From Erysipelotrichaceae bacterium (GTDB lineage: Bacteria; Bacillota_I; Bacilli_A; RFN20; CAG-449): DNA of 64,000 nt. How positions within the stretch are numbered: position 1 is the first letter of the stretch; each line of letters begins with the position of its first letter. The position numbers and the translations under genes were made by a program. This document shows, in pieces, positions 1 through 64,000 of the stretch. Below the pieces are notes generated by a model that searched no databases, was not told the DNA's origin, and saw only the letters and a list, made by a program, of their open reading frames with translations. The stretch is taken from assembly GCA_015059045.1 (NCBI GenBank), contig SVBD01000007.1, positions 1-64,000 of the forward strand, in the 5' to 3' direction.

Positions 1-273
1 AAATTTTCCAATCCCTATATAGGGATTATATTTCTTTTACTTTTTTTCTTTGTCTACTTAAGAAGGATCATATCATAATAAAAGTTTAGATCTTTTTTTA
101 TTCCTCTCTTTTACTAATTATTCTCATTAATATTAAAAACAAAGTAAAAAAGATCGCTCTTTTAAGCGATCTTATATAATCTTTTATACGTTTACTTGCT
201 ATAATTTTTCCAAATCTATTTTGTAATATTTTTTCAAAACGAACTTGTACTATTACATATTGTCGCGATTGTT
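1..273. other. AT-rich intergenic end of window with two hairpins
   Basis: No gene is visible here. Positions 11-28 form a palindromic hairpin (AATCCCTATATAGGGATT) followed on the plus strand by a T-rich stretch, which could terminate a plus-strand gene lying outside the window. A second hairpin at 146-173 is listed separately. The remainder is AT-rich and carries no convincing open frame. Confidence 0.5.
144..173 (-). terminator. Rho-independent terminator of the HTH-ABC operon
   Basis: Read on the minus strand, AAGATCGCT and AGAGCGATCTT pair around a short TAAA loop and are followed by a run of T. It lies about 100 bases downstream of the ABC exporter stop codon, so it should end the regulator-exporter transcript. 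Confidence 0.75.
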
Positions 274-1962
274 CTAAATAAGTTCAACTAACGATTTAAA
301 AGTGGCATTATTGTCCATCAACTCTTTATAATTACCATATTCAACAATATTTCCATTTTTCATAACAATTATTTCATCAAATTTAGTTAATAATTCTTCA
401 TCAAGTCTATGAGTAATCATTATTTTTGATGTATTATCGATTGCTAATAAATTGTTAGTTATAGATGCAGATGTTTCATTATCTAGAGCGCTAGTTGCTT
501 CATCAAGTAATAATAGTTGTGATTTTTTAACCAAAGCTCTCGCAATACTTATTCTTTGCTTTTCACCACCACTTAAATTACATCCATTTTCTCCACAACG
601 ATAATCTGGTCCCTTTTCTTCAATCAATTTAGCTAAACCTGATTTCTTGATTGCTTTATTTAACAACTCTTCATCTATATTTGAATACATTGTAATATTA
701 TTTATAATTGAATCATCAAAAACAAATACATTTTGCTCTACAAATGATGATACTTCAAATAAAGAGTCTATCGATATTTCTCTTAATTCAGTATTGTTGT
801 AATAAATATTCCCTGAATAATTATTATATTTCCCTAACAATAAATTTATTAATGTAGTCTTACCTGAACCACTAGTTCCAACAATTGCATAAGATTTATT
901 TTTTTCAAATTTATGATTAATATCATTTAATATAATTTTATCATCATACATAAATTTTAGGTTTGAAATTGTTATTTCATTAATACTATGAATTAATTCA
1001 CCTTGATTATTGACGCTTTCTGTTTGAATTATCTCGCTAATCTTTGTAAATAATGGCTTACAAGCAAGTCTTTTTGATAATGAAGTTGGAATTTGCATAA
1101 GTGGACTAATAATATAGTTCATTAACTGAACAAATAGTAATATTACAGATGGTGCAATGTCTCCAGTTTTTATTGAAATATAAGCACCGATAAAGAATAC
1201 ACCAAATTGAGATACAAGGCTCAATATGGTTTGGACCATCTCCATTAACGCTAAGACTTTTGTCTTATTAGCTTTTTTATTTTCTAATACATTATTGTTT
1301 TTAACAAATAATTCCTTAATTTTATGCTCCGATTTAAATACTTTTGTAGTTGAAAAACCTATTAAATTATCTTTTATAAAATGCATAAAACTTGCGTTTT
1401 GATCACTAATTTCTTTTTCATGAAATGATAACTTACCGCCCACTATAATAGCTCCTATAAAAGGAAGCAATGATAAAATAATTCCAGATAAAGTTAATAA
1501 TGGACTATAAATAAGCATTACAACTATAGTACATAAAAATAAAGTAATGTTTGTTATCAAATCAAAAGCTGAAAACAAATAATCTTCTTCTATTTTAGTA
1601 ACATCATTAGTTAACGCTGAGATATATGTAGAAGTATTGTGTTTATTAAAATTAGCTATATTTTTATCTAATATTTGACCATATATGTTATTTTTATATT
1701 GTGTGATAGCTCTTTTTTGATACTTAGGTTTTAAATATGTTATTAGCATATACATCAAAATACTCAATACTAATAATACTAAGAACACGATTCCTTGTTC
1801 ATATAAAGCCTCTAAATCTTTAGCGGTCGCAATAGCCATAATCTTTTCTAACATTAGCGATATTATAATCAATGCAGCTGTTTGAAATAAAGATGTAAAG
1901 GTCAAAACAACAAAATTAAAAATATTACCTTTATATATATAAGATTTTACCGATCTATTCAT
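274..1962 (-). CDS. ABC exporter, fused membrane and ATPase domains
   Basis: A half-transporter of the exporter type (ABCB/MsbA-like family), expected to act as a homodimer in the cytoplasmic membrane. Residues 1 to about 310 hold the membrane domain with several hydrophobic segments. The ATPase domain follows, with Walker A GTSGSGKTT at 362-370, signature LSGGE at 463-467, Walker B and D-loop LLLLDEATSALD at 483-494, and an ITHR switch histidine near 519. All catalytic motifs are intact. Length (562) is normal. The start overlaps the stop of the upstream HTH regulator by 8 bases, so the two are translationally coupled. The substrate cannot be read from sequence. No peptidase C39 domain is fused, and no precursor peptide was recognised nearby. 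Export of a drug, lipid or small peptide are all possible. Confidence 0.88.
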   Translation of the reverse strand: MNRSVKSYIYKGNIFNFVVLTFTSLFQTAALIIISLMLEKIMAIATAKDLEALYEQGIVFLVLLVLSILMYMLITYLKPKYQKRAITQYKNNIYGQILDKNIANFNKHNTSTYISALTNDVTKIEEDYLFSAFDLITNITLFLCTIVVMLIYSPLLTLSGIILSLLPFIGAIIVGGKLSFHEKEISDQNASFMHFIKDNLIGFSTTKVFKSEHKIKELFVKNNNVLENKKANKTKVLALMEMVQTILSLVSQFGVFFIGAYISIKTGDIAPSVILLFVQLMNYIISPLMQIPTSLSKRLACKPLFTKISEIIQTESVNNQGELIHSINEITISNLKFMYDDKIILNDINHKFEKNKSYAIVGTSGSGKTTLINLLLGKYNNYSGNIYYNNTELREISIDSLFEVSSFVEQNVFVFDDSIINNITMYSNIDEELLNKAIKKSGLAKLIEEKGPDYRCGENGCNLSGGEKQRISIARALVKKSQLLLLDEATSALDNETSASITNNLLAIDNTSKIMITHRLDEELLTKFDEIIVMKNGNIVEYGNYKELMDNNATFKSLVELI

Positions 1963-3025
1963 CTATATCGCCTCCAAATATTTCGTTATAGATATTAATT
2001 AAAGTTTCGTAATATATATCACCTGTTTCTGTCTGATTAATTATTTCTTTTAAAGTATTTTTAATATTTGAATCACTTAATAATAATATATCCGGTTTAC
2101 CAAAATAATGCTTTATAGATTTTGATTCAGATGATATATTTAAATTTATTGTATTATTATTAATATCTTTTAGTTTTTTTATAGTTTCGTAGTAGTTAAT
2201 ATTTAATAATTTTTCACAAGTCGCTTTTAAGTATAAAAATGGACAAAGAATACCTTTAAAAAAATCATCATTATTTTTAATAGAATTAACAAATAGAATG
2301 GTCCAATTAACTAAATCATAAGCTTCTTGTATTTTCTTGGTTTTTAATAATACCCTTATTTGAACAAATGATGTGTTTATTATATCAGATGATGCTTTAA
2401 GATAAATTTCTGAAGCTCTCTTTAACGCATCATCGTATTTTTTTAAAGATAAATCGCATTTTGCGAGTAACACCTCGCATCCATTAACACTATTCTTTTC
2501 GACATATTTTTTTGCAAACTCATATTTTTGTTGTATTAAGTAAATTTCAGCAACACCACTATGTAGGTCATTTAAACTTACAATTTGATTGTACTCTGGA
2601 GTAAAGAGAGTAATTGCTTTATTTATACACGATAATGCTAAATTTAAATATTCGTCATTGTTATTGTCAAAAAATGAAACGTATAAATATTCAGCTGCAC
2701 ATAAATGCAATTTAAAATTATTTGGATATTTTGAACACCAAAATCTTATATCATTAATATTAATTATGAATTTATTGTTTCTATAACATTCTTTTAATTC
2801 ATTAGCAAAAGCATCGATATCTAAATAATTAATTTCATAAGCTAATAAATAATCAATGGAAACGTTAAAGAATTTTGCAATTTTTATTAACTTATCAATG
2901 TCAGGCTTAGATTCATTTCTTTCCCATTTACTAATAGCCTGCCTCGAAGTGTTAAGAACATTTGCAAATTCCTCTTGAGATATATTTTTGCTTCTTCTCA
3001 AAACATATATTTTTTCACCCAACAT
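1955..3025 (-). CDS. XRE-type HTH regulator with TPR-like C-terminal domain
   Basis: Residues 1-60 are a classical XRE/Cro helix-turn-helix (RRSKNISQEEFANVLNTSRQ followed by AISKWERNESKPD). The remaining ~290 residues are helical and rich in paired aromatic/Leu helices, as in TPR arrays. HTH plus TPR is the architecture of RRNPP-type regulators, which sense short peptides (established for that family), but no cognate peptide gene was identified. It is the first gene of a two-gene operon with the ABC exporter, whose start codon it overlaps. A promoter with 17-base spacing lies at 3049-3077, with an imperfect palindrome just upstream at 3087-3115 that could be its operator. Most likely a local regulator of the exporter. 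Confidence 0.8.
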   Translation of the reverse strand: MLGEKIYVLRRSKNISQEEFANVLNTSRQAISKWERNESKPDIDKLIKIAKFFNVSIDYLLAYEINYLDIDAFANELKECYRNNKFIININDIRFWCSKYPNNFKLHLCAAEYLYVSFFDNNNDEYLNLALSCINKAITLFTPEYNQIVSLNDLHSGVAEIYLIQQKYEFAKKYVEKNSVNGCEVLLAKCDLSLKKYDDALKRASEIYLKASSDIINTSFVQIRVLLKTKKIQEAYDLVNWTILFVNSIKNNDDFFKGILCPFLYLKATCEKLLNINYYETIKKLKDINNNTINLNISSESKSIKHYFGKPDILLLSDSNIKNTLKEIINQTETGDIYYETLINIYNEIFGGDIDE

Positions 3026-3048
3026 ATTATCACCAACTTTTAACCCTT

Positions 3049-3077
3049 ATTATAGTTTCATTAATTCACAATTTCAA
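3049..3077 (-). promoter_or_regulatory. Sigma-A type promoter of the HTH-ABC operon
   Basis: On the minus strand TTGAAA (3077-3072) and TATAAT (3054-3049) are separated by 17 bases. The -10 lies 24 bases before the ATG of the regulator. Spacing and sequence are close to consensus. Confidence 0.7.
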
Positions 3078-3086
3078 TGCGTTTTG

Positions 3087-3115
3087 GGTTGCATTTGTAA
3101 CATCAAATAGCAACC
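3087..3115. promoter_or_regulatory. Imperfect palindrome, candidate operator
   Basis: GGTTGCATTTG and CAAATAGCAACC form an inverted repeat with a one-base bulge and a 6-base centre. It lies immediately upstream of the -35 hexamer of the HTH-ABC promoter. Position and symmetry fit the binding site of a dimeric HTH regulator; binding is inferred. Confidence 0.45.
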
Positions 3116-3143
3116 ATTAGTAGCGAATTATGTTTTTATATAT

Positions 3144-3170
3144 TAAAAAAAGACCGCTCTTTCGAGCGGT
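3144..3170 (-). terminator. Rho-independent terminator after the 78-residue gene
   Basis: Minus-strand hairpin ACCGCTC-GAAA-GAGCGGT followed by CTTTTTTT. It lies 31 bases after the stop codon of the small gene at 3201-3437. Confidence 0.8.
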
Positions 3171-3200
3171 ATAAATTCATATGTTTACAAAGTCAAACTA

Positions 3201-3437
3201 TTATTTATCGTATATAGTTCCAAAATAAGCATTAAGCTTTGCAATATCAATTTCTTCTTGCTTAGTAATTTCACAAATAGGAACTAAAACAGGTAATTCT
3301 TTACCTAGTTTTTCTTTAAGTTTTTCCGGTTTAAAAAACATAGCTCCTAAGAATAGGTCCGCTACCGGAATATCCTTATCTTCTCCAGGTAATCTGCACA
3401 TTAATTTTTTTCCATTTCTAAATAATTTTACTTCCAT
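3201..3437 (-). CDS. Small conserved-looking protein of unknown function
   Basis: Not recognised. The product has 78 residues, is soluble, Lys- and Glu-rich, with no signal peptide or membrane segment. It begins MEVKLFRNGKKLMCRLPGED. A good Shine-Dalgarno (AAAAAGGACGATATT before ATG) and its own downstream hairpin (3144-3170) support it as a real gene. It follows the rpsF-ssb-rpsR operon but is separated from it by the terminator at 3530-3560, so it is probably transcribed on its own. Confidence 0.6.
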   Translation of the reverse strand: MEVKLFRNGKKLMCRLPGEDKDIPVADLFLGAMFFKPEKLKEKLGKELPVLVPICEITKQEEIDIAKLNAYFGTIYDK

Positions 3438-3529
3438 AATATCGTCCTTTTTTATTTTATTATATCACGTCTTCACTAAAAAGGAAGTCTCATTAAAACT
3501 GCGCATTATTTCTTTTAGTTCTTTATATA

Positions 3530-3560
3530 AAGAAAAAAGATCACTCAAACGAGTGATCTT
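3530..3560 (-). terminator. Terminator of the rpsF-ssb-rpsR operon
   Basis: Minus-strand stem AAGATCACTC-GTTT-GAGTGATCTT followed by TTTTC, 64 bases after the rpsR stop codon. Confidence 0.8.
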
Positions 3561-3623
3561 ATGTTTCCTAAATATCTTTCCTATAATATTAATAATTATA
3601 AATAATTATTAATTTTCATAGGA

Positions 3624-3851
3624 TTAATCTGCAATGTATGGAAGTAATGCCATTACACGCGCATTTTTGATAGCTTGTTCAACAGCTCTTTGGTGTTTAG
3701 CACAAGTACCTGTTACACGTCTTGGTGAAATCTTACCATTTGGTGAAATAAAGCGTTTTAATAAATCAACATCTTTATAGTCAATAGTTTGATTTTTATT
3801 TTTGCAGAAGATACAGACCTTTTTTCTTGGTCTCATTTTCTTAAATCCCAT
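3624..3851 (-). CDS. rpsR: Small-subunit ribosomal protein bS18
   Basis: 75 residues, normal length for bS18. The start [20 protein letters not shown] carries the CxxC-type segment of zinc-binding S18 variants, and the conserved core is present ([20 protein letters not shown]). It is the last gene of the rpsF-ssb-rpsR operon, an order conserved across Bacillota. S18 pairs with S6 on the platform of the 30S subunit. It ends upstream of the terminator at 3530-3560. Confidence 0.97.
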
Positions 3852-3904
3852 GTTTTTTCCTACCTTTCCTTCTCTTTACAGAGAACACATAAATAATTAT
3901 TTAC

Positions 3905-4351
3905 CTAGAATGGTAAATCATCATCTGTGACATCGATAGAAGAAACGTTTGCTACTGATGGTTCTTCAACAACTGGATCTGGTTGGTAACCATCTACGCT
4001 AGGTTCAACTAATGTTGGAGCCGCATTTTCTTCTTTTCTTTCTAAGAATTGTACAGAGTCACAAATAACTTCAATTATAGATACACGACGTCCATCTTTA
4101 GAATCATAAGTACGTTGATTTAATCTACCTTCAACGCCCACTAAAGAACCTTTGTGAGTGAAACGAGCAACATTTTCTGCTTGTTGATTCCAAATTGTAC
4201 ATGGAATGAATGATGTTGTCTTTTCTCCATTTGGGCCTTTTACACGGTTATCAAGAGCTACAGTGAAGGATGCTACTGATGTTCCGTTAGCGGTTTTTCT
4301 TAATTCTGCATCTTTTGTCATGCGTCCAACTAAAACTACACGATTAATCAT
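3905..4351 (-). CDS. ssb: Single-stranded DNA-binding protein
   Basis: 148 residues with the OB-fold at the N-terminus (MINRVVLVGRMTKDAELRKT, TSFIPCTIWNQQAENV) through about residue 105, a short flexible linker, and the C-terminal acidic tip ending DDDLPF, which recruits replication and repair partners. It coats single-stranded DNA during replication and repair. Located between rpsF and rpsR as in most Bacillota. The Shine-Dalgarno GGAGGAAAGAAAAT precedes the ATG. Confidence 0.97.
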   Translation of the reverse strand: MINRVVLVGRMTKDAELRKTANGTSVASFTVALDNRVKGPNGEKTTSFIPCTIWNQQAENVARFTHKGSLVGVEGRLNQRTYDSKDGRRVSIIEVICDSVQFLERKEENAAPTLVEPSVDGYQPDPVVEEPSVANVSSIDVTDDDLPF

Positions 4352-4381
4352 ATTTTCTTTCCTCCTAAATCATTTAAAGGG

Positions 4382-4666
4382 TTATTTTGCAATAACTAAA
4401 TGACGAAGTACGTTTGTGTTAATTTTAGCAACTCTGCCGAATTCTTCGACTACTTTTGGATCTGAAACAGTTGCGTCAACTACAACATAATATCCCTTAG
4501 CTTGTTTTTTGATTTCGTATGCTAAATCTCTTAAACCCCATTCGTTTACGTTGTCGATAGTACCTCCATCAACAGTAAGAATGTCATTTAATTTACCGAT
4601 TAATTCGTTACGATTAGCATCGTCAATGTCAGCTTTTAAGATATACATAATTTCGTATTTTCTCAT
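4382..4666 (-). CDS. rpsF: Small-subunit ribosomal protein bS6
   Basis: 94 residues, normal length, with the S6 ferredoxin-like fold signature (MRKYEIMYILKADIDD, VNEWGLRDLAYEIKKQAKGYY). It forms a dimer with S18 in the 30S platform. First gene of the rpsF-ssb-rpsR operon. Strong Shine-Dalgarno GGGAGGTG precedes the ATG. A promoter with exact 17-base spacing lies at 4745-4773, leaving an untranslated leader of about 70 bases that can fold. Confidence 0.97.
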   Translation of the reverse strand: MRKYEIMYILKADIDDANRNELIGKLNDILTVDGGTIDNVNEWGLRDLAYEIKKQAKGYYVVVDATVSDPKVVEEFGRVAKINTNVLRHLVIAK

Positions 4667-4740
4667 ATTCTTACACCTCCCTATGGTCTAATCTGGCTGT
4701 TTTCTTAAACAGCAGAGAGAATTTGGGCCTTCACTCCCGA
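4667..4740 (-). promoter_or_regulatory. rpsF mRNA leader with hairpin, candidate autoregulatory element
   Basis: The ~70-base leader between the rpsF promoter and ATG contains a stem CTGTTT-AAGA-AAACAG extended by TCTG/CAGA pairing with one bulged C. S6:S18 autoregulatory leaders are known in many bacteria, but the conserved CCG element of that family is not evident here, so assignment is tentative. Confidence 0.35.
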
Positions 4741-4744
4741 ATAT

Positions 4745-4773
4745 ACTATAACTTAGTTATAGTCATTTGTAAA
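4745..4773 (-). promoter_or_regulatory. Promoter of the rpsF-ssb-rpsR operon
   Basis: Minus-strand TTTACA (4773-4768) and TATAGT (4750-4745) with 17 bases between. It is placed about 80 bases before rpsF and fits a vegetative sigma factor. Confidence 0.65.
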
Positions 4774-4833
4774 GAAAAAAATGAGTTTTAGCAAAATCCC
4801 CTTCACAATATAGTTACGGGATTTTTTGCCTTT

Positions 4834-6861
4834 TTACCCATTTTTTATTTGTTTTTTTATTTTTTCTTGTTCAAGAAGCTTTTTTCTAACGTTTTTATAA
4901 GCTAATCTAGCGCCACTTTTATCATACTCTTCTATAGTTGATAGATTTAACGCTTCTTCAATATTACCAACTTCTAAACTCATTGTTTCAATATATTTTC
5001 GCATCAACGTTTTAATACTTTCTTTATCGAACTTTTCAAAAGTAATTATTTTTGTAATTCTAGACATTAAAGATGAACCTAAAATCTTTTCTAATTCAAC
5101 ATTATTTTCTTCGTGTTTTTCACTTGTTAAATATCCTTTAAAAGTTTTATAATTATTCTCAAAAACGCTTGAAATTAATATAAAAACTGCATTTTTACAA
5201 TTTACCTTATTTCCGCGATTATCATAAAAATATCCTTTATCAAACACATCTAAAAAGAAGTCTTTAATTTCATTTAATCCTTTATCAAATTCTTCAATAA
5301 TTACAAACGAACTAGGGTTATCATTTAATCCTTTAACCAAAGGAGAAACCGCCTCTAAATAAGTGTTAGATGATCCATTAATTAGTTTGTTTAATCCATT
5401 TAAATCCTTATAGCAATTTAAGTTTATTATTATCGGATTTGTTTTTTGATAATAAGAAGCAATTATATTTGCACACAACGATTTTCCACAACCTGAAGGA
5501 CCATTAAATAAAAATACTTTTACAATATCATTTTTAGGGGATTGAAGCTTATCAATTATTTCAAACTCATCAACAATTTGTTCGATCGCTCTTTCTTGAC
5601 CAACAACTTCATTTAGCAACTTTTGTTCTAGTGATTCTATTTTCCTATTACCTATATTTATTTTATAGAAAACCTCGAATGTTTCTTTAATGTTTTCGCT
5701 AGTTAAATGACTCTTTGCAATAACGCACGAATTATCTAATACATCTATTGCTTTATCAGGAAATTTCAAGTTCAATAAATGCCTATCACATAGTTCTACT
5801 ATATCTTTTAACAAATAGTTATCAATTTTAATTCGATAATGCTTCTCATAAATTGGTTTAATTTTTTCAAGAATATCTAATGTTTCCTCTTTTGTAGATT
5901 CATTAATTCTTATTAGTTGGAATCTTCTTTTTAACGCTTTATCCTTTTCAAAAGTTGCATTAAATTCTTCTTGGGTTGTCGCTCCAATAATTTGAATTTC
6001 TCCTCTTGATAAATAAGGCTTTAAAATATTTGCAGCATCAATTGCCCCTTCTGCGCCACCTGCTTTAACAATAGTATGTATTTCATCAATAAATAATATT
6101 GCATTACCATCTTCATGAACTTTCTTAATAATCTTTTTTATTTTCTCCTCAAATTCACCTCTATACTTAGTTCCCGCTACTGTTGAAGCAATATCTAATT
6201 CATATATGGTTTTCCCTTTTAATAAAGGGATTTTATTATCAAGTACTAATCTTGCTAGTTCTTCAACTATCGCACTTTTACCTACACCCGGTTCACCAAG
6301 TAATATTGCATTAGGTTTATTTCTTCTACTTAACGCATTTATTAATTGTTTTAATTCAGATTCTCTACCAATAAGAGGATTTAATACATTAACTCCCATT
6401 AAATGTAAATCTTGAATGGTTGTTAATTCTGATTTTTTCTTTTTTGTATTGTTAATTGCTTTAGTTATTATACTTAGATTTACTTTATTTTTAATAAGTA
6501 ATTCTTGGGCGACGTTTTTATTAGATATAAGGGATAAAGCAAGAGTATCTACACTAACTAAACTCTCTTTAGCTTTGTCTGAAAGTTTAATTGAATCTGT
6601 TAATAATTCTTTTAATTCAAAAGTGTATTGAACATATAAATTAGTATTATCTTGTTCTTGATATAAGTTTTGAATTATCGGATAAAAAGAATAATAATCT
6701 ATTTTATATTTTAATAATTCTTTAGAAAGAATATTATCACCCAACTTCAAAAAGCTTAATAATAAATGTTCACTTCCTACAGTAGGATGATTAAATTCAA
6801 ACGCTAAAGCTTCCGCGATTGAAATTATTCTTTGAGCACCACTAGAAAATTTTTCAAGCAT
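4834..6861 (-). CDS. ClpC/ClpA-like Hsp100 ATPase lacking the middle domain
   Basis: AAA+ unfoldase with two ATPase modules. The N-domain (about 1-140) begins MLEKFSSGAQRIISIAEALA. Module D1 has Walker A GEPGVGKS at 189-196, pore loop GTKYRGEFE near 230 and Walker B LFIDEIH at 256-262. Module D2 has Walker A GPSGCGKS at 454-461. D2 is divergent: its Walker B reads VIIEEF instead of the usual LLDEI, and the GYVGY-type pore loop is missing. The coiled-coil middle domain normally between D1 and D2 of ClpC is absent, as D1 runs from DKAIDVLDNSC straight into the D2 linker. This explains the length of 675 against about 810. No ClpP-binding VGF/IGF-type tripeptide is obvious. No ctsR, mcsA or mcsB lies beside it. 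Function as a ClpP partner is therefore uncertain. Confidence 0.8.
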   Translation of the reverse strand: MLEKFSSGAQRIISIAEALAFEFNHPTVGSEHLLLSFLKLGDNILSKELLKYKIDYYSFYPIIQNLYQEQDNTNLYVQYTFELKELLTDSIKLSDKAKESLVSVDTLALSLISNKNVAQELLIKNKVNLSIITKAINNTKKKKSELTTIQDLHLMGVNVLNPLIGRESELKQLINALSRRNKPNAILLGEPGVGKSAIVEELARLVLDNKIPLLKGKTIYELDIASTVAGTKYRGEFEEKIKKIIKKVHEDGNAILFIDEIHTIVKAGGAEGAIDAANILKPYLSRGEIQIIGATTQEEFNATFEKDKALKRRFQLIRINESTKEETLDILEKIKPIYEKHYRIKIDNYLLKDIVELCDRHLLNLKFPDKAIDVLDNSCVIAKSHLTSENIKETFEVFYKINIGNRKIESLEQKLLNEVVGQERAIEQIVDEFEIIDKLQSPKNDIVKVFLFNGPSGCGKSLCANIIASYYQKTNPIIINLNCYKDLNGLNKLINGSSNTYLEAVSPLVKGLNDNPSSFVIIEEFDKGLNEIKDFFLDVFDKGYFYDNRGNKVNCKNAVFILISSVFENNYKTFKGYLTSEKHEENNVELEKILGSSLMSRITKIITFEKFDKESIKTLMRKYIETMSLEVGNIEEALNLSTIEEYDKSGARLAYKNVRKKLLEQEKIKKQIKNG

Positions 6862-6970
6862 ATAAGTTTCCTTTCAATAATAAATTTATGACGTCTCAAG
6901 AAGAATTATGGGCAAAATGCATTTTTTTAAACTAAAGAATGTTGTTCTTAGTGCCAAAAAGGTAAATGCA

Positions 6971-7035
6971 AAGTGTCACTTGACAAAAAAACAATTGTCA
7001 ATTGGTGTTTTGCAAGCACTAAAATCGTGTATAAT
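6971..7035. promoter_or_regulatory. Promoter and palindromic operator candidate of the HTH-DUF4349 operon
   Basis: AAGTGTCACTT (6971-6981) is a perfect 5-base-arm palindrome, and TTGACAA (6980-6986) with TTGTCAA (6995-7001) is a 7-base inverted repeat. A TATAAT lies at 7030-7035, 20 bases before the start codon. The nested symmetry next to an HTH gene suggests autoregulation; the divergent clpC-like gene starts 110 bases away and may be controlled too. Confidence 0.5.
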
Positions 7036-7054
7036 TTAATTAGAGGTGGTAAAT

Positions 7055-7519
7055 ATGACACTAGGTCAAAATATTGCGCTTGCTAGAAAAAAGAAAGGAA
7101 TATCTCAAGAAGAACTTTCTAACCAATTAAATGTATCTAGACAAAGTGTAAGTCTTTGGGAAACAAATCAAACGGTACCAACAATTGAAAAGCTTAAAGA
7201 ACTTTCTATTTTATTAGATGTTGGAGTTGACCATTTACTTGGATTACAGAAAGAAGAAAAAGAAGATGAATTCTCTTCTCTTATTAATAATGCAAGAAAA
7301 AGAGATGAAAAAACTTTTATCATTATATGTACAATTTCAACCCTCTTAGGATTCTTGTTATGGCAAGTAATTGTGTTATCAATAATTATTAACTTGACTT
7401 CATTAATTCTAAACATTGTTTGCGTAAAAAAATTCAAAGAACGTTTTTATCCAATAATTTTATTAATTATTTCAATTGTATTTTTATTTGCTAGCATTGC
7501 TGGTACAGCAATTTTCTAA
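7055..7519 (+). CDS. XRE-type HTH regulator anchored by two membrane segments
   Basis: Start chosen at the ATG at 7055, because AGAGGTGG sits 6-13 bases before it and the upstream GTG lies inside that site. Product of 154 residues: an XRE helix-turn-helix at 1-65 (ARKKKGISQEELSNQLNVSR, VSLWETNQTVP), then a charged linker, then two hydrophobic segments spanning roughly residues 88-150. Membrane-tethered XRE regulators of this build are common in Bacillota. It sits 14 bases before the lipoprotein gene, so they form an operon, and a symmetrical operator candidate lies upstream. The signal sensed is unknown. Confidence 0.8.
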   Translation: MTLGQNIALARKKKGISQEELSNQLNVSRQSVSLWETNQTVPTIEKLKELSILLDVGVDHLLGLQKEEKEDEFSSLINNARKRDEKTFIIICTISTLLGFLLWQVIVLSIIINLTSLILNIVCVKKFKERFYPIILLIISIVFLFASIAGTAIF

Positions 7520-7533
7520 AAGGAGATCTATTT

Positions 7534-8331
7534 ATGAAGAAAAAAACATTATCAACAATTTTATTATCTTTACTATGTGTAACATTAGTTAGTTGTGCTT
7601 CTGGTGGATCAGGAAATCCTAATAACAATCCAGGTGTTAATAATCCCGGTGGTGGAAATACCACAATAGGATCTGTTTATTCTGATTCAGAAAGAAAAAT
7701 CGTTTATACAGTAGATTATACTTTATCTACCCAAAACTTTACCGAGGTGGCTCAAGAAGTTTCTTCTTATGCTTTTTCACTAAATGGTTATATTTCTTCT
7801 TCAGAAACTTCTAGTTCTTATTATTACTTTGAATTTAAAGTTCCTGTTGAAAAATTAAATACCTTCCTAAATTATATGGAAGAAGAAAATAACGAGCACA
7901 TAATTAGACAAAACATTTCAACAGAAGATGTTACTACTTCTTACAATGAAATTGCTTCAAAAATTGAAGTATTAACCGCTAGTAAAGCTGCTTATGTTGC
8001 TATTTTAAATAATAACGACTTATCATATGAAGATATTATTACAATTAATAAAGAGATCGAAGATATAAACGCAGAACTACTAAAATTAAATAAAGAGTTA
8101 AGTTCAATCGAATCCATTACTGATTTTGCAACAATACGCATGACTATTAGACAACCAACACCACACGAACTAGAAGGAAATCTTTCATTCTTAAACTCTT
8201 ATATCAATTATTTAAAAGATGTAGGTGTGTTCTTATTTGAATTTATCCTATATACCATTCCATTTGCGCTAATTGCTGGAATTGTTATTACAATCGTCTA
8301 TGTAATTAGAAAGAGAAAACATAATAAATAA
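7534..8331 (+). CDS. DUF4349 membrane lipoprotein
   Basis: 265 residues. The N-terminal signal ends in the lipobox VSC with Cys-21, so it should be lipid-anchored outside the membrane, and a Gly/Asn/Pro-rich spacer follows. Residues 50-225 match the DUF4349 pattern, with a long coiled-coil stretch (EDIITINKEIEDINAELLKL) and the motif SITDFATIRMTI. A C-terminal membrane helix (about 232-258) is followed by basic residues. The protein therefore appears anchored at both ends. Shine-Dalgarno AAGGAGATC precedes the ATG. It is in an operon with the upstream HTH regulator. Function of DUF4349 proteins is not established. Confidence 0.8.
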   Translation: MKKKTLSTILLSLLCVTLVSCASGGSGNPNNNPGVNNPGGGNTTIGSVYSDSERKIVYTVDYTLSTQNFTEVAQEVSSYAFSLNGYISSSETSSSYYYFEFKVPVEKLNTFLNYMEEENNEHIIRQNISTEDVTTSYNEIASKIEVLTASKAAYVAILNNNDLSYEDIITINKEIEDINAELLKLNKELSSIESITDFATIRMTIRQPTPHELEGNLSFLNSYINYLKDVGVFLFEFILYTIPFALIAGIVITIVYVIRKRKHNK

Positions 8332-8338
8332 CAAACAT

Positions 8339-8368
8339 ACCGCTTAATCAATTAAGCGGTTTTTATTT
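8339..8368 (+). terminator. Terminator of the HTH-DUF4349 operon
   Basis: ACCGCTTAAT-C-AATTAAGCGGT-type stem followed by TTTTATTTTC, directly after the DUF4349 gene. The stem overlaps the last codons of the convergent acetyltransferase gene. Confidence 0.75.
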
Positions 8369-8913
8369 TCCTTTATTATTAATTCTTTTTTAGATATTGC
8401 AAATGAATTATTAGTTATATCTTTATTAACTATCGTTCCTGCTGCAACAAAACAATTATCTTCAACTTTGACTGGAGCAATAAAAATACTTTTACAACCA
8501 ATAAAACACCTTTTACCTATATATGTTTGATGCTTTTCTTTCCCATCATAATTAGCGGTCACTACCCCACATCCAATATTAGTTTTCTCTCCAATATAAC
8601 TATCACCTATATAGGATAAATGTGCACATTTCACACCTTCTTCTAATGTGCTATTTTTAATTTCAACATAATTTCCTATTCTACAATTATTACCCAAAAT
8701 AGATTTATTTCTTACATGAGCAAATGGCCCTATTTTACAAGATGAACCAATATTAGAATCAACAATAAAAGAGTGATTAATTATCACATCATCACCTATT
8801 ATTGAATTTTCAATAACATTGAATGGGCCAATATAACAATTGTCCCCGATAATTACATCACTCTTTAATATACTAGTTTTATCTATATAACTATTTTTTC
8901 CAACCTTAATCAT
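8344..8913 (-). CDS. Stand-alone GlmU-type N-acetyltransferase (left-handed beta-helix)
   Basis: 189 residues made almost wholly of hexapeptide repeats ([LIV]GxxxxI), matching the C-terminal acetyltransferase half of GlmU: GPFAHVRN, IGNYVEIKNS, HLSYIGDSYIGEKTNIGCG, TANYDGKEKHQT, then FIGCKS and VAAGTIV. These include the catalytic His, the Asn/Tyr pocket and the acetyl-CoA region. The N-terminal uridyltransferase half (about 250 residues) is absent. It probably acetylates glucosamine-1-phosphate or a related sugar phosphate. The ATG at 8913 is preferred over a TTG at 8919; no strong Shine-Dalgarno is visible. It follows lysS by 34 bases on the same strand. Confidence 0.75.
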   Translation of the reverse strand: MIKVGKNSYIDKTSILKSDVIIGDNCYIGPFNVIENSIIGDDVIINHSFIVDSNIGSSCKIGPFAHVRNKSILGNNCRIGNYVEIKNSTLEEGVKCAHLSYIGDSYIGEKTNIGCGVVTANYDGKEKHQTYIGKRCFIGCKSIFIAPVKVEDNCFVAAGTIVNKDITNNSFAISKKELIIKENKNRLID

Positions 8914-8947
8914 ACACAAATGTATGAATTAGTTTAATTAATTATTA

Positions 8948-10444
8948 CTATCTATCTCTCATGTGAGGGAATAGTAATACTTCTCTAATTGATACTTGTT
9001 CAGTTAAGAACATAACAAGTCTATCAATACCCATGCCAACGCCTCCACAAGGTGGCATACCATATTCTAAAGCTTCGACGAAATCAACATCCATTTCGTT
9101 AGCTTCATCGTTTCCTGCATCTCTTTCCTTTAATTGATCTAAGAAACGATTCTTTTGATCAATTGGGTCATTTAATTCTGTATAAGCGTTAGCGAATTCG
9201 TGACCTCCAATAAATAATTCAAATCTTTGAACAAATCTAGGATCTTCTAAATCAACTTTTGTTAATGGAGAAATTTCTACTGGATGTCCGCAAAGGAAAG
9301 TTGGTTGAATTAATTTGTCTTCGCAGAATTTTTCAAAGAACGCATTAATAATATGTCCTACTGTAAAGTGTTTTTCAACTTGAACACCGTGTTGTTCTGC
9401 TAAAGCTTTTGCTTCATCTAATGTATAGTGATTACCTTTGAAATCAACACCTGTTTCTTGTTTAATCATTTCACACATTGTAACAACTTTGAATGGTTTA
9501 GAAATATCAATCTTTTCTCCTTCTGGATTAAAGATGTTTAAGAATTCTTCTTTTCCAGCAACTTTAGCGGCGGCATGTCTTACCATACCTTCAGTAATCC
9601 TCATCATTGAAGATAAATCACCAAATGCTTCATATAATTCAATAGTTGTAAATTCTGGATTGTGAGTTAAATCCATACCTTCATTTCTAAATAATCTACC
9701 AATTTCGTATACTTTTTCAAGTCCACCAACGATTAATCTCTTTAATGGTAATTCTGTTGCGATACGTAAATAGAAATCTTTATCAAGAGCATTATGATGT
9801 GTGATAAATGGTCTAGCTGTAGCTCCACCTTGTACTGGTTGAAGAACTGGTGTTTCAACTTCGATAAACCCTAAATTATCACAATATTCTTGAATTGCAC
9901 GAATTACTTTTGGTCTAGCAATTGCCGTCCTTTTAGCGTCTTCGTTCATGATTAAGTCGACATATCTTCTTCTATATCTTTCTTCCTTGTCTGTTAAACC
10001 ATGGAATTTTTCAGGAAGTGGTCTTAAAGCTTTAGTCAAGTGAGTATATTCACTACATTTGATTGTTGGTTCTCCTGTTTGAGTTAACATTACTTTACCT
10101 TTTACACCAACGATATCACCAATATCTGCCATTTTGAATAATGCGTATGTTTCTTCACCTACATCATTAATTGAAATGTATACTTGTTGTTTTCCTTTAA
10201 TATCTTGCAAAGCAAAGAAACTAGCTTTACCCATTTTACGGATAAACATAATTCTTCCCGCTACAGAAACGTGTAAATCCAAAGCTTCAACTTCTTCGTT
10301 AGTTAATCCTTTAACCCTGTTTCTAATATCTAATGACCAGTCAGTACGATCATAAGCTTGTCCAAATGGATCAATACCTAATTCTTTTAACTTGTCAACT
10401 TTTTGTCTTCTAACAATTTCTTGGTCTGATAATCTTTCTTGCAT
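8948..10444 (-). CDS. lysS: Lysyl-tRNA synthetase, class II
   Basis: 498 residues from the ATG at 10444, which has AGAGG 8 bases upstream; an in-frame upstream start would add an unlikely 10 residues. The OB-fold anticodon-binding domain covers about 1-150 (VAGRIMFIRKMGKASFFALQ, DIKGKQQVYI). The class II catalytic core follows, with motif 2 (FRNEGMDLTHNPEFTTIELY) and motif 3 (GMGIDRLVMFLT) near the C-terminus. It charges tRNA-Lys. Normal length for bacterial LysRS. A TATAAT sequence lies about 55 bases upstream at 10499-10504 (minus strand). Confidence 0.97.
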   Translation of the reverse strand: MQERLSDQEIVRRQKVDKLKELGIDPFGQAYDRTDWSLDIRNRVKGLTNEEVEALDLHVSVAGRIMFIRKMGKASFFALQDIKGKQQVYISINDVGEETYALFKMADIGDIVGVKGKVMLTQTGEPTIKCSEYTHLTKALRPLPEKFHGLTDKEERYRRRYVDLIMNEDAKRTAIARPKVIRAIQEYCDNLGFIEVETPVLQPVQGGATARPFITHHNALDKDFYLRIATELPLKRLIVGGLEKVYEIGRLFRNEGMDLTHNPEFTTIELYEAFGDLSSMMRITEGMVRHAAAKVAGKEEFLNIFNPEGEKIDISKPFKVVTMCEMIKQETGVDFKGNHYTLDEAKALAEQHGVQVEKHFTVGHIINAFFEKFCEDKLIQPTFLCGHPVEISPLTKVDLEDPRFVQRFELFIGGHEFANAYTELNDPIDQKNRFLDQLKERDAGNDEANEMDVDFVEALEYGMPPCGGVGMGIDRLVMFLTEQVSIREVLLFPHMRDR

Positions 10445-10552
10445 AATAAAAACCTCTACTTTCTTTAAAGTCATTTATTATTTTACAAAAAAATAATAAT
10501 TATAGCAATATTTAGTTAATTAAAAGAAGTTTGTATGTAGCAACATCAAATT

Positions 10553-10699
10553 CTAATTTCCTATAACAAAATTATTATCAAGATACAATTTTTCTAACAT
10601 CATCTTTTGTGTTTGAATACTACCAGATTCCTCTAAAGATCCATCATCTAAAGAAAGTCTACAATAAATAGCAGTCTTATACAAAATAGATTCTATCAT
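10553..10699 (-). pseudogene. Serine recombinase, N-terminal stub
   Basis: A 48-codon frame starts at the ATG at 10699, with GGAGGCG 7 bases upstream. It encodes the first strand of the resolvase/invertase catalytic domain: ...TAIYCRLSLDDGSLEESGSI and then QTQKMMLEKL. This is the typical start of large serine recombinases, with the nucleophile region YCRLS and the SI-Q segment. It ends at TAG directly after NNFVIGN, where the family normally continues with the YVDDGYSG motif. No continuation was found in the other frames. The rest of the gene (over 400 codons in the family) is missing, so this is a remnant of a mobile element. Confidence 0.75.
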
Positions 10700-10730
10700 A
10701 TCATCGCCTCCTATCCATTACAATTTTAAT

Positions 10731-10816
10731 CTGGGTATCCCAGTTAAAACAGGTGACGTGCAAGGCTATGTGTTTCAGAGTGAAGCACGTCAGCATTTAG
10801 TAACTAGGATACCTAG
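10731..10816. repeat. Concentric double inverted repeat upstream of the recombinase stub
   Basis: Outer arms CTGGGTATCCCAG (10731-10743) and CTAGGATACCTAG (10804-10816) are 11/13 inverted copies, and each is itself nearly palindromic. Inner arms TGACGTGC (10754-10761) and GCACGTCA (10785-10792) are perfect inverted copies. Both pairs share a centre at about 10773. It lies 32 bases upstream of the recombinase start codon. This could be a recombination or attachment site, or a folded RNA. Confidence 0.6.
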
Positions 10817-10824
10817 CTTACATA

Positions 10825-10863
10825 TAAAAAACCACCTTATTGGTGTTGCCCAACAAAGTGGTT
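10825..10863 (-). terminator. Terminator after the 182-residue gene
   Basis: Minus-strand stem AACCACTTTGTTGG / CCAATAAGGTGGTT with a short loop, followed by TTTTTTA. It lies about 40 bases after the stop of the gene at 10901-11449. Confidence 0.75.
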
Positions 10864-10900
10864 AGTGTCTAAATACTTTATTTAATTTTTATATTTAACT

Positions 10901-11449
10901 CTATTTCTTCATTTTAGAATTCATAACAATTTCTTTATCATTTGAATATCTCAAATATGACTTAATGTTTATATTATCATCACTTGTATTAAATAAATAT
11001 TCCCTAAATGAATTAATTCCTCTAGTGATATCTCCAGATTCAATAAACTTCGCCAAATTATTATTTTTATAAACAATTTTTCCAATTACATTAACTTTTT
11101 TTCTTTTCATGCAATACCAAACAATTTCAATTTTACTCTCGAAATAATAGAATAATATAATATTTAAAATAGACCCATTTGAATATCTCTCAGTTAAAAT
11201 TAATTTATTATTCTTATCAAAATAATATACAAAATCTTTTTTTCTTTCGTCCTCTGTTAGTTTGCCATCATATTCGAAATACTTTTCTAATTGTTGTTCT
11301 GGAAAATGCATGCCATAAATACCGTCGCCAACGCTCATTTTTTTATAAGAATAATTTGATAAAATTTTATTGTAATCGTTTATTGGATTTATGTGATTAT
11401 CCATTATTTGTTGTAGTTCATTCAATATATCAGTATTTTCACTTATCAT
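10901..11449 (-). CDS. Hypothetical protein of the RHS-immunity island
   Basis: Not recognised. 182 residues, soluble, acidic at the N-terminus and Lys-rich at the C-terminus, with no signal peptide or membrane segment. A G-rich Shine-Dalgarno (AGGGGGGG) lies 9 bases before the ATG, and a terminator follows at 10825-10863. The sequence is AT-rich like the island around it. Its place beside decayed RHS tips and membrane immunity-like genes suggests a soluble immunity protein of a polymorphic toxin, but no family match can be claimed. Confidence 0.5.
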   Translation of the reverse strand: MISENTDILNELQQIMDNHINPINDYNKILSNYSYKKMSVGDGIYGMHFPEQQLEKYFEYDGKLTEDERKKDFVYYFDKNNKLILTERYSNGSILNIILFYYFESKIEIVWYCMKRKKVNVIGKIVYKNNNLAKFIESGDITRGINSFREYLFNTSDDNINIKSYLRYSNDKEIVMNSKMKK

Positions 11450-11602
11450 AAATTACAACCCCCCCTAAAATACTTTGATAGAATTCCAAAACATCTTCTA
11501 CACCTTCAGATTCATTAATTAAATAACCCGTACCAATTAAAGTAACTCCAAGGCAAATATAGATATTATCAATGATGATGGGGTAATAGTTTTATCTTTC
11601 AT
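11439..11602 (-). pseudogene. Frameshifted small hydrophobic protein gene
   Basis: An ATG at 11602, with GGAGAGAAAGAG before it, opens a frame that stops after about 21 codons. A second frame continues from about 11570 to the stop at 11439-11441 and encodes NIYICLGVTLIGTGYLINES then a short acidic tail. The switch of frame at a repeated ATC tract (about 11570-11580) suggests a broken small membrane protein. The end overlaps the start of the 182-residue gene. It could also be two unrelated short frames. Confidence 0.35.
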
Positions 11603-11943
11603 CTCTTTCTCTCCTATTTTGTGTTTTAATCTCTTTACTGAGAGTATATCTTTTTTGTTAAATAATCAATTTCTTATTGCTTATGAGCGAACACTTTTGT
11701 TTAAAAATATAATTATATTTACGACATTACTTCAATTCCAATCAATGATATCACTAATTTATCTAAAAGTAATTTTCTAAATTCTTTATTCATATAATCA
11801 ACACGTAATTTACATAATTAATTCATTAACCATATTATACCATTTTTCTACTAAATAATCTAATAATATATATTAAATAAAAGGCGAATCTACCGGAGGT
11901 AAACTCACCTAGTTTTGCTTGTGAAAGTAATTTGCTATTTGTT
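11603..11943. other. Gene-free stretch with terminator
   Basis: A 24-codon minus-strand frame (MNKEFRKLLLDKLVISLIGI then EVMS, about 11719-11793) with a TATAAT upstream may be a gene remnant, but is too short to call. The terminator at 11873-11910 belongs to the gene at 11944-12387. Nothing else is visible. Confidence 0.4.
11873..11910 (-). terminator. Long-stem terminator of the immunity-like gene cluster
   Basis: In minus-strand RNA a 13-pair stem (AGGTGAGTTTACC with GGTAGATTCGCCT, including G-U pairs) closes a TCC loop and is followed by TTTTATTT. It lies 34 bases after the stop of the 147-residue membrane protein. Confidence 0.75.
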
Positions 11944-12387
11944 TTAACTAATTTTTTCAATTACATCACATATTTTGGTGTTAGGATAAAATCTAATAAT
12001 ATAGGTTTCTCCAATTTCGACATCTTTTACATTTAAAACTATATACTCATCTTTTTCAATTAAATAAAATTTTGGTTTGCTATTTTCTTGTCTACCGCTT
12101 CCGTCATAATCAAACCGAGAAACAGTAAACTCAACAACCTTTGCTTTTTCTTCTATATATGTATTGTTAACTACATAATTATAATCTTTACAACATAACC
12201 CAAATTTACTAGCACACAATGTACTTAAAGCAAATGAAACACATGAGCAAACAATTAATAGAATGATGCCATATTTCTTATCTAAAAATAATTTTTTTGC
12301 AAATATAAACCCTAAAATAAATAATAAAGCAAATATAATCATTCCAATTAAAGTTAAGTAAAATAATGTCCAATAATTTTTAACCAT
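11944..12387 (-). CDS. Small membrane protein, candidate immunity protein
   Basis: 147 residues. Two hydrophobic helices lie in the first half (LTLIGMIIFALLFILGFIFA and IILLIVCSCVSFALSTLCAS). A beta-rich domain follows, with KVVEFTVSRFDYDGSGRQEN and DVEIGETYIIRFYP, resembling DUF3592-type membrane proteins, though the match is weak. Shine-Dalgarno AAGGAGAAG precedes the ATG. The 22 bases around this ribosome-binding site recur exactly at 14293-14314, where no gene follows. It is the last gene in a row of membrane proteins interleaved with RHS fragments, which suggests an immunity role; this is inference. Confidence 0.55.
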   Translation of the reverse strand: MVKNYWTLFYLTLIGMIIFALLFILGFIFAKKLFLDKKYGIILLIVCSCVSFALSTLCASKFGLCCKDYNYVVNNTYIEEKAKVVEFTVSRFDYDGSGRQENSKPKFYLIEKDEYIVLNVKDVEIGETYIIRFYPNTKICDVIEKIS

Positions 12388-12429
12388 TTTTATCTTCTCC
12401 TTATGCTCTTTCTAAATTACAAGTTAATT

Positions 12430-12897
12430 TTAATATATTCCTTTTTCTTTTAATAAACTTTCAATTTTATGCTTAACTTCAATATTAGAACAATACTTCA
12501 TAAATTCATCAAAAACTTTACTAGTAATTTCAAACATTATTTTTTTATTGTTGTCGTAAATTTTAATTCCATAAGAAGCTCTAACACAATAAGAAAAAGA
12601 TAATTTAACATCAGATATTTTATTATATTCAATATTAATTATTTTACCAAATTGCTTTTGAACTATTTTATTCTCGTCAAGATAAATAGGCGAATTTAAT
12701 TTTAATAGCGAATAAAGCAATACTAAAATATGTAATATAAAGAAAATAATTATAAAGAAAAATACACTGTTTTTATCTTCGACTTCGACACTAGGAAGAA
12801 TACCTACTATTGTCACAAAAAACAACATAAACGATAAAATAGAAAGTGAAATGGTTCTACCAATACATGGTCTATATTTTATATATTTCCTTTTCAA
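12430..12897 (-). CDS. Membrane protein with bacterial PH-like domain, candidate immunity protein
   Basis: The start is placed at the TTG at 12897, because GGAGGGGG lies 7 bases before it; an upstream ATG at 12921 would put that site inside the gene. 155 residues: a hydrophobic pair at about 20-75 (TISLSILSFMLFFVTIVGIL and FFFIIIFFILHILVLLYSLL), then a beta-rich domain (YLDENKIVQKQFGKIINIEY) typical of bacterial PH-like domains. The N-terminal codons overlap the last codons of the RHS fragment at 12872-13369. Toxin-tip genes directly overlapping their immunity genes are a known feature of RHS/polymorphic toxin loci. It is similar in layout to 13465-13901. Confidence 0.6.
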   Translation of the reverse strand: MKRKYIKYRPCIGRTISLSILSFMLFFVTIVGILPSVEVEDKNSVFFFIIIFFILHILVLLYSLLKLNSPIYLDENKIVQKQFGKIINIEYNKISDVKLSFSYCVRASYGIKIYDNNKKIMFEITSKVFDEFMKYCSNIEVKHKIESLLKEKGIY

Positions 12898-13369
12898 TAT
12901 TCTTCCCCCTCCAATATACATTTACAATACTATTTGCTGTACTTGTTAGAATTGTGTTATATGCATTGACAAAATGTGTTGCTCTATCATAGATATTGAA
13001 TTTACTTACAAACTCACCTATCATAGTAGGGAATAAACTAGCACCCGTACCATTTAAAGTAACTTCAAACTCTTGTGCTCCTGGAACAAAGCATAGTGCA
13101 ATTCCCAGTTCTATTTCTAACCCAGATATCAACCCTTGCCACCATTCTGGTGAATGACCCGTTGAATCAACCTACATAATCGGATTATTGAAACAATAGC
13201 AATATAAGTTCAATCCATTGATACTTTCAGGATCTAAATATTCAATTGAATCTGGACTTATGAACCTGCAAAGTTCAGGCGAATAATATCTAGAGTTGCA
13301 ATAGAATAACTGAGTTTCAACATCATAATCTTGATTATCCTTGAATATTACCCAACAAATATATAATAT
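12872..13369 (-). pseudogene. RHS-repeat protein, C-terminal core and tip fragment, interrupted
   Basis: The frame opens just after a TGA at 13370-13372 and has no start codon or ribosome-binding site. It carries the RHS-associated core: YDVETQLFYCNSRYYSPELC, then RFISPD, INGLNLYCYCFNNPI and VDSTGHSPEWWQGL. This matches the family pattern YYLxSRYYdPxlGRF...NLYaYcxNNPvxxvDptG. An in-frame TAG at 13172-13174 interrupts it between NNPIM and VDSTGH. The C-terminal ~85 residues form the variable tip (GLEIELGIALCFVPGAQEFE onward). The final codons overlap the start of the membrane protein at 12430-12897. It is a displaced, inactivated tip; the parent RHS gene is not in the window. Confidence 0.85.
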
Positions 13370-13419
13370 TCACTTCTTCATTCTTTCAAACTTGAAATGG
13401 GTATCCCATTTGCGTAATC

Positions 13420-13450
13420 AGAGCTGTACCCAAATTTTGGGCACAACTCT
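13420..13450 (-). repeat. 15-pair hairpin between RHS tip and immunity-like remnant
   Basis: In minus-strand RNA AGAGTTGTGCCCAAA pairs with TTTGGGTACAGCTCT (two G-U pairs) around a one-base loop. The stem contains two G-U pairs in the minus-strand transcript that would be C-A mismatches on the other strand, which hints it acts as minus-strand RNA. There is no T-run after it, so it is not a normal terminator. Confidence 0.5.
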
Positions 13451-13464
13451 TATCCTGTTGCAAA

Positions 13465-13901
13465 TTATTTAATTATTTGTTCTATTTTATAATCTTTTAA
13501 TACTTTTTCGAATTCATCTTTATATCTGTATTAATCAAAACTTTTTTGTCATTTATGAATAAATTGAATTGATAGAACACAGATTTTCTATATCTACTAC
13601 ATGTATATTTTTTAATATCACATATATTAAGTTCAATTTTTCTAAATAAAGTCTTTAAATAAACTTTTTCATTATCAAACTCTAACCTATATTTAATAGA
13701 ATATAGCCATCCATATAAGCCGATTGTTCCAAACATAACCCCTGCAATTGCGAATAAAATAATATCTTTATCACTATATTTATCATTATTCATCAAATAA
13801 ATGGATAGCGGCATTAATATTGCAAAAATATATCCAAACAACATAATGTTCCTAAATGGCTTGCCCTCTTTTCTCATTCCATCAATTATTTTGTTATTCA
13901 T
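13465..13901 (-). pseudogene. Membrane/PH-like candidate immunity protein, frameshifted near its end
   Basis: Starts at the ATG at 13901 (AAGGAGGAAAATT upstream). Two membrane segments (NIMLFGYIFAILMPLSIYLM and IILFAIAGVMFGTIGLYGWL) precede a PH-like beta-rich domain (YRLEFDNEKVYLKTLFRKIE). The reading frame stops at 13497 after 134 residues, but another frame carries YKDEFEKVLKDYKIEQIIK to a stop at 13465-13467. That ending matches the position and character of the C-terminal helix of the paralogue at 12430-12897. A single indel near 13530 would explain this. It could still make a shortened product. Confidence 0.55.
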
Positions 13902-13923
13902 AATTTTCCTCCTTGAAATGTTG

Positions 13924-14217
13924 TTACATTACAGCTGTTTTCCAAGATGTACCTAATATCACAACACTTGATTTATAAATAGACCAAGTAATAGAGCTTA
14001 ACATCTTAGCACCAGAACTACTATAAGCAATTCCAATTGGATTATTATTTGCATATGCATATAGATTTAATCCATTGATATTTGATGGGTTCAAACTTGA
14101 TACATCCGCTGGTTGAATGAACCTTCCTAATTCAGAACTATAATACCTTGAGGATAACCAAAAATAACCAATTTCTACAGGGCTATTACGAGTTTCCTCA
14201 TAATAACCATATCTTAA
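13924..14217 (-). pseudogene. RHS-repeat protein, second C-terminal core fragment
   Basis: An open frame of 97 codons without a start codon or ribosome-binding site. It carries the RHS core: YGYYEETRNSPVEIGYFWLS, SRYYSSELGRFIQPAD, NINGLNLYAYANNNPIGIAY, then a variable tip SSSGAKMLSSITWSIYKSS onward, ending WKTAVM. The core motif SRYYxxELGRF and the NLYAYxNNNP motif are clear. The usual DPTG turn after NNNP is replaced by AYSSSG. Directly downstream lies the membrane protein remnant at 13465-13901. It is a displaced C-terminal cassette of an RHS toxin. Confidence 0.85.
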
Positions 14218-14388
14218 TTATAATGTGTTAGTAATGAAATTGGTATCCAATTTGCATATATAAAGCACTTGGAGAAATATTATAAAATAATATTCTCCTT
14301 ATGCTCTTTCTAAAACATCATATTTCTATCCAATATAAATAACATTTATAGGCACACTATCACCATTGAAAATGTAAATAATGCTTTT
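14218..14388. other. Intergenic remnant with shared ribosome-binding-site repeat and palindrome
   Basis: Contains AAATTGGTATCCAATTT (14237-14253), one of the GGTATCC-core palindromes of the island, and a 22-base exact copy (14293-14314) of the ribosome-binding-site region at 12395-12416. No frame follows this copy, so it is probably the scar of a deleted immunity gene. Confidence 0.5.
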
Positions 14389-14841
14389 TCAACCAAATAT
14401 TTGTTCTATTTTTGAAAGTTTAATATGAAAGTCCTCTATTGTATGCTTCTGTTCTTGTGTTAATATTATTAACTTTTGGTTATCAATATAGTAATCTATA
14501 ACTTTGTTTTTTTCTAAAGTAACAAGTTCTTTTTTTGTAATGCTTTTTACTTTAATTTTCTTTACAAAAACAATCTTATCATTTTCTCTTTTAATGTAAT
14601 AGCTTCTTCGTCTAATAATACAAATAATTATCAAAAATATAGGAATCCAACCAACAGCTATTAATACATTTATCCACTCATTTAATCCACAAATAAATAT
14701 AGCAAAAATCAATGTTCCAATATAAAATAATATTTCCCCATTAGTTGACTTGTCATAATAAATTTTCACTTTATTTTCTCCTCCAACGGATTCTTTAATT
14801 ACATAAATCGTTTTGTTTTTATCATCAATAATTGGTGACAT
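14389..14841 (-). CDS. Small membrane protein, candidate immunity protein
   Basis: 150 residues. Two adjacent hydrophobic segments at about 36-76 (ILFYIGTLIFAIFICGL and INVLIAVGWIPIFLIIICII) end in RRR. A basic beta-rich domain follows (YIKRENDKIVFVKKIKVKSI). The layout of two helices followed by a PH-like domain is shared with the genes at 12430-12897 and 13465-13901, which suggests a family, though primary similarity is low. It is the first gene of the island next to the rpiB operon. Function unknown; an immunity role is inferred from context. Confidence 0.5.
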   Translation of the reverse strand: MSPIIDDKNKTIYVIKESVGGENKVKIYYDKSTNGEILFYIGTLIFAIFICGLNEWINVLIAVGWIPIFLIIICIIRRRSYYIKRENDKIVFVKKIKVKSITKKELVTLEKNKVIDYYIDNQKLIILTQEQKHTIEDFHIKLSKIEQIFG

Positions 14842-14892
14842 TTTAACTCTTTGAATATTTAATTTGTTTTTCCTCTCTATAAATTTGTCCTC

Positions 14893-15321
14893 CTATCTTT
14901 CTATCTTATTAACTCTAGTTTGATGCCTTCCACCTTCGAATTCTGTTTCTAAAAAATTCTTTACCCATCTTTTAATGTCTTCTAAAGGGAAAAACTTTGC
15001 CCCAAATGCAATCATGTTGCAATCATTATGAAGTCGAGTTAATTTACTTACCTCATCATTATAGCAAAGGCCACATCTAACACCTTTTACTTTATTCGCA
15101 GTAATACAAACTCCTTCTCCAGAAGTACATACGACAATTCCTCTGTCAACTTTATTTTCAGAAACTAACTTTGCGCATTCATACGCAAAATCAGGATAAT
15201 CACACGAGTCTAAACTATCTGTTCCACAGTCTATTACTTCATGTCCTAATTCTTTCAAATAAGATACTAATTCTTCCTTATATAAATATCCACCATGATC
15301 TGAACCAATTGATATACGCAT
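14893..15321 (-). CDS. rpiB: Ribose-5-phosphate isomerase B
   Basis: 142 residues from the ATG at 15321. The upstream ATG at 15336 is part of the Shine-Dalgarno GGGAGGAATAAAT and cannot be the start. The RpiB/LacA-LacB fold is shown by MRISIGSDHGGYLYKEEL, the catalytic-Cys loop VVCTSGEGVCITANKVKGVR and TRLHNDCNMIAFGAKF, with His and Arg for phosphate binding (GGRHQTRV at the end). It interconverts ribulose-5-phosphate and ribose-5-phosphate in the pentose phosphate pathway. The start lies 2 bases after the sua5 stop codon. Confidence 0.92.
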   Translation of the reverse strand: MRISIGSDHGGYLYKEELVSYLKELGHEVIDCGTDSLDSCDYPDFAYECAKLVSENKVDRGIVVCTSGEGVCITANKVKGVRCGLCYNDEVSKLTRLHNDCNMIAFGAKFFPLEDIKRWVKNFLETEFEGGRHQTRVNKIER

Positions 15322-15323
15322 AT

Positions 15324-15929
15324 TTATTCCTCCCATACTTTTTTTATTTCTTCAAATTTAATACTACCTTCTCTTACTAGAATTAATTCTTCATCACAAA
15401 TAACTATTGTAGAAGGAGTATTTGATGATGTGTTTCCTTTAACGATATAAGGAACTTTTCCTTTAAAAACCCCATATGTTTCATTAAAATCTTCACAAAC
15501 TTTTTGACCAGATATATTCGCACTGGTAACTAACATTGGTTTTCCTACTTTACTAATTAAAGAGCAAACTTCTTCTTTACCACTGACTCTAATGCCAACA
15601 TATTTAGAATCAAGTTTTACCCAAGGATAAATATCTTCTTTTGGTCTTAATAAAAGAGTTATTTCTCCTGGCATATATTTTAAAATCAACTTTTCTATTT
15701 TTTCATTTACGTAAGCATACTCTTTAACTAGTGAAGGATTATCTAACATTAAGGTAAAAGGTTTATCTGGTTTTCTTTCTTTGGTTTTAACTAATTCATT
15801 AAATGCATCTAAAGAGTCATAGACAACACCCATTCCATAAACGGTTTCAGTAGGAAAACAAACCACTTGATTTGTAGTGATTGCCTCTATTAATTCTTTG
15901 CTATTGAATCCTACTACTTTTGTTTCCAT
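15324..15929 (-). CDS. tsaC: Threonylcarbamoyl-AMP synthase (Sua5/YrdC/YwlC family)
   Basis: 201 residues covering the YrdC domain (ITTNQVVCFPTETVYGMGVV, KERKPDKPFTLM, MPGEITLLLRP, ANISGQKVC, STIVICDEELILVREGSI). The KxR...SxN ligand-binding residues appear in place. The enzyme makes threonylcarbamoyl-AMP for the t6A37 modification of tRNAs. The C-terminal Sua5 domain is absent, so it is the short TsaC-type. It sits between a small secreted protein gene and rpiB; in Bacillus subtilis ywlC lies in the same prfA-prmC neighbourhood. Confidence 0.92.
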   Translation of the reverse strand: METKVVGFNSKELIEAITTNQVVCFPTETVYGMGVVYDSLDAFNELVKTKERKPDKPFTLMLDNPSLVKEYAYVNEKIEKLILKYMPGEITLLLRPKEDIYPWVKLDSKYVGIRVSGKEEVCSLISKVGKPMLVTSANISGQKVCEDFNETYGVFKGKVPYIVKGNTSSNTPSTIVICDEELILVREGSIKFEEIKKVWEE

Positions 15930-15961
15930 TTACTTCCCTCTTTAACAATTATATCACTTAT

Positions 15962-16360
15962 TTATTTAAAAATATCTAATAGATATATCTTTTCTCTAAT
16001 TACACTATCATCGCAAGAATTAATTCTTAATTTTCCTTCGATGAGTGAGCCTTTTCCTTCACCAACTATTAAAAGAATTGTTCCATTAATATATTTTGCT
16101 TTACACTTTTTATCAAAATCAAATTCGTGAATATTTGTTTTTATAAATTCTCCAACATAATCTTCTTTTAAGGTAAAGACTAAATCTTCATATTTATCAA
16201 TTAATTTTTCTTTATAATAATATAAATTTACACTATCTTTTGGTGAATATGAATTTCCTTTAATTTGATATGTGTATTTAAAAGTGGATCCACTTTCTTG
16301 CATAGAGGATAAAAGAATTATCCCACTTGTTAGTATACTTGCAAAATTTATTAATTTCAT
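15962..16360 (-). CDS. Small exported protein of unknown function
   Basis: 132 residues. A hydrophobic N-terminus (KLINFASILTSGIILLSSM) looks like a signal peptide or uncleaved membrane anchor; no lipobox Cys follows. The rest is beta-rich and soluble (KYTYQIKGNSYSPKDSVNLY). Shine-Dalgarno AGGAGAACGATAAAT precedes the ATG. It lies between prmC and sua5, the place where Bacillus subtilis carries ywkF and spoIIR, but it shows no resemblance to SpoIIR. Function not recognised. Confidence 0.6.
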   Translation of the reverse strand: MKLINFASILTSGIILLSSMQESGSTFKYTYQIKGNSYSPKDSVNLYYYKEKLIDKYEDLVFTLKEDYVGEFIKTNIHEFDFDKKCKAKYINGTILLIVGEGKGSLIEGKLRINSCDDSVIREKIYLLDIFK

Positions 16361-16411
16361 ATTTATCGTTCTCCTAAATATGAGTATTGATAAATATTTA
16401 TTTTCTATACC

Positions 16412-17248
16412 TTATTTTTTCAAAACCATAAATCTTACAAAATTATTAATGTCATTAACAAATTCTATTTGATAAGAAGGAATATACTTATGAGCAATGT
16501 TTTTTAAGTTCTCTTCTTGTTCTGGAGATATTTCAAATATTGCTAATCCATTTTTTTCTAAGACTTTATCAATATCTTTAATCAGTCTTTCTAAAATTGC
16601 TAATCCTTTATTGTCGGCAAATAAAGCTAGATGCGGTTCATAATCCAATACCGATTTTTCTACAAATGAATCTCTATCAATATAAGGTGGATTAGAAACA
16701 ATTATTTGATAAGTTTCCTTTCTTTTTGTAACCTCATCAAAGCAATCACTTAAATAAAAATTAACATTTGCTCTTAATCGTTCATTGTTCTTTTTAGCAA
16801 TTTCTAAAGCATCGTTTGATATATCTACACCTGTTACTTTAGAATCTTTAATTTCTAAATTTAAAGTAACAGCAATACATCCACTTCCCGTTCCAACATC
16901 AAGTATAGTTACATTATCTAATTTGTTTCTCTTAACATAATTAATTACGCATAGAACTAACTCTTCTGTTTCGTTTCTTGGAATTAATACTTTTGAGTTT
17001 ACACTGAAGGTTTTTCCATAAAAAGGCGCCTCTTTTAAAATATAATATAACGGTTCTCCATTTAAATATCTTTTAAAATATTCATTAAATAAAGTGTCGT
17101 CTACTTCTTTGTTTTCGTTAATTAATAATTCTTCTAACGAAATGCAAAAAGCCTTTTGAGCAAGATAATAAACATCCTGCTTAAAGGCTTGATCTTCTTT
17201 TATTTGAAACGCTTCTTTAATGATTTCCTTTATCAATCTAGTCGCCAT
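16412..17248 (-). CDS. prmC: Release factor glutamine methyltransferase
   Basis: 278 residues. The N-terminal helical domain (1-75) and an AdoMet-dependent methyltransferase domain are present, with the SAM-binding motif ILDVGTGSGCIAVTL and the catalytic NPPY in QIIVSNPPYIDRD. It methylates the Gln of the GGQ motif in release factors. Its start overlaps the end of prfA, its substrate gene, by 11 bases, as in most bacteria, which implies translational coupling. Confidence 0.95.
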   Translation of the reverse strand: MATRLIKEIIKEAFQIKEDQAFKQDVYYLAQKAFCISLEELLINENKEVDDTLFNEYFKRYLNGEPLYYILKEAPFYGKTFSVNSKVLIPRNETEELVLCVINYVKRNKLDNVTILDVGTGSGCIAVTLNLEIKDSKVTGVDISNDALEIAKKNNERLRANVNFYLSDCFDEVTKRKETYQIIVSNPPYIDRDSFVEKSVLDYEPHLALFADNKGLAILERLIKDIDKVLEKNGLAIFEISPEQEENLKNIAHKYIPSYQIEFVNDINNFVRFMVLKK

Positions 17249-18329
17249 ATTTTCTAGCTTCTTGTTCCATCTTATCTTGTTGATCAGCGTTAACTAATGC
17301 GCCGATGACATCGTCAAGATCACCTTCCATAACGCGATCTAATTTTTGGATAGTGAATGAAATACGGTGGTCAGTAACTCTATTTTGAGGATAGTTATAT
17401 GTTCTAATTTTTTCACTACGTTCACCAGTACCAACTTTTAATCTTCTTTCATTACCAATCTTTTCATCTTGTTCAGCTTGTTTAGCCGCTAGAATTCTTG
17501 TCTTTAATAAGTTCATCGCGATTTCTCTGTTTTGAATTTGGCTTCTTTCAACTTGGCAAGCAACTACAATTCCTGTTGGAATGTGAGTAATTCTTACTGC
17601 AGATTCAGTTTTGTTAACGTTTTGTCCACCTGCTCCACTTGAACGATATGTATCAATCTTTAAATCTGATTGGTTAATTTCAACGTCTACTTCTTCAGCT
17701 TCTGGCATAACTAAAACAGTCGCAGTAGATGTATGAATTCTACCACTTGCTTCAGTCGAAGGAATTCTTTGAACTCTATGTGCACCAGATTCAAACTTTA
17801 ATTTTGAATAAACGTTTTCTCCTCTAACGATGAAAGAAACACTTGCAAAACCACCTGCAGAAGAAGGTGATTCATCAACGATTTGAATTTTCCAACCTTG
17901 GCTTTCAGCATAACGAGTATACATTCTAAATAAGTCTCCAGCGAAAATGTTTGCTTCGTCTCCTCCAGCAGCCCCTCTAATTTCACAAACGATATCTTTA
18001 TCATCGTTTGGGTCTTTTGGTAATAACATAATTTTTAACTTTTCATATGTTACTTGAGTCTTTTCTGTTAACTCTTTAATACTTTCTTTTGCAAATTGAG
18101 CGATTTCTTCATCTGGTTCGTTTACCATAATTTCTGCATCCGCTAAATCTTGAAGATCTTTTTTATACATCAAATATTCTTCAACTGCATCTTGAAGTGA
18201 TGCTCTTTCTTTATTTAGTGAAGTTAATTTTTTTACATCTGAAACAATTGATTCTTCGCATAACATGCTATCAATATCATTTACACGTTGAACCATAGCT
18301 TCTAATCTTTCAATCATTTTATCTGCCAT
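17238..18329 (-). CDS. prfA: Peptide chain release factor 1
   Basis: 363 residues from the ATG at 18329, which has AAGAGGAATG upstream; a start at 18380 would add 17 unlikely residues. Typical RF1 features are present: EIRGAAGGDEANIFAGDL, the anticodon-like tripeptide region, the GGQ motif in RSSGAGGQNVNKTESAVRIT and EQDEKIGNERR with RTYNYPQNRVTDHR. It recognises UAA and UAG. Followed by prmC with an overlap. Confidence 0.97.
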   Translation of the reverse strand: MADKMIERLEAMVQRVNDIDSMLCEESIVSDVKKLTSLNKERASLQDAVEEYLMYKKDLQDLADAEIMVNEPDEEIAQFAKESIKELTEKTQVTYEKLKIMLLPKDPNDDKDIVCEIRGAAGGDEANIFAGDLFRMYTRYAESQGWKIQIVDESPSSAGGFASVSFIVRGENVYSKLKFESGAHRVQRIPSTEASGRIHTSTATVLVMPEAEEVDVEINQSDLKIDTYRSSGAGGQNVNKTESAVRITHIPTGIVVACQVERSQIQNREIAMNLLKTRILAAKQAEQDEKIGNERRLKVGTGERSEKIRTYNYPQNRVTDHRISFTIQKLDRVMEGDLDDVIGALVNADQQDKMEQEARKYGD

Positions 18330-18434
18330 AAAACATTCCTCTTTTCTTGAATCGAATAAATAATAGCAAAAATAACTCAAAAAATAAATATTTTATTTAT
18401 TTATTGGGTTATATATTTTATAAACAGATAAATT

Positions 18435-18821
18435 TTAATTCTTTTCAAGGTTAACTTCTTGCTTGTTTTTCTTTTTTCTTTTAAATTTTATTATTTTTAT
18501 TTTCTTTAATTTTTTTTCGATTTTTTCATTTATTGGAGCAAATAAAACATTAAGTTTTGGATAATAAAATTTTACATATATTATCATTCCTAAAATTAAA
18601 CTTAATGTGAAGAAGAAATTGTAAATACCATAAGTAAAAACACATAAAAACAAATAATACAAATAGGCCGCTAAAAGACAATAACATATTTGAAAAGGTA
18701 TCCAAATTATCTTTAAAAACCTATGATTTAAAAATGTTTTTAAAAACGTAAACCCAAAGCAAAAGCAACCACCAAGCAATAAAGAACCTAATACGCCTTG
18801 GAATTGTTGTAATAACTCCAT
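18435..18821 (-). CDS. yabQ: Spore cortex protein YabQ-like membrane protein
   Basis: 128 residues. Three to four hydrophobic helices (GVLGSLLLGGCFCFGFTFLK, IPFQICYCLLAAYLYYLFLC, FTLSLILGMIIYVKFYYPKL) are followed by a Lys-rich tail. Layout and position directly after yabP match YabQ, a membrane protein needed for spore cortex formation in Bacillus subtilis. Its ATG overlaps the yabP stop by one base (TAATG). The divIC gene that normally follows is missing. Sequence conservation in this family is low, so the call leans on synteny. Confidence 0.75.
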   Translation of the reverse strand: MELLQQFQGVLGSLLLGGCFCFGFTFLKTFLNHRFLKIIWIPFQICYCLLAAYLYYLFLCVFTYGIYNFFFTLSLILGMIIYVKFYYPKLNVLFAPINEKIEKKLKKIKIIKFKRKKKNKQEVNLEKN

Positions 18822-19102
18822 TATTTAAAAAGTTTTGTGAAGAAACCCTCTTTTTTATCAGACTTTGATTTATCTAAAAACACAATTGAATCAACTGTTC
18901 CAAAAATAGAAAGGATCCCTTTTTCCATATCCATTACCCCTAAGGATAAATTGTTTCCCTTAATATGAACATATCCACTTGTCGTATCAATTAAAAATTC
19001 TTTATTATCAAAACTATCTAGTTTTTTTACCCCTTCTAATTCACACACTTTACGATCCTTAACAACAATGTTTTGAATCGATTTAACCATTTGTTCTTCC
19101 AT
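18821..19102 (-). CDS. yabP: Sporulation protein YabP
   Basis: 93 residues with the YabP/YqfC-type pattern: IVVKDRKVCELEGVKKLDSF, DNKEFLIDTTSGYVHIKG, LSLGVMDMEKGILSIFGTVD. In Bacillus subtilis YabP is required for sporulation and is made in the mother cell. It lies between rqcP and yabQ, exactly as in the Bacillus order, and overlaps yabQ by one base. A good Shine-Dalgarno (AGGAGG) precedes the ATG. Confidence 0.88.
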   Translation of the reverse strand: MEEQMVKSIQNIVVKDRKVCELEGVKKLDSFDNKEFLIDTTSGYVHIKGNNLSLGVMDMEKGILSIFGTVDSIVFLDKSKSDKKEGFFTKLFK

Positions 19103-19129
19103 AAAAAAACCTCCTAGTCAACTTTATGA

Positions 19130-19396
19130 CTAAAGAGGATTTTTAATTACATTTTCATTAATAATTTGATACATCTCACTAGCGGTATCTTTTCTTGCAT
19201 ATTGAAGAAGAGATAATACTTTAATAGTCAATATTCTTTCGCCTAAAGACAATTCAATAATATCGTTTTCTTTTATTTCAGTAGAAGGCTTTCCTTGTTT
19301 GCCATTTACTTTGACCAAACCAATATCGATAATATCTTTGGCTAAAGTTCTTCTTTTAATTACTCGACTAATTTTTAAATACTTATCTAATCTCAT
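19130..19396 (-). CDS. rqcP: S4-domain ribosome quality control protein RqcP (YabO/Hsp15 family)
   Basis: 88 residues. The S4 RNA-binding domain fills the N-terminal half: MRLDKYLKISRVIKRRTLAK and VKVNGKQGKPSTEIKENDII. YabO of Bacillus subtilis was renamed RqcP because it works with RqcH on obstructed 50S subunits in alanine tailing. The position between spoVT and yabP matches yabO. It overlaps the spoVT stop by 4 bases (ATGA), and mazG and yabM of the Bacillus order are missing. Confidence 0.9.
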   Translation of the reverse strand: MRLDKYLKISRVIKRRTLAKDIIDIGLVKVNGKQGKPSTEIKENDIIELSLGERILTIKVLSLLQYARKDTASEMYQIINENVIKNPL

Positions 19397-19929
19397 AAAT
19401 CTTTTAACATCTCCGAAATAAATATAGCATACGAAGAGATGATTTGGGAAACATTTTCTAATAAATCTTTTTCATAAATATAAACTATCGCGCCAATTTC
19501 TTTTCCGTTTCTTCCAACGATAGGATAAACAAAACTCGTTGCTTCTTCCAATAATGTCGATATTATTTTACTATTAGGTAACATCGATGGATTACTATTA
19601 ATTCTTTTTTTAAATTCTTGTGATAAAATTTCTTCTTTACTATAAATAGATGCCTTTAGACCATAAGAGGAAAGAATTTTGTTTTCATCAGTAATTAATA
19701 TTGTCCCTTTAATTTGTTTATATAAAGTTAATGTTATATTATCAAACATTTTACTCATTCCTAATAAAGAATTATATTTACTAATAATGATTTGATTATT
19801 TTCATTAATAGTGATTTCTACATCATCATTTTCAAAAATATTAGCTTTCTTTCTAAAATGAATAGGCAAAACAACTCTACCTAAATTATCAATTCTTCTA
19901 ATCAAACCAGTTTCTTTCATAGAGTCCAC
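19393..19929 (-). CDS. spoVT: Stage V sporulation transcription regulator SpoVT
   Basis: 178 residues. The N-terminal AbrB-type swapped-hairpin DNA-binding domain (MKETGLIRRIDNLGRVVLPI onward to about residue 52) is followed by a GAF-like C-terminal domain (residues 60-178). SpoVT modulates forespore sigma-G genes in Bacillus subtilis. The first in-frame ATG at 19929 gives three residues before MKETG; the internal ATG at 19920 is a possible alternative, with GGTGGACTCT upstream. Position after mfd matches Bacillus. This is good evidence for a sporulation ancestry. Confidence 0.92.
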   Translation of the reverse strand: MDSMKETGLIRRIDNLGRVVLPIHFRKKANIFENDDVEITINENNQIIISKYNSLLGMSKMFDNITLTLYKQIKGTILITDENKILSSYGLKASIYSKEEILSQEFKKRINSNPSMLPNSKIISTLLEEATSFVYPIVGRNGKEIGAIVYIYEKDLLENVSQIISSYAIFISEMLKDL

Positions 19930-19978
19930 CTACTATGAATATAGTTTACGTTTTAATTTTAAATTTATTCAAAGACTA

Positions 19979-22900
19979 TTAAATATTTTCTTTACAAGTG
20001 GAATCGATAATAACTAATAGCTTTTCTAATTGCTCCAAATACAAATTTGTTTTCTTAAGTTTCAATTTAATTTGACGATCTACAAAACTTGCAAGAATAA
20101 ACTTACTTAATGATCCTAACTTGTCAAACAAATATAATCCAATCTTATTAATCAAGGAAGCTTCTTTTGTTAAAAGAACAATAATATAATCTCCTTCTTC
20201 TTCCATTTTATCTATATAACTAGAAGAAGATAAAATATCAATCTTTCTTTTAGTAATTAATAGTGACACTTCATTAGGGATTCTTCCATAAATATCTCTT
20301 ATCTTATTTTTGAAAATTTCAAGATTAGTTAAAGTAGAAACACCTTGGATTTCCTGATAAATCTCAAGTTTATCACCATCTGTTGCATAGTCTTTTGGAA
20401 TGTATGCATTTAAAGATAAATTAGTAATGTTTACCTTGTCTTTTTCTTCGACTATACCTTGTTTTTCCTTAATCGCTTCACTTAATAATTTGATATACAT
20501 ATCGATACCAATTGTATCAATAAACCCCGCTTGTTCTGGACCAAGAATATCTCCTGCACCTCTAATTGAAAGGTCTCTTTGAGCAATCTTAAAACCAGAT
20601 CCTAACTCAGTAAAATCTTTAATTGCTTTTAACCTTTTTTGTGATACTTCACTTAAATCTTTCTTTGGTTCATACATTAAATATGCATACGCAATTCTAT
20701 TTGATCTACCTACTCTACCCTTAATTTGATATAGTTGAGAAAGTCCAAAACAATCTGCGTTTTCTATAAGGATTGTATTACAATTACTAATATCTAATCC
20801 GGTTTCAATAATTGAAGTGCATACTAAAACATCAATTTCGCCATTATAGAACTTAGACATAGTAATCTCAATTTCTTCCTTGTCCATTTTTCCATGTACT
20901 GCATCCACTCTAGCGGTTTTTACCATTGTAGATATCTTCTTAACAGTAGATAAGATTGAAGAAGTTTTATTATGTAGATAATACACTTGCCCTTTTCTAG
21001 CAAGTTCTCTTTCAATTGCTTCTTTAATCAAACTATCACTTTTTGGAAGTACGTAAGTTTGAATTGGCATTCTATTTGATGGGGCACTTTGTAGTTGAGA
21101 TAGATTTCTTATTCCTAATAGTGACATTTGTAATGTTCTAGGAATTGGTGTGGCTGTTAAAGTAAGAATGTCAATATTTCTGCTAACTTCTTTAATTCTT
21201 TCTTTATGTTCGACTCCAAATCGTTGTTCTTCATCAACAATGAGTAGTCTTAAATTTGGAATTGTTATTTCTTTAGATAATAGTCTATGAGTTCCAACAA
21301 TTAAATGAATCTTTCCCTCATTAATTAATCTAATTTGTTCATTTTGAACACTTTGAGGAACAAACCTAGAAAATTGAGCAATCTTTACTCCAAAAAGAGA
21401 AAATCTTTCTAACGCTCTTTGATAATGTTGACGACAAAGTAAAGTAGTAGGGCATAGTAATGCCACTTGTCCTCCGTTTATAATTGCTTTAAATGCCGCG
21501 CGGAAAGCGACTTCTGTTTTGCCAAAACCAACATCACCACACAATAATCGGTCCATTGGTGGAATTGACTCCATATCTTTCTTAATTTCTTCAATAGCTT
21601 TTTCTTGGTCTTCCGTTAATACATAAGGGAATGCTTTTTCAAAATTATATTGAAACTCATCATCTTCTTTGCATGCAAACCCAGGAGTAGAAGCTCTTTC
21701 TGCATAAAGTTTAATTAATCTTTCAGCCAAATCATTGACTCTTTGCTTAATCTTTTGCTTTGTTTTAGCCCATTCAGTTCCTCCAATTTTATTTAGTTTT
21801 GGAACCGCTCCTTCTTTAGATATATATTTTCTAACTAAAGAGAATTGTTCTAAAGGAACATATAAAACGCCAGTTCCTGCATATTTAATTTTAATAAAAT
21901 CTTTATGGACTCCTTGGATTTCCAAATTAACAATTTCTTCAAATTGACCAATACCACATTCCTCGTGAACAACATAATCACCAGGAACTAAATCGTTATA
22001 TGATTTTAATGCTTTCGCACTACGATAACGATGCAAAAACTTAGATACTTTTACTCGATATCCATAAATTTCTTTTTTAGATAAATAAACAATATTCTCT
22101 TGATATAAATCAATACCTTCACTTAAGTTATATCTTATTAACGATAATCCTTCTTCAAGATTTATATCTGATTTTATCTCTTTATATTTTATATCAAATT
22201 CATTTAAATATTCTTTAAAAGAATCGTATTGATTATTTAAGCAAATTATCACTTTTTTGCCGTTTTTTTGGTAATTTTTGATATTTTCTATTGCTTGGAA
22301 AATATTACTTGCAACTTCTGGAATCGTTCTTAAAGGGAGTTCCAAATCGTCTTTATTTTCATAATTAGTATATGTATAAATCATATTATTGCAAGAAGAG
22401 AGAACATCATTAATATTATTAAAGAATTCATAATGACTTAACGCTCTTCCAACTTTATGAAGTTCGCTAAAGTAGGCATATGCTTGCTCGTTTAAAAAAT
22501 CAAAAGAAGTATAACATTGATTCTTATCAAAGCACAAAGATATTTCTGCTTTAAAATAATCATTAATACTTGTTTTTTCTTCCTGAATCAATGATAGATA
22601 TTTATAAAAACTTTCATTTATTCCATTTTCATCAATATCGCTTATTTCGCTTTCAATTTGATCTTTTAAAGCTAGATAGTGTTCAATTTCTAAACTCTTT
22701 TTACTTTTTTCAACTTCCTCTAAAAGAATGTTTTTTGTTTTTTCTTTTTCTTTTTTGGTTAAAAGAATATCACTAGCAGGGTAAATATTTACTTTGTTAA
22801 CTTCCTCGTTAGATAATTGACTACTAATATCGAAAAATCTAATCGATTCAATTTCATCATCGAAAAATTCAATTCTAAAAGGATTATCAAAATCAATAGG

Positions 22901-23434
22901 TGAAATATCTAAAATATCACCTCTTAATGCATATTGAAGTTTACCATCTATTTTATTTACTCTAACATAACCTTGTTTTGTTAATTTATTTATTATTTCT
23001 TTAATATTATAACTTTGACCAACTTCTAAAGAAATAATATGACTTCTAAATAATTCTACTGTAGGTAGTAATCTAGTTAAAGAAGCTGAATGGGTAATTA
23101 GTACCTTAGGTTTATCTCTTAATGCTTCTTCCATGACGTATAATCTTTGAGATAACATTTCTTTTGAAGATGCATTTATATCGATTCTAAAGACTTCGTC
23201 TTGAGGGAAGAATAATAAATTTTCATCGCCTAATAAATTAATAAGATGTTCATAAACATCTTGTGCTTGATATAAATTTGGGCAATTTATTAGTATTTTT
23301 CGAGGTTTTTTGATAAATAGTGAATATGCGATTAATGCCATAGACATTGAGTCTTGAACGACAAAACGCCCATCTTGAGATTCAAGGTGGGTAATAAAAT
23401 CACTAGTTTGAAGTTTTTGGAATAGTTTTAACAT
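19979..23434 (-). CDS. mfd: Transcription-repair coupling factor
   Basis: 1151 residues, full length. The N-terminal UvrB-like modules are followed by the RNA-polymerase interaction domain (GDYVVHEECGIGQFEEIVNL), and by an SF2 DNA translocase with Walker A LLCGDVGFGKTEVAFRAAFK, DEEQRFG motif II, LTATPIPRTLQMSL motif III and the TRG motif region (RDLSIRGAGDILGPEQAGFI). It displaces stalled RNA polymerase and recruits UvrA. Lies between pth and spoVT as in Bacillus, with fin absent. The start is 3 bases after the pth stop codon. Confidence 0.97.
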   Translation of the reverse strand: MLKLFQKLQTSDFITHLESQDGRFVVQDSMSMALIAYSLFIKKPRKILINCPNLYQAQDVYEHLINLLGDENLLFFPQDEVFRIDINASSKEMLSQRLYVMEEALRDKPKVLITHSASLTRLLPTVELFRSHIISLEVGQSYNIKEIINKLTKQGYVRVNKIDGKLQYALRGDILDISPIDFDNPFRIEFFDDEIESIRFFDISSQLSNEEVNKVNIYPASDILLTKKEKEKTKNILLEEVEKSKKSLEIEHYLALKDQIESEISDIDENGINESFYKYLSLIQEEKTSINDYFKAEISLCFDKNQCYTSFDFLNEQAYAYFSELHKVGRALSHYEFFNNINDVLSSCNNMIYTYTNYENKDDLELPLRTIPEVASNIFQAIENIKNYQKNGKKVIICLNNQYDSFKEYLNEFDIKYKEIKSDINLEEGLSLIRYNLSEGIDLYQENIVYLSKKEIYGYRVKVSKFLHRYRSAKALKSYNDLVPGDYVVHEECGIGQFEEIVNLEIQGVHKDFIKIKYAGTGVLYVPLEQFSLVRKYISKEGAVPKLNKIGGTEWAKTKQKIKQRVNDLAERLIKLYAERASTPGFACKEDDEFQYNFEKAFPYVLTEDQEKAIEEIKKDMESIPPMDRLLCGDVGFGKTEVAFRAAFKAIINGGQVALLCPTTLLCRQHYQRALERFSLFGVKIAQFSRFVPQSVQNEQIRLINEGKIHLIVGTHRLLSKEITIPNLRLLIVDEEQRFGVEHKERIKEVSRNIDILTLTATPIPRTLQMSLLGIRNLSQLQSAPSNRMPIQTYVLPKSDSLIKEAIERELARKGQVYYLHNKTSSILSTVKKISTMVKTARVDAVHGKMDKEEIEITMSKFYNGEIDVLVCTSIIETGLDISNCNTILIENADCFGLSQLYQIKGRVGRSNRIAYAYLMYEPKKDLSEVSQKRLKAIKDFTELGSGFKIAQRDLSIRGAGDILGPEQAGFIDTIGIDMYIKLLSEAIKEKQGIVEEKDKVNITNLSLNAYIPKDYATDGDKLEIYQEIQGVSTLTNLEIFKNKIRDIYGRIPNEVSLLITKRKIDILSSSSYIDKMEEEGDYIIVLLTKEASLINKIGLYLFDKLGSLSKFILASFVDRQIKLKLKKTNLYLEQLEKLLVIIDSTCKENI

Positions 23435-23437
23435 AAA

Positions 23438-23992
23438 TTAATTAAATTTGCACATAGCACGTTCAAATCCTCTAGCGATAATTTCTTCCATAGCATCACA
23501 ACTTTGTTTAAACGCTTTATTAATTAATTCTTGTTGTTCCTTTGTTGGCTTTTCCAAAACATAATCAATAACCGAATATGTAGCTTTGCCAATTCCAACA
23601 CGAATTCTTTTAATCTTATCGCTTCCAAAATTTTCAATTATGCTTTTTATGCCCTTATGTCCTCCAGAAGATCCGCTTGGTCTTAATCTTATTTTTCCTG
23701 GTTCTAAATCCATGTCATCATAAATAACAACAATATCCTCTAAATTTACTTTAAAAAAATGAGCAATCTCAACAACGCTATGACCTGAAAGATTCATATA
23801 AGTATGAGGTTTTAATAGAATGATTTGTTCTCCCTTATAACTAGTTTTCAAATATTCACCTTGGAACCCTTTTTTTGAGATTTCTTCTTTTAAGTAATCT
23901 TTAGCGAAAAGATCAAGAACGCAAAAACCCATATTGTGTCTTGTTTTTTCATATTCTTTTCCTGGATTTCCTAAACCAACAAATAAAATCAT
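23438..23992 (-). CDS. pth: Peptidyl-tRNA hydrolase
   Basis: 184 residues, normal length. Typical motifs are GLGNPGKEYEKTRHNMGF with the catalytic His, KPHTYMNLSGHSV, and VIYDDMDLEPGKIRLRPSGS followed by GGHKGIKSI. It releases tRNA from peptidyl-tRNA that drops off ribosomes. First gene of the pth-mfd-spoVT-rqcP-yabP-yabQ series. Confidence 0.97.
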   Translation of the reverse strand: MILFVGLGNPGKEYEKTRHNMGFCVLDLFAKDYLKEEISKKGFQGEYLKTSYKGEQIILLKPHTYMNLSGHSVVEIAHFFKVNLEDIVVIYDDMDLEPGKIRLRPSGSSGGHKGIKSIIENFGSDKIKRIRVGIGKATYSVIDYVLEKPTKEQQELINKAFKQSCDAMEEIIARGFERAMCKFN

Positions 23993-24035
23993 TTACTTTC
24001 TCCTTTGGACATTGTCATTTTACCATAAAAGAAAG

Positions 24036-24080
24036 TAAAAAAAACTGCAAACTTTTATTTTTGATAAGTTTTACAGTTTT
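24036..24080 (-). terminator. Terminator after the DUF1540 gene
   Basis: Minus-strand stem AAAACTGTAAAACTT / AAGTTTGCAGTTTT with an A-rich loop, followed by TTTTTTAC. It lies a few bases after the DUF1540 stop codon. Confidence 0.65.
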
Positions 24081-24087
24081 TACTAAT

Positions 24088-24393
24088 TTAATCTCTTTTT
24101 TGATAACTGTCACACTTTGCTGTTGTTTCACTTTCTCCAACTTGCAAATGAGTTCTAGTACAGCAGTTATTTTTATTTGTTTTGCAACTAGTACATCTAC
24201 AAACGATTTCTTTATCGCCTAAATTAGAGAAGAATTCTTCCTCATATCCAAATTCCACATCAATTGGTGAGCCATCATCTTTAACATCGTAACTATCGCA
24301 AATAGCCTCTCTTGAAACTTCAATTCCATTTTTTATGCATTTTTCCGAGTAATTGTATTTGCAATCATATTCTAAACATTTTATTTTTGCCAT
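24088..24393 (-). CDS. Cys-rich DUF1540 protein
   Basis: 101 residues with 12 Cys. The N-terminal motif IKCLEYDCKYNYSEKCIKNG IEV...CDSY and the C-terminal motif CRCTSCKTNKNNCCTRTHLQ with CDSY are two DUF1540-type Cys clusters. In DUF1540 proteins the Cys are thought to bind metal; a firm role is not established, although some are spore associated in Clostridia. Start with GGGAGATAGTAGAT upstream. Own terminator follows. Confidence 0.8.
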   Translation of the reverse strand: MAKIKCLEYDCKYNYSEKCIKNGIEVSREAICDSYDVKDDGSPIDVEFGYEEEFFSNLGDKEIVCRCTSCKTNKNNCCTRTHLQVGESETTAKCDSYQKRD

Positions 24394-24436
24394 ATCTACT
24401 ATCTCCCTAAAGATAGTATTCTCAAAAAATAATTAA

Positions 24437-25936
24437 CTATTCTTCTAAGTTTTTAAATTTTCTCTTTGCCATTTTACAAACTCTAATAGCCGCGTGTTTT
24501 CCGGAGAAAAGAGCAATTGGAAGACCACCTGGAGACATAATCCATTGACCCGCTAGAACAAAGTTGTTTAATCCTTTAATTAAACCTTTTCTCATAAGGC
24601 CTTTTGTTTTATCGGTTGTAACAAATGACATATAGGATCCTCGATAAGCGTTTGTATATCTTTCATAAGTTAAAGGAGTTGCCACATCTACTAACTCAAT
24701 ATCTTTTTCATCAAGTTTTACATACTTGATAATTTCGTCTCTTACTTTTAAACCCAATTCTTCTTTCTCTTTAAGATACTCTTTTCTATTTAAAGATTTT
24801 AAGTAATCATATACTCCATCCGTAGTATTAATTAAAACAGTAATTGTTGTTTTATCCTCGTTTAAGGTATTATCAAAAGAATGGTTTCTTATTGAAAGAT
24901 CGGTAATGTCCATTGGACCTATTTTAATGCTTGGAATTTTAAAGTCTATCATTTTTGGAAAATGATTAAGTAGTTTATTAATTTTGAAAGAAACTAATAT
25001 ACTTGTTGATAGAGGATTAATTTTTCTATCACCAAATCTAGAAGTGAAATACTTATCTTCGTACTTATCTTGAAGTAGAGTATATAAAGTATGATGAGCA
25101 TCTGCAGCAGAAATAATATAATCAGCATAATCTTCTTTTTGGTCTTTAAAAACTACTCCCTTTGCAACATTATCTTCAACTATAATTCTTGCAACTTCTT
25201 TATTTGTTATTAAAGTCCCACCTTTTTCTATAAATCTTTTTTCAACGTTTTTAGCCACTTGTCTTGAGCCACCTTCAATAACTCCAGCATCTTGTTTTGC
25301 TAAAGATTTCATTACATAAACAAAAGAGTGAATATTAAAATTATCAGTCATAACTCTATTAAATGCTTCTTGTAATATTTTAGATTTAAATTTTGTCGCA
25401 TAAGTTTCAATAGACATATGCTTATATCTTAAAAAATGAAAAACCATAGGTAACATTTTAATTCCAAAAGCAGTTAATTCAAAAAAGTTATAATGATCTA
25501 TTGGTTTTTTTGTAGGAATTTGAACGTGCATATACGCTTTAATTCCTTTAATAAATCTATTAATTTGTTTCTTATCTTCAGGAGCTACTCTTAACATTTC
25601 TTCTTTTAATTTTTCTAAATCAGCATAAAAAGTGAAGATTTCTCCATCAATATCTATCTTAGAAAAATATTCAGTCTCATGAATTGTTGTTGTTGAATCA
25701 AACGCACCAATGTGCTTCCAAAGAGGGTAAAGATCTGATTTTGGTGAAGTTCCAACAATCCAATGTGCACACCCATCGATATGAACACCTTTTCTTTCCC
25801 AACCAGTACACTGACCTCCTGCAATAATGTGTTTTTCATATATTGTTACATCAAAATTATTGTCTAAAGCATAAATTCCTGCTGTTAGCCCGGAAACTCC
25901 CGCCCCAATAATTACTACTTTCTTTTTGTTTTCCAT
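24437..25936 (-). CDS. FAD-dependent oxidoreductase of the phytoene desaturase/CrtI family
   Basis: 499 residues. A dinucleotide-binding motif opens the protein (VVIIGAGVSGLTAGIYALDN...YEKHIIAGGQ) and the C-terminal FAD motif is present (NFVLAGQWIMSPGGLPIALF SGKHAA). The overall build matches the CrtI/CrtN-like NAD(P)/FAD oxidoreductases widespread in Bacillota. No carotenoid genes (crtB, crtM) are nearby, so the substrate is unknown. The gene stands alone, divergent from the DUF368 operon. Confidence 0.85.
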   Translation of the reverse strand: MENKKKVVIIGAGVSGLTAGIYALDNNFDVTIYEKHIIAGGQCTGWERKGVHIDGCAHWIVGTSPKSDLYPLWKHIGAFDSTTTIHETEYFSKIDIDGEIFTFYADLEKLKEEMLRVAPEDKKQINRFIKGIKAYMHVQIPTKKPIDHYNFFELTAFGIKMLPMVFHFLRYKHMSIETYATKFKSKILQEAFNRVMTDNFNIHSFVYVMKSLAKQDAGVIEGGSRQVAKNVEKRFIEKGGTLITNKEVARIIVEDNVAKGVVFKDQKEDYADYIISAADAHHTLYTLLQDKYEDKYFTSRFGDRKINPLSTSILVSFKINKLLNHFPKMIDFKIPSIKIGPMDITDLSIRNHSFDNTLNEDKTTITVLINTTDGVYDYLKSLNRKEYLKEKEELGLKVRDEIIKYVKLDEKDIELVDVATPLTYERYTNAYRGSYMSFVTTDKTKGLMRKGLIKGLNNFVLAGQWIMSPGGLPIALFSGKHAAIRVCKMAKRKFKNLEE

Positions 25937-26147
25937 TTAATCACCCGTATACATTTATATTTTAATATTTCCCTCTATAAATTATCAATTACTGATTATC
26001 TATTGCTATTTTTATCGTTAGTAGAATTTCAAAAAAGTCACCCTACTCACAGTAGAGTTCCTTTTTTATCCATATTCTTATTCTTTTTTTACTTTCTCTT
26101 TGATAATTTTATCAATCCATTTATAATATATAAATGAGGGTGAATAC
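25937..26147. promoter_or_regulatory. Divergent promoter region
   Basis: Plus-strand TTGATA (26100-26105), 16 bases and TATAAT (26122-26127) form a good promoter for the DUF368 gene. A small hairpin CTACT-cac-AGTAG lies near 26043-26055 and is followed by a T-run on the plus strand. Confidence 0.6.
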
Positions 26148-27053
26148 ATGAAAACAAACAAAATCAAAAACTTCTTATCAAATTGCGTTAAAGGTGTTGC
26201 AATTGGGGTATCAATGATTATTCCTGGATTTTCCGGAGGAACAATTGCAGTTTTAATGAATATATACGATAAATTACTAGAAGCTGTAACCGGTATTTTT
26301 AAAAACTTTAAAAAATCTATATTATTTTTATTACCTATAATTATTGGTGCTGTTCTTGGCTTTGTTGGATTAGTTGTTCCATTAGAATATGGACTATCTC
26401 ATATCCCATTAATTATTGTCTCTTTGTTTGTTGGTCTCATTATTGGTGGTATTCCTTTCATCTATAAAAAAGTTCAAGGAAAAGAGAATTTAGTTAGTAT
26501 TATTGTTGGTTTATGTGCAATGGCATTAACTATTTCTTTATGTTTTATCAAAGGTGGAATCTCAATTGATTTTTCATCATTAAATGTTGGTAGTTTCCTA
26601 TATTTAATTCTTGCAGGAGCTCTTGCTTCTATCGCTTTAGTTGCCCCAGGAATTTCTGGTAGTATGACTTTAATGGTTTTGGGAGTTTATACAACTATTA
26701 TTACTTCTCTTAAAGAAATACTTAGTTTTGAAAATTTAGTCCATAACGCATTATTACTAATCCCTCTTGCAATTGGTTTAGTTGTTGGATTTTTCTTAAT
26801 GAGTATGTTAATGAAATATCTATTACAAAAACATACTACATCTACTTATTTTGCAATCCTAGGATTTATCATTGGATCAATTGTAACTATCTATTATGTA
26901 ACAATAACAGATGAACAATATCCCGTTGTATTTGACGCTCCAAATATTATTTTTAGTGTAATTACACTAATTGTTGGTGTTGTTGCAGCATTTTTAGTTG
27001 AACATGTCGCAAGTAAAAAAGCAAGAAATATCGAAGAAAAAGAAGGTGAATAA
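26148..27053 (+). CDS. DUF368 undecaprenyl-phosphate translocase (PopT family)
   Basis: 301 residues with about 8-9 membrane helices. The DUF368 signature is clear: VKGVAIGVSMIIPGFSGGTI and the related second copy ALVAPGISGSMTLMVLGVYT. The paired motif shows an internal duplication. DUF368/PopT proteins were shown to return undecaprenyl phosphate across the membrane during envelope synthesis. The gene is followed after 2 bases by a PAP2 phosphatase, the enzyme type that makes the substrate from undecaprenyl pyrophosphate. Start ATG with GAGGGTGA upstream. Confidence 0.9.
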   Translation: MKTNKIKNFLSNCVKGVAIGVSMIIPGFSGGTIAVLMNIYDKLLEAVTGIFKNFKKSILFLLPIIIGAVLGFVGLVVPLEYGLSHIPLIIVSLFVGLIIGGIPFIYKKVQGKENLVSIIVGLCAMALTISLCFIKGGISIDFSSLNVGSFLYLILAGALASIALVAPGISGSMTLMVLGVYTTIITSLKEILSFENLVHNALLLIPLAIGLVVGFFLMSMLMKYLLQKHTTSTYFAILGFIIGSIVTIYYVTITDEQYPVVFDAPNIIFSVITLIVGVVAAFLVEHVASKKARNIEEKEGE

Positions 27054-27055
27054 AT

Positions 27056-27658
27056 ATGTTTTTTCAACAAATAGATGAAGCTATTTCAAAAGCAATGTTA
27101 GAAATCCACGGGAGTGATTTTATAAATCATTTCTTTAAATTTTTTACTCTTTTAGGAGAAGCAGGAATTATTTGGATTATCTCCTTAGTGGCTTTATTAA
27201 CATTTACAATTATTAAGAAAAAGAAACTACCTATTGTTTTATTAACAAGCGCTATTTTTGTTCTTTTCGGTTGGATTTTTAATGATTTTTTCTTAAAAGT
27301 AGTAATTCATAGAGTTAGACCTTTATATAACGACCAAGCTTTTGGCGATTCATTTAGAGTATTTATGGATAGTATAAAATATAGTTATCCAACTAGTTAT
27401 TCTTTCCCTTCAGGACACTCTTTCTCATCATTTAACGCTGCAACAGGCATTACCTTATATAAAAAGAAATTAGGATTTATTGCTTATCCTGTTGCTTTCA
27501 TTATTGCTTTTTCAAGAATATTTATCGGTGCTCACTATTTTACTGACGTATTAGTAGGCTCTACACTAGGTGTCTGCTTTGCATTGTTAGGATATTTCAT
27601 CGGAAATGTATTATTAAAAACAAAGAAAATTGGTGAATGGAAATATGCGACTAGATAA
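27056..27658 (+). CDS. PAP2-family phosphatase, likely undecaprenyl-pyrophosphate phosphatase
   Basis: 200 residues, about six membrane helices. The three phosphatase motifs are complete: K(x6)RP in KVVIHRVRP, PSGH in YSFPSGHSFSSFNAA, and SR(x5)H(x3)D in SRIFIGAHYFTDVLVGS. Enzymes of this family (BcrC, PgpB, LpxT-like) dephosphorylate lipid pyrophosphates in the periplasm. Coupling with the DUF368 flippase suggests undecaprenyl-PP recycling. The end overlaps the pseudouridine synthase gene by 14 bases. Confidence 0.9.
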   Translation: MFFQQIDEAISKAMLEIHGSDFINHFFKFFTLLGEAGIIWIISLVALLTFTIIKKKKLPIVLLTSAIFVLFGWIFNDFFLKVVIHRVRPLYNDQAFGDSFRVFMDSIKYSYPTSYSFPSGHSFSSFNAATGITLYKKKLGFIAYPVAFIIAFSRIFIGAHYFTDVLVGSTLGVCFALLGYFIGNVLLKTKKIGEWKYATR

Positions 27659-28346
27659 GTTTTTGTCAAATTGCGGTCTAGGAACAAGATCTCAAGTCAA
27701 AGATATAATTAAAAGTAATAAAATAAAAGTTAATACTGAATTAGTAAAAAAACCTGAGTTCAATATTAACCCAGAAAAAGATGTAGTTTATTACGAAGAT
27801 AATAAAATAGAATACAAAGAATTCTATTACTTTTTATTGAACAAGCCAAAAGGATATTTAAGTGCGACAGAAGATACTTTTCAACCTACGATTCTCGATT
27901 TTTTCTCAAATTATTCCCATTTAGATTTATTCCCAGTTGGAAGATTAGACAAAGATACTACTGGAGCGATAATTATCACAAATGATGGCTTATTAGCCCA
28001 TCAATTGATTTCTCCAAAATATCACGTTGATAAAATTTATATTGCTGCTCTAGACAAAGAAGTTGATCCATCAATTAAAGAAGAATTTGAAGATGGTATT
28101 ATGCTGGACGGAGAAAAAACTCTTCCTGCAAAAATTGAATTTTTAGATAAAAATATTTGTAGAGTTACTTTACATCAAGGAAAATATCATCAAGTAAAAA
28201 GAATGTTTGAACATTTTTCATATAAAGTAATTGAACTTCATAGAGAAAGATTCGCATTTCTAACACTAGACAACCTTGAAGAATCCTCCTATAGAGAACT
28301 AACAAATGAAGAAGTAATAAACCTTAAATCACTATGCAAAAAATAG
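27645..28346 (+). CDS. Pseudouridine synthase, RsuA/RluB family
   Basis: 233 residues from the ATG at 27645 (MRLDKFLSNCGLGTRSQ), the canonical start of the S4 domain; an in-frame start at 27630 would add five residues. The S4 domain is followed by the catalytic motif GRLDKDTTGAIIITNDGLLA with Asp as nucleophile, and VDKIYIAALD. It converts uridine to pseudouridine in rRNA (16S or 23S). Which of RsuA or RluB/RluF it matches cannot be decided. Overlaps the PAP2 gene and ends in a terminator. Confidence 0.88.
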   Translation: MRLDKFLSNCGLGTRSQVKDIIKSNKIKVNTELVKKPEFNINPEKDVVYYEDNKIEYKEFYYFLLNKPKGYLSATEDTFQPTILDFFSNYSHLDLFPVGRLDKDTTGAIIITNDGLLAHQLISPKYHVDKIYIAALDKEVDPSIKEEFEDGIMLDGEKTLPAKIEFLDKNICRVTLHQGKYHQVKRMFEHFSYKVIELHRERFAFLTLDNLEESSYRELTNEEVINLKSLCKK

Positions 28347-28357
28347 TGGTTTTTTTC
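28330..28357 (+). terminator. Terminator of the DUF368-PAP2-pseudouridine synthase operon
   Basis: CACTAT-GCAAAAA-ATAGTG followed by GTTTTTTTC. The stem contains the last codons and the TAG stop of the pseudouridine synthase gene. Confidence 0.75.
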
Positions 28358-28513
28358 TTTTCTTTTATCATAAGATAAAGATCTTTTATTAATTTTAGAC
28401 AATATCTTTTAATTTTAGTATTTTTTTTCATATTAGTTTGTGATAAAATATGCCCGTAGCATAAAAATACTACTCAATATTTATATTGAAAAAAGTATTA
28501 TAGGAGGAGAAAT

Positions 28514-31150
28514 ATGCCAAAAAAATATGTTTATCAATTTGATGAATCACATGGTCTTGGTAAAGAACTTCTAGGTGGTAAAGGTGCTGGCCTTGCTGAA
28601 ATGACTTACATTGGAATTCCAATTCCACAAGGTTTCACAGTTTCTACTGAAGCATGTACTCTTTATTATGACAGCGGTAAAAAATTACCAGATTCTGTAA
28701 TTGAAGAAATCAGAGAAAACATTCGCAAAATCGAAGAAAAAACAGGTAAAAACTTCGGTGGAGATCACAACCCATTATTAGTATCTGTTCGTTCTGGTGC
28801 TAGAGTTTCTATGCCAGGTATGATGGATACAATCTTAAATTTAGGTTTAAATGATCACACAGTAGAAGTCTTAGCAAACGAAACAAGCAACGAAAGATTT
28901 GCTTACGATAGCTACAGACGTTTCATTTTAATGTTTACAAACATTGCTAAAGGTCATCCAAGAACAGCAATGGATAAAATGTTAGAAGAATTAAAAGAAG
29001 AAAAAGGTTACAAATTAGATACAGAAGTAACTTCTGAAGAATTAAAAGAATTAGTTGCTAAATACAAAGCTTACTATAAAGAAGTATTTGGTGAAGAATT
29101 CCCAAGCGATCCATTTGAACAATTAATCGAAGCTGTTAAAGCTGTATTCCGTTCATGGGACAACCCACGTGCTAACGTTTACCGTATGATGAACTCTATT
29201 CCTTATTCATGGGGAACAGCTGTTAACGTTCAATCAATGGCATTCGGTAACAAAGGTGAAACATCTGGTACAGGTGTTGCTTTCTCACGTGATCCAGGTA
29301 CTGGTGAAAAAGTAGTTTCAGCTGAATACTTACCAAACGCTCAAGGTGAAGACGTTGTTGCAGGTATCCGTACTCCACTTCACATCGACGAATTAAAAAG
29401 ACGTATGCCAGAAGTTTATGAACAATTCATGACAACAATCAACAACATGGAACAACACTACAGAGATATGCAAGATATGGAATTCACTGTAGAAGATGGA
29501 AAATTATACTTCTTACAAACAAGAAGTGGTAAGAGAACTCCAGCAGCTGCTTTAAAAATGGCTTGCGACATGGTTGATGAAGGCTTAATCACAAAAGATG
29601 AAGCTGTATTAAGAATTGACCCAGTTTCATTTGATAAATTATTATTACCTACTTTCGAAAAGAAAGAATTAGATGCAGCTACACCAATTGCTACAGGTTT
29701 AGCAGCTGGTCCAGGTGCTGGTACAGGTAAATTAGCATTCACTGCAGAAGATGCAGAAAGAAGACACCAAAATGGTGAAAAAGTTGTTTTAGTTCGTGCT
29801 GAAACATCTCCAGAAGATATCATTGGTATGGTTGCTTCAGAAGCAATCTTAACAATGCGTGGTGGTATGACATCACACGCTGCTGTTGTTGCTCGTGGTA
29901 TGGGTAAATGTTGTGTTTGTGGCTGTTCAGCTGCTTTAATTGATGAAGAAGCAAAAACAGTTACAATCGATGGAAAAGTATATGGCGAAGGCGATACATT
30001 CTCAATCGATGGATCAACAGGTAAAGTATACTTAGGCGCAATCAGCACAGTAAATCCAGACTTATCTGCTGGTTACTTCGGTAGATTAATGTCATGGGTT
30101 GACGAAGCTAGAACATTAAAAGTTCGTACAAACGCTGATAACCCAAGAGACGCTAGACAAGCTAAAGAATTCGGTGCTGAAGGTATCGGTTTATGCCGTA
30201 CAGAACACATGTTCTTCGACAAAGACAGAATCTTCTCTATGAGAAAAATGATCTTAGCTGATAAAGTAGAAGAAAGAAAAGCTGCATTAGCTGAATTAGA
30301 ACCAATGCAACAAAAAGACTTCGAAGAATTATATGAATTAATGGGTGAAATGAATGTTAACGTTCGTTTATTAGATCCACCTCTACACGAATTCTTACCA
30401 CAAGAAGAAGACAAGATTGCTGAATTAGCTGAAGCAACAGGAAGAACTGTTGAACAAGTTAAAGCAAGATGTGAAGAATTACACGAATTCAACCCAATGA
30501 TGGGTCACCGTGGATGTAGATTAGCTGTTTCATATCCAGAAATCTGTGAAATGCAAACAAGCGCAATCATCAAAGCTGCTATCGCTGTTCAAAATAGAAC
30601 AGGAAAAGCTGTTGAACCAGAAATCATGGTACCATTAGTATTAGAAGTTAAAGAATTAAAATTCGTTAAAAACTTAATCTGCGCTACAGCTGATAAATTA
30701 ATCGCTGAAGCAGGTGTTAATATGACATACCACGTTGGTACAATGATTGAAATTCCAAGAGCTGCTTTATTAGCTGATGAAATTGCTACAGAAGCAGAAT
30801 TCTTCTCATTCGGTACAAACGACTTAACACAAATGACATACGGTTTCTCTCGTGATGACGTTACAAAATTCTTACCAGATTACTATGGAAACAAAATCTT
30901 CGAAGAAGATCCATTCAAGACATTAGACAAAAACGGTGTTGGTAAATTAGTTTCTATGGCTGTTAAATTAGGACGTTCAACAAACGAACACTTACACATC
31001 GGTGTTTGTGGTGAAACTGGTGGTGAACCAAACTCAATCGACTTCTACCACAACGCAGGATTAGATTACGTTTCATGTTCTCCATTCCGTGTTCCAGTTG
31101 CTCGTTTAGCTGCTGCTCAAGCTGCTATTAAAGCAAGAAAAGCAAAATAG
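28514..31150 (+). CDS. ppdK: Pyruvate, phosphate dikinase
   Basis: 878 residues, normal length. The N-terminal ATP-grasp domain, the phosphohistidine domain with catalytic His in GGMTSHAAVVARGMGK, and the C-terminal PEP/pyruvate barrel with catalytic Cys in HIGVCGETGGEPN are all present. It interconverts ATP, Pi and pyruvate with AMP, PPi and PEP, typical of fermentative bacteria that use PPi in glycolysis. Codon use is enriched for C-ending AAC, TAC, TTC and GAC compared with neighbours, which suggests high expression. RBS AGGAGGAGAAAT. Confidence 0.97.
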   Translation: MPKKYVYQFDESHGLGKELLGGKGAGLAEMTYIGIPIPQGFTVSTEACTLYYDSGKKLPDSVIEEIRENIRKIEEKTGKNFGGDHNPLLVSVRSGARVSMPGMMDTILNLGLNDHTVEVLANETSNERFAYDSYRRFILMFTNIAKGHPRTAMDKMLEELKEEKGYKLDTEVTSEELKELVAKYKAYYKEVFGEEFPSDPFEQLIEAVKAVFRSWDNPRANVYRMMNSIPYSWGTAVNVQSMAFGNKGETSGTGVAFSRDPGTGEKVVSAEYLPNAQGEDVVAGIRTPLHIDELKRRMPEVYEQFMTTINNMEQHYRDMQDMEFTVEDGKLYFLQTRSGKRTPAAALKMACDMVDEGLITKDEAVLRIDPVSFDKLLLPTFEKKELDAATPIATGLAAGPGAGTGKLAFTAEDAERRHQNGEKVVLVRAETSPEDIIGMVASEAILTMRGGMTSHAAVVARGMGKCCVCGCSAALIDEEAKTVTIDGKVYGEGDTFSIDGSTGKVYLGAISTVNPDLSAGYFGRLMSWVDEARTLKVRTNADNPRDARQAKEFGAEGIGLCRTEHMFFDKDRIFSMRKMILADKVEERKAALAELEPMQQKDFEELYELMGEMNVNVRLLDPPLHEFLPQEEDKIAELAEATGRTVEQVKARCEELHEFNPMMGHRGCRLAVSYPEICEMQTSAIIKAAIAVQNRTGKAVEPEIMVPLVLEVKELKFVKNLICATADKLIAEAGVNMTYHVGTMIEIPRAALLADEIATEAEFFSFGTNDLTQMTYGFSRDDVTKFLPDYYGNKIFEEDPFKTLDKNGVGKLVSMAVKLGRSTNEHLHIGVCGETGGEPNSIDFYHNAGLDYVSCSPFRVPVARLAAAQAAIKARKAK

Positions 31151-31169
31151 TCAAATTTGAACTATAAAA

Positions 31170-31198
31170 GGCGTATCTTAAGATACGTCTTTTTTTAT
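31170..31198 (+). terminator. Terminator of ppdK
   Basis: GCGTATCTT-AAGATACGT stem followed by CTTTTTTTATTT, about 20 bases after the ppdK stop codon. Confidence 0.85.
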
Positions 31199-31313
31199 TT
31201 CTTTAACTTTTTTATAAGCGCTTACAATTTTTCTTAAAAAATTCTTAAATCTATTCCATTTTTGTTTTTTTCATTTTATAATGAAAATACATAAAAGGAA
31301 AGGGAGAAAGAAA

Positions 31314-32975
31314 ATGAATAAAAAACTTTTATTAGTATCTTTATTAGCCGTAGGTATGCTAGTAGGATGCGGAAACAACGAAGATCCAACTTCTACTCCT
31401 TCTTCTGATGCACCAACATCTGAAGCACCAACAACTTCAGAAGAAAACGGTGGCGGTGAAGAAGGTCAATGGACTGGAAAATTTGGTAACGCTGGTTACT
31501 ACTTAGTCGGTGAAATGAACGCATGGAACAACTTCTGGAAATATGAAGGATTCCACCACTTCGAATTCACACAAGACGCAACAAACGAAAACGTCTACAC
31601 ATTAAACTTCTCAGTAACTGAAGAATTATTAGCTGCTTCTACAGGCGACACAGCTGATGCAGTTGACTTCAAAGTTATGTACTGGGATGGAAACAAAGCA
31701 CCATCTGAATGGTGGCCAGACGGAGTTGCTAACAATGGCACAATCAACGCAGCTGGCGAATACAAATTAACATTTAACAAAGCATCTACTGAAACAGCTG
31801 AAAAAACAGATGGTTCTGGAACTTACACAAAATATACAACAGCTGAAAGAATCGGTGATGTAAATCCTGACACAGCATTTGAACAAGGTGCTGCAAGACA
31901 ATTCGATCCTACATTTGGTAAAGTTACTTATAAAGTAGCAGTTGATTTAGATTTAGAAATTCCTACAGGAAAATCAATCTACATCCACACTTGGGGATTA
32001 CAAGACAAAGATAATAACGATGTTTCAGGTTACTTCGAAATGTCAAAATTATCAGAAAAAGATGTTGAAGCTGGCGAACAAGAAATTTGGGGCTACACAA
32101 CAGCTGGTGAAGTTTATACAGACGACGGAACAGGCGTAGGTATGAACTATGGATTCTGTATCATCGTTGATGATGCTGGAAAAACAGAACAAAACTGGGA
32201 TTACAAAGTTTCTTCATCTCAATCAGCAGATGGTAACTATGGTATCCACGTTACAACTTCTAAGAGAAGCGCTACAGCTCAATTATTATTAGAAGATGCT
32301 CCTTACTGGTTAAAAGGAACACTTCACGCTCCATATACAGTCGCAGAAGCAGTTGCTGCTATGCAAGCTGAAGGTTATGTAGCTGATACAGAAATGGCAG
32401 TTTCTGGTGTTGTTACAAAAGTTCAATATCAAGAAAACTTCGATTCATATAACATTTGGTTAGAAGTACCAGAAGGTGCTAGCTATGAATTCCAAATTTA
32501 CTCTGGTAAATTAGGCGAAGGCTTATTAACTCCAGAAGTTGGTGATACAGTTGTTGCAAATGGTAAATCAAAAATTTACACACCAAAAGATGAAACAAAA
32601 CCTGTTGTTTATGAATTAGCTTATGCTTCTTCACACAAAGTATCTCCACAAATCGTTGACGTAATCAGATTATCTGACTACTACATGAGAGGTTCTTTCG
32701 ACGAATCTTGGAATGCATTATCAACTCACCAATTCAGAATGACTGGTGAAGCTACTCAAGAATTAACAGTTTCAGTTGCTGCTGGTACAGAATTCAAAGT
32801 TGCAGTTGCTGACTGGTCAGCAGAAGCTAATGCTTCTCACTTAGTCTTAGACGCAAGTGTTGCAGAAGGTACTTTCTCAGGCGAAGGTAACATCAAATGT
32901 GAAGTTGCTGGAACATATAGATTCGTTCTTGATTTATCAGGCGAAGCTCCAGTATTAACAGTTTACGCTGCTTAA
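31314..32975 (+). CDS. Large lipoprotein with starch-binding-like and OB-like modules
   Basis: 553 residues from the ATG at 31314, preceded by AAAGGGAGAAAG; the upstream ATG at 31281 sits in the -10 element (TATAAT 31277-31282). The signal peptide MNKKLLLVSLLAVGMLVGCG ends in a lipobox Cys-19. A Ser/Thr/Pro/Glu-rich linker follows, then a module starting GYYLVGEMNAWNNFWKYE, like the carbohydrate-binding modules of SusE/CBM20-type proteins. A middle OB-like segment (APYTVAEAVAAMQAEGYVAD, MAVSGVVTKVQYQENFDSYN) and a final module opening YYMRGSFDESWN follow. Codon use is as biased as in ppdK, so it should be highly expressed. Own terminator. Role in substrate capture is inferred. Confidence 0.75.
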   Translation: MNKKLLLVSLLAVGMLVGCGNNEDPTSTPSSDAPTSEAPTTSEENGGGEEGQWTGKFGNAGYYLVGEMNAWNNFWKYEGFHHFEFTQDATNENVYTLNFSVTEELLAASTGDTADAVDFKVMYWDGNKAPSEWWPDGVANNGTINAAGEYKLTFNKASTETAEKTDGSGTYTKYTTAERIGDVNPDTAFEQGAARQFDPTFGKVTYKVAVDLDLEIPTGKSIYIHTWGLQDKDNNDVSGYFEMSKLSEKDVEAGEQEIWGYTTAGEVYTDDGTGVGMNYGFCIIVDDAGKTEQNWDYKVSSSQSADGNYGIHVTTSKRSATAQLLLEDAPYWLKGTLHAPYTVAEAVAAMQAEGYVADTEMAVSGVVTKVQYQENFDSYNIWLEVPEGASYEFQIYSGKLGEGLLTPEVGDTVVANGKSKIYTPKDETKPVVYELAYASSHKVSPQIVDVIRLSDYYMRGSFDESWNALSTHQFRMTGEATQELTVSVAAGTEFKVAVADWSAEANASHLVLDASVAEGTFSGEGNIKCEVAGTYRFVLDLSGEAPVLTVYAA

Positions 32976-32994
32976 TTAATAGCTTAAAACTTAA

Positions 32995-33023
32995 GGCGAT
33001 TACTTCGGTAATCGTCTTTTTTT
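32995..33023 (+). terminator. Terminator of the lipoprotein gene
   Basis: GGCGATTAC-TTCG-GTAATCGTC hairpin with a stable TTCG tetraloop followed by seven T. Confidence 0.9.
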
Positions 33024-33027
33024 GTGC

Positions 33028-33054
33028 AAAAAATAAAAAGGGCTTTTGCCCTTT
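33028..33054 (-). terminator. Terminator of the ispE-containing operon
   Basis: Minus-strand AAAGGGC-AAAA-GCCCTTT followed by TTATTTTTT, overlapping the ispE stop codon. It faces the lipoprotein terminator back to back. Confidence 0.8.
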
Positions 33055-33907
33055 AAATTGTTTTAGTTAATACAACATTAAATCCTTTTTCTTTTAATGT
33101 CGTATAAGCTTTTCTCATTAGTTTTAAATTGTTAGAAATATAAAATAGAGTTGATCCAGATCCAGTCATCATACTAGGTTTTAATCCTTCGTTTTCCATA
33201 CTTTGTTTAATTCGTACTAATTCCGGATAAATTTCTATTGCTGCTTTTTCTAATTGATTTCCTAGTGACTCATGAATCAATTTTTCATTATCTGTAGCTA
33301 AAGCTTCAATCAATCCGTCGATATTACTACTTGGTGCAGCTCCTACTTCATCATACTTAATATATACTTCTTTTGTTGATAACCCTTTTTTTGGAGAAAG
33401 AATTAAAATATTATAACTCTTCTTCATTTTTACTGGTGTTAGAATATTTCCTTTGCCTTGAACTCTCATAGGGGCGTTTCTGATGCTAAATGGAATATCT
33501 GAACCAATCTTCATACCAATTTCACATAATTCAGCAGTTGATAATTTTAATTTTAATAATTTGTTTAATCCAATTAACACTGCCGCGCCATCTGCGCTTC
33601 CTCCACCTAAACCCGCTCCAACGGGAATAGATTTATGAATATGAATTCTAAACTTTTGTTGATAATTATATTTTTCTCTTAAAGCTTTTTCGACTTTATA
33701 TACTATATTTTTTTCATCAGTTGGAAGTTCTCTATCATCTGAAGTAATTAATGTATCAAATCCATATGGTAACATTTCTATTTCAATTCTGTCGTGTAAT
33801 TCAATAGGTAAATTAATCATATCAACTGTATGATATGAATCTTTTTTGTCTTTATCTATTATGTTTAATCCTAGATTAATTTTTGCGTAAGCTTTCATCA
33901 TTAACAT
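33053..33907 (-). CDS. ispE: 4-diphosphocytidyl-2-C-methyl-D-erythritol kinase
   Basis: 284 residues, normal length. GHMP kinase motifs are AYAKINLGLNIIDKD, PVGAGLGGGSADGAAVLIGL (ATP loop) and PSMMTGSGSTLFYIS near the C-terminus. It phosphorylates CDP-methylerythritol in the MEP isoprenoid pathway, so the organism makes isoprenoids by MEP. Eight bases separate it from yabG; veg and sspF, which lie between them in Bacillus, are missing. The start region has several ATG codons; the outer one was kept. Confidence 0.95.
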   Translation of the reverse strand: MLMMKAYAKINLGLNIIDKDKKDSYHTVDMINLPIELHDRIEIEMLPYGFDTLITSDDRELPTDEKNIVYKVEKALREKYNYQQKFRIHIHKSIPVGAGLGGGSADGAAVLIGLNKLLKLKLSTAELCEIGMKIGSDIPFSIRNAPMRVQGKGNILTPVKMKKSYNILILSPKKGLSTKEVYIKYDEVGAAPSSNIDGLIEALATDNEKLIHESLGNQLEKAAIEIYPELVRIKQSMENEGLKPSMMTGSGSTLFYISNNLKLMRKAYTTLKEKGFNVVLTKTI

Positions 33908-33915
33908 AATTCTTC

Positions 33916-34662
33916 TTAATTGCCTCCAAAATACTGTTTTCTTGCTAGACCTTTAGTTTCGATTCCACCTATTTGTTTACTATATGTAGCGTTTAACACT
34001 TTTTGATAATCAATTTCTTGAGATATCGGTGTTGTTGCAATAAAACTCGCTACAATGATAGGATCTAATAAGTGAATGTTTTTTCTTTTTGGAGAAGAAG
34101 CAAAGTTAGCCCCTTCTTCAATTAAAGCTTCATAATAAGATTGACACGCTCCAGCGATAATTACTAGATCGTTTTTTGATTTAACAACTCTTCTTGCTAT
34201 TTTTAAGGTTTCTACGAAATATTTAGAATTCTTGTAGTTGTTAATATCATTAATGTTTGTTCCTTTTATTAAGGCATCGTGGCCTGTAATAACAAGAATG
34301 TCTGGTTGGTGTTTATTAATTAAAGATTCTACATACTTTGGCATGTCTTTTTCTTTAATAAAATAGCCTTCCGCGGATAGAGAATAATTCTTGTAAGTCT
34401 CCATCGCTTTCTTTAAGTAGAACTCATCACCATCCAAATGTAATATTCTACCCTGTAATAATTTTGCATCATATTTTATCGAAGGTAAAGATAAAGTTAT
34501 TTTATTTTTAACTTCGTATTCTTTTAAATCATTTAAAGGTGCATCTGCAGCAATTCTAAATATCTCTCCTTTTAAAATTGCTTTATTTTCTTTAATGTCC
34601 ACGATTCGAAAAACCAAATCATGCCCATGAGATATTCTAGTAACTAAGGAATTAATTTTCAT
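33916..34662 (-). CDS. yabG: Sporulation-specific protease YabG
   Basis: 248 residues from the ATG at 34662, with AGGTGG 8 bases upstream; a GTG at 34674 lies inside this site. The YabG family pattern is visible: RISHGHDLVFRIVDIKENKA, GEIFRIAADAPLNDL, NKHQPDILVITGHDALIKGT, IAGACQSYYEALIEEGANFA SSPKR. In Bacillus subtilis YabG processes spore coat proteins late in sporulation. It sits between ksgA and ispE exactly as in Bacillus. Presence supports a spore-forming lineage. Confidence 0.92.
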   Translation of the reverse strand: MKINSLVTRISHGHDLVFRIVDIKENKAILKGEIFRIAADAPLNDLKEYEVKNKITLSLPSIKYDAKLLQGRILHLDGDEFYLKKAMETYKNYSLSAEGYFIKEKDMPKYVESLINKHQPDILVITGHDALIKGTNINDINNYKNSKYFVETLKIARRVVKSKNDLVIIAGACQSYYEALIEEGANFASSPKRKNIHLLDPIIVASFIATTPISQEIDYQKVLNATYSKQIGGIETKGLARKQYFGGN

Positions 34663-34696
34663 AGCTTTATCCACCTAGTTATAAATATGTTTGGTT

Positions 34697-35533
34697 TTAT
34701 TTATTGTCTAGGATAATCTCACTTAATTTTAAATAGTCTTTTAATTCTAATTGCTCTCCTCGAACACTTTCTTCAATGCTTGCAATTGATAATATTTCTT
34801 TCGTTTTGTCTTTGTTATTAAAATATTGATTTAAGTTATTTTGAATTGTTTTTCTTCTTTGAGCGAAACAAGCTTTTGTTACTTTAAAGAACTCTTTTTC
34901 AATTTCTTTATTAACTCTTTCTTTGTTAAATTCAATTTTAAGAACCATACTATCAACGTTAGGGCAAGGAATAAATTTATCTTTTGTTACTTTCTTTACA
35001 ATAGATAAACTACCCACATATTCTATAAAGATATTTAAAGGTGCATAATCTTTACTTCCTTTTTTTGCTTTAATACGATCATATACTTCTTTTTGAACCA
35101 TAAATTCAAATACTTTTACATCAATAGAAGATGTTACAATCTTTTCAATAATTGGAGTGGTTAAATTGTAAGGAACATTAGATATTACTTTTACCTTTTT
35201 TCCTTCAAAGGAAGAAAGATCTGTTTTCATAAAATCTTGATTAAACAAATGGAAGTTACTATAGCCTTTAAACACTTCTTTTAGATGATTTACCATATCC
35301 AAATCAATATCATAAGCATATACTTGGTTTCCTCGATTTAATAATTCTTGAGTTAAGGCACCTAGACCTGGACCTATTTCAATAATTACATCATCACTTT
35401 CTAAGTGTAAAGAATCTACACTTTCCTTTACCACTTCATAGGAAGTTAAAAAGTTTTGAGAGAATTTCTTTTTAGGATTAATCATTAACTCTGTCATTCT
35501 TTTAATGACATATTCTTTACTTGCAATGATCAT
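34697..35533 (-). CDS. ksgA: 16S rRNA dimethyladenosine transferase
   Basis: 278 residues. MNPKKKFSQNFL-type start, SAM motif VIIEIGPGLGALTQELLNRG, and the NVPYNLTTPII catalytic motif are present. It dimethylates two adjacent adenines near the 3' end of 16S rRNA. Its start overlaps the end of rnmV by 17 bases. Order rnmV-ksgA-yabG matches Bacillus. Confidence 0.96.
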   Translation of the reverse strand: MIIASKEYVIKRMTELMINPKKKFSQNFLTSYEVVKESVDSLHLESDDVIIEIGPGLGALTQELLNRGNQVYAYDIDLDMVNHLKEVFKGYSNFHLFNQDFMKTDLSSFEGKKVKVISNVPYNLTTPIIEKIVTSSIDVKVFEFMVQKEVYDRIKAKKGSKDYAPLNIFIEYVGSLSIVKKVTKDKFIPCPNVDSMVLKIEFNKERVNKEIEKEFFKVTKACFAQRRKTIQNNLNQYFNNKDKTKEILSIASIEESVRGEQLELKDYLKLSEIILDNK

Positions 35534-36074
35534 ATTTATCTAGCACCTCCTTTATTTCTTTTAAAGATATATTAAGCATGTTTATTCTTTTTAAAAATGT
35601 TTTCGCGTTTGTTTTTCCTATATGGAAATATGAGGATAAATAATCTCTTCTACTACTAGAACCATTACCACCATTTAATTTCAAACTTATTAAATCTTGA
35701 TTTGTAATTTGATAAGTATTTATTTCTATTTCCTTATATAATAAAACATTTTCTAAAGCCTCTTTTATTTCTTCTTCGTCACATTCAGCAATTCCTACTT
35801 TATGTTTTTTTATCGCTTTTTCTTTTCTTACAAACGCATTATAACAACCTTCAACTTCTTGGTTTATCTTATTTCTAATTTGAAGTCCAGGAAAATCAGG
35901 GTCAGTAAAAATTATAATTTGTCGAGAAAGAGATAATTCTCTTATATAATCAATTGTTTCACGCGAAACTTCTGACCCGTTTGTGATTACAAAATCAGCA
36001 TCTACTAATAAACTAAGTTTATTAACATCGCTAGTTCCTTCAACTACGATTACTGGTTTAATTGTTTTTTTCAT
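35517..36074 (-). CDS. rnmV: Ribonuclease M5
   Basis: 185 residues. The Toprim domain (KPVIVVEGTSDVNKLSLL with catalytic Glu, IIFTDPDFPGLQIRNKINQ with the DxD) occupies the N-terminal half, then a domain binding 5S rRNA. It matures 5S rRNA. Start codon overlaps the tatD stop by four bases; end overlaps ksgA. Confidence 0.94.
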   Translation of the reverse strand: MKKTIKPVIVVEGTSDVNKLSLLVDADFVITNGSEVSRETIDYIRELSLSRQIIIFTDPDFPGLQIRNKINQEVEGCYNAFVRKEKAIKKHKVGIAECDEEEIKEALENVLLYKEIEINTYQITNQDLISLKLNGGNGSSSRRDYLSSYFHIGKTNAKTFLKRINMLNISLKEIKEVLDKYDHCK

Positions 36075-36838
36075 ATATTAAATAATCTCTTTCCATTTTC
36101 GTATGTAACCTCTTCAATTAATAAAGGATCTACATCTCTAATTCTAGCGATTTCTTCAATTACGTATTTTAAATTTTCTGAATAATTTAATTGTCCTCTT
36201 TTAGGAACGGGAGTTAAATATGGAGCGTCTGTTTCAACAAGCAAATAATCTAAAGGCACTTCTTTAGCGATTGTTTTTGGAACGACCGCGTTTTTATAAG
36301 TAACTGGTCCATCTAAGCCAATATAATATCCTAATTTTATAATTTCTTTCATTTGTTCAATTGAACCAGAAAAACAATGGAAAACCCCTTTTTTATTGCA
36401 AGGATATTTCTTAAGTAGGGCAATAGTATCTTCAACGCTGTCTCTTGCGTGAATCACAATTGGCAAATCTAACTTATTTGCAATTTCTATTTGTTTAATA
36501 AAATAATCTTTTTGTTTAGCCTTTGTTTCATCTTCTTTGTTCCAATAATAATCTAAACCTATTTCTCCAATAGCTTTTACATTAGGGTTAATCAATTTAT
36601 AAATCTCTTCTTCTATATTATTTAGAGGTATGGAATTTACATCCATTGGATGAATCCCGATTGCGCAGTAAACTTCATCAAATAAAGCGCTTGCTTCGAG
36701 GCACTTTTTTGAATTAGGAATATTATCTGCGCATAGTAAAATTAATCCTACATTATTTTGTAGAGATCTTTTTATTATATCTTTTATATTTTCATTAAAC
36801 TTTGAATCATATAAATGACAATGTGTATCAAAAATCAT
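36071..36838 (-). CDS. tatD: TatD-family metal-dependent DNase
   Basis: 255 residues. Metal-binding motifs are FDTHCHLYDSKF, GEIGLDYYW, HARDSVEDT, HCFSGS and VETDAPYLTPVPKRG. A TIM-barrel hydrolase implicated in DNA repair and D-aminoacyl-tRNA-like hydrolysis in some organisms. It starts one base before the mnmE stop region, and lies upstream of rnmV as in Bacillus (yabD). Confidence 0.94.
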   Translation of the reverse strand: MIFDTHCHLYDSKFNENIKDIIKRSLQNNVGLILLCADNIPNSKKCLEASALFDEVYCAIGIHPMDVNSIPLNNIEEEIYKLINPNVKAIGEIGLDYYWNKEDETKAKQKDYFIKQIEIANKLDLPIVIHARDSVEDTIALLKKYPCNKKGVFHCFSGSIEQMKEIIKLGYYIGLDGPVTYKNAVVPKTIAKEVPLDYLLVETDAPYLTPVPKRGQLNYSENLKYVIEEIARIRDVDPLLIEEVTYENGKRLFNI

Positions 36839-36839
36839 A

Positions 36840-38171
36840 CTATTTACCTAAACAGAATCTAGAGAATATTTCTTTTTCTAAATCAACGCTAGCTTCTTCG
36901 CCTAATATTTCCTTAATCGCATCATAGCTTGTTTTTAAAGAAATAGATACTAAATCTAGTGATGTATTATATAAAGCCTCTTTTTTAGCGGTTAATAAAT
37001 TTTCTTTAACTTTATTTAATAAACCAATCTCTCTAGAAGAGCAAAGAGAAGGTTCTAAATTATTAATCTCTTCCATATTAAACATTTTTCCAATTTCTTT
37101 TTCTAAATCTTTAATATCTTTATTTAAAGCGGAAATATAGATTGCTCCTTTAACATATTTATCTTCAGAAAGCATTTCTTTCTTGTTATATACTACTAAG
37201 TGTTTTTTATCTTTAATTACATCTAATAATTCTTGGTCTTCTTTTGTGAATTTATCGGCTTCTAAAACAAGTAAAACTAAATCCGCTTTTTCTAAACTTT
37301 CCCTAGATTTTTCTATACCGATTCTTTCTACTACATCAACGCTATATCTAATACCTGCAGTATCTAATAAATTTAAAATAATTCCATCTAAATTAACTTT
37401 TCCTTCAACTACATCTCTAGTAGTTCCTGGAATATTTGTAACAATCGCTTTATCTTGTTTTAATAAAGCATTTAATAAACTAGATTTTCCTACATTTGGT
37501 CTACCTATAATTGCCACATTAATTCCTTCGTTAATTAATTTAGATCTTTCACCGCTTTTAATTAAATAGTTAATTTCCTCAATCAATGGATCAACATCAT
37601 TAATTATTTTCTCGTTTGTCATTTCCTCAACATCTAAATATTCAGGATAATCGATATTAACTTCAATTAAAGAGAGGATATCCGCTAGTTTTTCTTTAAT
37701 TGGTAGAATTAGCGCGCTAGTTTTTCCAGTCAAAGAGTAGAGCATTAATCTTTTTGCTTGTAGAGTTTCTGCATTAATTAATGAATTAATAGCTTCAGCT
37801 TGAACTAAGTCAATTCTTCCATTATAAAAAGCGCGCGAAGAGAATTCGCCTCTTTCAGCAATTCTAGCGCCATATCTAATACATAATTCAATAATTTGAT
37901 TAACGATAATCATAGATCCATGGCAAGAAATTTCTACTACATCTTCACCTGTGAAACTCTTTGGTCCTTTAAAATAACTAACCATTACTTCATCTACTTT
38001 TTCGTTATTGTCTTTATCTATAATATATCCATAATATACTTTATGTGATTCTTTAATTTCACGAGAAAAGATTTTAGAAATAATATCTAAAGTTTCTTCT
38101 CCTGATAAACGAATTACTGCAACCGCACCTTTCATAGGTGGAGTAATTAAACTTACAATACAATCAAACAT
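36840..38171 (-). CDS. mnmE: tRNA modification GTPase MnmE
   Basis: 443 residues from the ATG at 38171, with GAGGTG upstream; a GTG at 38180 overlaps that site. Domains: N-terminal tetrahydrofolate-binding domain, helical domain, and G domain with GRPNVGKSSLLNALL, TTRD, DTAGIR and NKKE, then the C-terminal FCLGK with catalytic Cys. With MnmG it modifies wobble uridines. mnmG is not in the window. Confidence 0.96.
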   Translation of the reverse strand: MFDCIVSLITPPMKGAVAVIRLSGEETLDIISKIFSREIKESHKVYYGYIIDKDNNEKVDEVMVSYFKGPKSFTGEDVVEISCHGSMIIVNQIIELCIRYGARIAERGEFSSRAFYNGRIDLVQAEAINSLINAETLQAKRLMLYSLTGKTSALILPIKEKLADILSLIEVNIDYPEYLDVEEMTNEKIINDVDPLIEEINYLIKSGERSKLINEGINVAIIGRPNVGKSSLLNALLKQDKAIVTNIPGTTRDVVEGKVNLDGIILNLLDTAGIRYSVDVVERIGIEKSRESLEKADLVLLVLEADKFTKEDQELLDVIKDKKHLVVYNKKEMLSEDKYVKGAIYISALNKDIKDLEKEIGKMFNMEEINNLEPSLCSSREIGLLNKVKENLLTAKKEALYNTSLDLVSISLKTSYDAIKEILGEEASVDLEKEIFSRFCLGK

Positions 38172-38234
38172 AGTATACACCTCGTAATAATTATAGAATA
38201 ATCTTGCGTTTTTTGAAATATTCTATTTTCTTTT

Positions 38235-38268
38235 TAAAAAGAAAAATAAGCACGAAATCGTGCTTATT
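38235..38268 (-). terminator. Terminator after khpB
   Basis: Minus-strand stem AATAAGCACGA-TT-TCGTGCTTATT followed by TTTCTTTTT. It separates the rpmH-rnpA-yidC-khpB group from mnmE. Confidence 0.8.
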
Positions 38269-38857
38269 TATCAGACTCTACATAAATAACTTGAATTTGT
38301 CTTTGTTTACCAAAACCTGTTGATTCTGTTTTGATGTTTGGCATATTTGTTAAAGTGTTATGAATAACTCTTCTTTCGTCCGCTGGCATTGGATCTAAAG
38401 TTACATTTGTTTTTGTCTTTTGAACTTCGTGACCAATTCTTCTTGCCATTTTGCATAAACGATCATATTTATCGTTTTTATAACCATTGATATCTAATAA
38501 AATTCTATATCTCTTTTTAAAATGGTTACTTACAGCAATTCTTGTTAATTCATTTAATGATTGTAATGTTTTACCATTTTTACCAATTAAGATTGAGTTG
38601 TGATTACTATCGACTTTTAAGTGGATGATATCATCCTTTAAAGATGGAGTAACTCTACAATCAATTCCAATTGATTCGATTGCTTCTTTTAAATATGTTT
38701 GAGCGTATTCAATAATATCCACTATTTCATACACTTCGATTTGAACACAAGCTTCATTTTCTCCGATAACTTCATAAACTAATTCGTTAACAGATACACC
38801 TTGGTCTTGTGCAGCATTTTCTAATGCTTCTTCTTTTGTTGCACCAATGTATTTCAT
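38264..38857 (-). CDS. khpB: RNA-binding protein KhpB (Jag/SpoIIIJ-associated)
   Basis: 197 residues with the Jag N-terminal domain (MKYIGATKEEALENAAQDQG), a KH domain (HNSILIGKNGKTLQSLNELT) and an R3H domain (DPMPADERRVIHNTLTNMPN). It is encoded directly after yidC, as in nearly all Bacillota. Roles in RNA binding and cell elongation are described for homologues. It overlaps the terminator with its stop. Confidence 0.95.
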   Translation of the reverse strand: MKYIGATKEEALENAAQDQGVSVNELVYEVIGENEACVQIEVYEIVDIIEYAQTYLKEAIESIGIDCRVTPSLKDDIIHLKVDSNHNSILIGKNGKTLQSLNELTRIAVSNHFKKRYRILLDINGYKNDKYDRLCKMARRIGHEVQKTKTNVTLDPMPADERRVIHNTLTNMPNIKTESTGFGKQRQIQVIYVESDK

Positions 38858-38870
38858 TTTCTATAATCCT

Positions 38871-40268
38871 CTATTTCTTTGTTTTGTATTTTACATGTTT
38901 CTTTCCATCGTCTTTATTTAAAAGAACTTGCATAATGTAAGTTTGTAACAATGAAATTAACGATGTAATGAACCAATAAATTGCCATAGCAACTGGTAAT
39001 GATAATCCCATAAAGATAATGAAGATAATCATAATGTTATTAACCATGTTCATTGTCTTTTGACTTTGTTCAGCCGAAGGGTTTTTACCTAATTTTTGAA
39101 CGTTTTGAGTTCTTCTTTTTTGTAGCCATTGAGGAACTTTCATAGAAACGATTTGTCCTGCTGCCATTAATAAGAAGATAACCCATGCAACGATACAAAC
39201 AGTAGAACTAAAATCAAACATAGCTGTTGATGTTGTTTGAGCAAGAGATAATCCTAATAAGTTACCTGTCATTAAAACCGCAGAACCTTGCATAGCACCC
39301 CAAACCGCAATGAAGATAGGGAATTGGAAAATCATAATGATAAGCATTCCCATTGGATTAATTTTGTGTTTCTTATAAAGAGCCATTTGCTCTTGAGCCA
39401 TTCTTTGCTTTTCGTATTGATTTGTTTGTGAGTTAGGGTATTTTGCTTGAATCTTAGCTAATTCAGGTTGTAACTTTGTCATCTTTTGTTGAGATAAAGT
39501 TTGTTTGAATGTACATAAGATTAAAATAGCTCTAACAATAATTGTAACTAATAAAATAGCTAAAATTTGTCCCCAACCATTTGTTCCAAACGCTGTTGTA
39601 AATGTGTGTAATAAAAACGAAATAGGGTAAACAAGTAAACCTTCGATTAAACCATAATCAAAAGCTTCTTTCCATGTTTTACCTTCTAAAGTAATTCCGT
39701 TGAATTCTCCATCTACAGGTGTGATTGTTGTTGTGTAAGCAGATACTGTTGAGTTAAATACGCTTTTATAATATGAAACATAGTTATTATCAGGACATTT
39801 TTCTACACCTAATTCATTTCTAGCTTCATTTAACCATGCATCATAGTTTACCCACAATTCATTTTTTTGATAATTTAAGTTTGATGTTTCTCCAACATAA
39901 GTTTTTGATCCACCAAAAGTTGCGATTGCTCTTAAATATTTATCTGTTTGATTTAAATATGGTTTTTCGCCTTTTTCGTTAACATATGTTTTTAATTCAG
40001 ATACATATTCAACAATTTTATTTTCCATAAACTCGTTGAATTCAGGACTTGGAAGTAAGTATCCTTGTTCTTTTGCATATTCATTAATTGTATATGTTCC
40101 TGATTTTTCTCCATAGTTACCAAACTTTTCACCTTGATCGTAATCTTCAAGAGACATCATGACTGAACATTTATCTTGAACAGTTGTGATAGGTTTAGTA
40201 CATCCTGTTAAAGCGAAAACGCATAGCAATAAACATAAAAATTTAAAAATTCTATTGCGTTTTTTCAT
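38871..40268 (-). CDS. yidC: Membrane protein insertase YidC (OxaA/SpoIIIJ)
   Basis: 465 residues. N-terminal signal with lipobox LTGC (Cys-23), an unusually long extracytoplasmic stretch of about 180 residues, then the YidC core with five membrane segments starting at GLIEGLLVYPISFLLHTFTT and a positively charged hydrophilic groove. C-terminal tail is Lys-rich. Typical Bacillota YidC has about 260-290 residues, so the insertion between signal and core is notable. It lies after rnpA, before khpB. Confidence 0.95.
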   Translation of the reverse strand: MKKRNRIFKFLCLLLCVFALTGCTKPITTVQDKCSVMMSLEDYDQGEKFGNYGEKSGTYTINEYAKEQGYLLPSPEFNEFMENKIVEYVSELKTYVNEKGEKPYLNQTDKYLRAIATFGGSKTYVGETSNLNYQKNELWVNYDAWLNEARNELGVEKCPDNNYVSYYKSVFNSTVSAYTTTITPVDGEFNGITLEGKTWKEAFDYGLIEGLLVYPISFLLHTFTTAFGTNGWGQILAILLVTIIVRAILILCTFKQTLSQQKMTKLQPELAKIQAKYPNSQTNQYEKQRMAQEQMALYKKHKINPMGMLIIMIFQFPIFIAVWGAMQGSAVLMTGNLLGLSLAQTTSTAMFDFSSTVCIVAWVIFLLMAAGQIVSMKVPQWLQKRRTQNVQKLGKNPSAEQSQKTMNMVNNIMIIFIIFMGLSLPVAMAIYWFITSLISLLQTYIMQVLLNKDDGKKHVKYKTKK

Positions 40269-40274
40269 AGACTT

Positions 40275-40604
40275 TTAGTCCTCCTTAATTTTATTGATGA
40301 GTTTCTTTAGCGATTCATAATTTTCTTGGTATCCGTTGTCGAGATATCCTTTTCTAACTATTAATACATAATCTTTATTTTTTTCAAAATCAAATGCATC
40401 TCTAGCCATAACTCTAACTTGTCTTCTAATAGTACTTCTTACAACAGCATTACCGAGTTTTTTAGACGTTGATATTCCAACTCTAGCATGTCCTACTTCA
40501 TTACTTTTAAAGTAGAGTACAAAATTATAATTGCTAACTCTTTTATTATCATGGATGACTTTTTGAAAATCTTGATGTGACTTTACACGATATTTAACTT
40601 TCAT
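40275..40604 (-). CDS. rnpA: Ribonuclease P protein component
   Basis: 109 residues from the ATG at 40604, preceded by AGAAGGG at 9 bases; upstream starts would extend into the hairpin at 40629-40657. Motifs: MKVKYRVKSHQDFQKVIHDN, RVGISTSKKLGNAVVRSTIR (RNR core). Binds the RNase P RNA for tRNA 5' processing. Lies between rpmH and yidC, as in all bacteria of this type. Confidence 0.95.
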   Translation of the reverse strand: MKVKYRVKSHQDFQKVIHDNKRVSNYNFVLYFKSNEVGHARVGISTSKKLGNAVVRSTIRRQVRVMARDAFDFEKNKDYVLIVRKGYLDNGYQENYESLKKLINKIKED

Positions 40605-40628
40605 TTCTTTCATCCCTTCTAATCTTGT

Positions 40629-40657
40629 TAAAAAACCCACTAAAATCTATAGTGGGT
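40629..40657 (-). terminator. Hairpin between rpmH and rnpA, terminator or attenuator
   Basis: Minus-strand ACCCACTA-TAGATTT-TAGTGGGT followed by TTTTTTAA, between the rpmH stop and the rnpA start. It would lower rnpA transcription relative to rpmH; ratio control of this kind is expected, as ribosomal protein L34 is needed in larger amounts. Confidence 0.65.
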
Positions 40658-40670
40658 CAATTAGCTTTTA

Positions 40671-40805
40671 TTATGCAGAAAGTACTTTTCTTCCTTTTGC
40701 ACGACGTCTTGCTAAGATTTTACGTCCGTTTGGAGTTGCCATTCTTGCACGGAACCCACTTGTATTTTTAGTTTTTCTTTTACTTGGTTGATATGTTCTT
40801 TTCAT
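40671..40805 (-). CDS. rpmH: Large-subunit ribosomal protein bL34
   Basis: 44 residues, standard L34 ([20 protein letters not shown] and [20 protein letters not shown]). Basic throughout. Shine-Dalgarno GGAGGTG lies upstream. First gene leftward of the origin gap and short of the usual ORF cutoff. Confidence 0.98.
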
Positions 40806-41316
40806 ATTGTTTTTACACCTCCGATACATTCCACATACGTAGTAGATTATATATATAATTTATATATAAGTCAACATTCCTAAAAAATTTTTAAAAAAAT
40901 TAAACATAACGATTAAATTTTATTAAATTTATTTTATATGTGGATTTCTTCGACAAAATTTGACATTTTTTCTTCTTTACAATAGACGCTTTATAGCAAA
41001 TTTCTTGATTGTTGATAATTATCGATATAAAAAGTTTATAAATTAAAAAAATACGGATTTTTCCAATACTTTTCATTGTTGAAAACCAAATTTTTTTATT
41101 CATTTTGTACTCTCTTATCCACTGAAAACATAATTACTAACATATCTTATTTTTACCCACACAAGCATTTTGTGGAAAAGTTAAAATATTAACGGATTTT
41201 TCCAATTGTTTTTTAATTATTTATATGTGGGGAATTTTTTTATTTATTAAATAATTATGTTTTTTTCAACAATGATATGATATATTGTTTTGTGATAGGA
41301 TTTAGGAGATTTATTT
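40806..41316. other. Candidate oriC (part 1): rpmH-dnaA intergenic region
   Basis: An AT-rich 511-base gap between rpmH and dnaA, the classic Bacillota oriC place. DnaA-box-like sites are TTATCCACT (41115-41123), TTACCCACA (41153-41161), TGTGGAAAA (41171-41179, reverse of TTTTCCACA), TGTGGGGAA (41226-41234) and TGTGGATTT (40939-40947). None is perfect. Two copies of the 15-mer acggatttttccaat at 41053-41067 and 41192-41206 flank these. The region upstream of dnaA is very T/A-rich, suitable for unwinding. Confidence 0.8.
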
Positions 41317-42681
41317 ATGGTATTAACATTAGATCAAAAAAATAAAATTTGGAACGCTGTATTAAGCCAAATTAAAACAAAAATAACAGATAGAAATGTA
41401 TTCGACGCATTTATTGCTGATACAAAGATTTATCGAATCGATGGAGATGTCATGGTAATCTCTACAGGAAGTAAATTATCTTGCCAATTTTTAAAAAGTA
41501 ATGACCATTATTTATCATTAATTAAAGATTGTTTGAAAGATCAAACTGAAACCGAATATAAATTATCATTTATATCAAAAGAAGAATTAAAAGATGCTAC
41601 AAAAGTTGTTGTTTCAGAAACAAAATCTTCTTTCTTTTCTTCTTGTTCCTTAAATCCAAAATATAACTTTGACAACTTTGTTGTCGGTGGTTGTAATAAA
41701 GAAGCTGTTCAAGCATCTTTGTTAGTCGCTAATAATCCAGGAGTTTCTTTCAATCCTTTATTTATTTATTCTAAATCAGGATTAGGTAAGACCCACTTAA
41801 TTCACGCATTAGGAAATTACATTAGAACAAACAGTCCTTATAAAAAGGTTTTATACATCACAACAGATGCTTTTATTGATGAATATGTTAAATTTTCTCG
41901 TGGTGAGCAACAAGAAGAAAATTTAAAAGATTTTTTAAAGAATGTAGATGTTTTATTAGTAGACGACATCCAATTCTTATCGGAAAAAGTAAAGACTTCA
42001 GAAATGTTCTTTAATGTATTTAATACATTAATTAGTAACAATAAACAAATCGTTTTAACTAGTGATAGACACCCAAATGAATTAAAAGGTTTAGAAGATA
42101 GATTAGTATCTAGATTCAATATGGGATTAAGCGTTAATATCAAAAATCCTGATACGACAACCCTTATTTCAATTTTAAAAACTAAAATCGAATCAAACGG
42201 TTTAGATTTAAAGAGTTTTGACGAAGATGGCTTACTATTCTTAGCTGAAAACTTTTCAAAAAACGTAAGAGAATTAGAAGGTGCTTTAAATCGTTTATTA
42301 TTCTATACAATCAACATTAAACATGTATCAAAAATCGATTTATCTACTATTAAAGAATCTGTTAGACCTATGATTTCTATTAAAGATAAATCAAAAACAA
42401 TCACTGAAAATCAAATTATTGAAACTGTTTGTGATTTCTATCATTTAACAGAAAATCAAATCAAATCAAAAGTTAGAACATCTCAAATTGCTTTAGCCAG
42501 ACAAATTAGTATGTATCTTTGCCGTTTGTTAGTTGGAACTCCATTTGATAAGATCGGAAAAATCTTCTCAAGAGACCATTCAACAGTTATGTCATCGTGT
42601 GAAAAAGTTGAGTTATTGTTGAAAACTGACTCACAACTTCAAGGAGCAATTAACACCCTAAAAAAACAATTAAAATCATAA
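41317..42681 (+). CDS. dnaA: Chromosomal replication initiator protein DnaA
   Basis: 454 residues. Domain I (1-85), short linker, AAA+ domain III with Walker A YSKSGLGKTHL (residues 151-161; the first Gly of GxxGxGK is Ser), Walker B LLVDDIQF (213-220), LTSDRHPNE and LEDRLVSRF. Domain IV has the DnaA signature (FSRDHSTVMSSCEKVE). It binds DnaA boxes and opens the origin. Start: ATG at 41317 with TAGGAG upstream. dnaN follows after 119 bases. Confidence 0.98.
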   Translation: MVLTLDQKNKIWNAVLSQIKTKITDRNVFDAFIADTKIYRIDGDVMVISTGSKLSCQFLKSNDHYLSLIKDCLKDQTETEYKLSFISKEELKDATKVVVSETKSSFFSSCSLNPKYNFDNFVVGGCNKEAVQASLLVANNPGVSFNPLFIYSKSGLGKTHLIHALGNYIRTNSPYKKVLYITTDAFIDEYVKFSRGEQQEENLKDFLKNVDVLLVDDIQFLSEKVKTSEMFFNVFNTLISNNKQIVLTSDRHPNELKGLEDRLVSRFNMGLSVNIKNPDTTTLISILKTKIESNGLDLKSFDEDGLLFLAENFSKNVRELEGALNRLLFYTINIKHVSKIDLSTIKESVRPMISIKDKSKTITENQIIETVCDFYHLTENQIKSKVRTSQIALARQISMYLCRLLVGTPFDKIGKIFSRDHSTVMSSCEKVELLLKTDSQLQGAINTLKKQLKS

Positions 42682-42800
42682 GAAAATACATAGTATTTTA
42701 ATTCTAAATATGGTATAATAAATTCATGTGAAAAAACTAAGTTTTCCACAATTTCAACAAAGCTTATTATTAATATTATTAAAAAAGGAGAATATATAAT
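42682..42800 (+). promoter_or_regulatory. dnaA-dnaN gap: DnaA box and extended -10 promoter
   Basis: TATAAT at 42714-42719 has the extended TGn (TGG) in front. A TTTTCCACA box (42742-42750) follows in the leader of dnaN. In Bacillus the oriC is bipartite, with boxes on both sides of dnaA, so this could be its second part. RBS AAAAGGAGAA precedes the dnaN ATG. Confidence 0.55.
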
Positions 42801-43922
42801 ATGAAATTTACAATCGAACGTGTTAGTTTCCTAAAACTACTTAGCACAGTTAACGTTGCTATTGGACAAAAATCACCTACTCCAGCTTTCTTAAATTTTA
42901 AATTAGAAATTAATGATAATGGATTAGTAGTAACTGGTTCTGATAATGATATTACAATTCAAAGCGTTCTTCCATTTATGAAAGAAGATAAAGAAATTAT
43001 TTCAAACTATACAGAAGGATCAACTTTAATTTCTGCTAAATATTTAATTGAAATTATTAGAAGATTAGATTCTCAATTAGTAACATTAGAAATTATTGAT
43101 GATGTTATCGTCCAAATCTCTGATAATAAATCTCATTTCCAATTAAATGCGATGAGAAGTGAAGAATATCCAGATTTAGACTTATCTGTTATTGGTGAAA
43201 AAGTTTCTATCAAAACAGAAGACTTTAAAAAGATTATTTCTCAAACAGCATTTGCAGCTTCAACTAGAGAAGTTAGACCTATTTTAACTGCTGTAAATTT
43301 CAAAGCAAACGAGGGTAGTGCGGAATTTGTTGCTACAGATAGTTATAGATTAGCTAAGAAAATTTATGAAATCGATTCTTCAGCATCTTTTGAAGCTAAT
43401 ATTCCTGTAAAAGTATTAAATGAAGTTTCTAAACTATTAGAAGATAATGAAATTGTATTAAACATTGCTTCTAACAAAGTTGTATTCGAATTTGGAAACA
43501 CAAAAGTATTCTCTAGATTAATTAATGGTGATTTCCCAAAAACATCAAGAATGATTCCAAGCAATTATCCATTTGTTTTACAAATTAATGCATCTAGATT
43601 CATCGACGCTATGCAACGTGTTTCATTACTTGCTATTGAAAGAGAAAGAATTGTTAAATTATCAATTGATTCCGATTTAGTAGAAATTTCTTCTAAGAGC
43701 GAACAAATTGGTTCCGCTAATGAAAAGATTGAACTATTCCAATACGAAGGTGGAAGATTTGATATTTCATTCAATGTAGACTATGTAATCGATGCAATCA
43801 AAGCGGCTCAAAGTGAAGATGTTGTCTTATCATTTGCAGGAGAAATGAATGCATTCAGAGTTACTTCTCCAGTTGACGAAACAATCGTTCAAATCATTAC
43901 TCCAGTAAGATCTTATTATTAG
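42801..43922 (+). CDS. dnaN: DNA polymerase III beta sliding clamp
   Basis: 373 residues with the three-domain clamp fold. Typical segments: MKFTIERVSFLKLLSTVNVA, the domain 2 EEYPDLDLS, FAASTREVRPILTAVNF, and the C-terminal PVRSYY. It tethers the replicative polymerase. Placed after dnaA with its own promoter and terminator. Confidence 0.98.
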   Translation: MKFTIERVSFLKLLSTVNVAIGQKSPTPAFLNFKLEINDNGLVVTGSDNDITIQSVLPFMKEDKEIISNYTEGSTLISAKYLIEIIRRLDSQLVTLEIIDDVIVQISDNKSHFQLNAMRSEEYPDLDLSVIGEKVSIKTEDFKKIISQTAFAASTREVRPILTAVNFKANEGSAEFVATDSYRLAKKIYEIDSSASFEANIPVKVLNEVSKLLEDNEIVLNIASNKVVFEFGNTKVFSRLINGDFPKTSRMIPSNYPFVLQINASRFIDAMQRVSLLAIERERIVKLSIDSDLVEISSKSEQIGSANEKIELFQYEGGRFDISFNVDYVIDAIKAAQSEDVVLSFAGEMNAFRVTSPVDETIVQIITPVRSYY

Positions 43923-43929
43923 AAAATAG

Positions 43930-43958
43930 GCGTAGAATTAAAAGCTACGCTTTTTTTT
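43930..43958 (+). terminator. Terminator of dnaN
   Basis: GCGTAG-AATTAAAAG-CTACGC followed by eight T. Confidence 0.85.
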
Positions 43959-43973
43959 ATGTCTCAAAAATGA

Positions 43974-44052
43974 TTTTTCCACCAAAAACGGTGGAAAACT
44001 TTTTAAAATACACTTTTATTTATTTATATTTATAATATAAATATGTTATAAT
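43974..44052. promoter_or_regulatory. Inverted TTTTCCACC repeat and promoter before rlbA
   Basis: TTTTTCCACC (43974-43983) and GGTGGAAAA (43990-43998) are inverted copies with a loop of AAAAAC. Each arm resembles a DnaA box (TTTTCCACA type). An extended -10 TGTTATAAT at 44044-44052 lies downstream, before rlbA. The hairpin could be a DnaA site, a hairpin in RNA or both. Confidence 0.4.
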
Positions 44053-44093
44053 TTTACTTGTAAAAGTATTTTTACTTTTTTTAGGTGAGAAAA

Positions 44094-44298
44094 ATGAAAG
44101 AAATTAAGATTTACACAGAATATGTTACATTAGGGCAATTCCTTAAATTAGCGGACATCATCCAAACTGGTGGAGAAGCTAAATTCTTCCTTAGTGAGAA
44201 TCGAATCATCATTAATGGTGAAGAAGATAATAGAAGAGGAAGAAAATTAAGAGAAGGAGACGTTGTAGAAGTTCTAGGTAAAAGTTACAAAATCACAA

Positions 44299-44309
<11 letters not shown>
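44094..44309 (+). CDS. rlbA: S4-domain protein RlbA (YaaA family)
   Basis: 71 residues from the ATG at 44094, with AGGTGAG upstream; a GTG at 44085 lies within this site. S4-like RNA-binding domain: LGQFLKLADIIQTGGEAKFF, NGEEDNRRGRKLREGDVVEV. In Bacillota this gene lies between dnaN and recF. It overlaps recF by 11 bases. Function is not firmly known, a ribosome-linked role is suggested for the family. Confidence 0.9.
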
Positions 44310-47366
<3,057 letters not shown>

Positions 47367-47384
47367 TCAAAGGAGGTAAATAAC

Positions 47385-49973
47385 ATGTTAGATGAAAAAG
47401 AATTATTAGAAAACTTCGTTGACGAAGAGGAAGAAAAAGAAGAAGAAATTCTTGAAGAAGAACAAGGATTAGAAGATGTAGAAGAAGGTATTGTACCTGA
47501 ATTAATCGAAAAAGACTTATCGCAAATTGTTAAGAGTTCATTCTTAGAATATGCGATGTCAGTAATTGTATCTCGTGCATTACCTGATGTAAGAGATGGT
47601 TTAAAACCAGTTCATAGAAGAATTATCTATGGTATGAACGAATTAGGAAATGGACCAGATAAACCACATAAGAAATGTGCTCGTATTGTTGGTGATGTCA
47701 TGGGTCGTTATCACCCACACGGTGACTCTTCAATCTATTCTGCATTAGTTCGTTTAGCTCAACCTTTCTCAGTAAGATATACTCTTGTTGATGGACATGG
47801 TAACTTTGGTTCTATCGATGGTGATGGAGCTGCGGCTATGCGTTATACTGAAGCAAGAATGAGTAAAATTGCTCTTGAAATGGTAAGAGATATTAAAAAA
47901 GACACAGTCGATTTTATGGATAACTATGATGGTGAAGAACAAGAACCAGTAGTATTACCAGCTCGTTTCCCTAACTTATTAGTTAATGGATCAAATGGTA
48001 TTGCTGTTGGTATGGCAACAAATATTCCTCCACACAACTTAACAGAAACAATTAATGCAGTACAAGCTATTGCAAGAAATCCAGAATTAACTCCTTTAGA
48101 AATTATGGAAAACTATTTATATGGTCCTGATTTCCCAACTGCAGGCATTATTCTTGGAAGAAGTGGAATTAAACAAGCTTATGAAACAGGCCAAGGATCA
48201 ATCATCATTCGTTCTAAATGTAGAATCGAAGAAATGCACAATGGTAAAAAGAGAATTATTATCACAGAAATTCCTTACCAAGTAAACAAAGCAAATATGA
48301 TTGAATCTATTGGTAAGTTAGTTCATGAAAAAGTTATTGAAGGAATTACCGATATTAGAGACGAATCAAATAAAGAAGGAATTCGTGTTGTAATTGAAGT
48401 TAGAAAAGATGTTGTCGCAGAAGTAATTCTAAATCAACTTTATAAATTAACTCAATTACAAGTTAGTTATGGTATCATTATGCTTGCGCTTCATAAAGGC
48501 GAACCAAAAATTATGCCAATTAATGAGGTATTAAAAGATTACTTTGATTTCCAATGTGAAGTTATCGAAAGAAGAACAAGATTCGATTTAAATAAAGCAT
48601 TAGATAGATTACATGTTTTAGAAGGTTTATTAACTGCAATTGATAATATTGATGAAGTTGTTCATATTATTAGAAATTCTAAAACAAATGAAAATGCAAG
48701 AAACGCTTTAATTGAAAGATTTAACCTTTCTGAAATTCAAACTAGAGCAATTCTTGATATGAGACTTGCTAGATTAACAGGATTAGAAAGAGATTCTATC
48801 GCAAATGAAATTGCTTCGTTAAATGAAATGATTGCAAGATTTAGAGAAATTCTTTCTGATCATCAAAAAGTTGTTGATATCGTTGTTGAAGAATTAGAAG
48901 AAATCAAAGAAAAATATGGAGATGAAAGAAAAACTGAAATCTCAAATGATACTTCTATGATTGATGATGAAGATTTAATTCCAGAAGAAGATATTATTAT
49001 CACGATTACTTCTGGTGGTTATATCAAAAGACAAGATCCAGACACATTTAGAAGCCAAAAAAGAGGTGGAAAAGGTGTTAAAGGTATGTCTACTCACGAA
49101 GATGATTTAGTTGAACAAATCGTTTATTCAAAAACACACGCAGACTTATTATTCTTTACTAACTTAGGTAAAGTATACCGTATTAGAGGATATAAAGTTC
49201 CTGCCGCAACAAAGAATTCAAAAGGAACACCATATATCAATCTATTTGATTTTGAAAAAGAGGAAAAGATTAAATCAATTGTTACATTTGATGAATATGT
49301 TGAAGGACAACACTTATTCTTCGCAACAAAAGATGGTGTTGTAAAAAGAACTTCAATTGAAGAATTCAAATTAATTAGACAAAATGGTAAAAAAGCAATC
49401 ACAATGCGTGAAGGAGATGAATTAGTTGATGTTAAATTAACAACAGGTAGTTCAATTATCTGCATGTCTTGTGATAATGGTAGAATGGTTAAATTCCACG
49501 AAGAAGATGTTAGACCAATGGGTAGAACTGCTTCTGGTGTCAAAGGTATGAACGTTTCTGGAGGAAACGTAGTTGGCTTATCAACCGCGGACGAAGGAGA
49601 ATTAGTGTTTGTTATTTCAGAACATGGTTATGGTAAACTTTCTAAATTAGAAGATTATCGTTTAACTCAAAGAGGTTCAAAAGGTGTAACAACACTTAAT
49701 ATGACTGAAAAAACAGGTAAAATTATTACAACAAAATCAGTTAATGGTGATGAAGATATCATGGTTATTACTGAAGGTGGTATTCTAATAAGAACATCGT
49801 TAAAAGAAGTAAGTGTTGTAGGAAGAAATACTCAAGGTGTTAAAATTATTCGTATTAAAGATAACGAAAAAGTTTCTTCTATCGCTGTTGTTAAAAGCGA
49901 AGAAGTAGAAGAAACTACAGAACAAATTCAAGAAGGAAATCAAGTTACTGAAGTAACGGAAAATAAAGAATAG
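47385..49973 (+). CDS. gyrA: DNA gyrase subunit A
   Basis: 862 residues. The N-terminal ~40 residues are an acidic extension (rich in Glu), not part of the usual fold. The winged-helix domain follows, with the quinolone region [17 protein letters not shown] (residues 110-126) and catalytic Tyr-154 in AMRYTEARM. The C-terminal pinwheel carries the GyrA box ([10 protein letters not shown]), so it is gyrase and not ParC. Position 119, equal to Escherichia coli D87, is Ser. SD AAAGGAGG. Confidence 0.97.
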
Positions 49974-49982
49974 GATACAGTT

Positions 49983-50981
49983 ATGAAAGTCTTTTTAAGC
50001 AAGAATTTTAAAACAGAATTAGATCAAATATATCTTAGATTACATCGTGATTTATCAGCGATTTACTATATCAATGGTGTAGATGTAACAAGTCATATCG
50101 AAGCTAATTACGACTTCGCTCATTTTGTTAATATTTCTTGTAAAAAAGACATCCTATTTGTAAAAGAAAAATTAAAGAAAAAAGTAATTGTTAACTATTT
50201 TGTTGATAAACACACCGCGAAAAAAGATAACGTAAGTGAAATTCTTATTCCTAACGATGAAAAGAAATTATTAAATAAATGTGATTTAATCATCGCTAGT
50301 TGTCAAGCGGATAAAATGATCTTAATCGCAAACGAAATTAAGACTCCAATTGAAGTAGTTACACCTCCTGTAAAAGAAGAAAAATTCTCTCGTATTAGCG
50401 AATTAGAAAAAAATTCTTTCTTTAAATATGCAGGATTGATGAAGAATGATAGTTTTGCTTTATCAATGGTTAACTATAAGAATATTCAAGACGTTCAAGA
50501 TTTAATTGTTTTGGCGAACGAACTCAAAACTTATAAAATATTTGTTTTTGGACCAAGATTAAAATTATTTAGAAATTTAAAAATCAAAAAACAAATTAGA
50601 AAAGCGCCAAAAAACATTTATTTCAAAACTTATATTAATGAGGATTTATTTAAATCAGCATTATTGTTATCTAATTTCTTTATTGTTACAAGAGAATCGG
50701 AAGGAGAAATCATTACTATTTTAGAGGCGATGATTACTAAAACTCAAATTATGACGTATCATTCTCATTTTATTGGTGATGTGTTAAATGATAATGTAAA
50801 TTGTATTCATGTAACAGATTCTAAAGAATTAGCTAATAAGATTAAACAATGTGAGGAAAATGGATTTCCAACTATTGAAGAAGGGTATAGTTTTGCAAAA
50901 AAGAGCAATTACGAAACATGTGGTCAAAACTTAAAACAAATCTTAGAGAAATATATTGAATTAGATTTCTCTCAAGAATAA
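49983..50981 (+). CDS. GT-B-type glycosyltransferase-like protein
   Basis: 332 residues. The C-terminal half shows a Rossmann-like glycosyltransferase pattern (YKIFVFGPRLKLFRNLKIKK, YFKTYINEDLFKSALLLSNF, TRESEGEIITILEAMITKTQ), with the EG...E and EAM segment typical of GT4 enzymes (SEGEIITILEAM). The N-terminal half is less recognisable. It follows gyrA by 9 bases, so is probably co-transcribed. No clear Shine-Dalgarno. Substrate unknown; could be a degenerate family member. Confidence 0.65.
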   Translation: MKVFLSKNFKTELDQIYLRLHRDLSAIYYINGVDVTSHIEANYDFAHFVNISCKKDILFVKEKLKKKVIVNYFVDKHTAKKDNVSEILIPNDEKKLLNKCDLIIASCQADKMILIANEIKTPIEVVTPPVKEEKFSRISELEKNSFFKYAGLMKNDSFALSMVNYKNIQDVQDLIVLANELKTYKIFVFGPRLKLFRNLKIKKQIRKAPKNIYFKTYINEDLFKSALLLSNFFIVTRESEGEIITILEAMITKTQIMTYHSHFIGDVLNDNVNCIHVTDSKELANKIKQCEENGFPTIEEGYSFAKKSNYETCGQNLKQILEKYIELDFSQE

Positions 50982-50999
50982 AATAAATATAACTGATGA

Positions 51000-51220
51000 A
51001 AGGAAAAAGTAACTAATACTATTTCTATAGAGAGCCTTGTTTGGTGGAAAAAGGTGAATGCATATTAGTGAATCCGTCCTGGAGGTAGAAGGTAATTCTT
51101 CCGTTTACTGCGTTAAAGTATTAATGAAGAGGCAATAGTTAATATTGCAATTTGGGTGGCAACACGGTTATTCGTCCCTTGGTATGTTTTTGTGTACCAA
51201 GGGATTTATTTTTTTAGAAA
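51000..51220 (+). promoter_or_regulatory. T-box riboswitch of serS
   Basis: Stem I start AGAGAGCC (about 51030), the T-box sequence GGTGGCAACACGG (51155-51167) and a terminator (51176-51215). The leader therefore senses uncharged tRNA. Candidate specifier codons in the Stem I loop are TCC at 51073-51075 (GTGAATCCGTCC) or AGT at 51067-51069; both encode Ser, which fits the downstream serS. Uncharged tRNA-Ser should stabilise the antiterminator and permit transcription. Confidence 0.88.
51176..51215 (+). terminator. Regulated terminator of the serS T-box
   Basis: CCCTTGGTA-TGTTTTTGTG-TACCAAGGG followed by ATTTATTTTTTT. It is the conditional terminator that competes with the T-box antiterminator. 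Confidence 0.88.
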
Positions 51221-51232
51221 GGAAAGAGGAAA

Positions 51233-52513
51233 ATGTTAGACATTAAATTTGTAAGAGAAAACAAAGAAGTAGTAAAAGAAAACATTAAAAAGAAATTTCA
51301 AGACGCTAAATTACCTTTAGTTGATGAAGCAATCGAATTAGATGAAAAAATAAGAAGTCTAAAGAACGAATCAGGTAACTTAAGAGCGGAAAGAAACTCA
51401 TCAAGTTCAAAAATTGGATTATTAATGAGAGAAAAGAAAATTGATGAAGCAAATCAAATTAAACAAAGAGTTGTTGAAATCAATAATAAACTTGTTGATA
51501 TTGAAAAAGAAGAGGAAGAATTATCTCTTAAATTAAAGAAAATCATGATGACAATTCCAAACATCATCGATCCAGTTGTTCCAATCGGAAAAGATGATAG
51601 CGAAAACGTTGAAAGAGAAAGATTTATTGAACCAAAAACTCCTTCATTCCCAATTCCTTATCATTTAGATATTATCGAAAAATTAAACGGAATTGATTTA
51701 GATGCAGCACGTAAAGTTGCAGGTAATGGCTTCTATTATTTATTAGGAAATATTGCTAGATTACACGAAGCAGTTATTGCTTACGCTAGAGATTTTATGA
51801 TTAATAAAGGATTTACATATTGCATCCCTCCATTCATGATTAGAAGTCATGTCGTTACAGGTGTTATGTCGTTTGCAGAAATGGATTCAATGATGTATAA
51901 AATTGAAGGTGAAGATTTATTCTTAATTGGAACAAGTGAACACTCAATGATTGGTAGATTTATCGATACAATTTTAGAAAAAGACAAATTACCTCAAACA
52001 TTAACATCATATTCTCCTTGTTTTAGAAAAGAAAAAGGAGCTCATGGTATTGAAGAAAGAGGAATCTATCGTATCCATCAATTCGAAAAGCAAGAAATGA
52101 TCGTTGTTTGTGAACCAGAAGATTCACCAGCGTGGTTTGATAAATTATGGCATTACAGCGTTGAATTATTCACATCTATGGGAATTCCTGTTAGAGCATT
52201 AGAATGTTGTTCTGGTGATTTAGCAGACTTAAAAGTTCGTTCAATTGACGTAGAAGCTTGGTCTCCACGTCAACAAAAATACTTTGAAGTTGGATCATGT
52301 TCTAATTTAGGTGACGCTCAAGCTAGAAGACTAGGAATTAGAATTAAAGGTGAAAAAGGAAACTATTTCGCTCACACATTAAATAATACAGTAGTTGCAC
52401 CACCAAGAATGTTAATTGCATTACTAGAAAACTTCCTTCACGAAGATGGAAGTGTTGATGTCCCAGAAGTATTATGGCCTTATATGGGCGGAACAAAAGT
52501 ATTAAAACCATAA
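51233..52513 (+). CDS. serS: Seryl-tRNA synthetase
   Basis: 426 residues. N-terminal coiled-coil arm (about 30-100, LKNESGNLRAERNSSSSKIG) and class II catalytic core with motif 2 (SPCFRKEKGAHGIEERGIYR) and motif 3. Motif 3 reads NNTVVAPPRMLIALLENF where most bacterial SerRS have GSGLAVGRTL, so the ATP-contacting region is divergent, yet the Arg is kept. It is regulated by the T-box leader. It charges tRNA-Ser. Terminator follows at 52520-52544. Confidence 0.95.
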   Translation: MLDIKFVRENKEVVKENIKKKFQDAKLPLVDEAIELDEKIRSLKNESGNLRAERNSSSSKIGLLMREKKIDEANQIKQRVVEINNKLVDIEKEEEELSLKLKKIMMTIPNIIDPVVPIGKDDSENVERERFIEPKTPSFPIPYHLDIIEKLNGIDLDAARKVAGNGFYYLLGNIARLHEAVIAYARDFMINKGFTYCIPPFMIRSHVVTGVMSFAEMDSMMYKIEGEDLFLIGTSEHSMIGRFIDTILEKDKLPQTLTSYSPCFRKEKGAHGIEERGIYRIHQFEKQEMIVVCEPEDSPAWFDKLWHYSVELFTSMGIPVRALECCSGDLADLKVRSIDVEAWSPRQQKYFEVGSCSNLGDAQARRLGIRIKGEKGNYFAHTLNNTVVAPPRMLIALLENFLHEDGSVDVPEVLWPYMGGTKVLKP

Positions 52514-52519
52514 ATTTAA

Positions 52520-52544
52520 AAAGTAGGAAATTCCTACTTTTTTT
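52520..52544 (+). terminator. Terminator of serS
   Basis: AAAGTAGGAA-TTCCTACTTT followed by TTTTAATAAA, 7 bases after the stop codon. Confidence 0.8.
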
Positions 52545-52590
52545 AATAAAAATTGGTATATTTCATAATATTGTTGTGATATAATACTAT

Positions 52591-52672
52591 TGCCATCGCG
52601 ATATAAGTAGGCGAACCAGGTCAGGATCGGAAGATAGCAGCCTTAAACTGAGCTTGTATGTGCGGTGGTTTT
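52591..52672 (+). ncRNA. ffs: Signal recognition particle RNA (small bacterial type)
   Basis: The conserved apical hairpin is present: GAACCAGGTCAGGATCGGAA followed by GATAGCAGCC, matching the bacterial 4.5S RNA consensus. The 5' GCCATCGC and 3' GCGGTGG halves pair to form the terminal stem. A TATAAT lies at 52580-52585, just upstream, and a T-run ends the stem. Binds Ffh and FtsY during co-translational targeting. Nearby tadA matches the Bacillus order. Confidence 0.93.
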
Positions 52673-52680
52673 TATTAAGT

Positions 52681-53148
52681 ATGACAAAAGAAAAAAAGTT
52701 TATGAAATTAGCCTTAAAAGAGGCAAAAAAAGCATTATTAATAAATGAAGTTCCTATCGGTTGTGTCGTTGTGAAAGATGATAAAGTAATCGCTAGAAGT
52801 TTTAATACTAGAGAAAAAGACAAACTCGTAACTAGTCATTGTGAAATTAACGCGATAAAAAAGGCGTCAAAAAAATTAAATGACTGGCAACTAGTAGATT
52901 GTGAATTATATGTAACTTTAGAACCTTGTCCAATGTGTGCGGGAGCGATATATCAATCTAGAATTAAGAAAGTTGTATATGGGGCAAGTGATATTAAACA
53001 AGGTGCTTTAGGATCAAGTTTTAATTTGTATGATATAGATACATTAAACCATCACCCAGAAATAATTTCGGGAGTGATGAAGGAAGAGTGTAGTCAAATA
53101 ATAAAAGATTTTTTTAAAGAAAAAAGAAATAAGAATAAATCACATTAA
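52681..53148 (+). CDS. tadA: tRNA-specific adenosine deaminase
   Basis: 155 residues from the ATG at 52681; an upstream TTG at 52654 would place the start inside the SRP RNA. Zinc-binding motifs are SHCEINAIKKA (His plus Glu) and LEPCPMCAGAI. It converts A34 to inosine in the tRNA-Arg anticodon. The ATG is only about 9 bases after the SRP RNA end and has no obvious Shine-Dalgarno, so initiation may be weak or leaderless-like. In Bacillus tadA and the SRP RNA are also neighbours; dnaX does not follow here. Confidence 0.93.
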   Translation: MTKEKKFMKLALKEAKKALLINEVPIGCVVVKDDKVIARSFNTREKDKLVTSHCEINAIKKASKKLNDWQLVDCELYVTLEPCPMCAGAIYQSRIKKVVYGASDIKQGALGSSFNLYDIDTLNHHPEIISGVMKEECSQIIKDFFKEKRNKNKSH

Positions 53149-53167
53149 AAAGTGAAAAATAATAAAT

Positions 53168-53530
53168 ATGAAAAAGATATTTATTGGCATTTATTACTTT
53201 TTGACAACAATAGGATTTATTCTTTTTTTATTCATTTTTAGCCTTATTTTGACCTCTTTTGCATATTTTAACAACGATTTAAACACATTAAATAAAACTA
53301 TAGAAATTAGCCCTTATTTGCAAGAAGAAGTGAAATCGTTTATTTGTTATGGAGAAAAAGATATAGTTATCGAAGTAGAGGTTTTAAATTATAAAAATGA
53401 AGAATTTTTAAAAATGTACGCTCTTTATTATTTTGATAATTTTAAAAAACCAATACAGCTTATCGTTTTGAATCAAGATATAGTCGTTGTTGTTAATAGC
53501 GAAGAAGAAATAGTGGTAAATAATTATTAA
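53168..53530 (+). CDS. Small membrane-anchored protein of unknown function
   Basis: 120 residues. A hydrophobic N-terminal helix (IYYFLTTIGFILFLFIFSLI) anchors an outside-facing acidic domain (EISPYLQEEVKSFICYGEKD). No Cys lipobox. It follows tadA by 19 bases and ends at a bidirectional hairpin. Not recognised as any family. Confidence 0.6.
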   Translation: MKKIFIGIYYFLTTIGFILFLFIFSLILTSFAYFNNDLNTLNKTIEISPYLQEEVKSFICYGEKDIVIEVEVLNYKNEEFLKMYALYYFDNFKKPIQLIVLNQDIVVVVNSEEEIVVNNY

Positions 53531-53560
53531 AAAAGTCTCGTTTTAAAACGAGACTCTTTT
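53529..53560. terminator. Bidirectional terminator between the tadA group and the giant repeat gene
   Basis: GTCTCGTTTTAAAACGAGAC is a perfect palindrome with a T-run after it on both strands (TCTTTT on plus, TTTTTT on minus). It ends both convergent units. Confidence 0.85.
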
Positions 53561-53574
53561 GGTTTGAAGTAAAA

Positions 53575-56500
53575 TTATTGCTTTTCGTATAATTCAACCA
53601 TACCGTAGATGATTTCAGTTGCACTTAAAGCTTCTTTAAAGAAGAAGTAAGCCTTTATTGTTTCAGAACCATCTGGAGATGTAATGATGTATAGAGCGCT
53701 TACCGCTTCTCCTTCTTGAGTTGGAGCAGCAAGAGGAACATAAACAACATTATAGATGATTTCTACGTCTTCAGGATTTTCAACTTCTTCTTTAGCGATT
53801 GTATAAATAATTTGAGAAGAAGTTTGCTGTGTTTGAACAATTGGACCGCCAAATGTAAATTCAATTTTAACGTCCGCTAGATTGATTGCTGAATTACTTT
53901 GGTTAATGTTATGAGTTTTACCTAAGAAGACAAAGTTCATTTTTTCTGAAGTAAGATTTGTAACAGGATCGGTAACAGTTTGAAGAATTGTGTAATTAGA
54001 ACCCATTGAAGGATTAATAAGATTTTGAACGTTATTTTCTAGTGTTGATTTCATACTCATAGCAACAATTTCCATTGAGTAAGCTTTAAACCATTGTTCT
54101 TCACCTGAAACAAGGTTATTTGCATGTGTAGAAATATATCCTAAATCAAATGTAGGGTTTGTAAGAACACCTGAGTTAGGAATGACAACATTTGCATATG
54201 TGTATTTAGAAGATCCTTTGTCATCGAATGTGTAGAAATTATCTTCAATATGGAAAGAAGCTCCACCAGAAGGGTCAATAATTGAGTTAGTTACTGAAGT
54301 TACTTCGCCACCAGAAGCATAAATACTATTAGCCCAAATATCCCATACATGTGTGTAGTTAATTGTTGCATTTGCTAGGTATGTAGTGTGAACCGCGATA
54401 GTTGCTTTAGAAACATTGATGTTATTCAAATCTAAATCAGAACCAACATACATATTCTTAAATGCAAGAATACCACCAGATGTTTTTTCCATTTGTTCTG
54501 CGATTGTTAATGATTCACCAGATGTGCCACTTAATGTTTCAGAAGCATTTTCTGTGTTACCGACAATTGATAAGTTTTCAAAAGCTGTCTTAGTTCCAGA
54601 AATGATATCGAAGATTGAAACTTGAACGTTTTGAACTTTATATGAAGCAACAATACCATTACCTGCAACGTTTCCATAAGTTGACATTACATATGGAAGA
54701 TCAGAAGCATCAATTGTAAAGTAATTACCATTAACTTTTAAGTTTTCTGATTCTTTGTCTGCACGCGTGTAAATCGAACCAATTGATAAGTGATAAGGAG
54801 TATATGTAGAGTTGCTAGAGTACGAAGCGTTTAGAATCTTGAATTTACCAACTTTAGTTTCAGTATTTCCGTATACTTCTTTCCATTCACAATCTTTAAT
54901 TGCATGAGTTCCATTTGTATAGTCATATTCATAGATAATGCCGTTTTTGTCTAAGAAGTAGAATGTGCCAGCTGCATCTAACGCTGAAGCAGAAGATGTA
55001 GATTGTTTCCAACAAAGTGGACCAAATGAAGGGTCTTCACTCATTTCAACTGTACCAGAAACAATATCAAGTTCACCATATTCCATATATACTGATTTTG
55101 AACTTAGACCAGCATCTTTTAAATAAGGAATAAATGCAATACTATGTGAATTAAATTCGGCTTCAATTGTTGAATGTAAGTTGATAGAAGAAACGTTTTT
55201 ATTAGAGAATGCTTGTTTTAAACCATAGTCATTAAATACGTTAATACCATCGTTTAATGTAAATTCAAATTCTTTGCTGATATTTCTTTCCTTAAATGCA
55301 TTTGGTAAAGAAACGTTAACGAAATGTTCATAATAAGTTGTTGCATCAACTGGGTTTTCGTGATCAAATAGCTTATATTCACCATCTTCTAAATAGTAAT
55401 ATTTCTTGTTTGGATCAAGAGAAGAATCTTTGGTTTCGTAGTATCCATCTTTCTTAAATGAAATAGATACTTTATATTGTCCACTAGATTTTAAGAAGTA
55501 GAAGACATCTTGTTCTTCATCGTAAATATATAATGAAGAAGGATCACTAACTTCTTTCCATTCGTTTCCATCTAATTCGTAGAATGTATATTCAAGAGGG
55601 AATGTTGAGAAGTCAAGAATATTACCGGAAGTAGTGTTAATATCAAAGTCGAATTTAAATCCGTTTGAATAATTTCCACTTGCATATTCAGTGTATAAAG
55701 AAGAATCAGTTAATGCCGCACCAATTAAGTATGCGTCAAATTCTGTTGTATTTAAGTAATCTCCGCTAGTTTCGGCTGAAGTGTAGCTATATAATTCAGT
55801 ACCTAGACCAATATTACTTACTAATAGAGAAATTTTTGCGATGTGTTCTTCTCCTAAATAATATCCTTCTACTGAAGAACCAACTTCAACAGATACAAGA
55901 GAATAATTTCCATCTACATATGAATAATAAGTTTCATTTTCTTTTGCTGTTCCAGAAGCAACTTTGTAAGTTCTAAATGTAATTGTTCCAGCATTAGATC
56001 CTGTTGTTAATGTTGGAGTTCCGTTTTGATCAGTAATACTAGCGAAAGAATTTCCAGAAATCATTTCCATAGCAACTACATTTTTAAATGTATAAGATGA
56101 GTTACTAAATAGATACAATTCACCATATTCGGTTTTATAGAAGAAGTCACCAGAAGCAGTGATTTCGTGTTCGCCTGTAATAACGTGAGTATAACTGATT
56201 GGTGAACATGGTTCTGAGTTAAGAGAAACTGATTCTTGAGTCAATGTGATATTTTCATCTTTTAATGAAGGAGTTTCGTAAGCGTTACTAGTTTCAAATC
56301 TATTTCCGTTTTCATCAGCATTAATTGTAGTAATGCTGATTTCAATTGTATCATTTGCAGATACATTGATTGGAACTTTGTTTTCTTGAGTAGCAATTGT
56401 TGGTTTAACTTCACCATTAATTGAATAGTTGACATAATAACCATATGCATTTTCAACTTTATTCCAAGAGAATTCAACATAAGTTTTAGCGATTGTTGAA

Positions 56501-59500
56501 ACGCGTAAATTTTCTGGTGCTTCAATTTGTTTTACCCACGAAGCATAGACATATTTAGTTGGATTTTCGTTGTCTGCATCAATTGTAGTTTTCCATCCGT
56601 TAAAGATATATCCATCATTTCTATATGGGTTATATGCATTATCTTCATATTTTGTTAATTCTGCAGATACTAAAGTTAAGTACTCACTTGTTGCAGTTGA
56701 TGCAACTTCCATTGCAGCCATATCTTTATCGCTGAAATTAGAAATATAGGTCATGTAAGTTACGTCTTTGTCATTATTCAAATCAAAGATAGATAATATA
56801 TTCATTACATTAGAAGCATATTCAACTGTTGATTTAATTTGATTTGCAAGAACTGCAATTTGATTTTCTTTTGGTAAAAGATTAAATGGCGCTCCAACAG
56901 CATCAGTTGTTAAATCAGGGTTTAACAATAAAGTGAAATATGTTGCAGAAGCAGTAATTGGAAGAGCGTCTGTTCCTTCTACTGCGTTTTTAATTGCTTT
57001 AGAAATATAATCAAAAGCGTTTTGTCTTTGATATAAGTAAGAAATATATTGTTTGAAAGAAGAATCTTCTGCACTAGAAGAAGTCTCCCAAAGAGTTGTT
57101 CCACCATTTTTGTTTTGATATTTAATTGTGTATGGAACAGAATTAAAGACAGCAACATATTCTTTATCTTCCATTCCTAATTTACTACCGTTGGAGAAGT
57201 CATATAGAATTGCGTTTTCTCCTGCGTCTTTTTCTTTCCAACCTGCAAAGTAATAAGTATTATTTTCATCGTTATATGAAGGAGGATTTTGTACGGAGAA
57301 ATCGCTATCGTAGTCATTTGTAATTGTGTTTTTAACAATTCCATCTACACTAAATGTATATGTAACTTGTTTAACGTCCCAAATTGCATATAATGTTACA
57401 TTTTCAGAAGTAATAGAATATAAACTATTACCTTCGTATTCAACTTCACCATCTTCAATTAGTGCCCATCCTTTAAATTCGTAACCATATTTTGTTAGTG
57501 TTGGTAAATTTAATGTTGTGCCATATGTTAAGACTTGGTTTGAAGTAACAATTCCATCGTTTACTAATGTAAACATATATGAATTAACATTCCATTTTGC
57601 GTATACAGTGATATTTTCTGCAGGCATTTGGCCAAATGAATAGACAAACTTGAATTGTGGATCTAAATACCAACCAGCAAATGTATGTCCGTCTTTAGTT
57701 GGATCGCTAGGACGAGTAATGTTTGCTTGATAATCTAAAGTAATATCTGTAACAGAAGAACCACCGTTTTCTTCAAATGAAACAGTAAATTGTTTAATTT
57801 CCCATTTAGCATATAGAGTAACATTTCCAGCAGGCATTGTATCAGGGAATTCATAAGCTTCAGTGAAGTCTTTGTCTAAATACCAACCTTTAAATGTATA
57901 ACCAGTTAAAGTTGGATTACTAGGCATTACTAATGATGTTCCATAGTTTTGAGTAATATTATTAACTGTTGATCCGCCATTTTCTTCAAATGAAATTGTG
58001 TAAGAGTTAACGTTCCACTTAGCATATAAAGTAAAACTTTCTGCTGGCATTTCTTGACCAAACGAATAAATAGATTTAAATTGAGGATCGCTATACCAAC
58101 CTGCAAATGAGTGACCTAGTTTAGTAGGATCTGTTGGTTTAGTAACAATATCTTTATAATTTATTGTCATTGCTTCAACAACATCTCCGCCATTAGAGTT
58201 AAATGAGACAGTATATTTGTTGATTTCCCATTTAGCATATAAAGTAATATTTCCAGCAGGCATTGTGCTAGGGAACTCATAGGCCTCACTACATTCTACA
58301 TCAGTATGCCAACCTTTAAATGTGTAACCAGTTAAAGTTGGGTTTGCTGGAATAGAAATAGTTTCACCATAGTTTTGAGTGATATTATTAACTGTTGATC
58401 CACCATTTTCTTCAAATGAAATAGTGTAAGAGTTAACATTCCACTTAGCATAAACAGTAACGTTAGTTGCTGGCATTGTGCTAGGGAAAGAATAAGTTGT
58501 TGTGTATGAAGAATCGCTATACCAACCACCAAATGAGTGACCTAGTTTAGTAGGATCTGTTGGTTGAGTAATAGTTGTATTATAATTTTGTGTAATTGGA
58601 GAAATATCACTACCGCCTACCGTATTAATTGTAATAGTGTATTGATTAATTTCCCATTTAGCATATAGAGTAACATTAGTTGCAGGCATTGTGCTAGGGA
58701 AAGAATAAGCTTCAGTGCATTCTACATCAGTGTGCCAACCTATAAATGTGTAACCAGTTAAAGTTGGGTTTGCTGGGGCAGAAATTGCTGTTCCATAGTT
58801 TTGAGTAATGCTTGCAACGTTATCTCCACCATTAGATATAAATGAGATTGTATATTGATTAACAATCCATACAGCGTATAAAGAAGCGTTATTCGCGCCA
58901 ATAGTATATGTTTCATCTTTTCTATAGACTACACTTCCACCTTGAGAAGTAGCCCAACCTGCAAATGTATGGCCTTCTTTTTCAAGTTCGTGAAGAGTAT
59001 AAGAACTACCATAGTCTAATTTGATAGAAGATAAAGTAGAACCATCGGATTCAATAAATGATAATGAATATTCGTTAACTTCCCATTTAGCGTATAAAGT
59101 TACATTTGATGCTCCTAATGTATATGTTGCATTTTCTCCATATACAACTTCACCGTTTTCAACTATTGCCCAGCCTAAGAATGTATGACCAGTCTTAGTT
59201 GGTGTAGGTAAATCAATTGTTTCATTAAAGTCTTCTGTAATAGGGGAAATAGGGTTTCCATCATCAACATCAAACGAAATAGTATATTGATTAATATTCC
59301 ATTTAGCATATAAAGTAATATTTTCTGCAGGCATTTTGTTTAAAGTAAATGGGTTAGTACATGCATCATCTAAATACCATCCATCGAAGGTATAACCAGT
59401 TAAAGTAGGATTGCTAGGCATTGATAATGATGAGTTGTAATCTTGAGTGATATCTTCAACTTCGCTACCACCATTTGTGTTAAATGAAATAGTGTATTGA

Positions 59501-62500
59501 TTAATTTCCCATTTAGCGTATAGAGTAATATTTTCTGCAGACATTGTGCTAGGGAAAGAATAAGCTTCAGTGCATTCTACATCAGTATGCCAACCTTTAA
59601 ATGTGTAACCAGTTAAAGTTGGGTTGCTTGGAACAGAAATTGCGGTTCCATAATCTTGAGTAATATTATCAACTAAAGAACCACCATTTTCTTCAAATGA
59701 AATGGTGTATTTGTTAACTTCCCATTTAGCGTATAAAGTTACATTTTGAGCAACGAAAGTATAATTAACATCTCCAGTTGCAACAACTTCGCCATCTAAT
59801 GAAGTAGCCCAACCTAAGAATGTATTACCAACTTTGTTTGCAAAAGGAAGAGTGTATGAACTTCCATAGTCTTGAGTAACTGAAGAAATAGAATCTCCAC
59901 CATTTGTATTAAATGATAATGTATATTGGTTAACACTCCATTTAGCATATAAGTCAATACTTTCTGCTGGCATTGTAGTGAATGAATATTCTTCACCCCA
60001 ATTACCACTAGACTCACCGTTTAATGTAAACCAACCTTCAAAAGTATATCCAGTTCTAATTGGCTCAATAACTAATGAAGAAATGTCGGTTCCATAATCA
60101 CGAACAATCGTTTGAATATTTGGATTTTCATTTGTTGGACAATTGTAGAAAGCAATAGAAGTTTCACGAGCATCGTAAGTTACTACGATAGTTACGTTTT
60201 CTTCAATAATTGTTTCTGCAGTGAAATCGTCAGATAATAAGTAATCATAACCAGTTCTTACTAATTCAGAAGGAATGATACCTACGTTTCCTTGATAAAT
60301 TACATTGATTGGAGAACATAATGGATTACCCTCTCCATCAACGAAAGAAACGGTATATGTTCGTCTTTGATAATATAAATTAATTACAGTTGTTCCATCT
60401 GGTTTGATTTTTTCTTGTGTAATTGCCATTACTCCTTCAAAACCATAGAAAGGACTTAGTTTGTCTAATGTCGAAACATATTCAACAGAAGTCATAGCGT
60501 CTGTTGTGCCTTCTAAATTTTCGCTAATAATAGGAGTATATCCGCCTCCTGTTAAATTAGCGCCATAATGGTTAACAACATATTTTGTATTTGTGTTAGC
60601 CTCCCAAATAGCATGTAAAGTTACATTGCTTGAAGGAATTGAATATTTTTCACCTGCTAAAAGAATGTTACTTGTGTCATCTTCTTCTAAAGCCCAACCT
60701 AATAAATGATAACCGGTTTTAGTTGTAGATGGTAATGTGATTTCGCTGTTATATATACTTGTGACAGGATTAATTGAAACGCCATCGTTAGAATCAAATG
60801 AAATTGTATAAGAATTAATATTCCATTTAGCATAAACAGTAACGTTAGTTGCTGGCATTGTATTTGGAATTGAATATAAAGTTTGATAGTTTGAATCTAA
60901 ATACCAACCTGCAAATGAGTGGCCTTCTTTTGTAGGGTTAGTAGGTTTAGTGATTAATTCGTTGTAGTTTAAAGTAATATCTGTAACAGAAGAACCACCA
61001 TTTTCTTCGAATGTGATGGAGTATTGATTAATATTCCATTTTGCATATAGAGTAACATTTGTAGCACCAAAGGTATAAGATGCGTTTTCTTGATAAGCAA
61101 CTTCGCCTTCAGGTGTTATTGCCCAACCTAAGAAAGTATGACCGGTCTTAGTTGGTGTAGGTAAAGTAATTGAGGAACTAAATTCTTCTGTAATAGGAGA
61201 TATAGCGCCACCACCATCAACATTAAATGAAACAGTATAAGAGTTAACGTTCCACTTAGCATATAAAGTAATATTTTCCGCAGGCATTCTACTAGATGAG
61301 AATGGAGAAGTTAAAGCTTCATCTAAATACCAACCATCAAAAGTATAACCATTTTTTGAAGGGTTAGTAGGCATTGATAATATTGTGTTGTAGTCTTGTG
61401 TAATTGGAGAAACAACGTCTCCGCCTTTGGTATTAAATGAAATAGTGTATTGATTAATATTCCATTTTGCGTATAGAGTAACATTTGTAGCACCTAAAGT
61501 GTATATTGCATTTTCGCTATAAACAACTTCACCATTTAACGAAGTAGCCCAACCTAAGAAAGTATGACCAGTCTTAGTTGGTGTAGGTAAATAGAACGAT
61601 TCGTTATATTTCATAGTTATAGGTTGAAGAGTGTCTCCTCCATCAACATTAAATGAAACAGTATAAGAATTTACGCTCCATTTAGCGTAAACAGTAACGT
61701 TTTCCGCAGGCATTTTATCAGGGAAAATATAAGGTTTAGTACATTCTATGTTTGAATACCAACCAGCAAATGTGCGACCAACCTTGCTAGGGTCAGCAGG
61801 ACGAACTAATGAAGAATTATAATCTTGAGTGATAGGAGCAACATCACTACCACCATTTGTGTTAAATGAAATAGTGTATTGATTAATATTCCATTTTGCG
61901 TATAATTCTACGTTTTCTGCAGGCATTGTACTAGGGAAAGTGTAAGCAATTGTACAAGCCTCATCTAAATACCAACCTGCAAAACTATAACCAAGTTTAG
62001 ATGGGTTATTAGGTTTTGTTAATGACGTATTATAGTCTTGTTTGATAGGAGCGACTTCGCTTCCACCATCAACATTAAATGAAATAGAATAGCTATTTAA
62101 TGTCCAGCCAGCGAAAAGAGTAATATTTTCTGCAGGCATATTAGAGAAAGTATATTCAATACTACAAGAACGATCGCTATACCAACCATCAAAAGTATAA
62201 CCAGTTCTAGAAGGGTTTTCTGGTTGAGTTACACTTGTATTGTAATTTTGAGTAATACTATCGATGACATTTCCACCTAAAGTATTAAACGAAATAGTAT
62301 ATTGATTAATTTCCCACTTAGCATATAAAGTAATATTTTCCGCAGGCATTTTTGAAATAGTATACTCTTTTGTACATTCTTCATCTAAATACCAACCTGC
62401 AAAACTGTGTCCTGTTTTTGTTGGAGAAGAAGGTGAAGAAATAGTACTATTATAGTTTTGTGTAATAGGATTAATTTCACTACCACCTAAAGTATTAAAT

Positions 62501-64000
62501 GAAATAGTATATTGGTTAATGGTCCATTTAGCATATAAAGTAACGTTTTCTTCTGGCATAGTAGAGAACACGTATTCATTTTTAAATGTTTTATCAGTAA
62601 ACCAACCGTCAAAAGTATAACCAATTCTAGAAGGGTTTTCTGGTTGGGTGATTGAAGAGTTATATTCTTGAGTAATATCTAAGACTTCACTACCACCATT
62701 TTCCTCGAAAGAAATAGTTAAGGATTTAATTTCCCAAACAGCATGCAATACTTGAGGAGAACTTGTAATAGTATATTTTGCACCTCCCAAATATGTTACT
62801 TCACCATCTTGAGAAGTAGCCCAACCTTTGAAGGTATAGCCTGTTCTAGTTAAAGAAGGTAAGACAACTTCGCTTCCGAAAGCTTTATTTAATGGATCGA
62901 TTTCATTACCACCATTAGAGTTAAAACTTAATGCATAATTGTTAACTTCCCATTTTGCATAAAGAGTAAAACTATTTGAAGGCATAGTAGAGAAAACAAT
63001 ATATTCGTTTCCCCAGTCATCATTAGTTTGTCCTTGAGAAGTAAACCATCCCTTAAAAGTATAACCTTCTTTAGTAGGAGAAGCAGGTTTAGTGATTTCC
63101 TCTCCATATAGTGAAGATATATTAGCGATAGCACTACCACCATTTGTATTAAATGAAATAGTGTATGTATTTTTTGTGAATATAGCAAACAACTTTAATC
63201 CATTTAATGGAATATCTCTATTTGTATATTCGACAATTTCATAATAAAGTCCTGCTGCTACGTCGGCGCCATCAACAACAGAGATTAATTCATAGATAGG
63301 CTCTTTTTCTGTTCCTACGTTAGAGAAGTATTGTTTTTCTCCTTTAAATTTTTCATCTTCTGTTAGTTTGTAAGTTCCCCAATTAACAAAGGTGTAACCG
63401 TTTCTTGTTGGAGTGTTAGTTGGTAAAGTAAATTGAGAACGATAATCTCCTGTAAAAGTTGCAAACTCTTCATTATTTGCAATAAATGAAACGGTATAAT
63501 CGTTTGCTTCCCAAACAGCGTATAAAGTTATTTCTTTATTTTGGTTAACTAAAGAAATAGTTTCGTTTTCTTGATAAGCAACTTCGCCTTCAGGTGTTAT
63601 TGCCCAACCAGCGAAAGTATAACCCTCGCGTTTAAAAGTATTTGTTGATATTTGATTTAATGTCGCATTTGTTTTAATGGTTTGAATTTCCATTTCCCCA
63701 ACTGCTTCTTCAGAGTTTTTATCAAAGGTAATTGTTAATTCGCAAGCAATCCATTTTGCATAGATTGTAGTGTCACTACTTGGAACAACCATATCAAAAG
63801 GCTTTGTTAAAGCAGCATCTAAATACCAGCCATCAAAGATATAACCTTCTCTTTCTGGATCGTCGATAGATATAGTAGAACTATAATTTTTTGTAATAGG
63901 ATCAATTTCTTCTCCACCATTAGTAGCAAAAGTAATGGTGTATGAATTAATTTTCCATTTAGCGAAAAATTCTACATCTCCTTCAACTACATAATTAACT
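53575..64000 (-). CDS. Giant InlB B-repeat surface protein, 5' end outside the window
   Basis: Open frame of more than 3475 codons that runs off the right edge; a Met at 63792 is internal. At least 28 B-repeats (InlB B-repeat, PF09479/Flg_new type) of about 65-72 residues, each built as YTISFxxNGGxxVxxITQxY...PxxPxKxGYTFxGWYxD...MPAENVTLYAKW, lie between about 57360 and 64000. A MucBP-like segment interrupts them (about 60130-60600). C-terminal of this are a Fn3-like segment (about 56270-56530) and a ~850-residue unique region, ending SATEIIYGMVELYEKQ. No LPxTG sorting motif, membrane helix or SLH domain at the C-terminus. Probably exported and adhesive, if the missing N-terminus has a signal peptide. 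It is on the lagging strand relative to the origin. Confidence 0.9.
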   Translation of the reverse strand, partial: VNYVVEGDVEFFAKWKINSYTITFATNGGEEIDPITKNYSSTISIDDPEREGYIFDGWYLDAALTKPFDMVVPSSDTTIYAKWIACELTITFDKNSEEAVGEMEIQTIKTNATLNQISTNTFKREGYTFAGWAITPEGEVAYQENETISLVNQNKEITLYAVWEANDYTVSFIANNEEFATFTGDYRSQFTLPTNTPTRNGYTFVNWGTYKLTEDEKFKGEKQYFSNVGTEKEPIYELISVVDGADVAAGLYYEIVEYTNRDIPLNGLKLFAIFTKNTYTISFNTNGGSAIANISSLYGEEITKPASPTKEGYTFKGWFTSQGQTNDDWGNEYIVFSTMPSNSFTLYAKWEVNNYALSFNSNGGNEIDPLNKAFGSEVVLPSLTRTGYTFKGWATSQDGEVTYLGGAKYTITSSPQVLHAVWEIKSLTISFEENGGSEVLDITQEYNSSITQPENPSRIGYTFDGWFTDKTFKNEYVFSTMPEENVTLYAKWTINQYTISFNTLGGSEINPITQNYNSTISSPSSPTKTGHSFAGWYLDEECTKEYTISKMPAENITLYAKWEINQYTISFNTLGGNVIDSITQNYNTSVTQPENPSRTGYTFDGWYSDRSCSIEYTFSNMPAENITLFAGWTLNSYSISFNVDGGSEVAPIKQDYNTSLTKPNNPSKLGYSFAGWYLDEACTIAYTFPSTMPAENVELYAKWNINQYTISFNTNGGSDVAPITQDYNSSLVRPADPSKVGRTFAGWYSNIECTKPYIFPDKMPAENVTVYAKWSVNSYTVSFNVDGGDTLQPITMKYNESFYLPTPTKTGHTFLGWATSLNGEVVYSENAIYTLGATNVTLYAKWNINQYTISFNTKGGDVVSPITQDYNTILSMPTNPSKNGYTFDGWYLDEALTSPFSSSRMPAENITLYAKWNVNSYTVSFNVDGGGAISPITEEFSSSITLPTPTKTGHTFLGWAITPEGEVAYQENASYTFGATNVTLYAKWNINQYSITFEENGGSSVTDITLNYNELITKPTNPTKEGHSFAGWYLDSNYQTLYSIPNTMPATNVTVYAKWNINSYTISFDSNDGVSINPVTSIYNSEITLPSTTKTGYHLLGWALEEDDTSNILLAGEKYSIPSSNVTLHAIWEANTNTKYVVNHYGANLTGGGYTPIISENLEGTTDAMTSVEYVSTLDKLSPFYGFEGVMAITQEKIKPDGTTVINLYYQRRTYTVSFVDGEGNPLCSPINVIYQGNVGIIPSELVRTGYDYLLSDDFTAETIIEENVTIVVTYDARETSIAFYNCPTNENPNIQTIVRDYGTDISSLVIEPIRTGYTFEGWFTLNGESSGNWGEEYSFTTMPAESIDLYAKWSVNQYTLSFNTNGGDSISSVTQDYGSSYTLPFANKVGNTFLGWATSLDGEVVATGDVNYTFVAQNVTLYAKWEVNKYTISFEENGGSLVDNITQDYGTAISVPSNPTLTGYTFKGWHTDVECTEAYSFPSTMSAENITLYAKWEINQYTISFNTNGGSEVEDITQDYNSSLSMPSNPTLTGYTFDGWYLDDACTNPFTLNKMPAENITLYAKWNINQYTISFDVDDGNPISPITEDFNETIDLPTPTKTGHTFLGWAIVENGEVVYGENATYTLGASNVTLYAKWEVNEYSLSFIESDGSTLSSIKLDYGSSYTLHELEKEGHTFAGWATSQGGSVVYRKDETYTIGANNASLYAVWIVNQYTISFISNGGDNVASITQNYGTAISAPANPTLTGYTFIGWHTDVECTEAYSFPSTMPATNVTLYAKWEINQYTITINTVGGSDISPITQNYNTTITQPTDPTKLGHSFGGWYSDSSYTTTYSFPSTMPATNVTVYAKWNVNSYTISFEENGGSTVNNITQNYGETISIPANPTLTGYTFKGWHTDVECSEAYEFPSTMPAGNITLYAKWEINKYTVSFNSNGGDVVEAMTINYKDIVTKPTDPTKLGHSFAGWYSDPQFKSIYSFGQEMPAESFTLYAKWNVNSYTISFEENGGSTVNNITQNYGTSLVMPSNPTLTGYTFKGWYLDKDFTEAYEFPDTMPAGNVTLYAKWEIKQFTVSFEENGGSSVTDITLDYQANITRPSDPTKDGHTFAGWYLDPQFKFVYSFGQMPAENITVYAKWNVNSYMFTLVNDGIVTSNQVLTYGTTLNLPTLTKYGYEFKGWALIEDGEVEYEGNSLYSITSENVTLYAIWDVKQVTYTFSVDGIVKNTITNDYDSDFSVQNPPSYNDENNTYYFAGWKEKDAGENAILYDFSNGSKLGMEDKEYVAVFNSVPYTIKYQNKNGGTTLWETSSSAEDSSFKQYISYLYQRQNAFDYISKAIKNAVEGTDALPITASATYFTLLLNPDLTTDAVGAPFNLLPKENQIAVLANQIKSTVEYASNVMNILSIFDLNNDKDVTYMTYISNFSDKDMAAMEVASTATSEYLTLVSAELTKYEDNAYNPYRNDGYIFNGWKTTIDADNENPTKYVYASWVKQIEAPENLRVSTIAKTYVEFSWNKVENAYGYYVNYSINGEVKPTIATQENKVPINVSANDTIEISITTINADENGNRFETSNAYETPSLKDENITLTQESVSLNSEPCSPISYTHVITGEHEITASGDFFYKTEYGELYLFSNSSYTFKNVVAMEMISGNSFASITDQNGTPTLTTGSNAGTITFRTYKVASGTAKENETYYSYVDGNYSLVSVEVGSSVEGYYLGEEHIAKISLLVSNIGLGTELYSYTSAETSGDYLNTTEFDAYLIGAALTDSSLYTEYASGNYSNGFKFDFDINTTSGNILDFSTFPLEYTFYELDGNEWKEVSDPSSLYIYDEEQDVFYFLKSSGQYKVSISFKKDGYYETKDSSLDPNKKYYYLEDGEYKLFDHENPVDATTYYEHFVNVSLPNAFKERNISKEFEFTLNDGINVFNDYGLKQAFSNKNVSSINLHSTIEAEFNSHSIAFIPYLKDAGLSSKSVYMEYGELDIVSGTVEMSEDPSFGPLCWKQSTSSASALDAAGTFYFLDKNGIIYEYDYTNGTHAIKDCEWKEVYGNTETKVGKFKILNASYSSNSTYTPYHLSIGSIYTRADKESENLKVNGNYFTIDASDLPYVMSTYGNVAGNGIVASYKVQNVQVSIFDIISGTKTAFENLSIVGNTENASETLSGTSGESLTIAEQMEKTSGGILAFKNMYVGSDLDLNNINVSKATIAVHTTYLANATINYTHVWDIWANSIYASGGEVTSVTNSIIDPSGGASFHIEDNFYTFDDKGSSKYTYANVVIPNSGVLTNPTFDLGYISTHANNLVSGEEQWFKAYSMEIVAMSMKSTLENNVQNLINPSMGSNYTILQTVTDPVTNLTSEKMNFVFLGKTHNINQSNSAINLADVKIEFTFGGPIVQTQQTSSQIIYTIAKEEVENPEDVEIIYNVVYVPLAAPTQEGEAVSALYIITSPDGSETIKAYFFFKEALSATEIIYGMVELYEKQ
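57360..64000 (-). repeat. Array of about 28 InlB-type B-repeats
   Basis: Units of about 200-215 bases, each ending in an A(K/V)W-type motif, in the gene described above. Two unit types alternate: one with a GWYLD/GWYSD centre and one with a GWATS/GWAI centre. Units share 40-70 percent residues, and short stretches are identical at DNA level. One example is a 46-base exact copy at 61083-61128 and 63564-63609, 2.5 kb apart. Confidence 0.88.

Follow-up and report, generated by a model that had tools for sequence, protein, structure and literature searches.

The open reading frame at 4834..6861 (minus strand) of the window, the whole 64,000-nucleotide stretch of DNA that was analysed, encodes a ClpC-type Hsp100 ATPase of 675 amino acids without middle (M) domain. 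Its layout, its relatives and its distribution indicate that it probably belongs to a ClpCP protease which is independent of adaptors and dominated by the first AAA+ ring (D1), with the second ring (D2) acting as a weak docking ring. All features of the protein given below lie on the minus strand as well. Pfam recognised Clp_N, AAA, AAA_lid_9 and, as a weak AAA_2 match, D2. The Clp N-domain (PF02861; residues 1-140, 6442..6861) adopted a helical double repeat in the AF2 model. D1 with its lid extended over residues 155-400 (5662..6399) according to Pfam and the motif alignment, and D2 over residues 406-675 (4837..5646), its fold kept and its catalytic set eroded. All motifs of D1 were intact, that is Walker A GEPGVGKS, Walker B ILFIDE, the pore loop GTKYRGE and the Arg finger, and the invariant columns of alignment A1 were nearly all located within this domain. 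The N-domain repeat and the two AAA+ rings of ClpC were thus present; ClpC of S. aureus and B. subtilis headed the PDB sequence matches, and ClpC-ClpP complexes were the best fold matches of the AF2 model.

The original prediction that the middle domain is gone and that D1 passes into D2 within about 35 residues was borne out. D1 ended in DKAIDVLDNSC (residues 369-379), D2 began after 34 aligned residues, and the AF2 model contained no long coiled coil, which is absent from the junction where the middle domain would be expected (residues 380-405, 5647..5724). This junction counted 34 residues as compared to 90-103 in M-bearing Bacilli ClpC (family f17); a Lachnospiraceae ClpC had 105 and E. 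coli ClpA 48. Our sample comprised 147 genomes of the order (family codes f1-f8, the window's family being f1), and since 27 of them encoded full-length M-less orthologues, the architecture is not due to chance.

D2 had been described as degenerate, and this held for part of its catalytic set. Walker B (FVIIEE, 5290..5307) indeed carried Glu at the Asp place in the alignment, with the catalytic Glu kept, the sensor-1 Asn was replaced by Val566, and the GYVG pore loop was lacking as predicted, NTYLE (5353..5367) standing there with its Tyr retained. Walker A (GPSGCGKS, 5479..5502), Arg finger R601 in the LMSRI region (5056..5070) and the Arg of sensor-2 GAR, however, were intact. Between the window protein and its orthologue in G030, D2 was 50% identical and D1 87%; a canonical pair showed 64% and 79%, respectively. 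D2 was under purifying selection in close pairs (dN/dS 0.03-0.04 for G022/G033/G048) and is thus not a free-running pseudodomain; the ratio was about 0.23 for the window/G030 pair, where dS is saturated. Further catalytic residues of D2 were lost in G039 and G041, both of which have ClpP. In the predicted structure of the G039 protein, whose D2 is the most decayed among the orthologues, this domain was nevertheless folded and the loop at the docking position disordered.

The VGF/IGF tripeptide was missing too, as had been noted: no [VILM]G[FYW] occurred anywhere in the window protein. At the ClpP-docking position lay a low-confidence loop (residues 569-584, 5110..5157; pLDDT < 50), predicted to be disordered and containing FKGYL with K575-G576-Y577 at its tip. 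It aligned with the MGY, IGY, MGF and LGF loops of sister families. KGY retains the Gly-aromatic part of the docking motif and falls short of the hydrophobic-G-F form of ClpC. Within the window's family the Gly is variable, as KNN and KSY in the closest relatives show, and when the loops of f1 were read individually only the window protein had Gly-aromatic at the tip; a count of 9/14 for xG[FYWL] in this family was rejected because an upstream NYGY inflates it. The docking motif of S. aureus ClpC is AGF, its first residue varies, and the exchanges G672D and F673D abolish ClpP binding (PMC12521514). Since the motif tolerates a change of the first residue, yet Gly and Phe matter in S. aureus, we regard KGY as a possible, unproven contact with ClpP.

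In a tree of D1, from which canonical B. subtilis ClpC was left out, the M-less Bacilli proteins formed one clade (support 99/97) that was separate from ClpA and from M-bearing ClpC. It adjoined M-bearing Bacilli ClpC of f17 (92/83), with ClpA outside at moderate support (80/71), and also included a very long row, L065 of f27. The D1 of the window protein grouped with ClpC and not with ClpA, ClpB or ClpL. Within the M-less clade, f1, genus g35 of f4 and one f5 member made up a subclade (100/99); its members lack the docking tripeptide, and the D2 motifs of many of them were eroded. The M-less ClpC of f20, f8, f6 and most of f3 had a canonical D2 and loops such as MGY, IGY, MGF, LGF or VGF, and their genomes have ClpP as well. 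The M domain was probably lost in an ancestor common to several Bacilli families, and much of the D2 catalytic set later, in the window's lineage. D2 Walker B was lost in 4/17 of the M-bearing f17 proteins, so decay of D2 is not strictly tied to loss of the M domain. A scan of genome contigs gave 13 loci, mostly from uncultured Bacilli or Clostridia MAGs, and we found nothing relevant in the open-access literature on an M-less ClpC with an inactive D2.

Strong ClpP matches (E < 1e-60) were found in 24/147 genomes of the order, all 24 among those with full-length M-less ClpC, which amounts to 24/27 of these genomes versus 0/120 of the others. Fisher's test, which treats the genomes as independent although they are related, gave p of about 1e-24, or 1e-16 when every ClpP match was counted, ten other genomes having weaker, divergent or partial matches. 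Tandem divergent ClpP-like genes, several with an in-frame stop codon, were observed in f4 genomes without M-less ClpC (G049:C14, G077:C28, G085:C4). No genome of the order had ClpX above the cut-off (0/147; 10/14 controls exceeded it), nor MecA or CtsR (0/147 each, controls matched); in the McsB search no control genome matched, and the absence covers MecA and CtsR only. An AAA_2 search of the window genome returned four proteins: the window protein, ClpB, a 782-aa frame taken as Lon and a RarA-like protein. There was no docking tripeptide in the examined stretch of this ClpB. Since ClpX is absent from the 147 genomes and the other AAA_2 proteins are ClpB, the putative Lon and a RarA-like protein, M-less ClpC is the only ClpP partner detected. 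Three genomes had M-less ClpC without detected ClpP: G036, 94% complete and with D2 Walker B lost, G017, 86% complete and with D2 Walker A gone, and G076, 61% complete. Genomes in which ClpP was not found thus tend to have the more eroded D2.

The window genome encodes ClpP as a single match (G000:C7:9458-9991; L085:1962-2552). Ser98 and His123 of the triad were kept and Asn172 occupied the catalytic Asp place; several f1 relatives also had Asn at this position, others Asp. The same Asp to Asn change in Listeria ClpP1 favours inactive heptamers, a state that partner subunits overcome (PMC5361862). No second ClpP was seen in the window genome, so this ClpP would either have little activity or require docking of ClpC for it. 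At position 82, where B. subtilis has Phe, f1 members had Asn, Ala, Ile, Ser or Lys. A co-evolution of this pocket with the docking loop was considered and dropped, since families whose loops are canonical were variable at position 82, too (Leu, Ser, Tyr, His).

Contacts of the M domain keep canonical ClpC in an inactive state; S. aureus ClpC in which this domain is mutated or deleted degrades without an adaptor, and M-domain mutants that activate ClpC are toxic together with ClpP (PMC5699869). For the window protein we infer a hexamer in which the N-domain would recruit substrates, D1, with its intact Walker, pore and Arg-finger motifs, would be the main motor, and D2 would complete the channel as a weak ATPase ring and dock on ClpP with its flexible loop (residues 569-584). 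It should need no MecA-type adaptor because the M domain that packs ClpC into its inactive resting state is missing, which fits with MecA not being found in the order. The predicted adaptor independence is therefore plausible, from the missing M domain, the absence of MecA and CtsR and the S. aureus deletion; McsB lies outside this evidence. The loss of the off-switch may be balanced by a D2 of reduced power and a ClpP with an Asn triad. As to what a weakened D2 can be expected to do, single Walker B mutants in either ring of ClpE may serve as a guide: their degradation is strongly reduced, partial activity remains on soluble substrates, and disaggregation is lost (PMC13125188).

Several observations count against a ClpCP protease. 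The window loop reads KGY with a Gly that its family does not conserve, and the corresponding Gly and Phe are essential for ClpP binding in S. aureus (PMC12521514); G039 and G041 have ClpP and yet lost more catalytic residues of D2; G036 has the M-less protein and no detected ClpP at high completeness; and a Walker B mutation in either ring of ClpE is costly for degradation (PMC13125188). A rival reading follows the original proposal of an adaptor-independent, perhaps ClpP-independent unfoldase and sees in the protein an unfoldase or disaggregase like ClpL or ClpB, with ClpP working with something else. The missing [VIL]GF tripeptide, the poorly conserved docking loop, the M-less architecture and the presence of the protein in G036, G076 and G017 would all agree with it. 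We nevertheless consider it unlikely: the window genome itself encodes ClpP, every strong ClpP occurred alongside M-less ClpC (24/24), and with ClpX in 0/147 genomes ClpP would be left without an ATPase partner. Of the three exceptions, G017 and G076 are less complete genomes, and G017 and G036 have each lost a D2 Walker motif.

The same erosion could alternatively reflect a ClpCP in decay within a genome-reduced lineage, in which both D2 and the ClpP triad are disappearing and only marginal activity is left. The much faster divergence of D2 than of D1 in the family, the single ClpP with Asn172 (in Listeria ClpP1, this exchange leaves the protein caught as inactive heptamers; PMC5361862), and the many genomes of the order without strong ClpP match point in this direction. 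Decay is nonetheless improbable in view of the low D2 dN/dS in close pairs, the intact reading frames in near-complete family members, the conserved D1 and the retention of Ser98 and His123 in ClpP. Because the M-less protein occurs almost only with ClpP, for which it is the sole partner found, a simplified ClpCP protease is the probable reading rather than a ClpP-free chaperone. More tentatively, and with somewhat less than even confidence, ClpC of genome-reduced Bacilli might repeatedly have become a one-motor protease cap, with the M off-switch lost, D1 working, D2 a passive docking ring and, in f1, the docking contact rewired along with ClpP.

rpsF-ssb-rpsR (3624..4666, minus strand) lay downstream on the same strand, and tblastn of the flanks recovered this arrangement next to clpC across the family. 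Directly upstream (window 6862-6925) most f1/f4 genomes shared an element resembling GGCAATAATT-N(about 12)-CATAAATT. It is not CIRCE and was not recognised as a CtsR site, and no CtsR operator was recognised by eye before clpC. The clpP promoters had a different common element, GTATATTTTT. Between clpC and a divergent HTH gene at 7046 lay an inverted repeat, TTGACAATTGTTTTTTTGTCAA (window 6978-7001), of which the other genomes compared showed no counterpart. CIRCE-like TTAGCACTC repeats preceded clpB in the window genome (L145) and several relatives; none were found before clpC in the genomes compared.

Removal of M-domain control makes canonical ClpC lethal (PMC5699869), whereas the gut Bacilli lineage described here lives without M domain and without detected MecA or ClpX. 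It illustrates a way of simplifying a Clp protease, and its natural one-motor variants could be used to study the role of the second AAA+ ring. The M-less ClpC of f12/f10 (Bacilli; L117-L124) make this question directly testable, as their D2 is Walker-less and their docking loop kept. Like the window protein they belong to the M-less clade, have lost D2 catalysis and co-occur with ClpP; they differ in D2, which lacks both Walker A and Walker B and retains GYVG and an xGF/xGL loop, and in the presence of ClpX in their genomes. In Clostridia, M-less ClpC-like proteins (L099-L103) share the N-D1-D2 layout, but mostly have a canonical D2, an IGF loop and a longer junction (44-48). Their loss of the M domain may be independent since they group with a Lachnospiraceae ClpC.

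Among the established Hsp100 proteins, ClpL is also a stand-alone member found in the same order, and the one ClpL examined had no ClpP tripeptide; it has, however, a long middle region, a canonical D2 and a D1 outside the ClpC/ClpA clade. E. coli ClpA shares the missing M domain and the N-D1-D2 layout, and the ClpA family TIGR02639 was the best NCBIfam match of the window protein. The score of 366.9 bits nevertheless remained below the cut-off of 993, the protein fell outside the ClpA clade, its junction is shorter (34 versus 48), and ClpA has an intact D2 with an IGL loop. ClpC of B. subtilis and S. aureus is closest, with the same Clp N-domain and two AAA+ rings and the best PDB matches in sequence and fold. 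It is set apart by its M domain, its uneroded D2 and its VGF/AGF motif, and by the adaptor MecA and the regulator CtsR, neither of which was found in the window's order. The window protein probably acts as a ClpCP unfoldase but lacks two defining features of ClpC, the M domain and the docking motif, so that M-less ClpC-type variant is the most fitting name for it.

What the first reader, a model, noticed from the sequence alone, without database searches (positions are those of the whole stretch)
10553..14841. Graveyard of RHS toxin tips each followed by a membrane immunity-like gene, with no parent RHS gene
Two start-less fragments carry clear RHS core motifs (SRYYSPELCRF...NLYCYCFNNPI and SRYYSSELGRF...NLYAYANNNP), each followed on the same strand by a small protein of two membrane helices plus a PH-like domain. 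A third such gene (14389-14841), an unrelated membrane protein (11944-12387) and a soluble one (10901-11449) complete the row. This resembles the displaced orphan tip/immunity modules known from RHS and other polymorphic toxins, where recombination replaces the tip and leaves old tips plus still needed immunity genes. The membrane PH-like immunity type may be undescribed. Family assignment rests on motif reading; immunity is inferred from context.
Basis: partly seen in the sequence, partly recalled or inferred. Interest (0 to 1): 0.75.

Follow-up and report, generated by a model that had tools for sequence, protein, structure and literature searches.

The report
Recombinase-borne swappable RHS toxin tips
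The broken toxin tips in this window are leftovers of small mobile cassettes, each carrying a new toxin tip, its antidote and its own DNA-inserting enzyme, that insert at one fixed point in RHS toxin genes, fuse the new tip in frame and push the old tip downstream.

Summary
Two headless RHS core fragments score above the TIGR03696 cut-off (63 and 36.7 bits; cut-off 32.5). They sit among 2-TM/PH-like immunity-like genes, and no RHS gene lies beside them. The genome does hold a 1419-aa RHS gene on another contig, itself split from its tip by a MobL element.

Each fragment begins exactly at the right end of a TndX-like large serine recombinase element, and the window keeps 48 codons of such a recombinase (10556-10699). 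In relatives the elements are whole: RHS core, then tip1, immunity1, recombinase, right arm, and a displaced core fragment with tip2 and immunity2. All 19 RHS-linked recombinases fall in one 26-member clade (SH-aLRT 100). One genome carries a natural empty-site copy: both element junctions switch from 95-100% to 44-60% identity at the same GA, inside the conserved Y-D-x-E-T codons of the RHS core. Elements with 96-100% identical recombinases sit in different RHS genes and carry two tip types.

Best reading: mobile tip/immunity cassettes that integrate site-specifically into the RHS core, loading a new tip in frame and displacing the old one. The window is a decayed array of them. I found no published description.

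The parts
14768..14892 (-). piece of an L047-type recombinase element (region upstream of its recombinase, including the start of its small accessory ORF)
   Evidence: 91% DNA identity over 131 bp to L047 1393-1523; same first ~27 codons
14389..14841 (-). chimeric ORF: element small-ORF start fused to a 2-TM/PH-like immunity-like protein
   Evidence: aligned with the other 2TM/PH-like proteins
14232..14312 (-). two-hairpin leader, type B (ATAAG ... GGATACC)
   Evidence: fold z = -5.6; window 14035-14313 is 82% identical to L021
14176..14230 (-). element right arm, type B, ending at the GA of the V-E-T codons
   Evidence: 25/27 bp identical to the sequence after the recombinase stop in L047; 52/54 identical to L021
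13927..14175 (-). displaced RHS core fragment 1 plus truncated tip
   Evidence: TIGR03696 36.7 bits; starts at the junction GA
13468..13901 (-). 2-TM/PH-like immunity gene, frameshifted pseudogene
   Evidence: 90.6% DNA identity to intact L036 9452-9910
13388..13460 (-). two-hairpin leader, type A
   Evidence: fold z = -6.2; window 13314-13472 is 88% identical to L022
13319..13365 (-). element right arm, type A, recombinase deleted
   Evidence: 28/30 bp identical to the sequence after the recombinase stop in L046
12875..13318 (-). displaced RHS core fragment 2, in-frame TAG, then tip
   Evidence: TIGR03696 63 bits with 1 TAG
12430..12921 (-). 2-TM/PH-like immunity protein (intact)
   Evidence: PH-like model; homologue directly downstream of an intact RHS tip in L142
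11944..12387 (-). membrane protein, probable immunity gene (inferred from position)
   Evidence: ORF; no family above cut-off
11838..11955 (-). recurring segment found downstream of immunity genes
   Evidence: 85% to L019, 88% to C4 (L004 67-135), 81% to L047
10901..11449 (-). soluble ORF, possible immunity or cargo gene (position only)
   Evidence: ORF; no family hit
10786..10932 (-). piece of an L048/L049-type element
   Evidence: 84-94% to L048, L049 and L114 upstream of their recombinases
10720..10785 (-). leader of the L034-type element (incomplete first stem)
   Evidence: window 10568-10791 is 92% identical to L034; palindrome GGGATACCC
10556..10699 (-). first 48 codons of the L034-type large serine recombinase, then truncated
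   Evidence: 92% DNA identity to L034; intact 530-aa protein there has Resolvase, Recombinase, Zn_ribbon_recom and DUF4368 domains

Best explanation
The window holds a decayed array of mobile RHS tip cassettes. An intact cassette is a circularisable element made of the 3' end of an RHS core (from the E-T codons on), a toxin tip, its immunity gene, often extra cargo, in many cases a two-hairpin leader, and a TndX-like large serine recombinase whose stop lies 24-170 bp from the displaced core. The recombinase integrates the element at the strongly conserved Y-D-x-E-T codons of an RHS core. At the left junction the host RHS frame runs into the new tip. At the right junction the old core end, tip and immunity gene are left headless behind the recombinase. 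Repeated integration makes arrays; loss of the recombinase leaves leader plus right arm in front of the old tip, as in the window. Shown by sequence: anatomy, clade-wide association, both junctions, one in-genome empty site, in-frame fusions, serial cassettes. Inferred: circular intermediate, current activity, toxicity and immunity functions, horizontal spread.
For: Most recombinase relatives at 41% identity or more lie in RHS loci, usually with a core fragment 23-260 bp after the stop where sequence continues; the core-end model finds no RHS beside those at 37% or less. Tree: 19 of 26 in the clade are RHS-linked, SH-aLRT 100, and none outside except the unrelated insertion on C4. In a sample of 395 Bacilli genomes, 6 of 9 loci at 45% or more are RHS-linked within 1.5 kb and 0 of 6 at 39% or less. 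L035: left junction 95-100% to the native copy on its left and 55-60% on its right over 20-100 bp; right junction 44-48% and 95-98%; both switch at the same GA. Truncated RHS cores start at TIGR03696 position 22-27 in 35 of 45 cases. L034/L035/L036: same element, three RHS hosts, two tip types. L046: two complete cassettes in series. In-frame parent ORFs of 1577-2175 aa in L034, L036, L046. Window right arms match the recombinase ends of L046 (28/30) and L047 (25/27). TndX, a 34.8% relative, always uses a central GA (PMC4430133).
Against: Only one clean in-genome empty site was found, and L035 also shows tandem duplication. The GA lies in a Glu codon, so its presence everywhere is not independent evidence of crossover there. 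Several recombinase genes carry stops or frame breaks (L035, L037, L039, L049). Seven clade members show no RHS on the sequence held; two of these end at contig edges. L055 and L071 break at other points of the core. No excised circle or strain pair was available. Shared recombinase-less right ends (types A and B) with different cargo upstream suggest that homologous recombination also reshuffles these loci.
Confidence: 0.85

Rival explanations
1. Ordinary RHS C-terminal displacement: tips were added by homologous or illegitimate recombination, and the recombinase elements are later hitchhikers.
For: This is the published view of orphan tips (PMC3150448, PMC5361080). L019 and L035 contain longer tandem core duplications typical of homologous events.
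Against: It does not explain breakpoints at one codon in most loci, element right arms identical up to the GA and divergent after it, an in-genome empty site, or a clade of recombinases nearly confined to RHS loci.
Confidence: 0.1
2. The element is only leader plus recombinase plus right arm; it inserted into an already existing orphan core fragment and carries no tip.
For: Recombinase-less leaders and right arms recur with different immunity genes upstream (L021, L022, window).
Against: The RHS left half expected directly upstream of such an insertion is absent. In L035 it lies upstream of tip1 and breaks at the same GA.
Confidence: 0.05
3. The cassettes are chiefly selfish elements: supplying a tip and immunity gene spares the target gene and makes loss costly, so they spread without benefiting the host's weaponry. 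The anatomy is the same as in the best explanation; the beneficiary differs.
For: Extra cargo includes a type IIG restriction system (L046). Mostly decayed remnants persist in the window.
Against: The new tip is fused in frame to a full-length carrier, which a parasite need not preserve; selection was not measured.
Confidence: 0.4

Closest known systems
Orphan rhs/cdiA-CT tip-immunity modules (C-terminal displacement)
   Same: Headless core fragment, tip and immunity gene in series behind a full-length gene
   Different: Known cases are explained by homologous or illegitimate recombination; PMC5361080 states there was no evidence for an integrase. Here a dedicated serine recombinase and a fixed att site mark the units.
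TndX/TnpX-like large serine recombinase elements (Tn5397, Tn4451; DUF4368 clade)
   Same: Same domain order; central GA at the junction; target inside a conserved coding motif (Tn5397 prefers Fic-domain genes, PMC4430133)
   Different: DUF4368 recombinases are reported as multi-targeting (PMC10083194). This clade is mostly confined to RHS cores and its left end re-supplies the interrupted gene with a new toxin tip.
Integron cassette arrays
   Same: New cassette enters at the first position and pushes older ones downstream
   Different: No tyrosine integrase in the units; each autonomous cassette carries its own serine recombinase; fusion is in frame inside a gene
Shufflons (PilV tips)
   Same: Site-specific recombinase changes the C-terminus of a surface protein
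   Different: Shufflons invert resident segments with a tyrosine recombinase; this is integration of incoming cassettes (comparison from general knowledge)
Polyimmunity loci next to XerC/D genes (Zhang 2012, PMC3482391)
   Same: Recombinase genes noted beside immunity gene arrays
   Different: Different recombinase family; the passage read defines no att site or target

Membership tests
RHS repeat-associated core (TIGR03696) | Core HMM above 32.5 bits | tested here: met
   63.0 and 36.7 bits in the window; 68.5 on C4
RHS polymorphic toxin (complete) | Long YD-repeat shell in frame with core and tip | tested here: not met
   Window fragments are headless; intact in relatives L034, L036, L046
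Large serine recombinase, TndX-like | Resolvase, Recombinase, Zn_ribbon_recom and DUF4368 domains | tested here: met
   P0001, all above cut-off; the window copy is a 48-codon remnant
Large serine recombinase, TndX-like | Central GA dinucleotide at the crossover | tested here: inconclusive
   Junctions switch at GA in L035, but GA belongs to a Glu codon of the target
Large serine recombinase, TndX-like | Excision to a circular intermediate | not testable with these tools
   Needs reads, strains or an assay
Orphan tip/immunity module | Start-less core fragment plus tip followed by an immunity gene | tested here: met
Immunity protein of a polymorphic toxin | Gene directly downstream of the cognate tip | tested here: met
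   Window 12430; homologue after an intact RHS tip in L142; L036 imm after its tip
Immunity protein of a polymorphic toxin | Neutralises the cognate toxin | not testable with these tools
   Needs an assay
Integron | Tyrosine integrase with attC sites | tested here: not met
   The recombinase of the units is a serine recombinase; the right arm is a different kind of site

The most novel reading that the evidence does not exclude
A previously undescribed class of mobile element: autonomous cassettes, and non-autonomous (recombinase-less) derivatives, that use an RHS-dedicated serine recombinase to plug new toxin tips and immunity genes into resident RHS carriers across Bacilli and Clostridia, building integron-like arrays of retired tips.
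Probability: 0.75. Interest if true: 0.9.

Novelty: new variant of a known kind. Interest (0 to 1): 0.82.

Why it matters
How polymorphic toxins swap tips while keeping old immunity genes has been an open question. PMC5361080 compared the pattern to integrons but stated that no integrase was known. A recombinase clade with a defined target codon would supply the missing enzyme, make tip exchange testable in vitro, and show that toxin specificity itself can travel as a mobile element. The right-arm and att sequences also allow displaced tips and immunity genes to be ordered and counted in metagenomes.

Tried and rejected
GGATACC palindromes as the crossover site: rejected, because the junctions lie 60-90 bp further on, at the RHS codons; the palindrome is part of a two-hairpin leader of unknown role, with no Rfam match for the three relatives' loci searched.

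The in-frame TAG as recoding: the C4 gene also ends after NDPVM, but because of an insertion there, so no recoding is needed.

The C4 element as a member of the clade: its recombinase falls outside it and its breakpoint differs.

Genome-contig scan with the C4 RHS protein: no relatives.

Single-sequence fold of the immunity protein: poor.

Plasmid and phage collections: best rows 32-41% identity, no clade member evident.

The rejoined C4 gene was not built, by rule.

Full report
WHAT IS IN THE WINDOW. Between rpiB (14893-15336, -) and lysS (8948-10474, -) lies a same-strand row. It holds two start-less RHS core fragments (TIGR03696 63.0 and 36.7 bits, cut-off 32.5) and five small ORFs. The fragments are dead: fragment 2 has an in-frame TAG right after the core, fragment 1 has a shortened tip, and the immunity gene between them is frameshifted relative to its 145-aa homologue in L036 (90.6% DNA identity). 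The gene at 12430-12921 is intact. An AlphaFold model from a ten-row alignment (pLDDT 75) gives two membrane helices and a PH-like domain; the best PDB matches are PH domains with weak scores. A 31% homologue in another family of the order lies immediately after an intact RHS tip, which supports the immunity reading. Homologues of this protein and of the 13497 type are rare, 2 and 3 of 279 genomes.

At 10556-10699 (-) are the first 48 codons of a large serine recombinase. With its leader, 224 bp are 92% identical to an intact element in a congeneric genome. Upstream of each RHS fragment is a recurring DNA leader that folds into two hairpins (z -5.6 and -6.2), followed by a short arm that runs exactly up to the GA of the RHS codons Y-D-V-E-T. 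These arms are the sequences that follow the recombinase stop codon in intact elements elsewhere: type A matches L046 (28/30), type B matches L047 (25/27).

INTACT RELATIVES. In the same genus, G002 (L020/L034) shows the complete order: a 2175-aa RHS with tip1, immunity, leader, an intact 530-aa recombinase (Resolvase, Recombinase, Zn ribbon, DUF4368), 53 bp, then a headless YDVET core fragment with tip2 and its immunity gene. A scan of 84,980 species genomes with this recombinase gave 79 loci. Most relatives at 41% identity or more are in an RHS locus; the core-end model finds none beside relatives at 37% or less. In a tree of 84 recombinases all 19 RHS-linked ones lie in one 26-row clade with SH-aLRT 100; label changes needed are 4 against 17 for shuffles. 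The seven in-clade rows without RHS include two cut at contig ends. In a sample of 395 Bacilli genomes, 6 of 9 loci at 45% or more were RHS-linked within 1.5 kb, and 0 of 6 at 39% or less. Hosts include Bacilli, Clostridia and Mycoplasmatota.

JUNCTIONS. Truncated RHS cores in all records searched start at model position 22-27 of 76 in 35 of 45 cases (values copied by hand from those tables with matches at contig ends left out, counted). The strongest case is L035. An uninterrupted native core at 5010 matches the left flank of the element at 95-100% (20-100 bp) and falls to 55-60% immediately to the right of GA. At the right junction the values are 44-48% left and 95-98% right. Both junctions therefore break at the same dinucleotide. 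L034 and L035 right ends are 97-100% identical left of GA and 55-67% right of it. The target reading frame continues into the new tip (parent ORFs 1577, 1900 and 2175 aa). A GA centre is known for TndX (PMC4430133), a 34.8% identical relative. Because GA belongs to a Glu codon, its conservation alone proves nothing; the identity switch does.

CARGO AND SERIES. L034, L035 and L036 carry 96-100% identical recombinases in different RHS genes; L035 and L036 share a tip type (68%) that differs from L034's. L046 has two complete cassettes in series, each with its own recombinase. The first also carries three further ORFs; the second carries a type IIG restriction enzyme and a methyltransferase. L035 has one cassette with its recombinase (frame broken) followed by further core-tip units. 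Orphan tips in one genome resemble active tips in distant ones, for example L051 orphan versus L054 parent at 47% over the tip.

MECHANISM (inferred steps marked). The element excises as a circle (inferred), pairs its joined ends with the YDxET codons of an RHS core, and integrates (junctions shown, catalysis inferred). The carrier gains a new tip and immunity gene. The old tip loses its start, and its immunity gene stays behind (arrangement shown; continued protection inferred). Recombinase loss leaves leader plus right arm. Because such right ends recur with unrelated immunity genes upstream (window/L022, window/L021), they may be non-autonomous cassettes or products of homologous exchange; this is not resolved. 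In the window at least two right arms and one recombinase remnant record several successive events.

THE C4 GENE. The genome's long RHS gene is separated from its tip by an element of about 10 kb with a MobL relaxase, AbiEi/AbiEii and a DUF4368 recombinase that lies outside the RHS clade. It carries no second tip and breaks the gene at another codon. It is a separate insertion, noted but not used as evidence. Its halves were not joined.

NOVELTY. Orphan RHS/CDI tips and their displacement are well known (PMC3150448, PMC5361080, PMC3967940). PMC5361080 compares the pattern with integrons and says there was no evidence for an integrase. PMC3482391 noted XerC/D genes near some polyimmunity loci. 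PMC10083194 describes the DUF4368 clade as multi-targeting. No paper in the library holds 'serine recombinase', 'polymorphic toxin' and 'rhs' together, and other searches found nothing closer. Subscription papers and preprints are largely not covered.

Noticed in passing
window 13388-13460(-), 14232-14312(-); L020 11590-11668; L004 5035-5112(-): Two-hairpin motif (stem, ATAA bulge, variable stem, then hairpin with ATA triloop GG-ATA-CC) between immunity gene and recombinase or right arm; z -4 to -6, no Rfam match in the loci searched, pattern present in 5 of 8 congeneric genomes. Function unknown.
   Followed up: partly
L004 1322-11168 (contig C4 of the window's genome): Element of about 10 kb with MobL relaxase, AbiE and a DUF4368 recombinase separates an RHS core from its tip; ends carry an inverted repeat (GGGTCTT...).
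   Followed up: partly
L046 13126-17723: Tip cassette carrying a type IIG restriction-modification enzyme and a methyltransferase as cargo.
   Followed up: partly
L139 1-3682 (G002 contig C11): Immunity gene with the same leaders and a right arm but no RHS core hit, beside housekeeping genes: an immunity-only remnant.
   Followed up: partly
upstream of recombinases in L040, L041, L046, L047, L048, L054, L071: Small ORF of about 50 aa (E-x-F-x-G...L-x-x-I pattern) just upstream of these recombinases; possible accessory or directionality factor.
   Followed up: no
window 11838-11955: DNA segment recurring downstream of immunity genes in L019, L047, L061 and C4; may mark an older boundary.
   Followed up: no
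L037, L038, L044, L052, L060: Members of the recombinase clade without RHS on the sequence held; they may target other genes.
   Followed up: no
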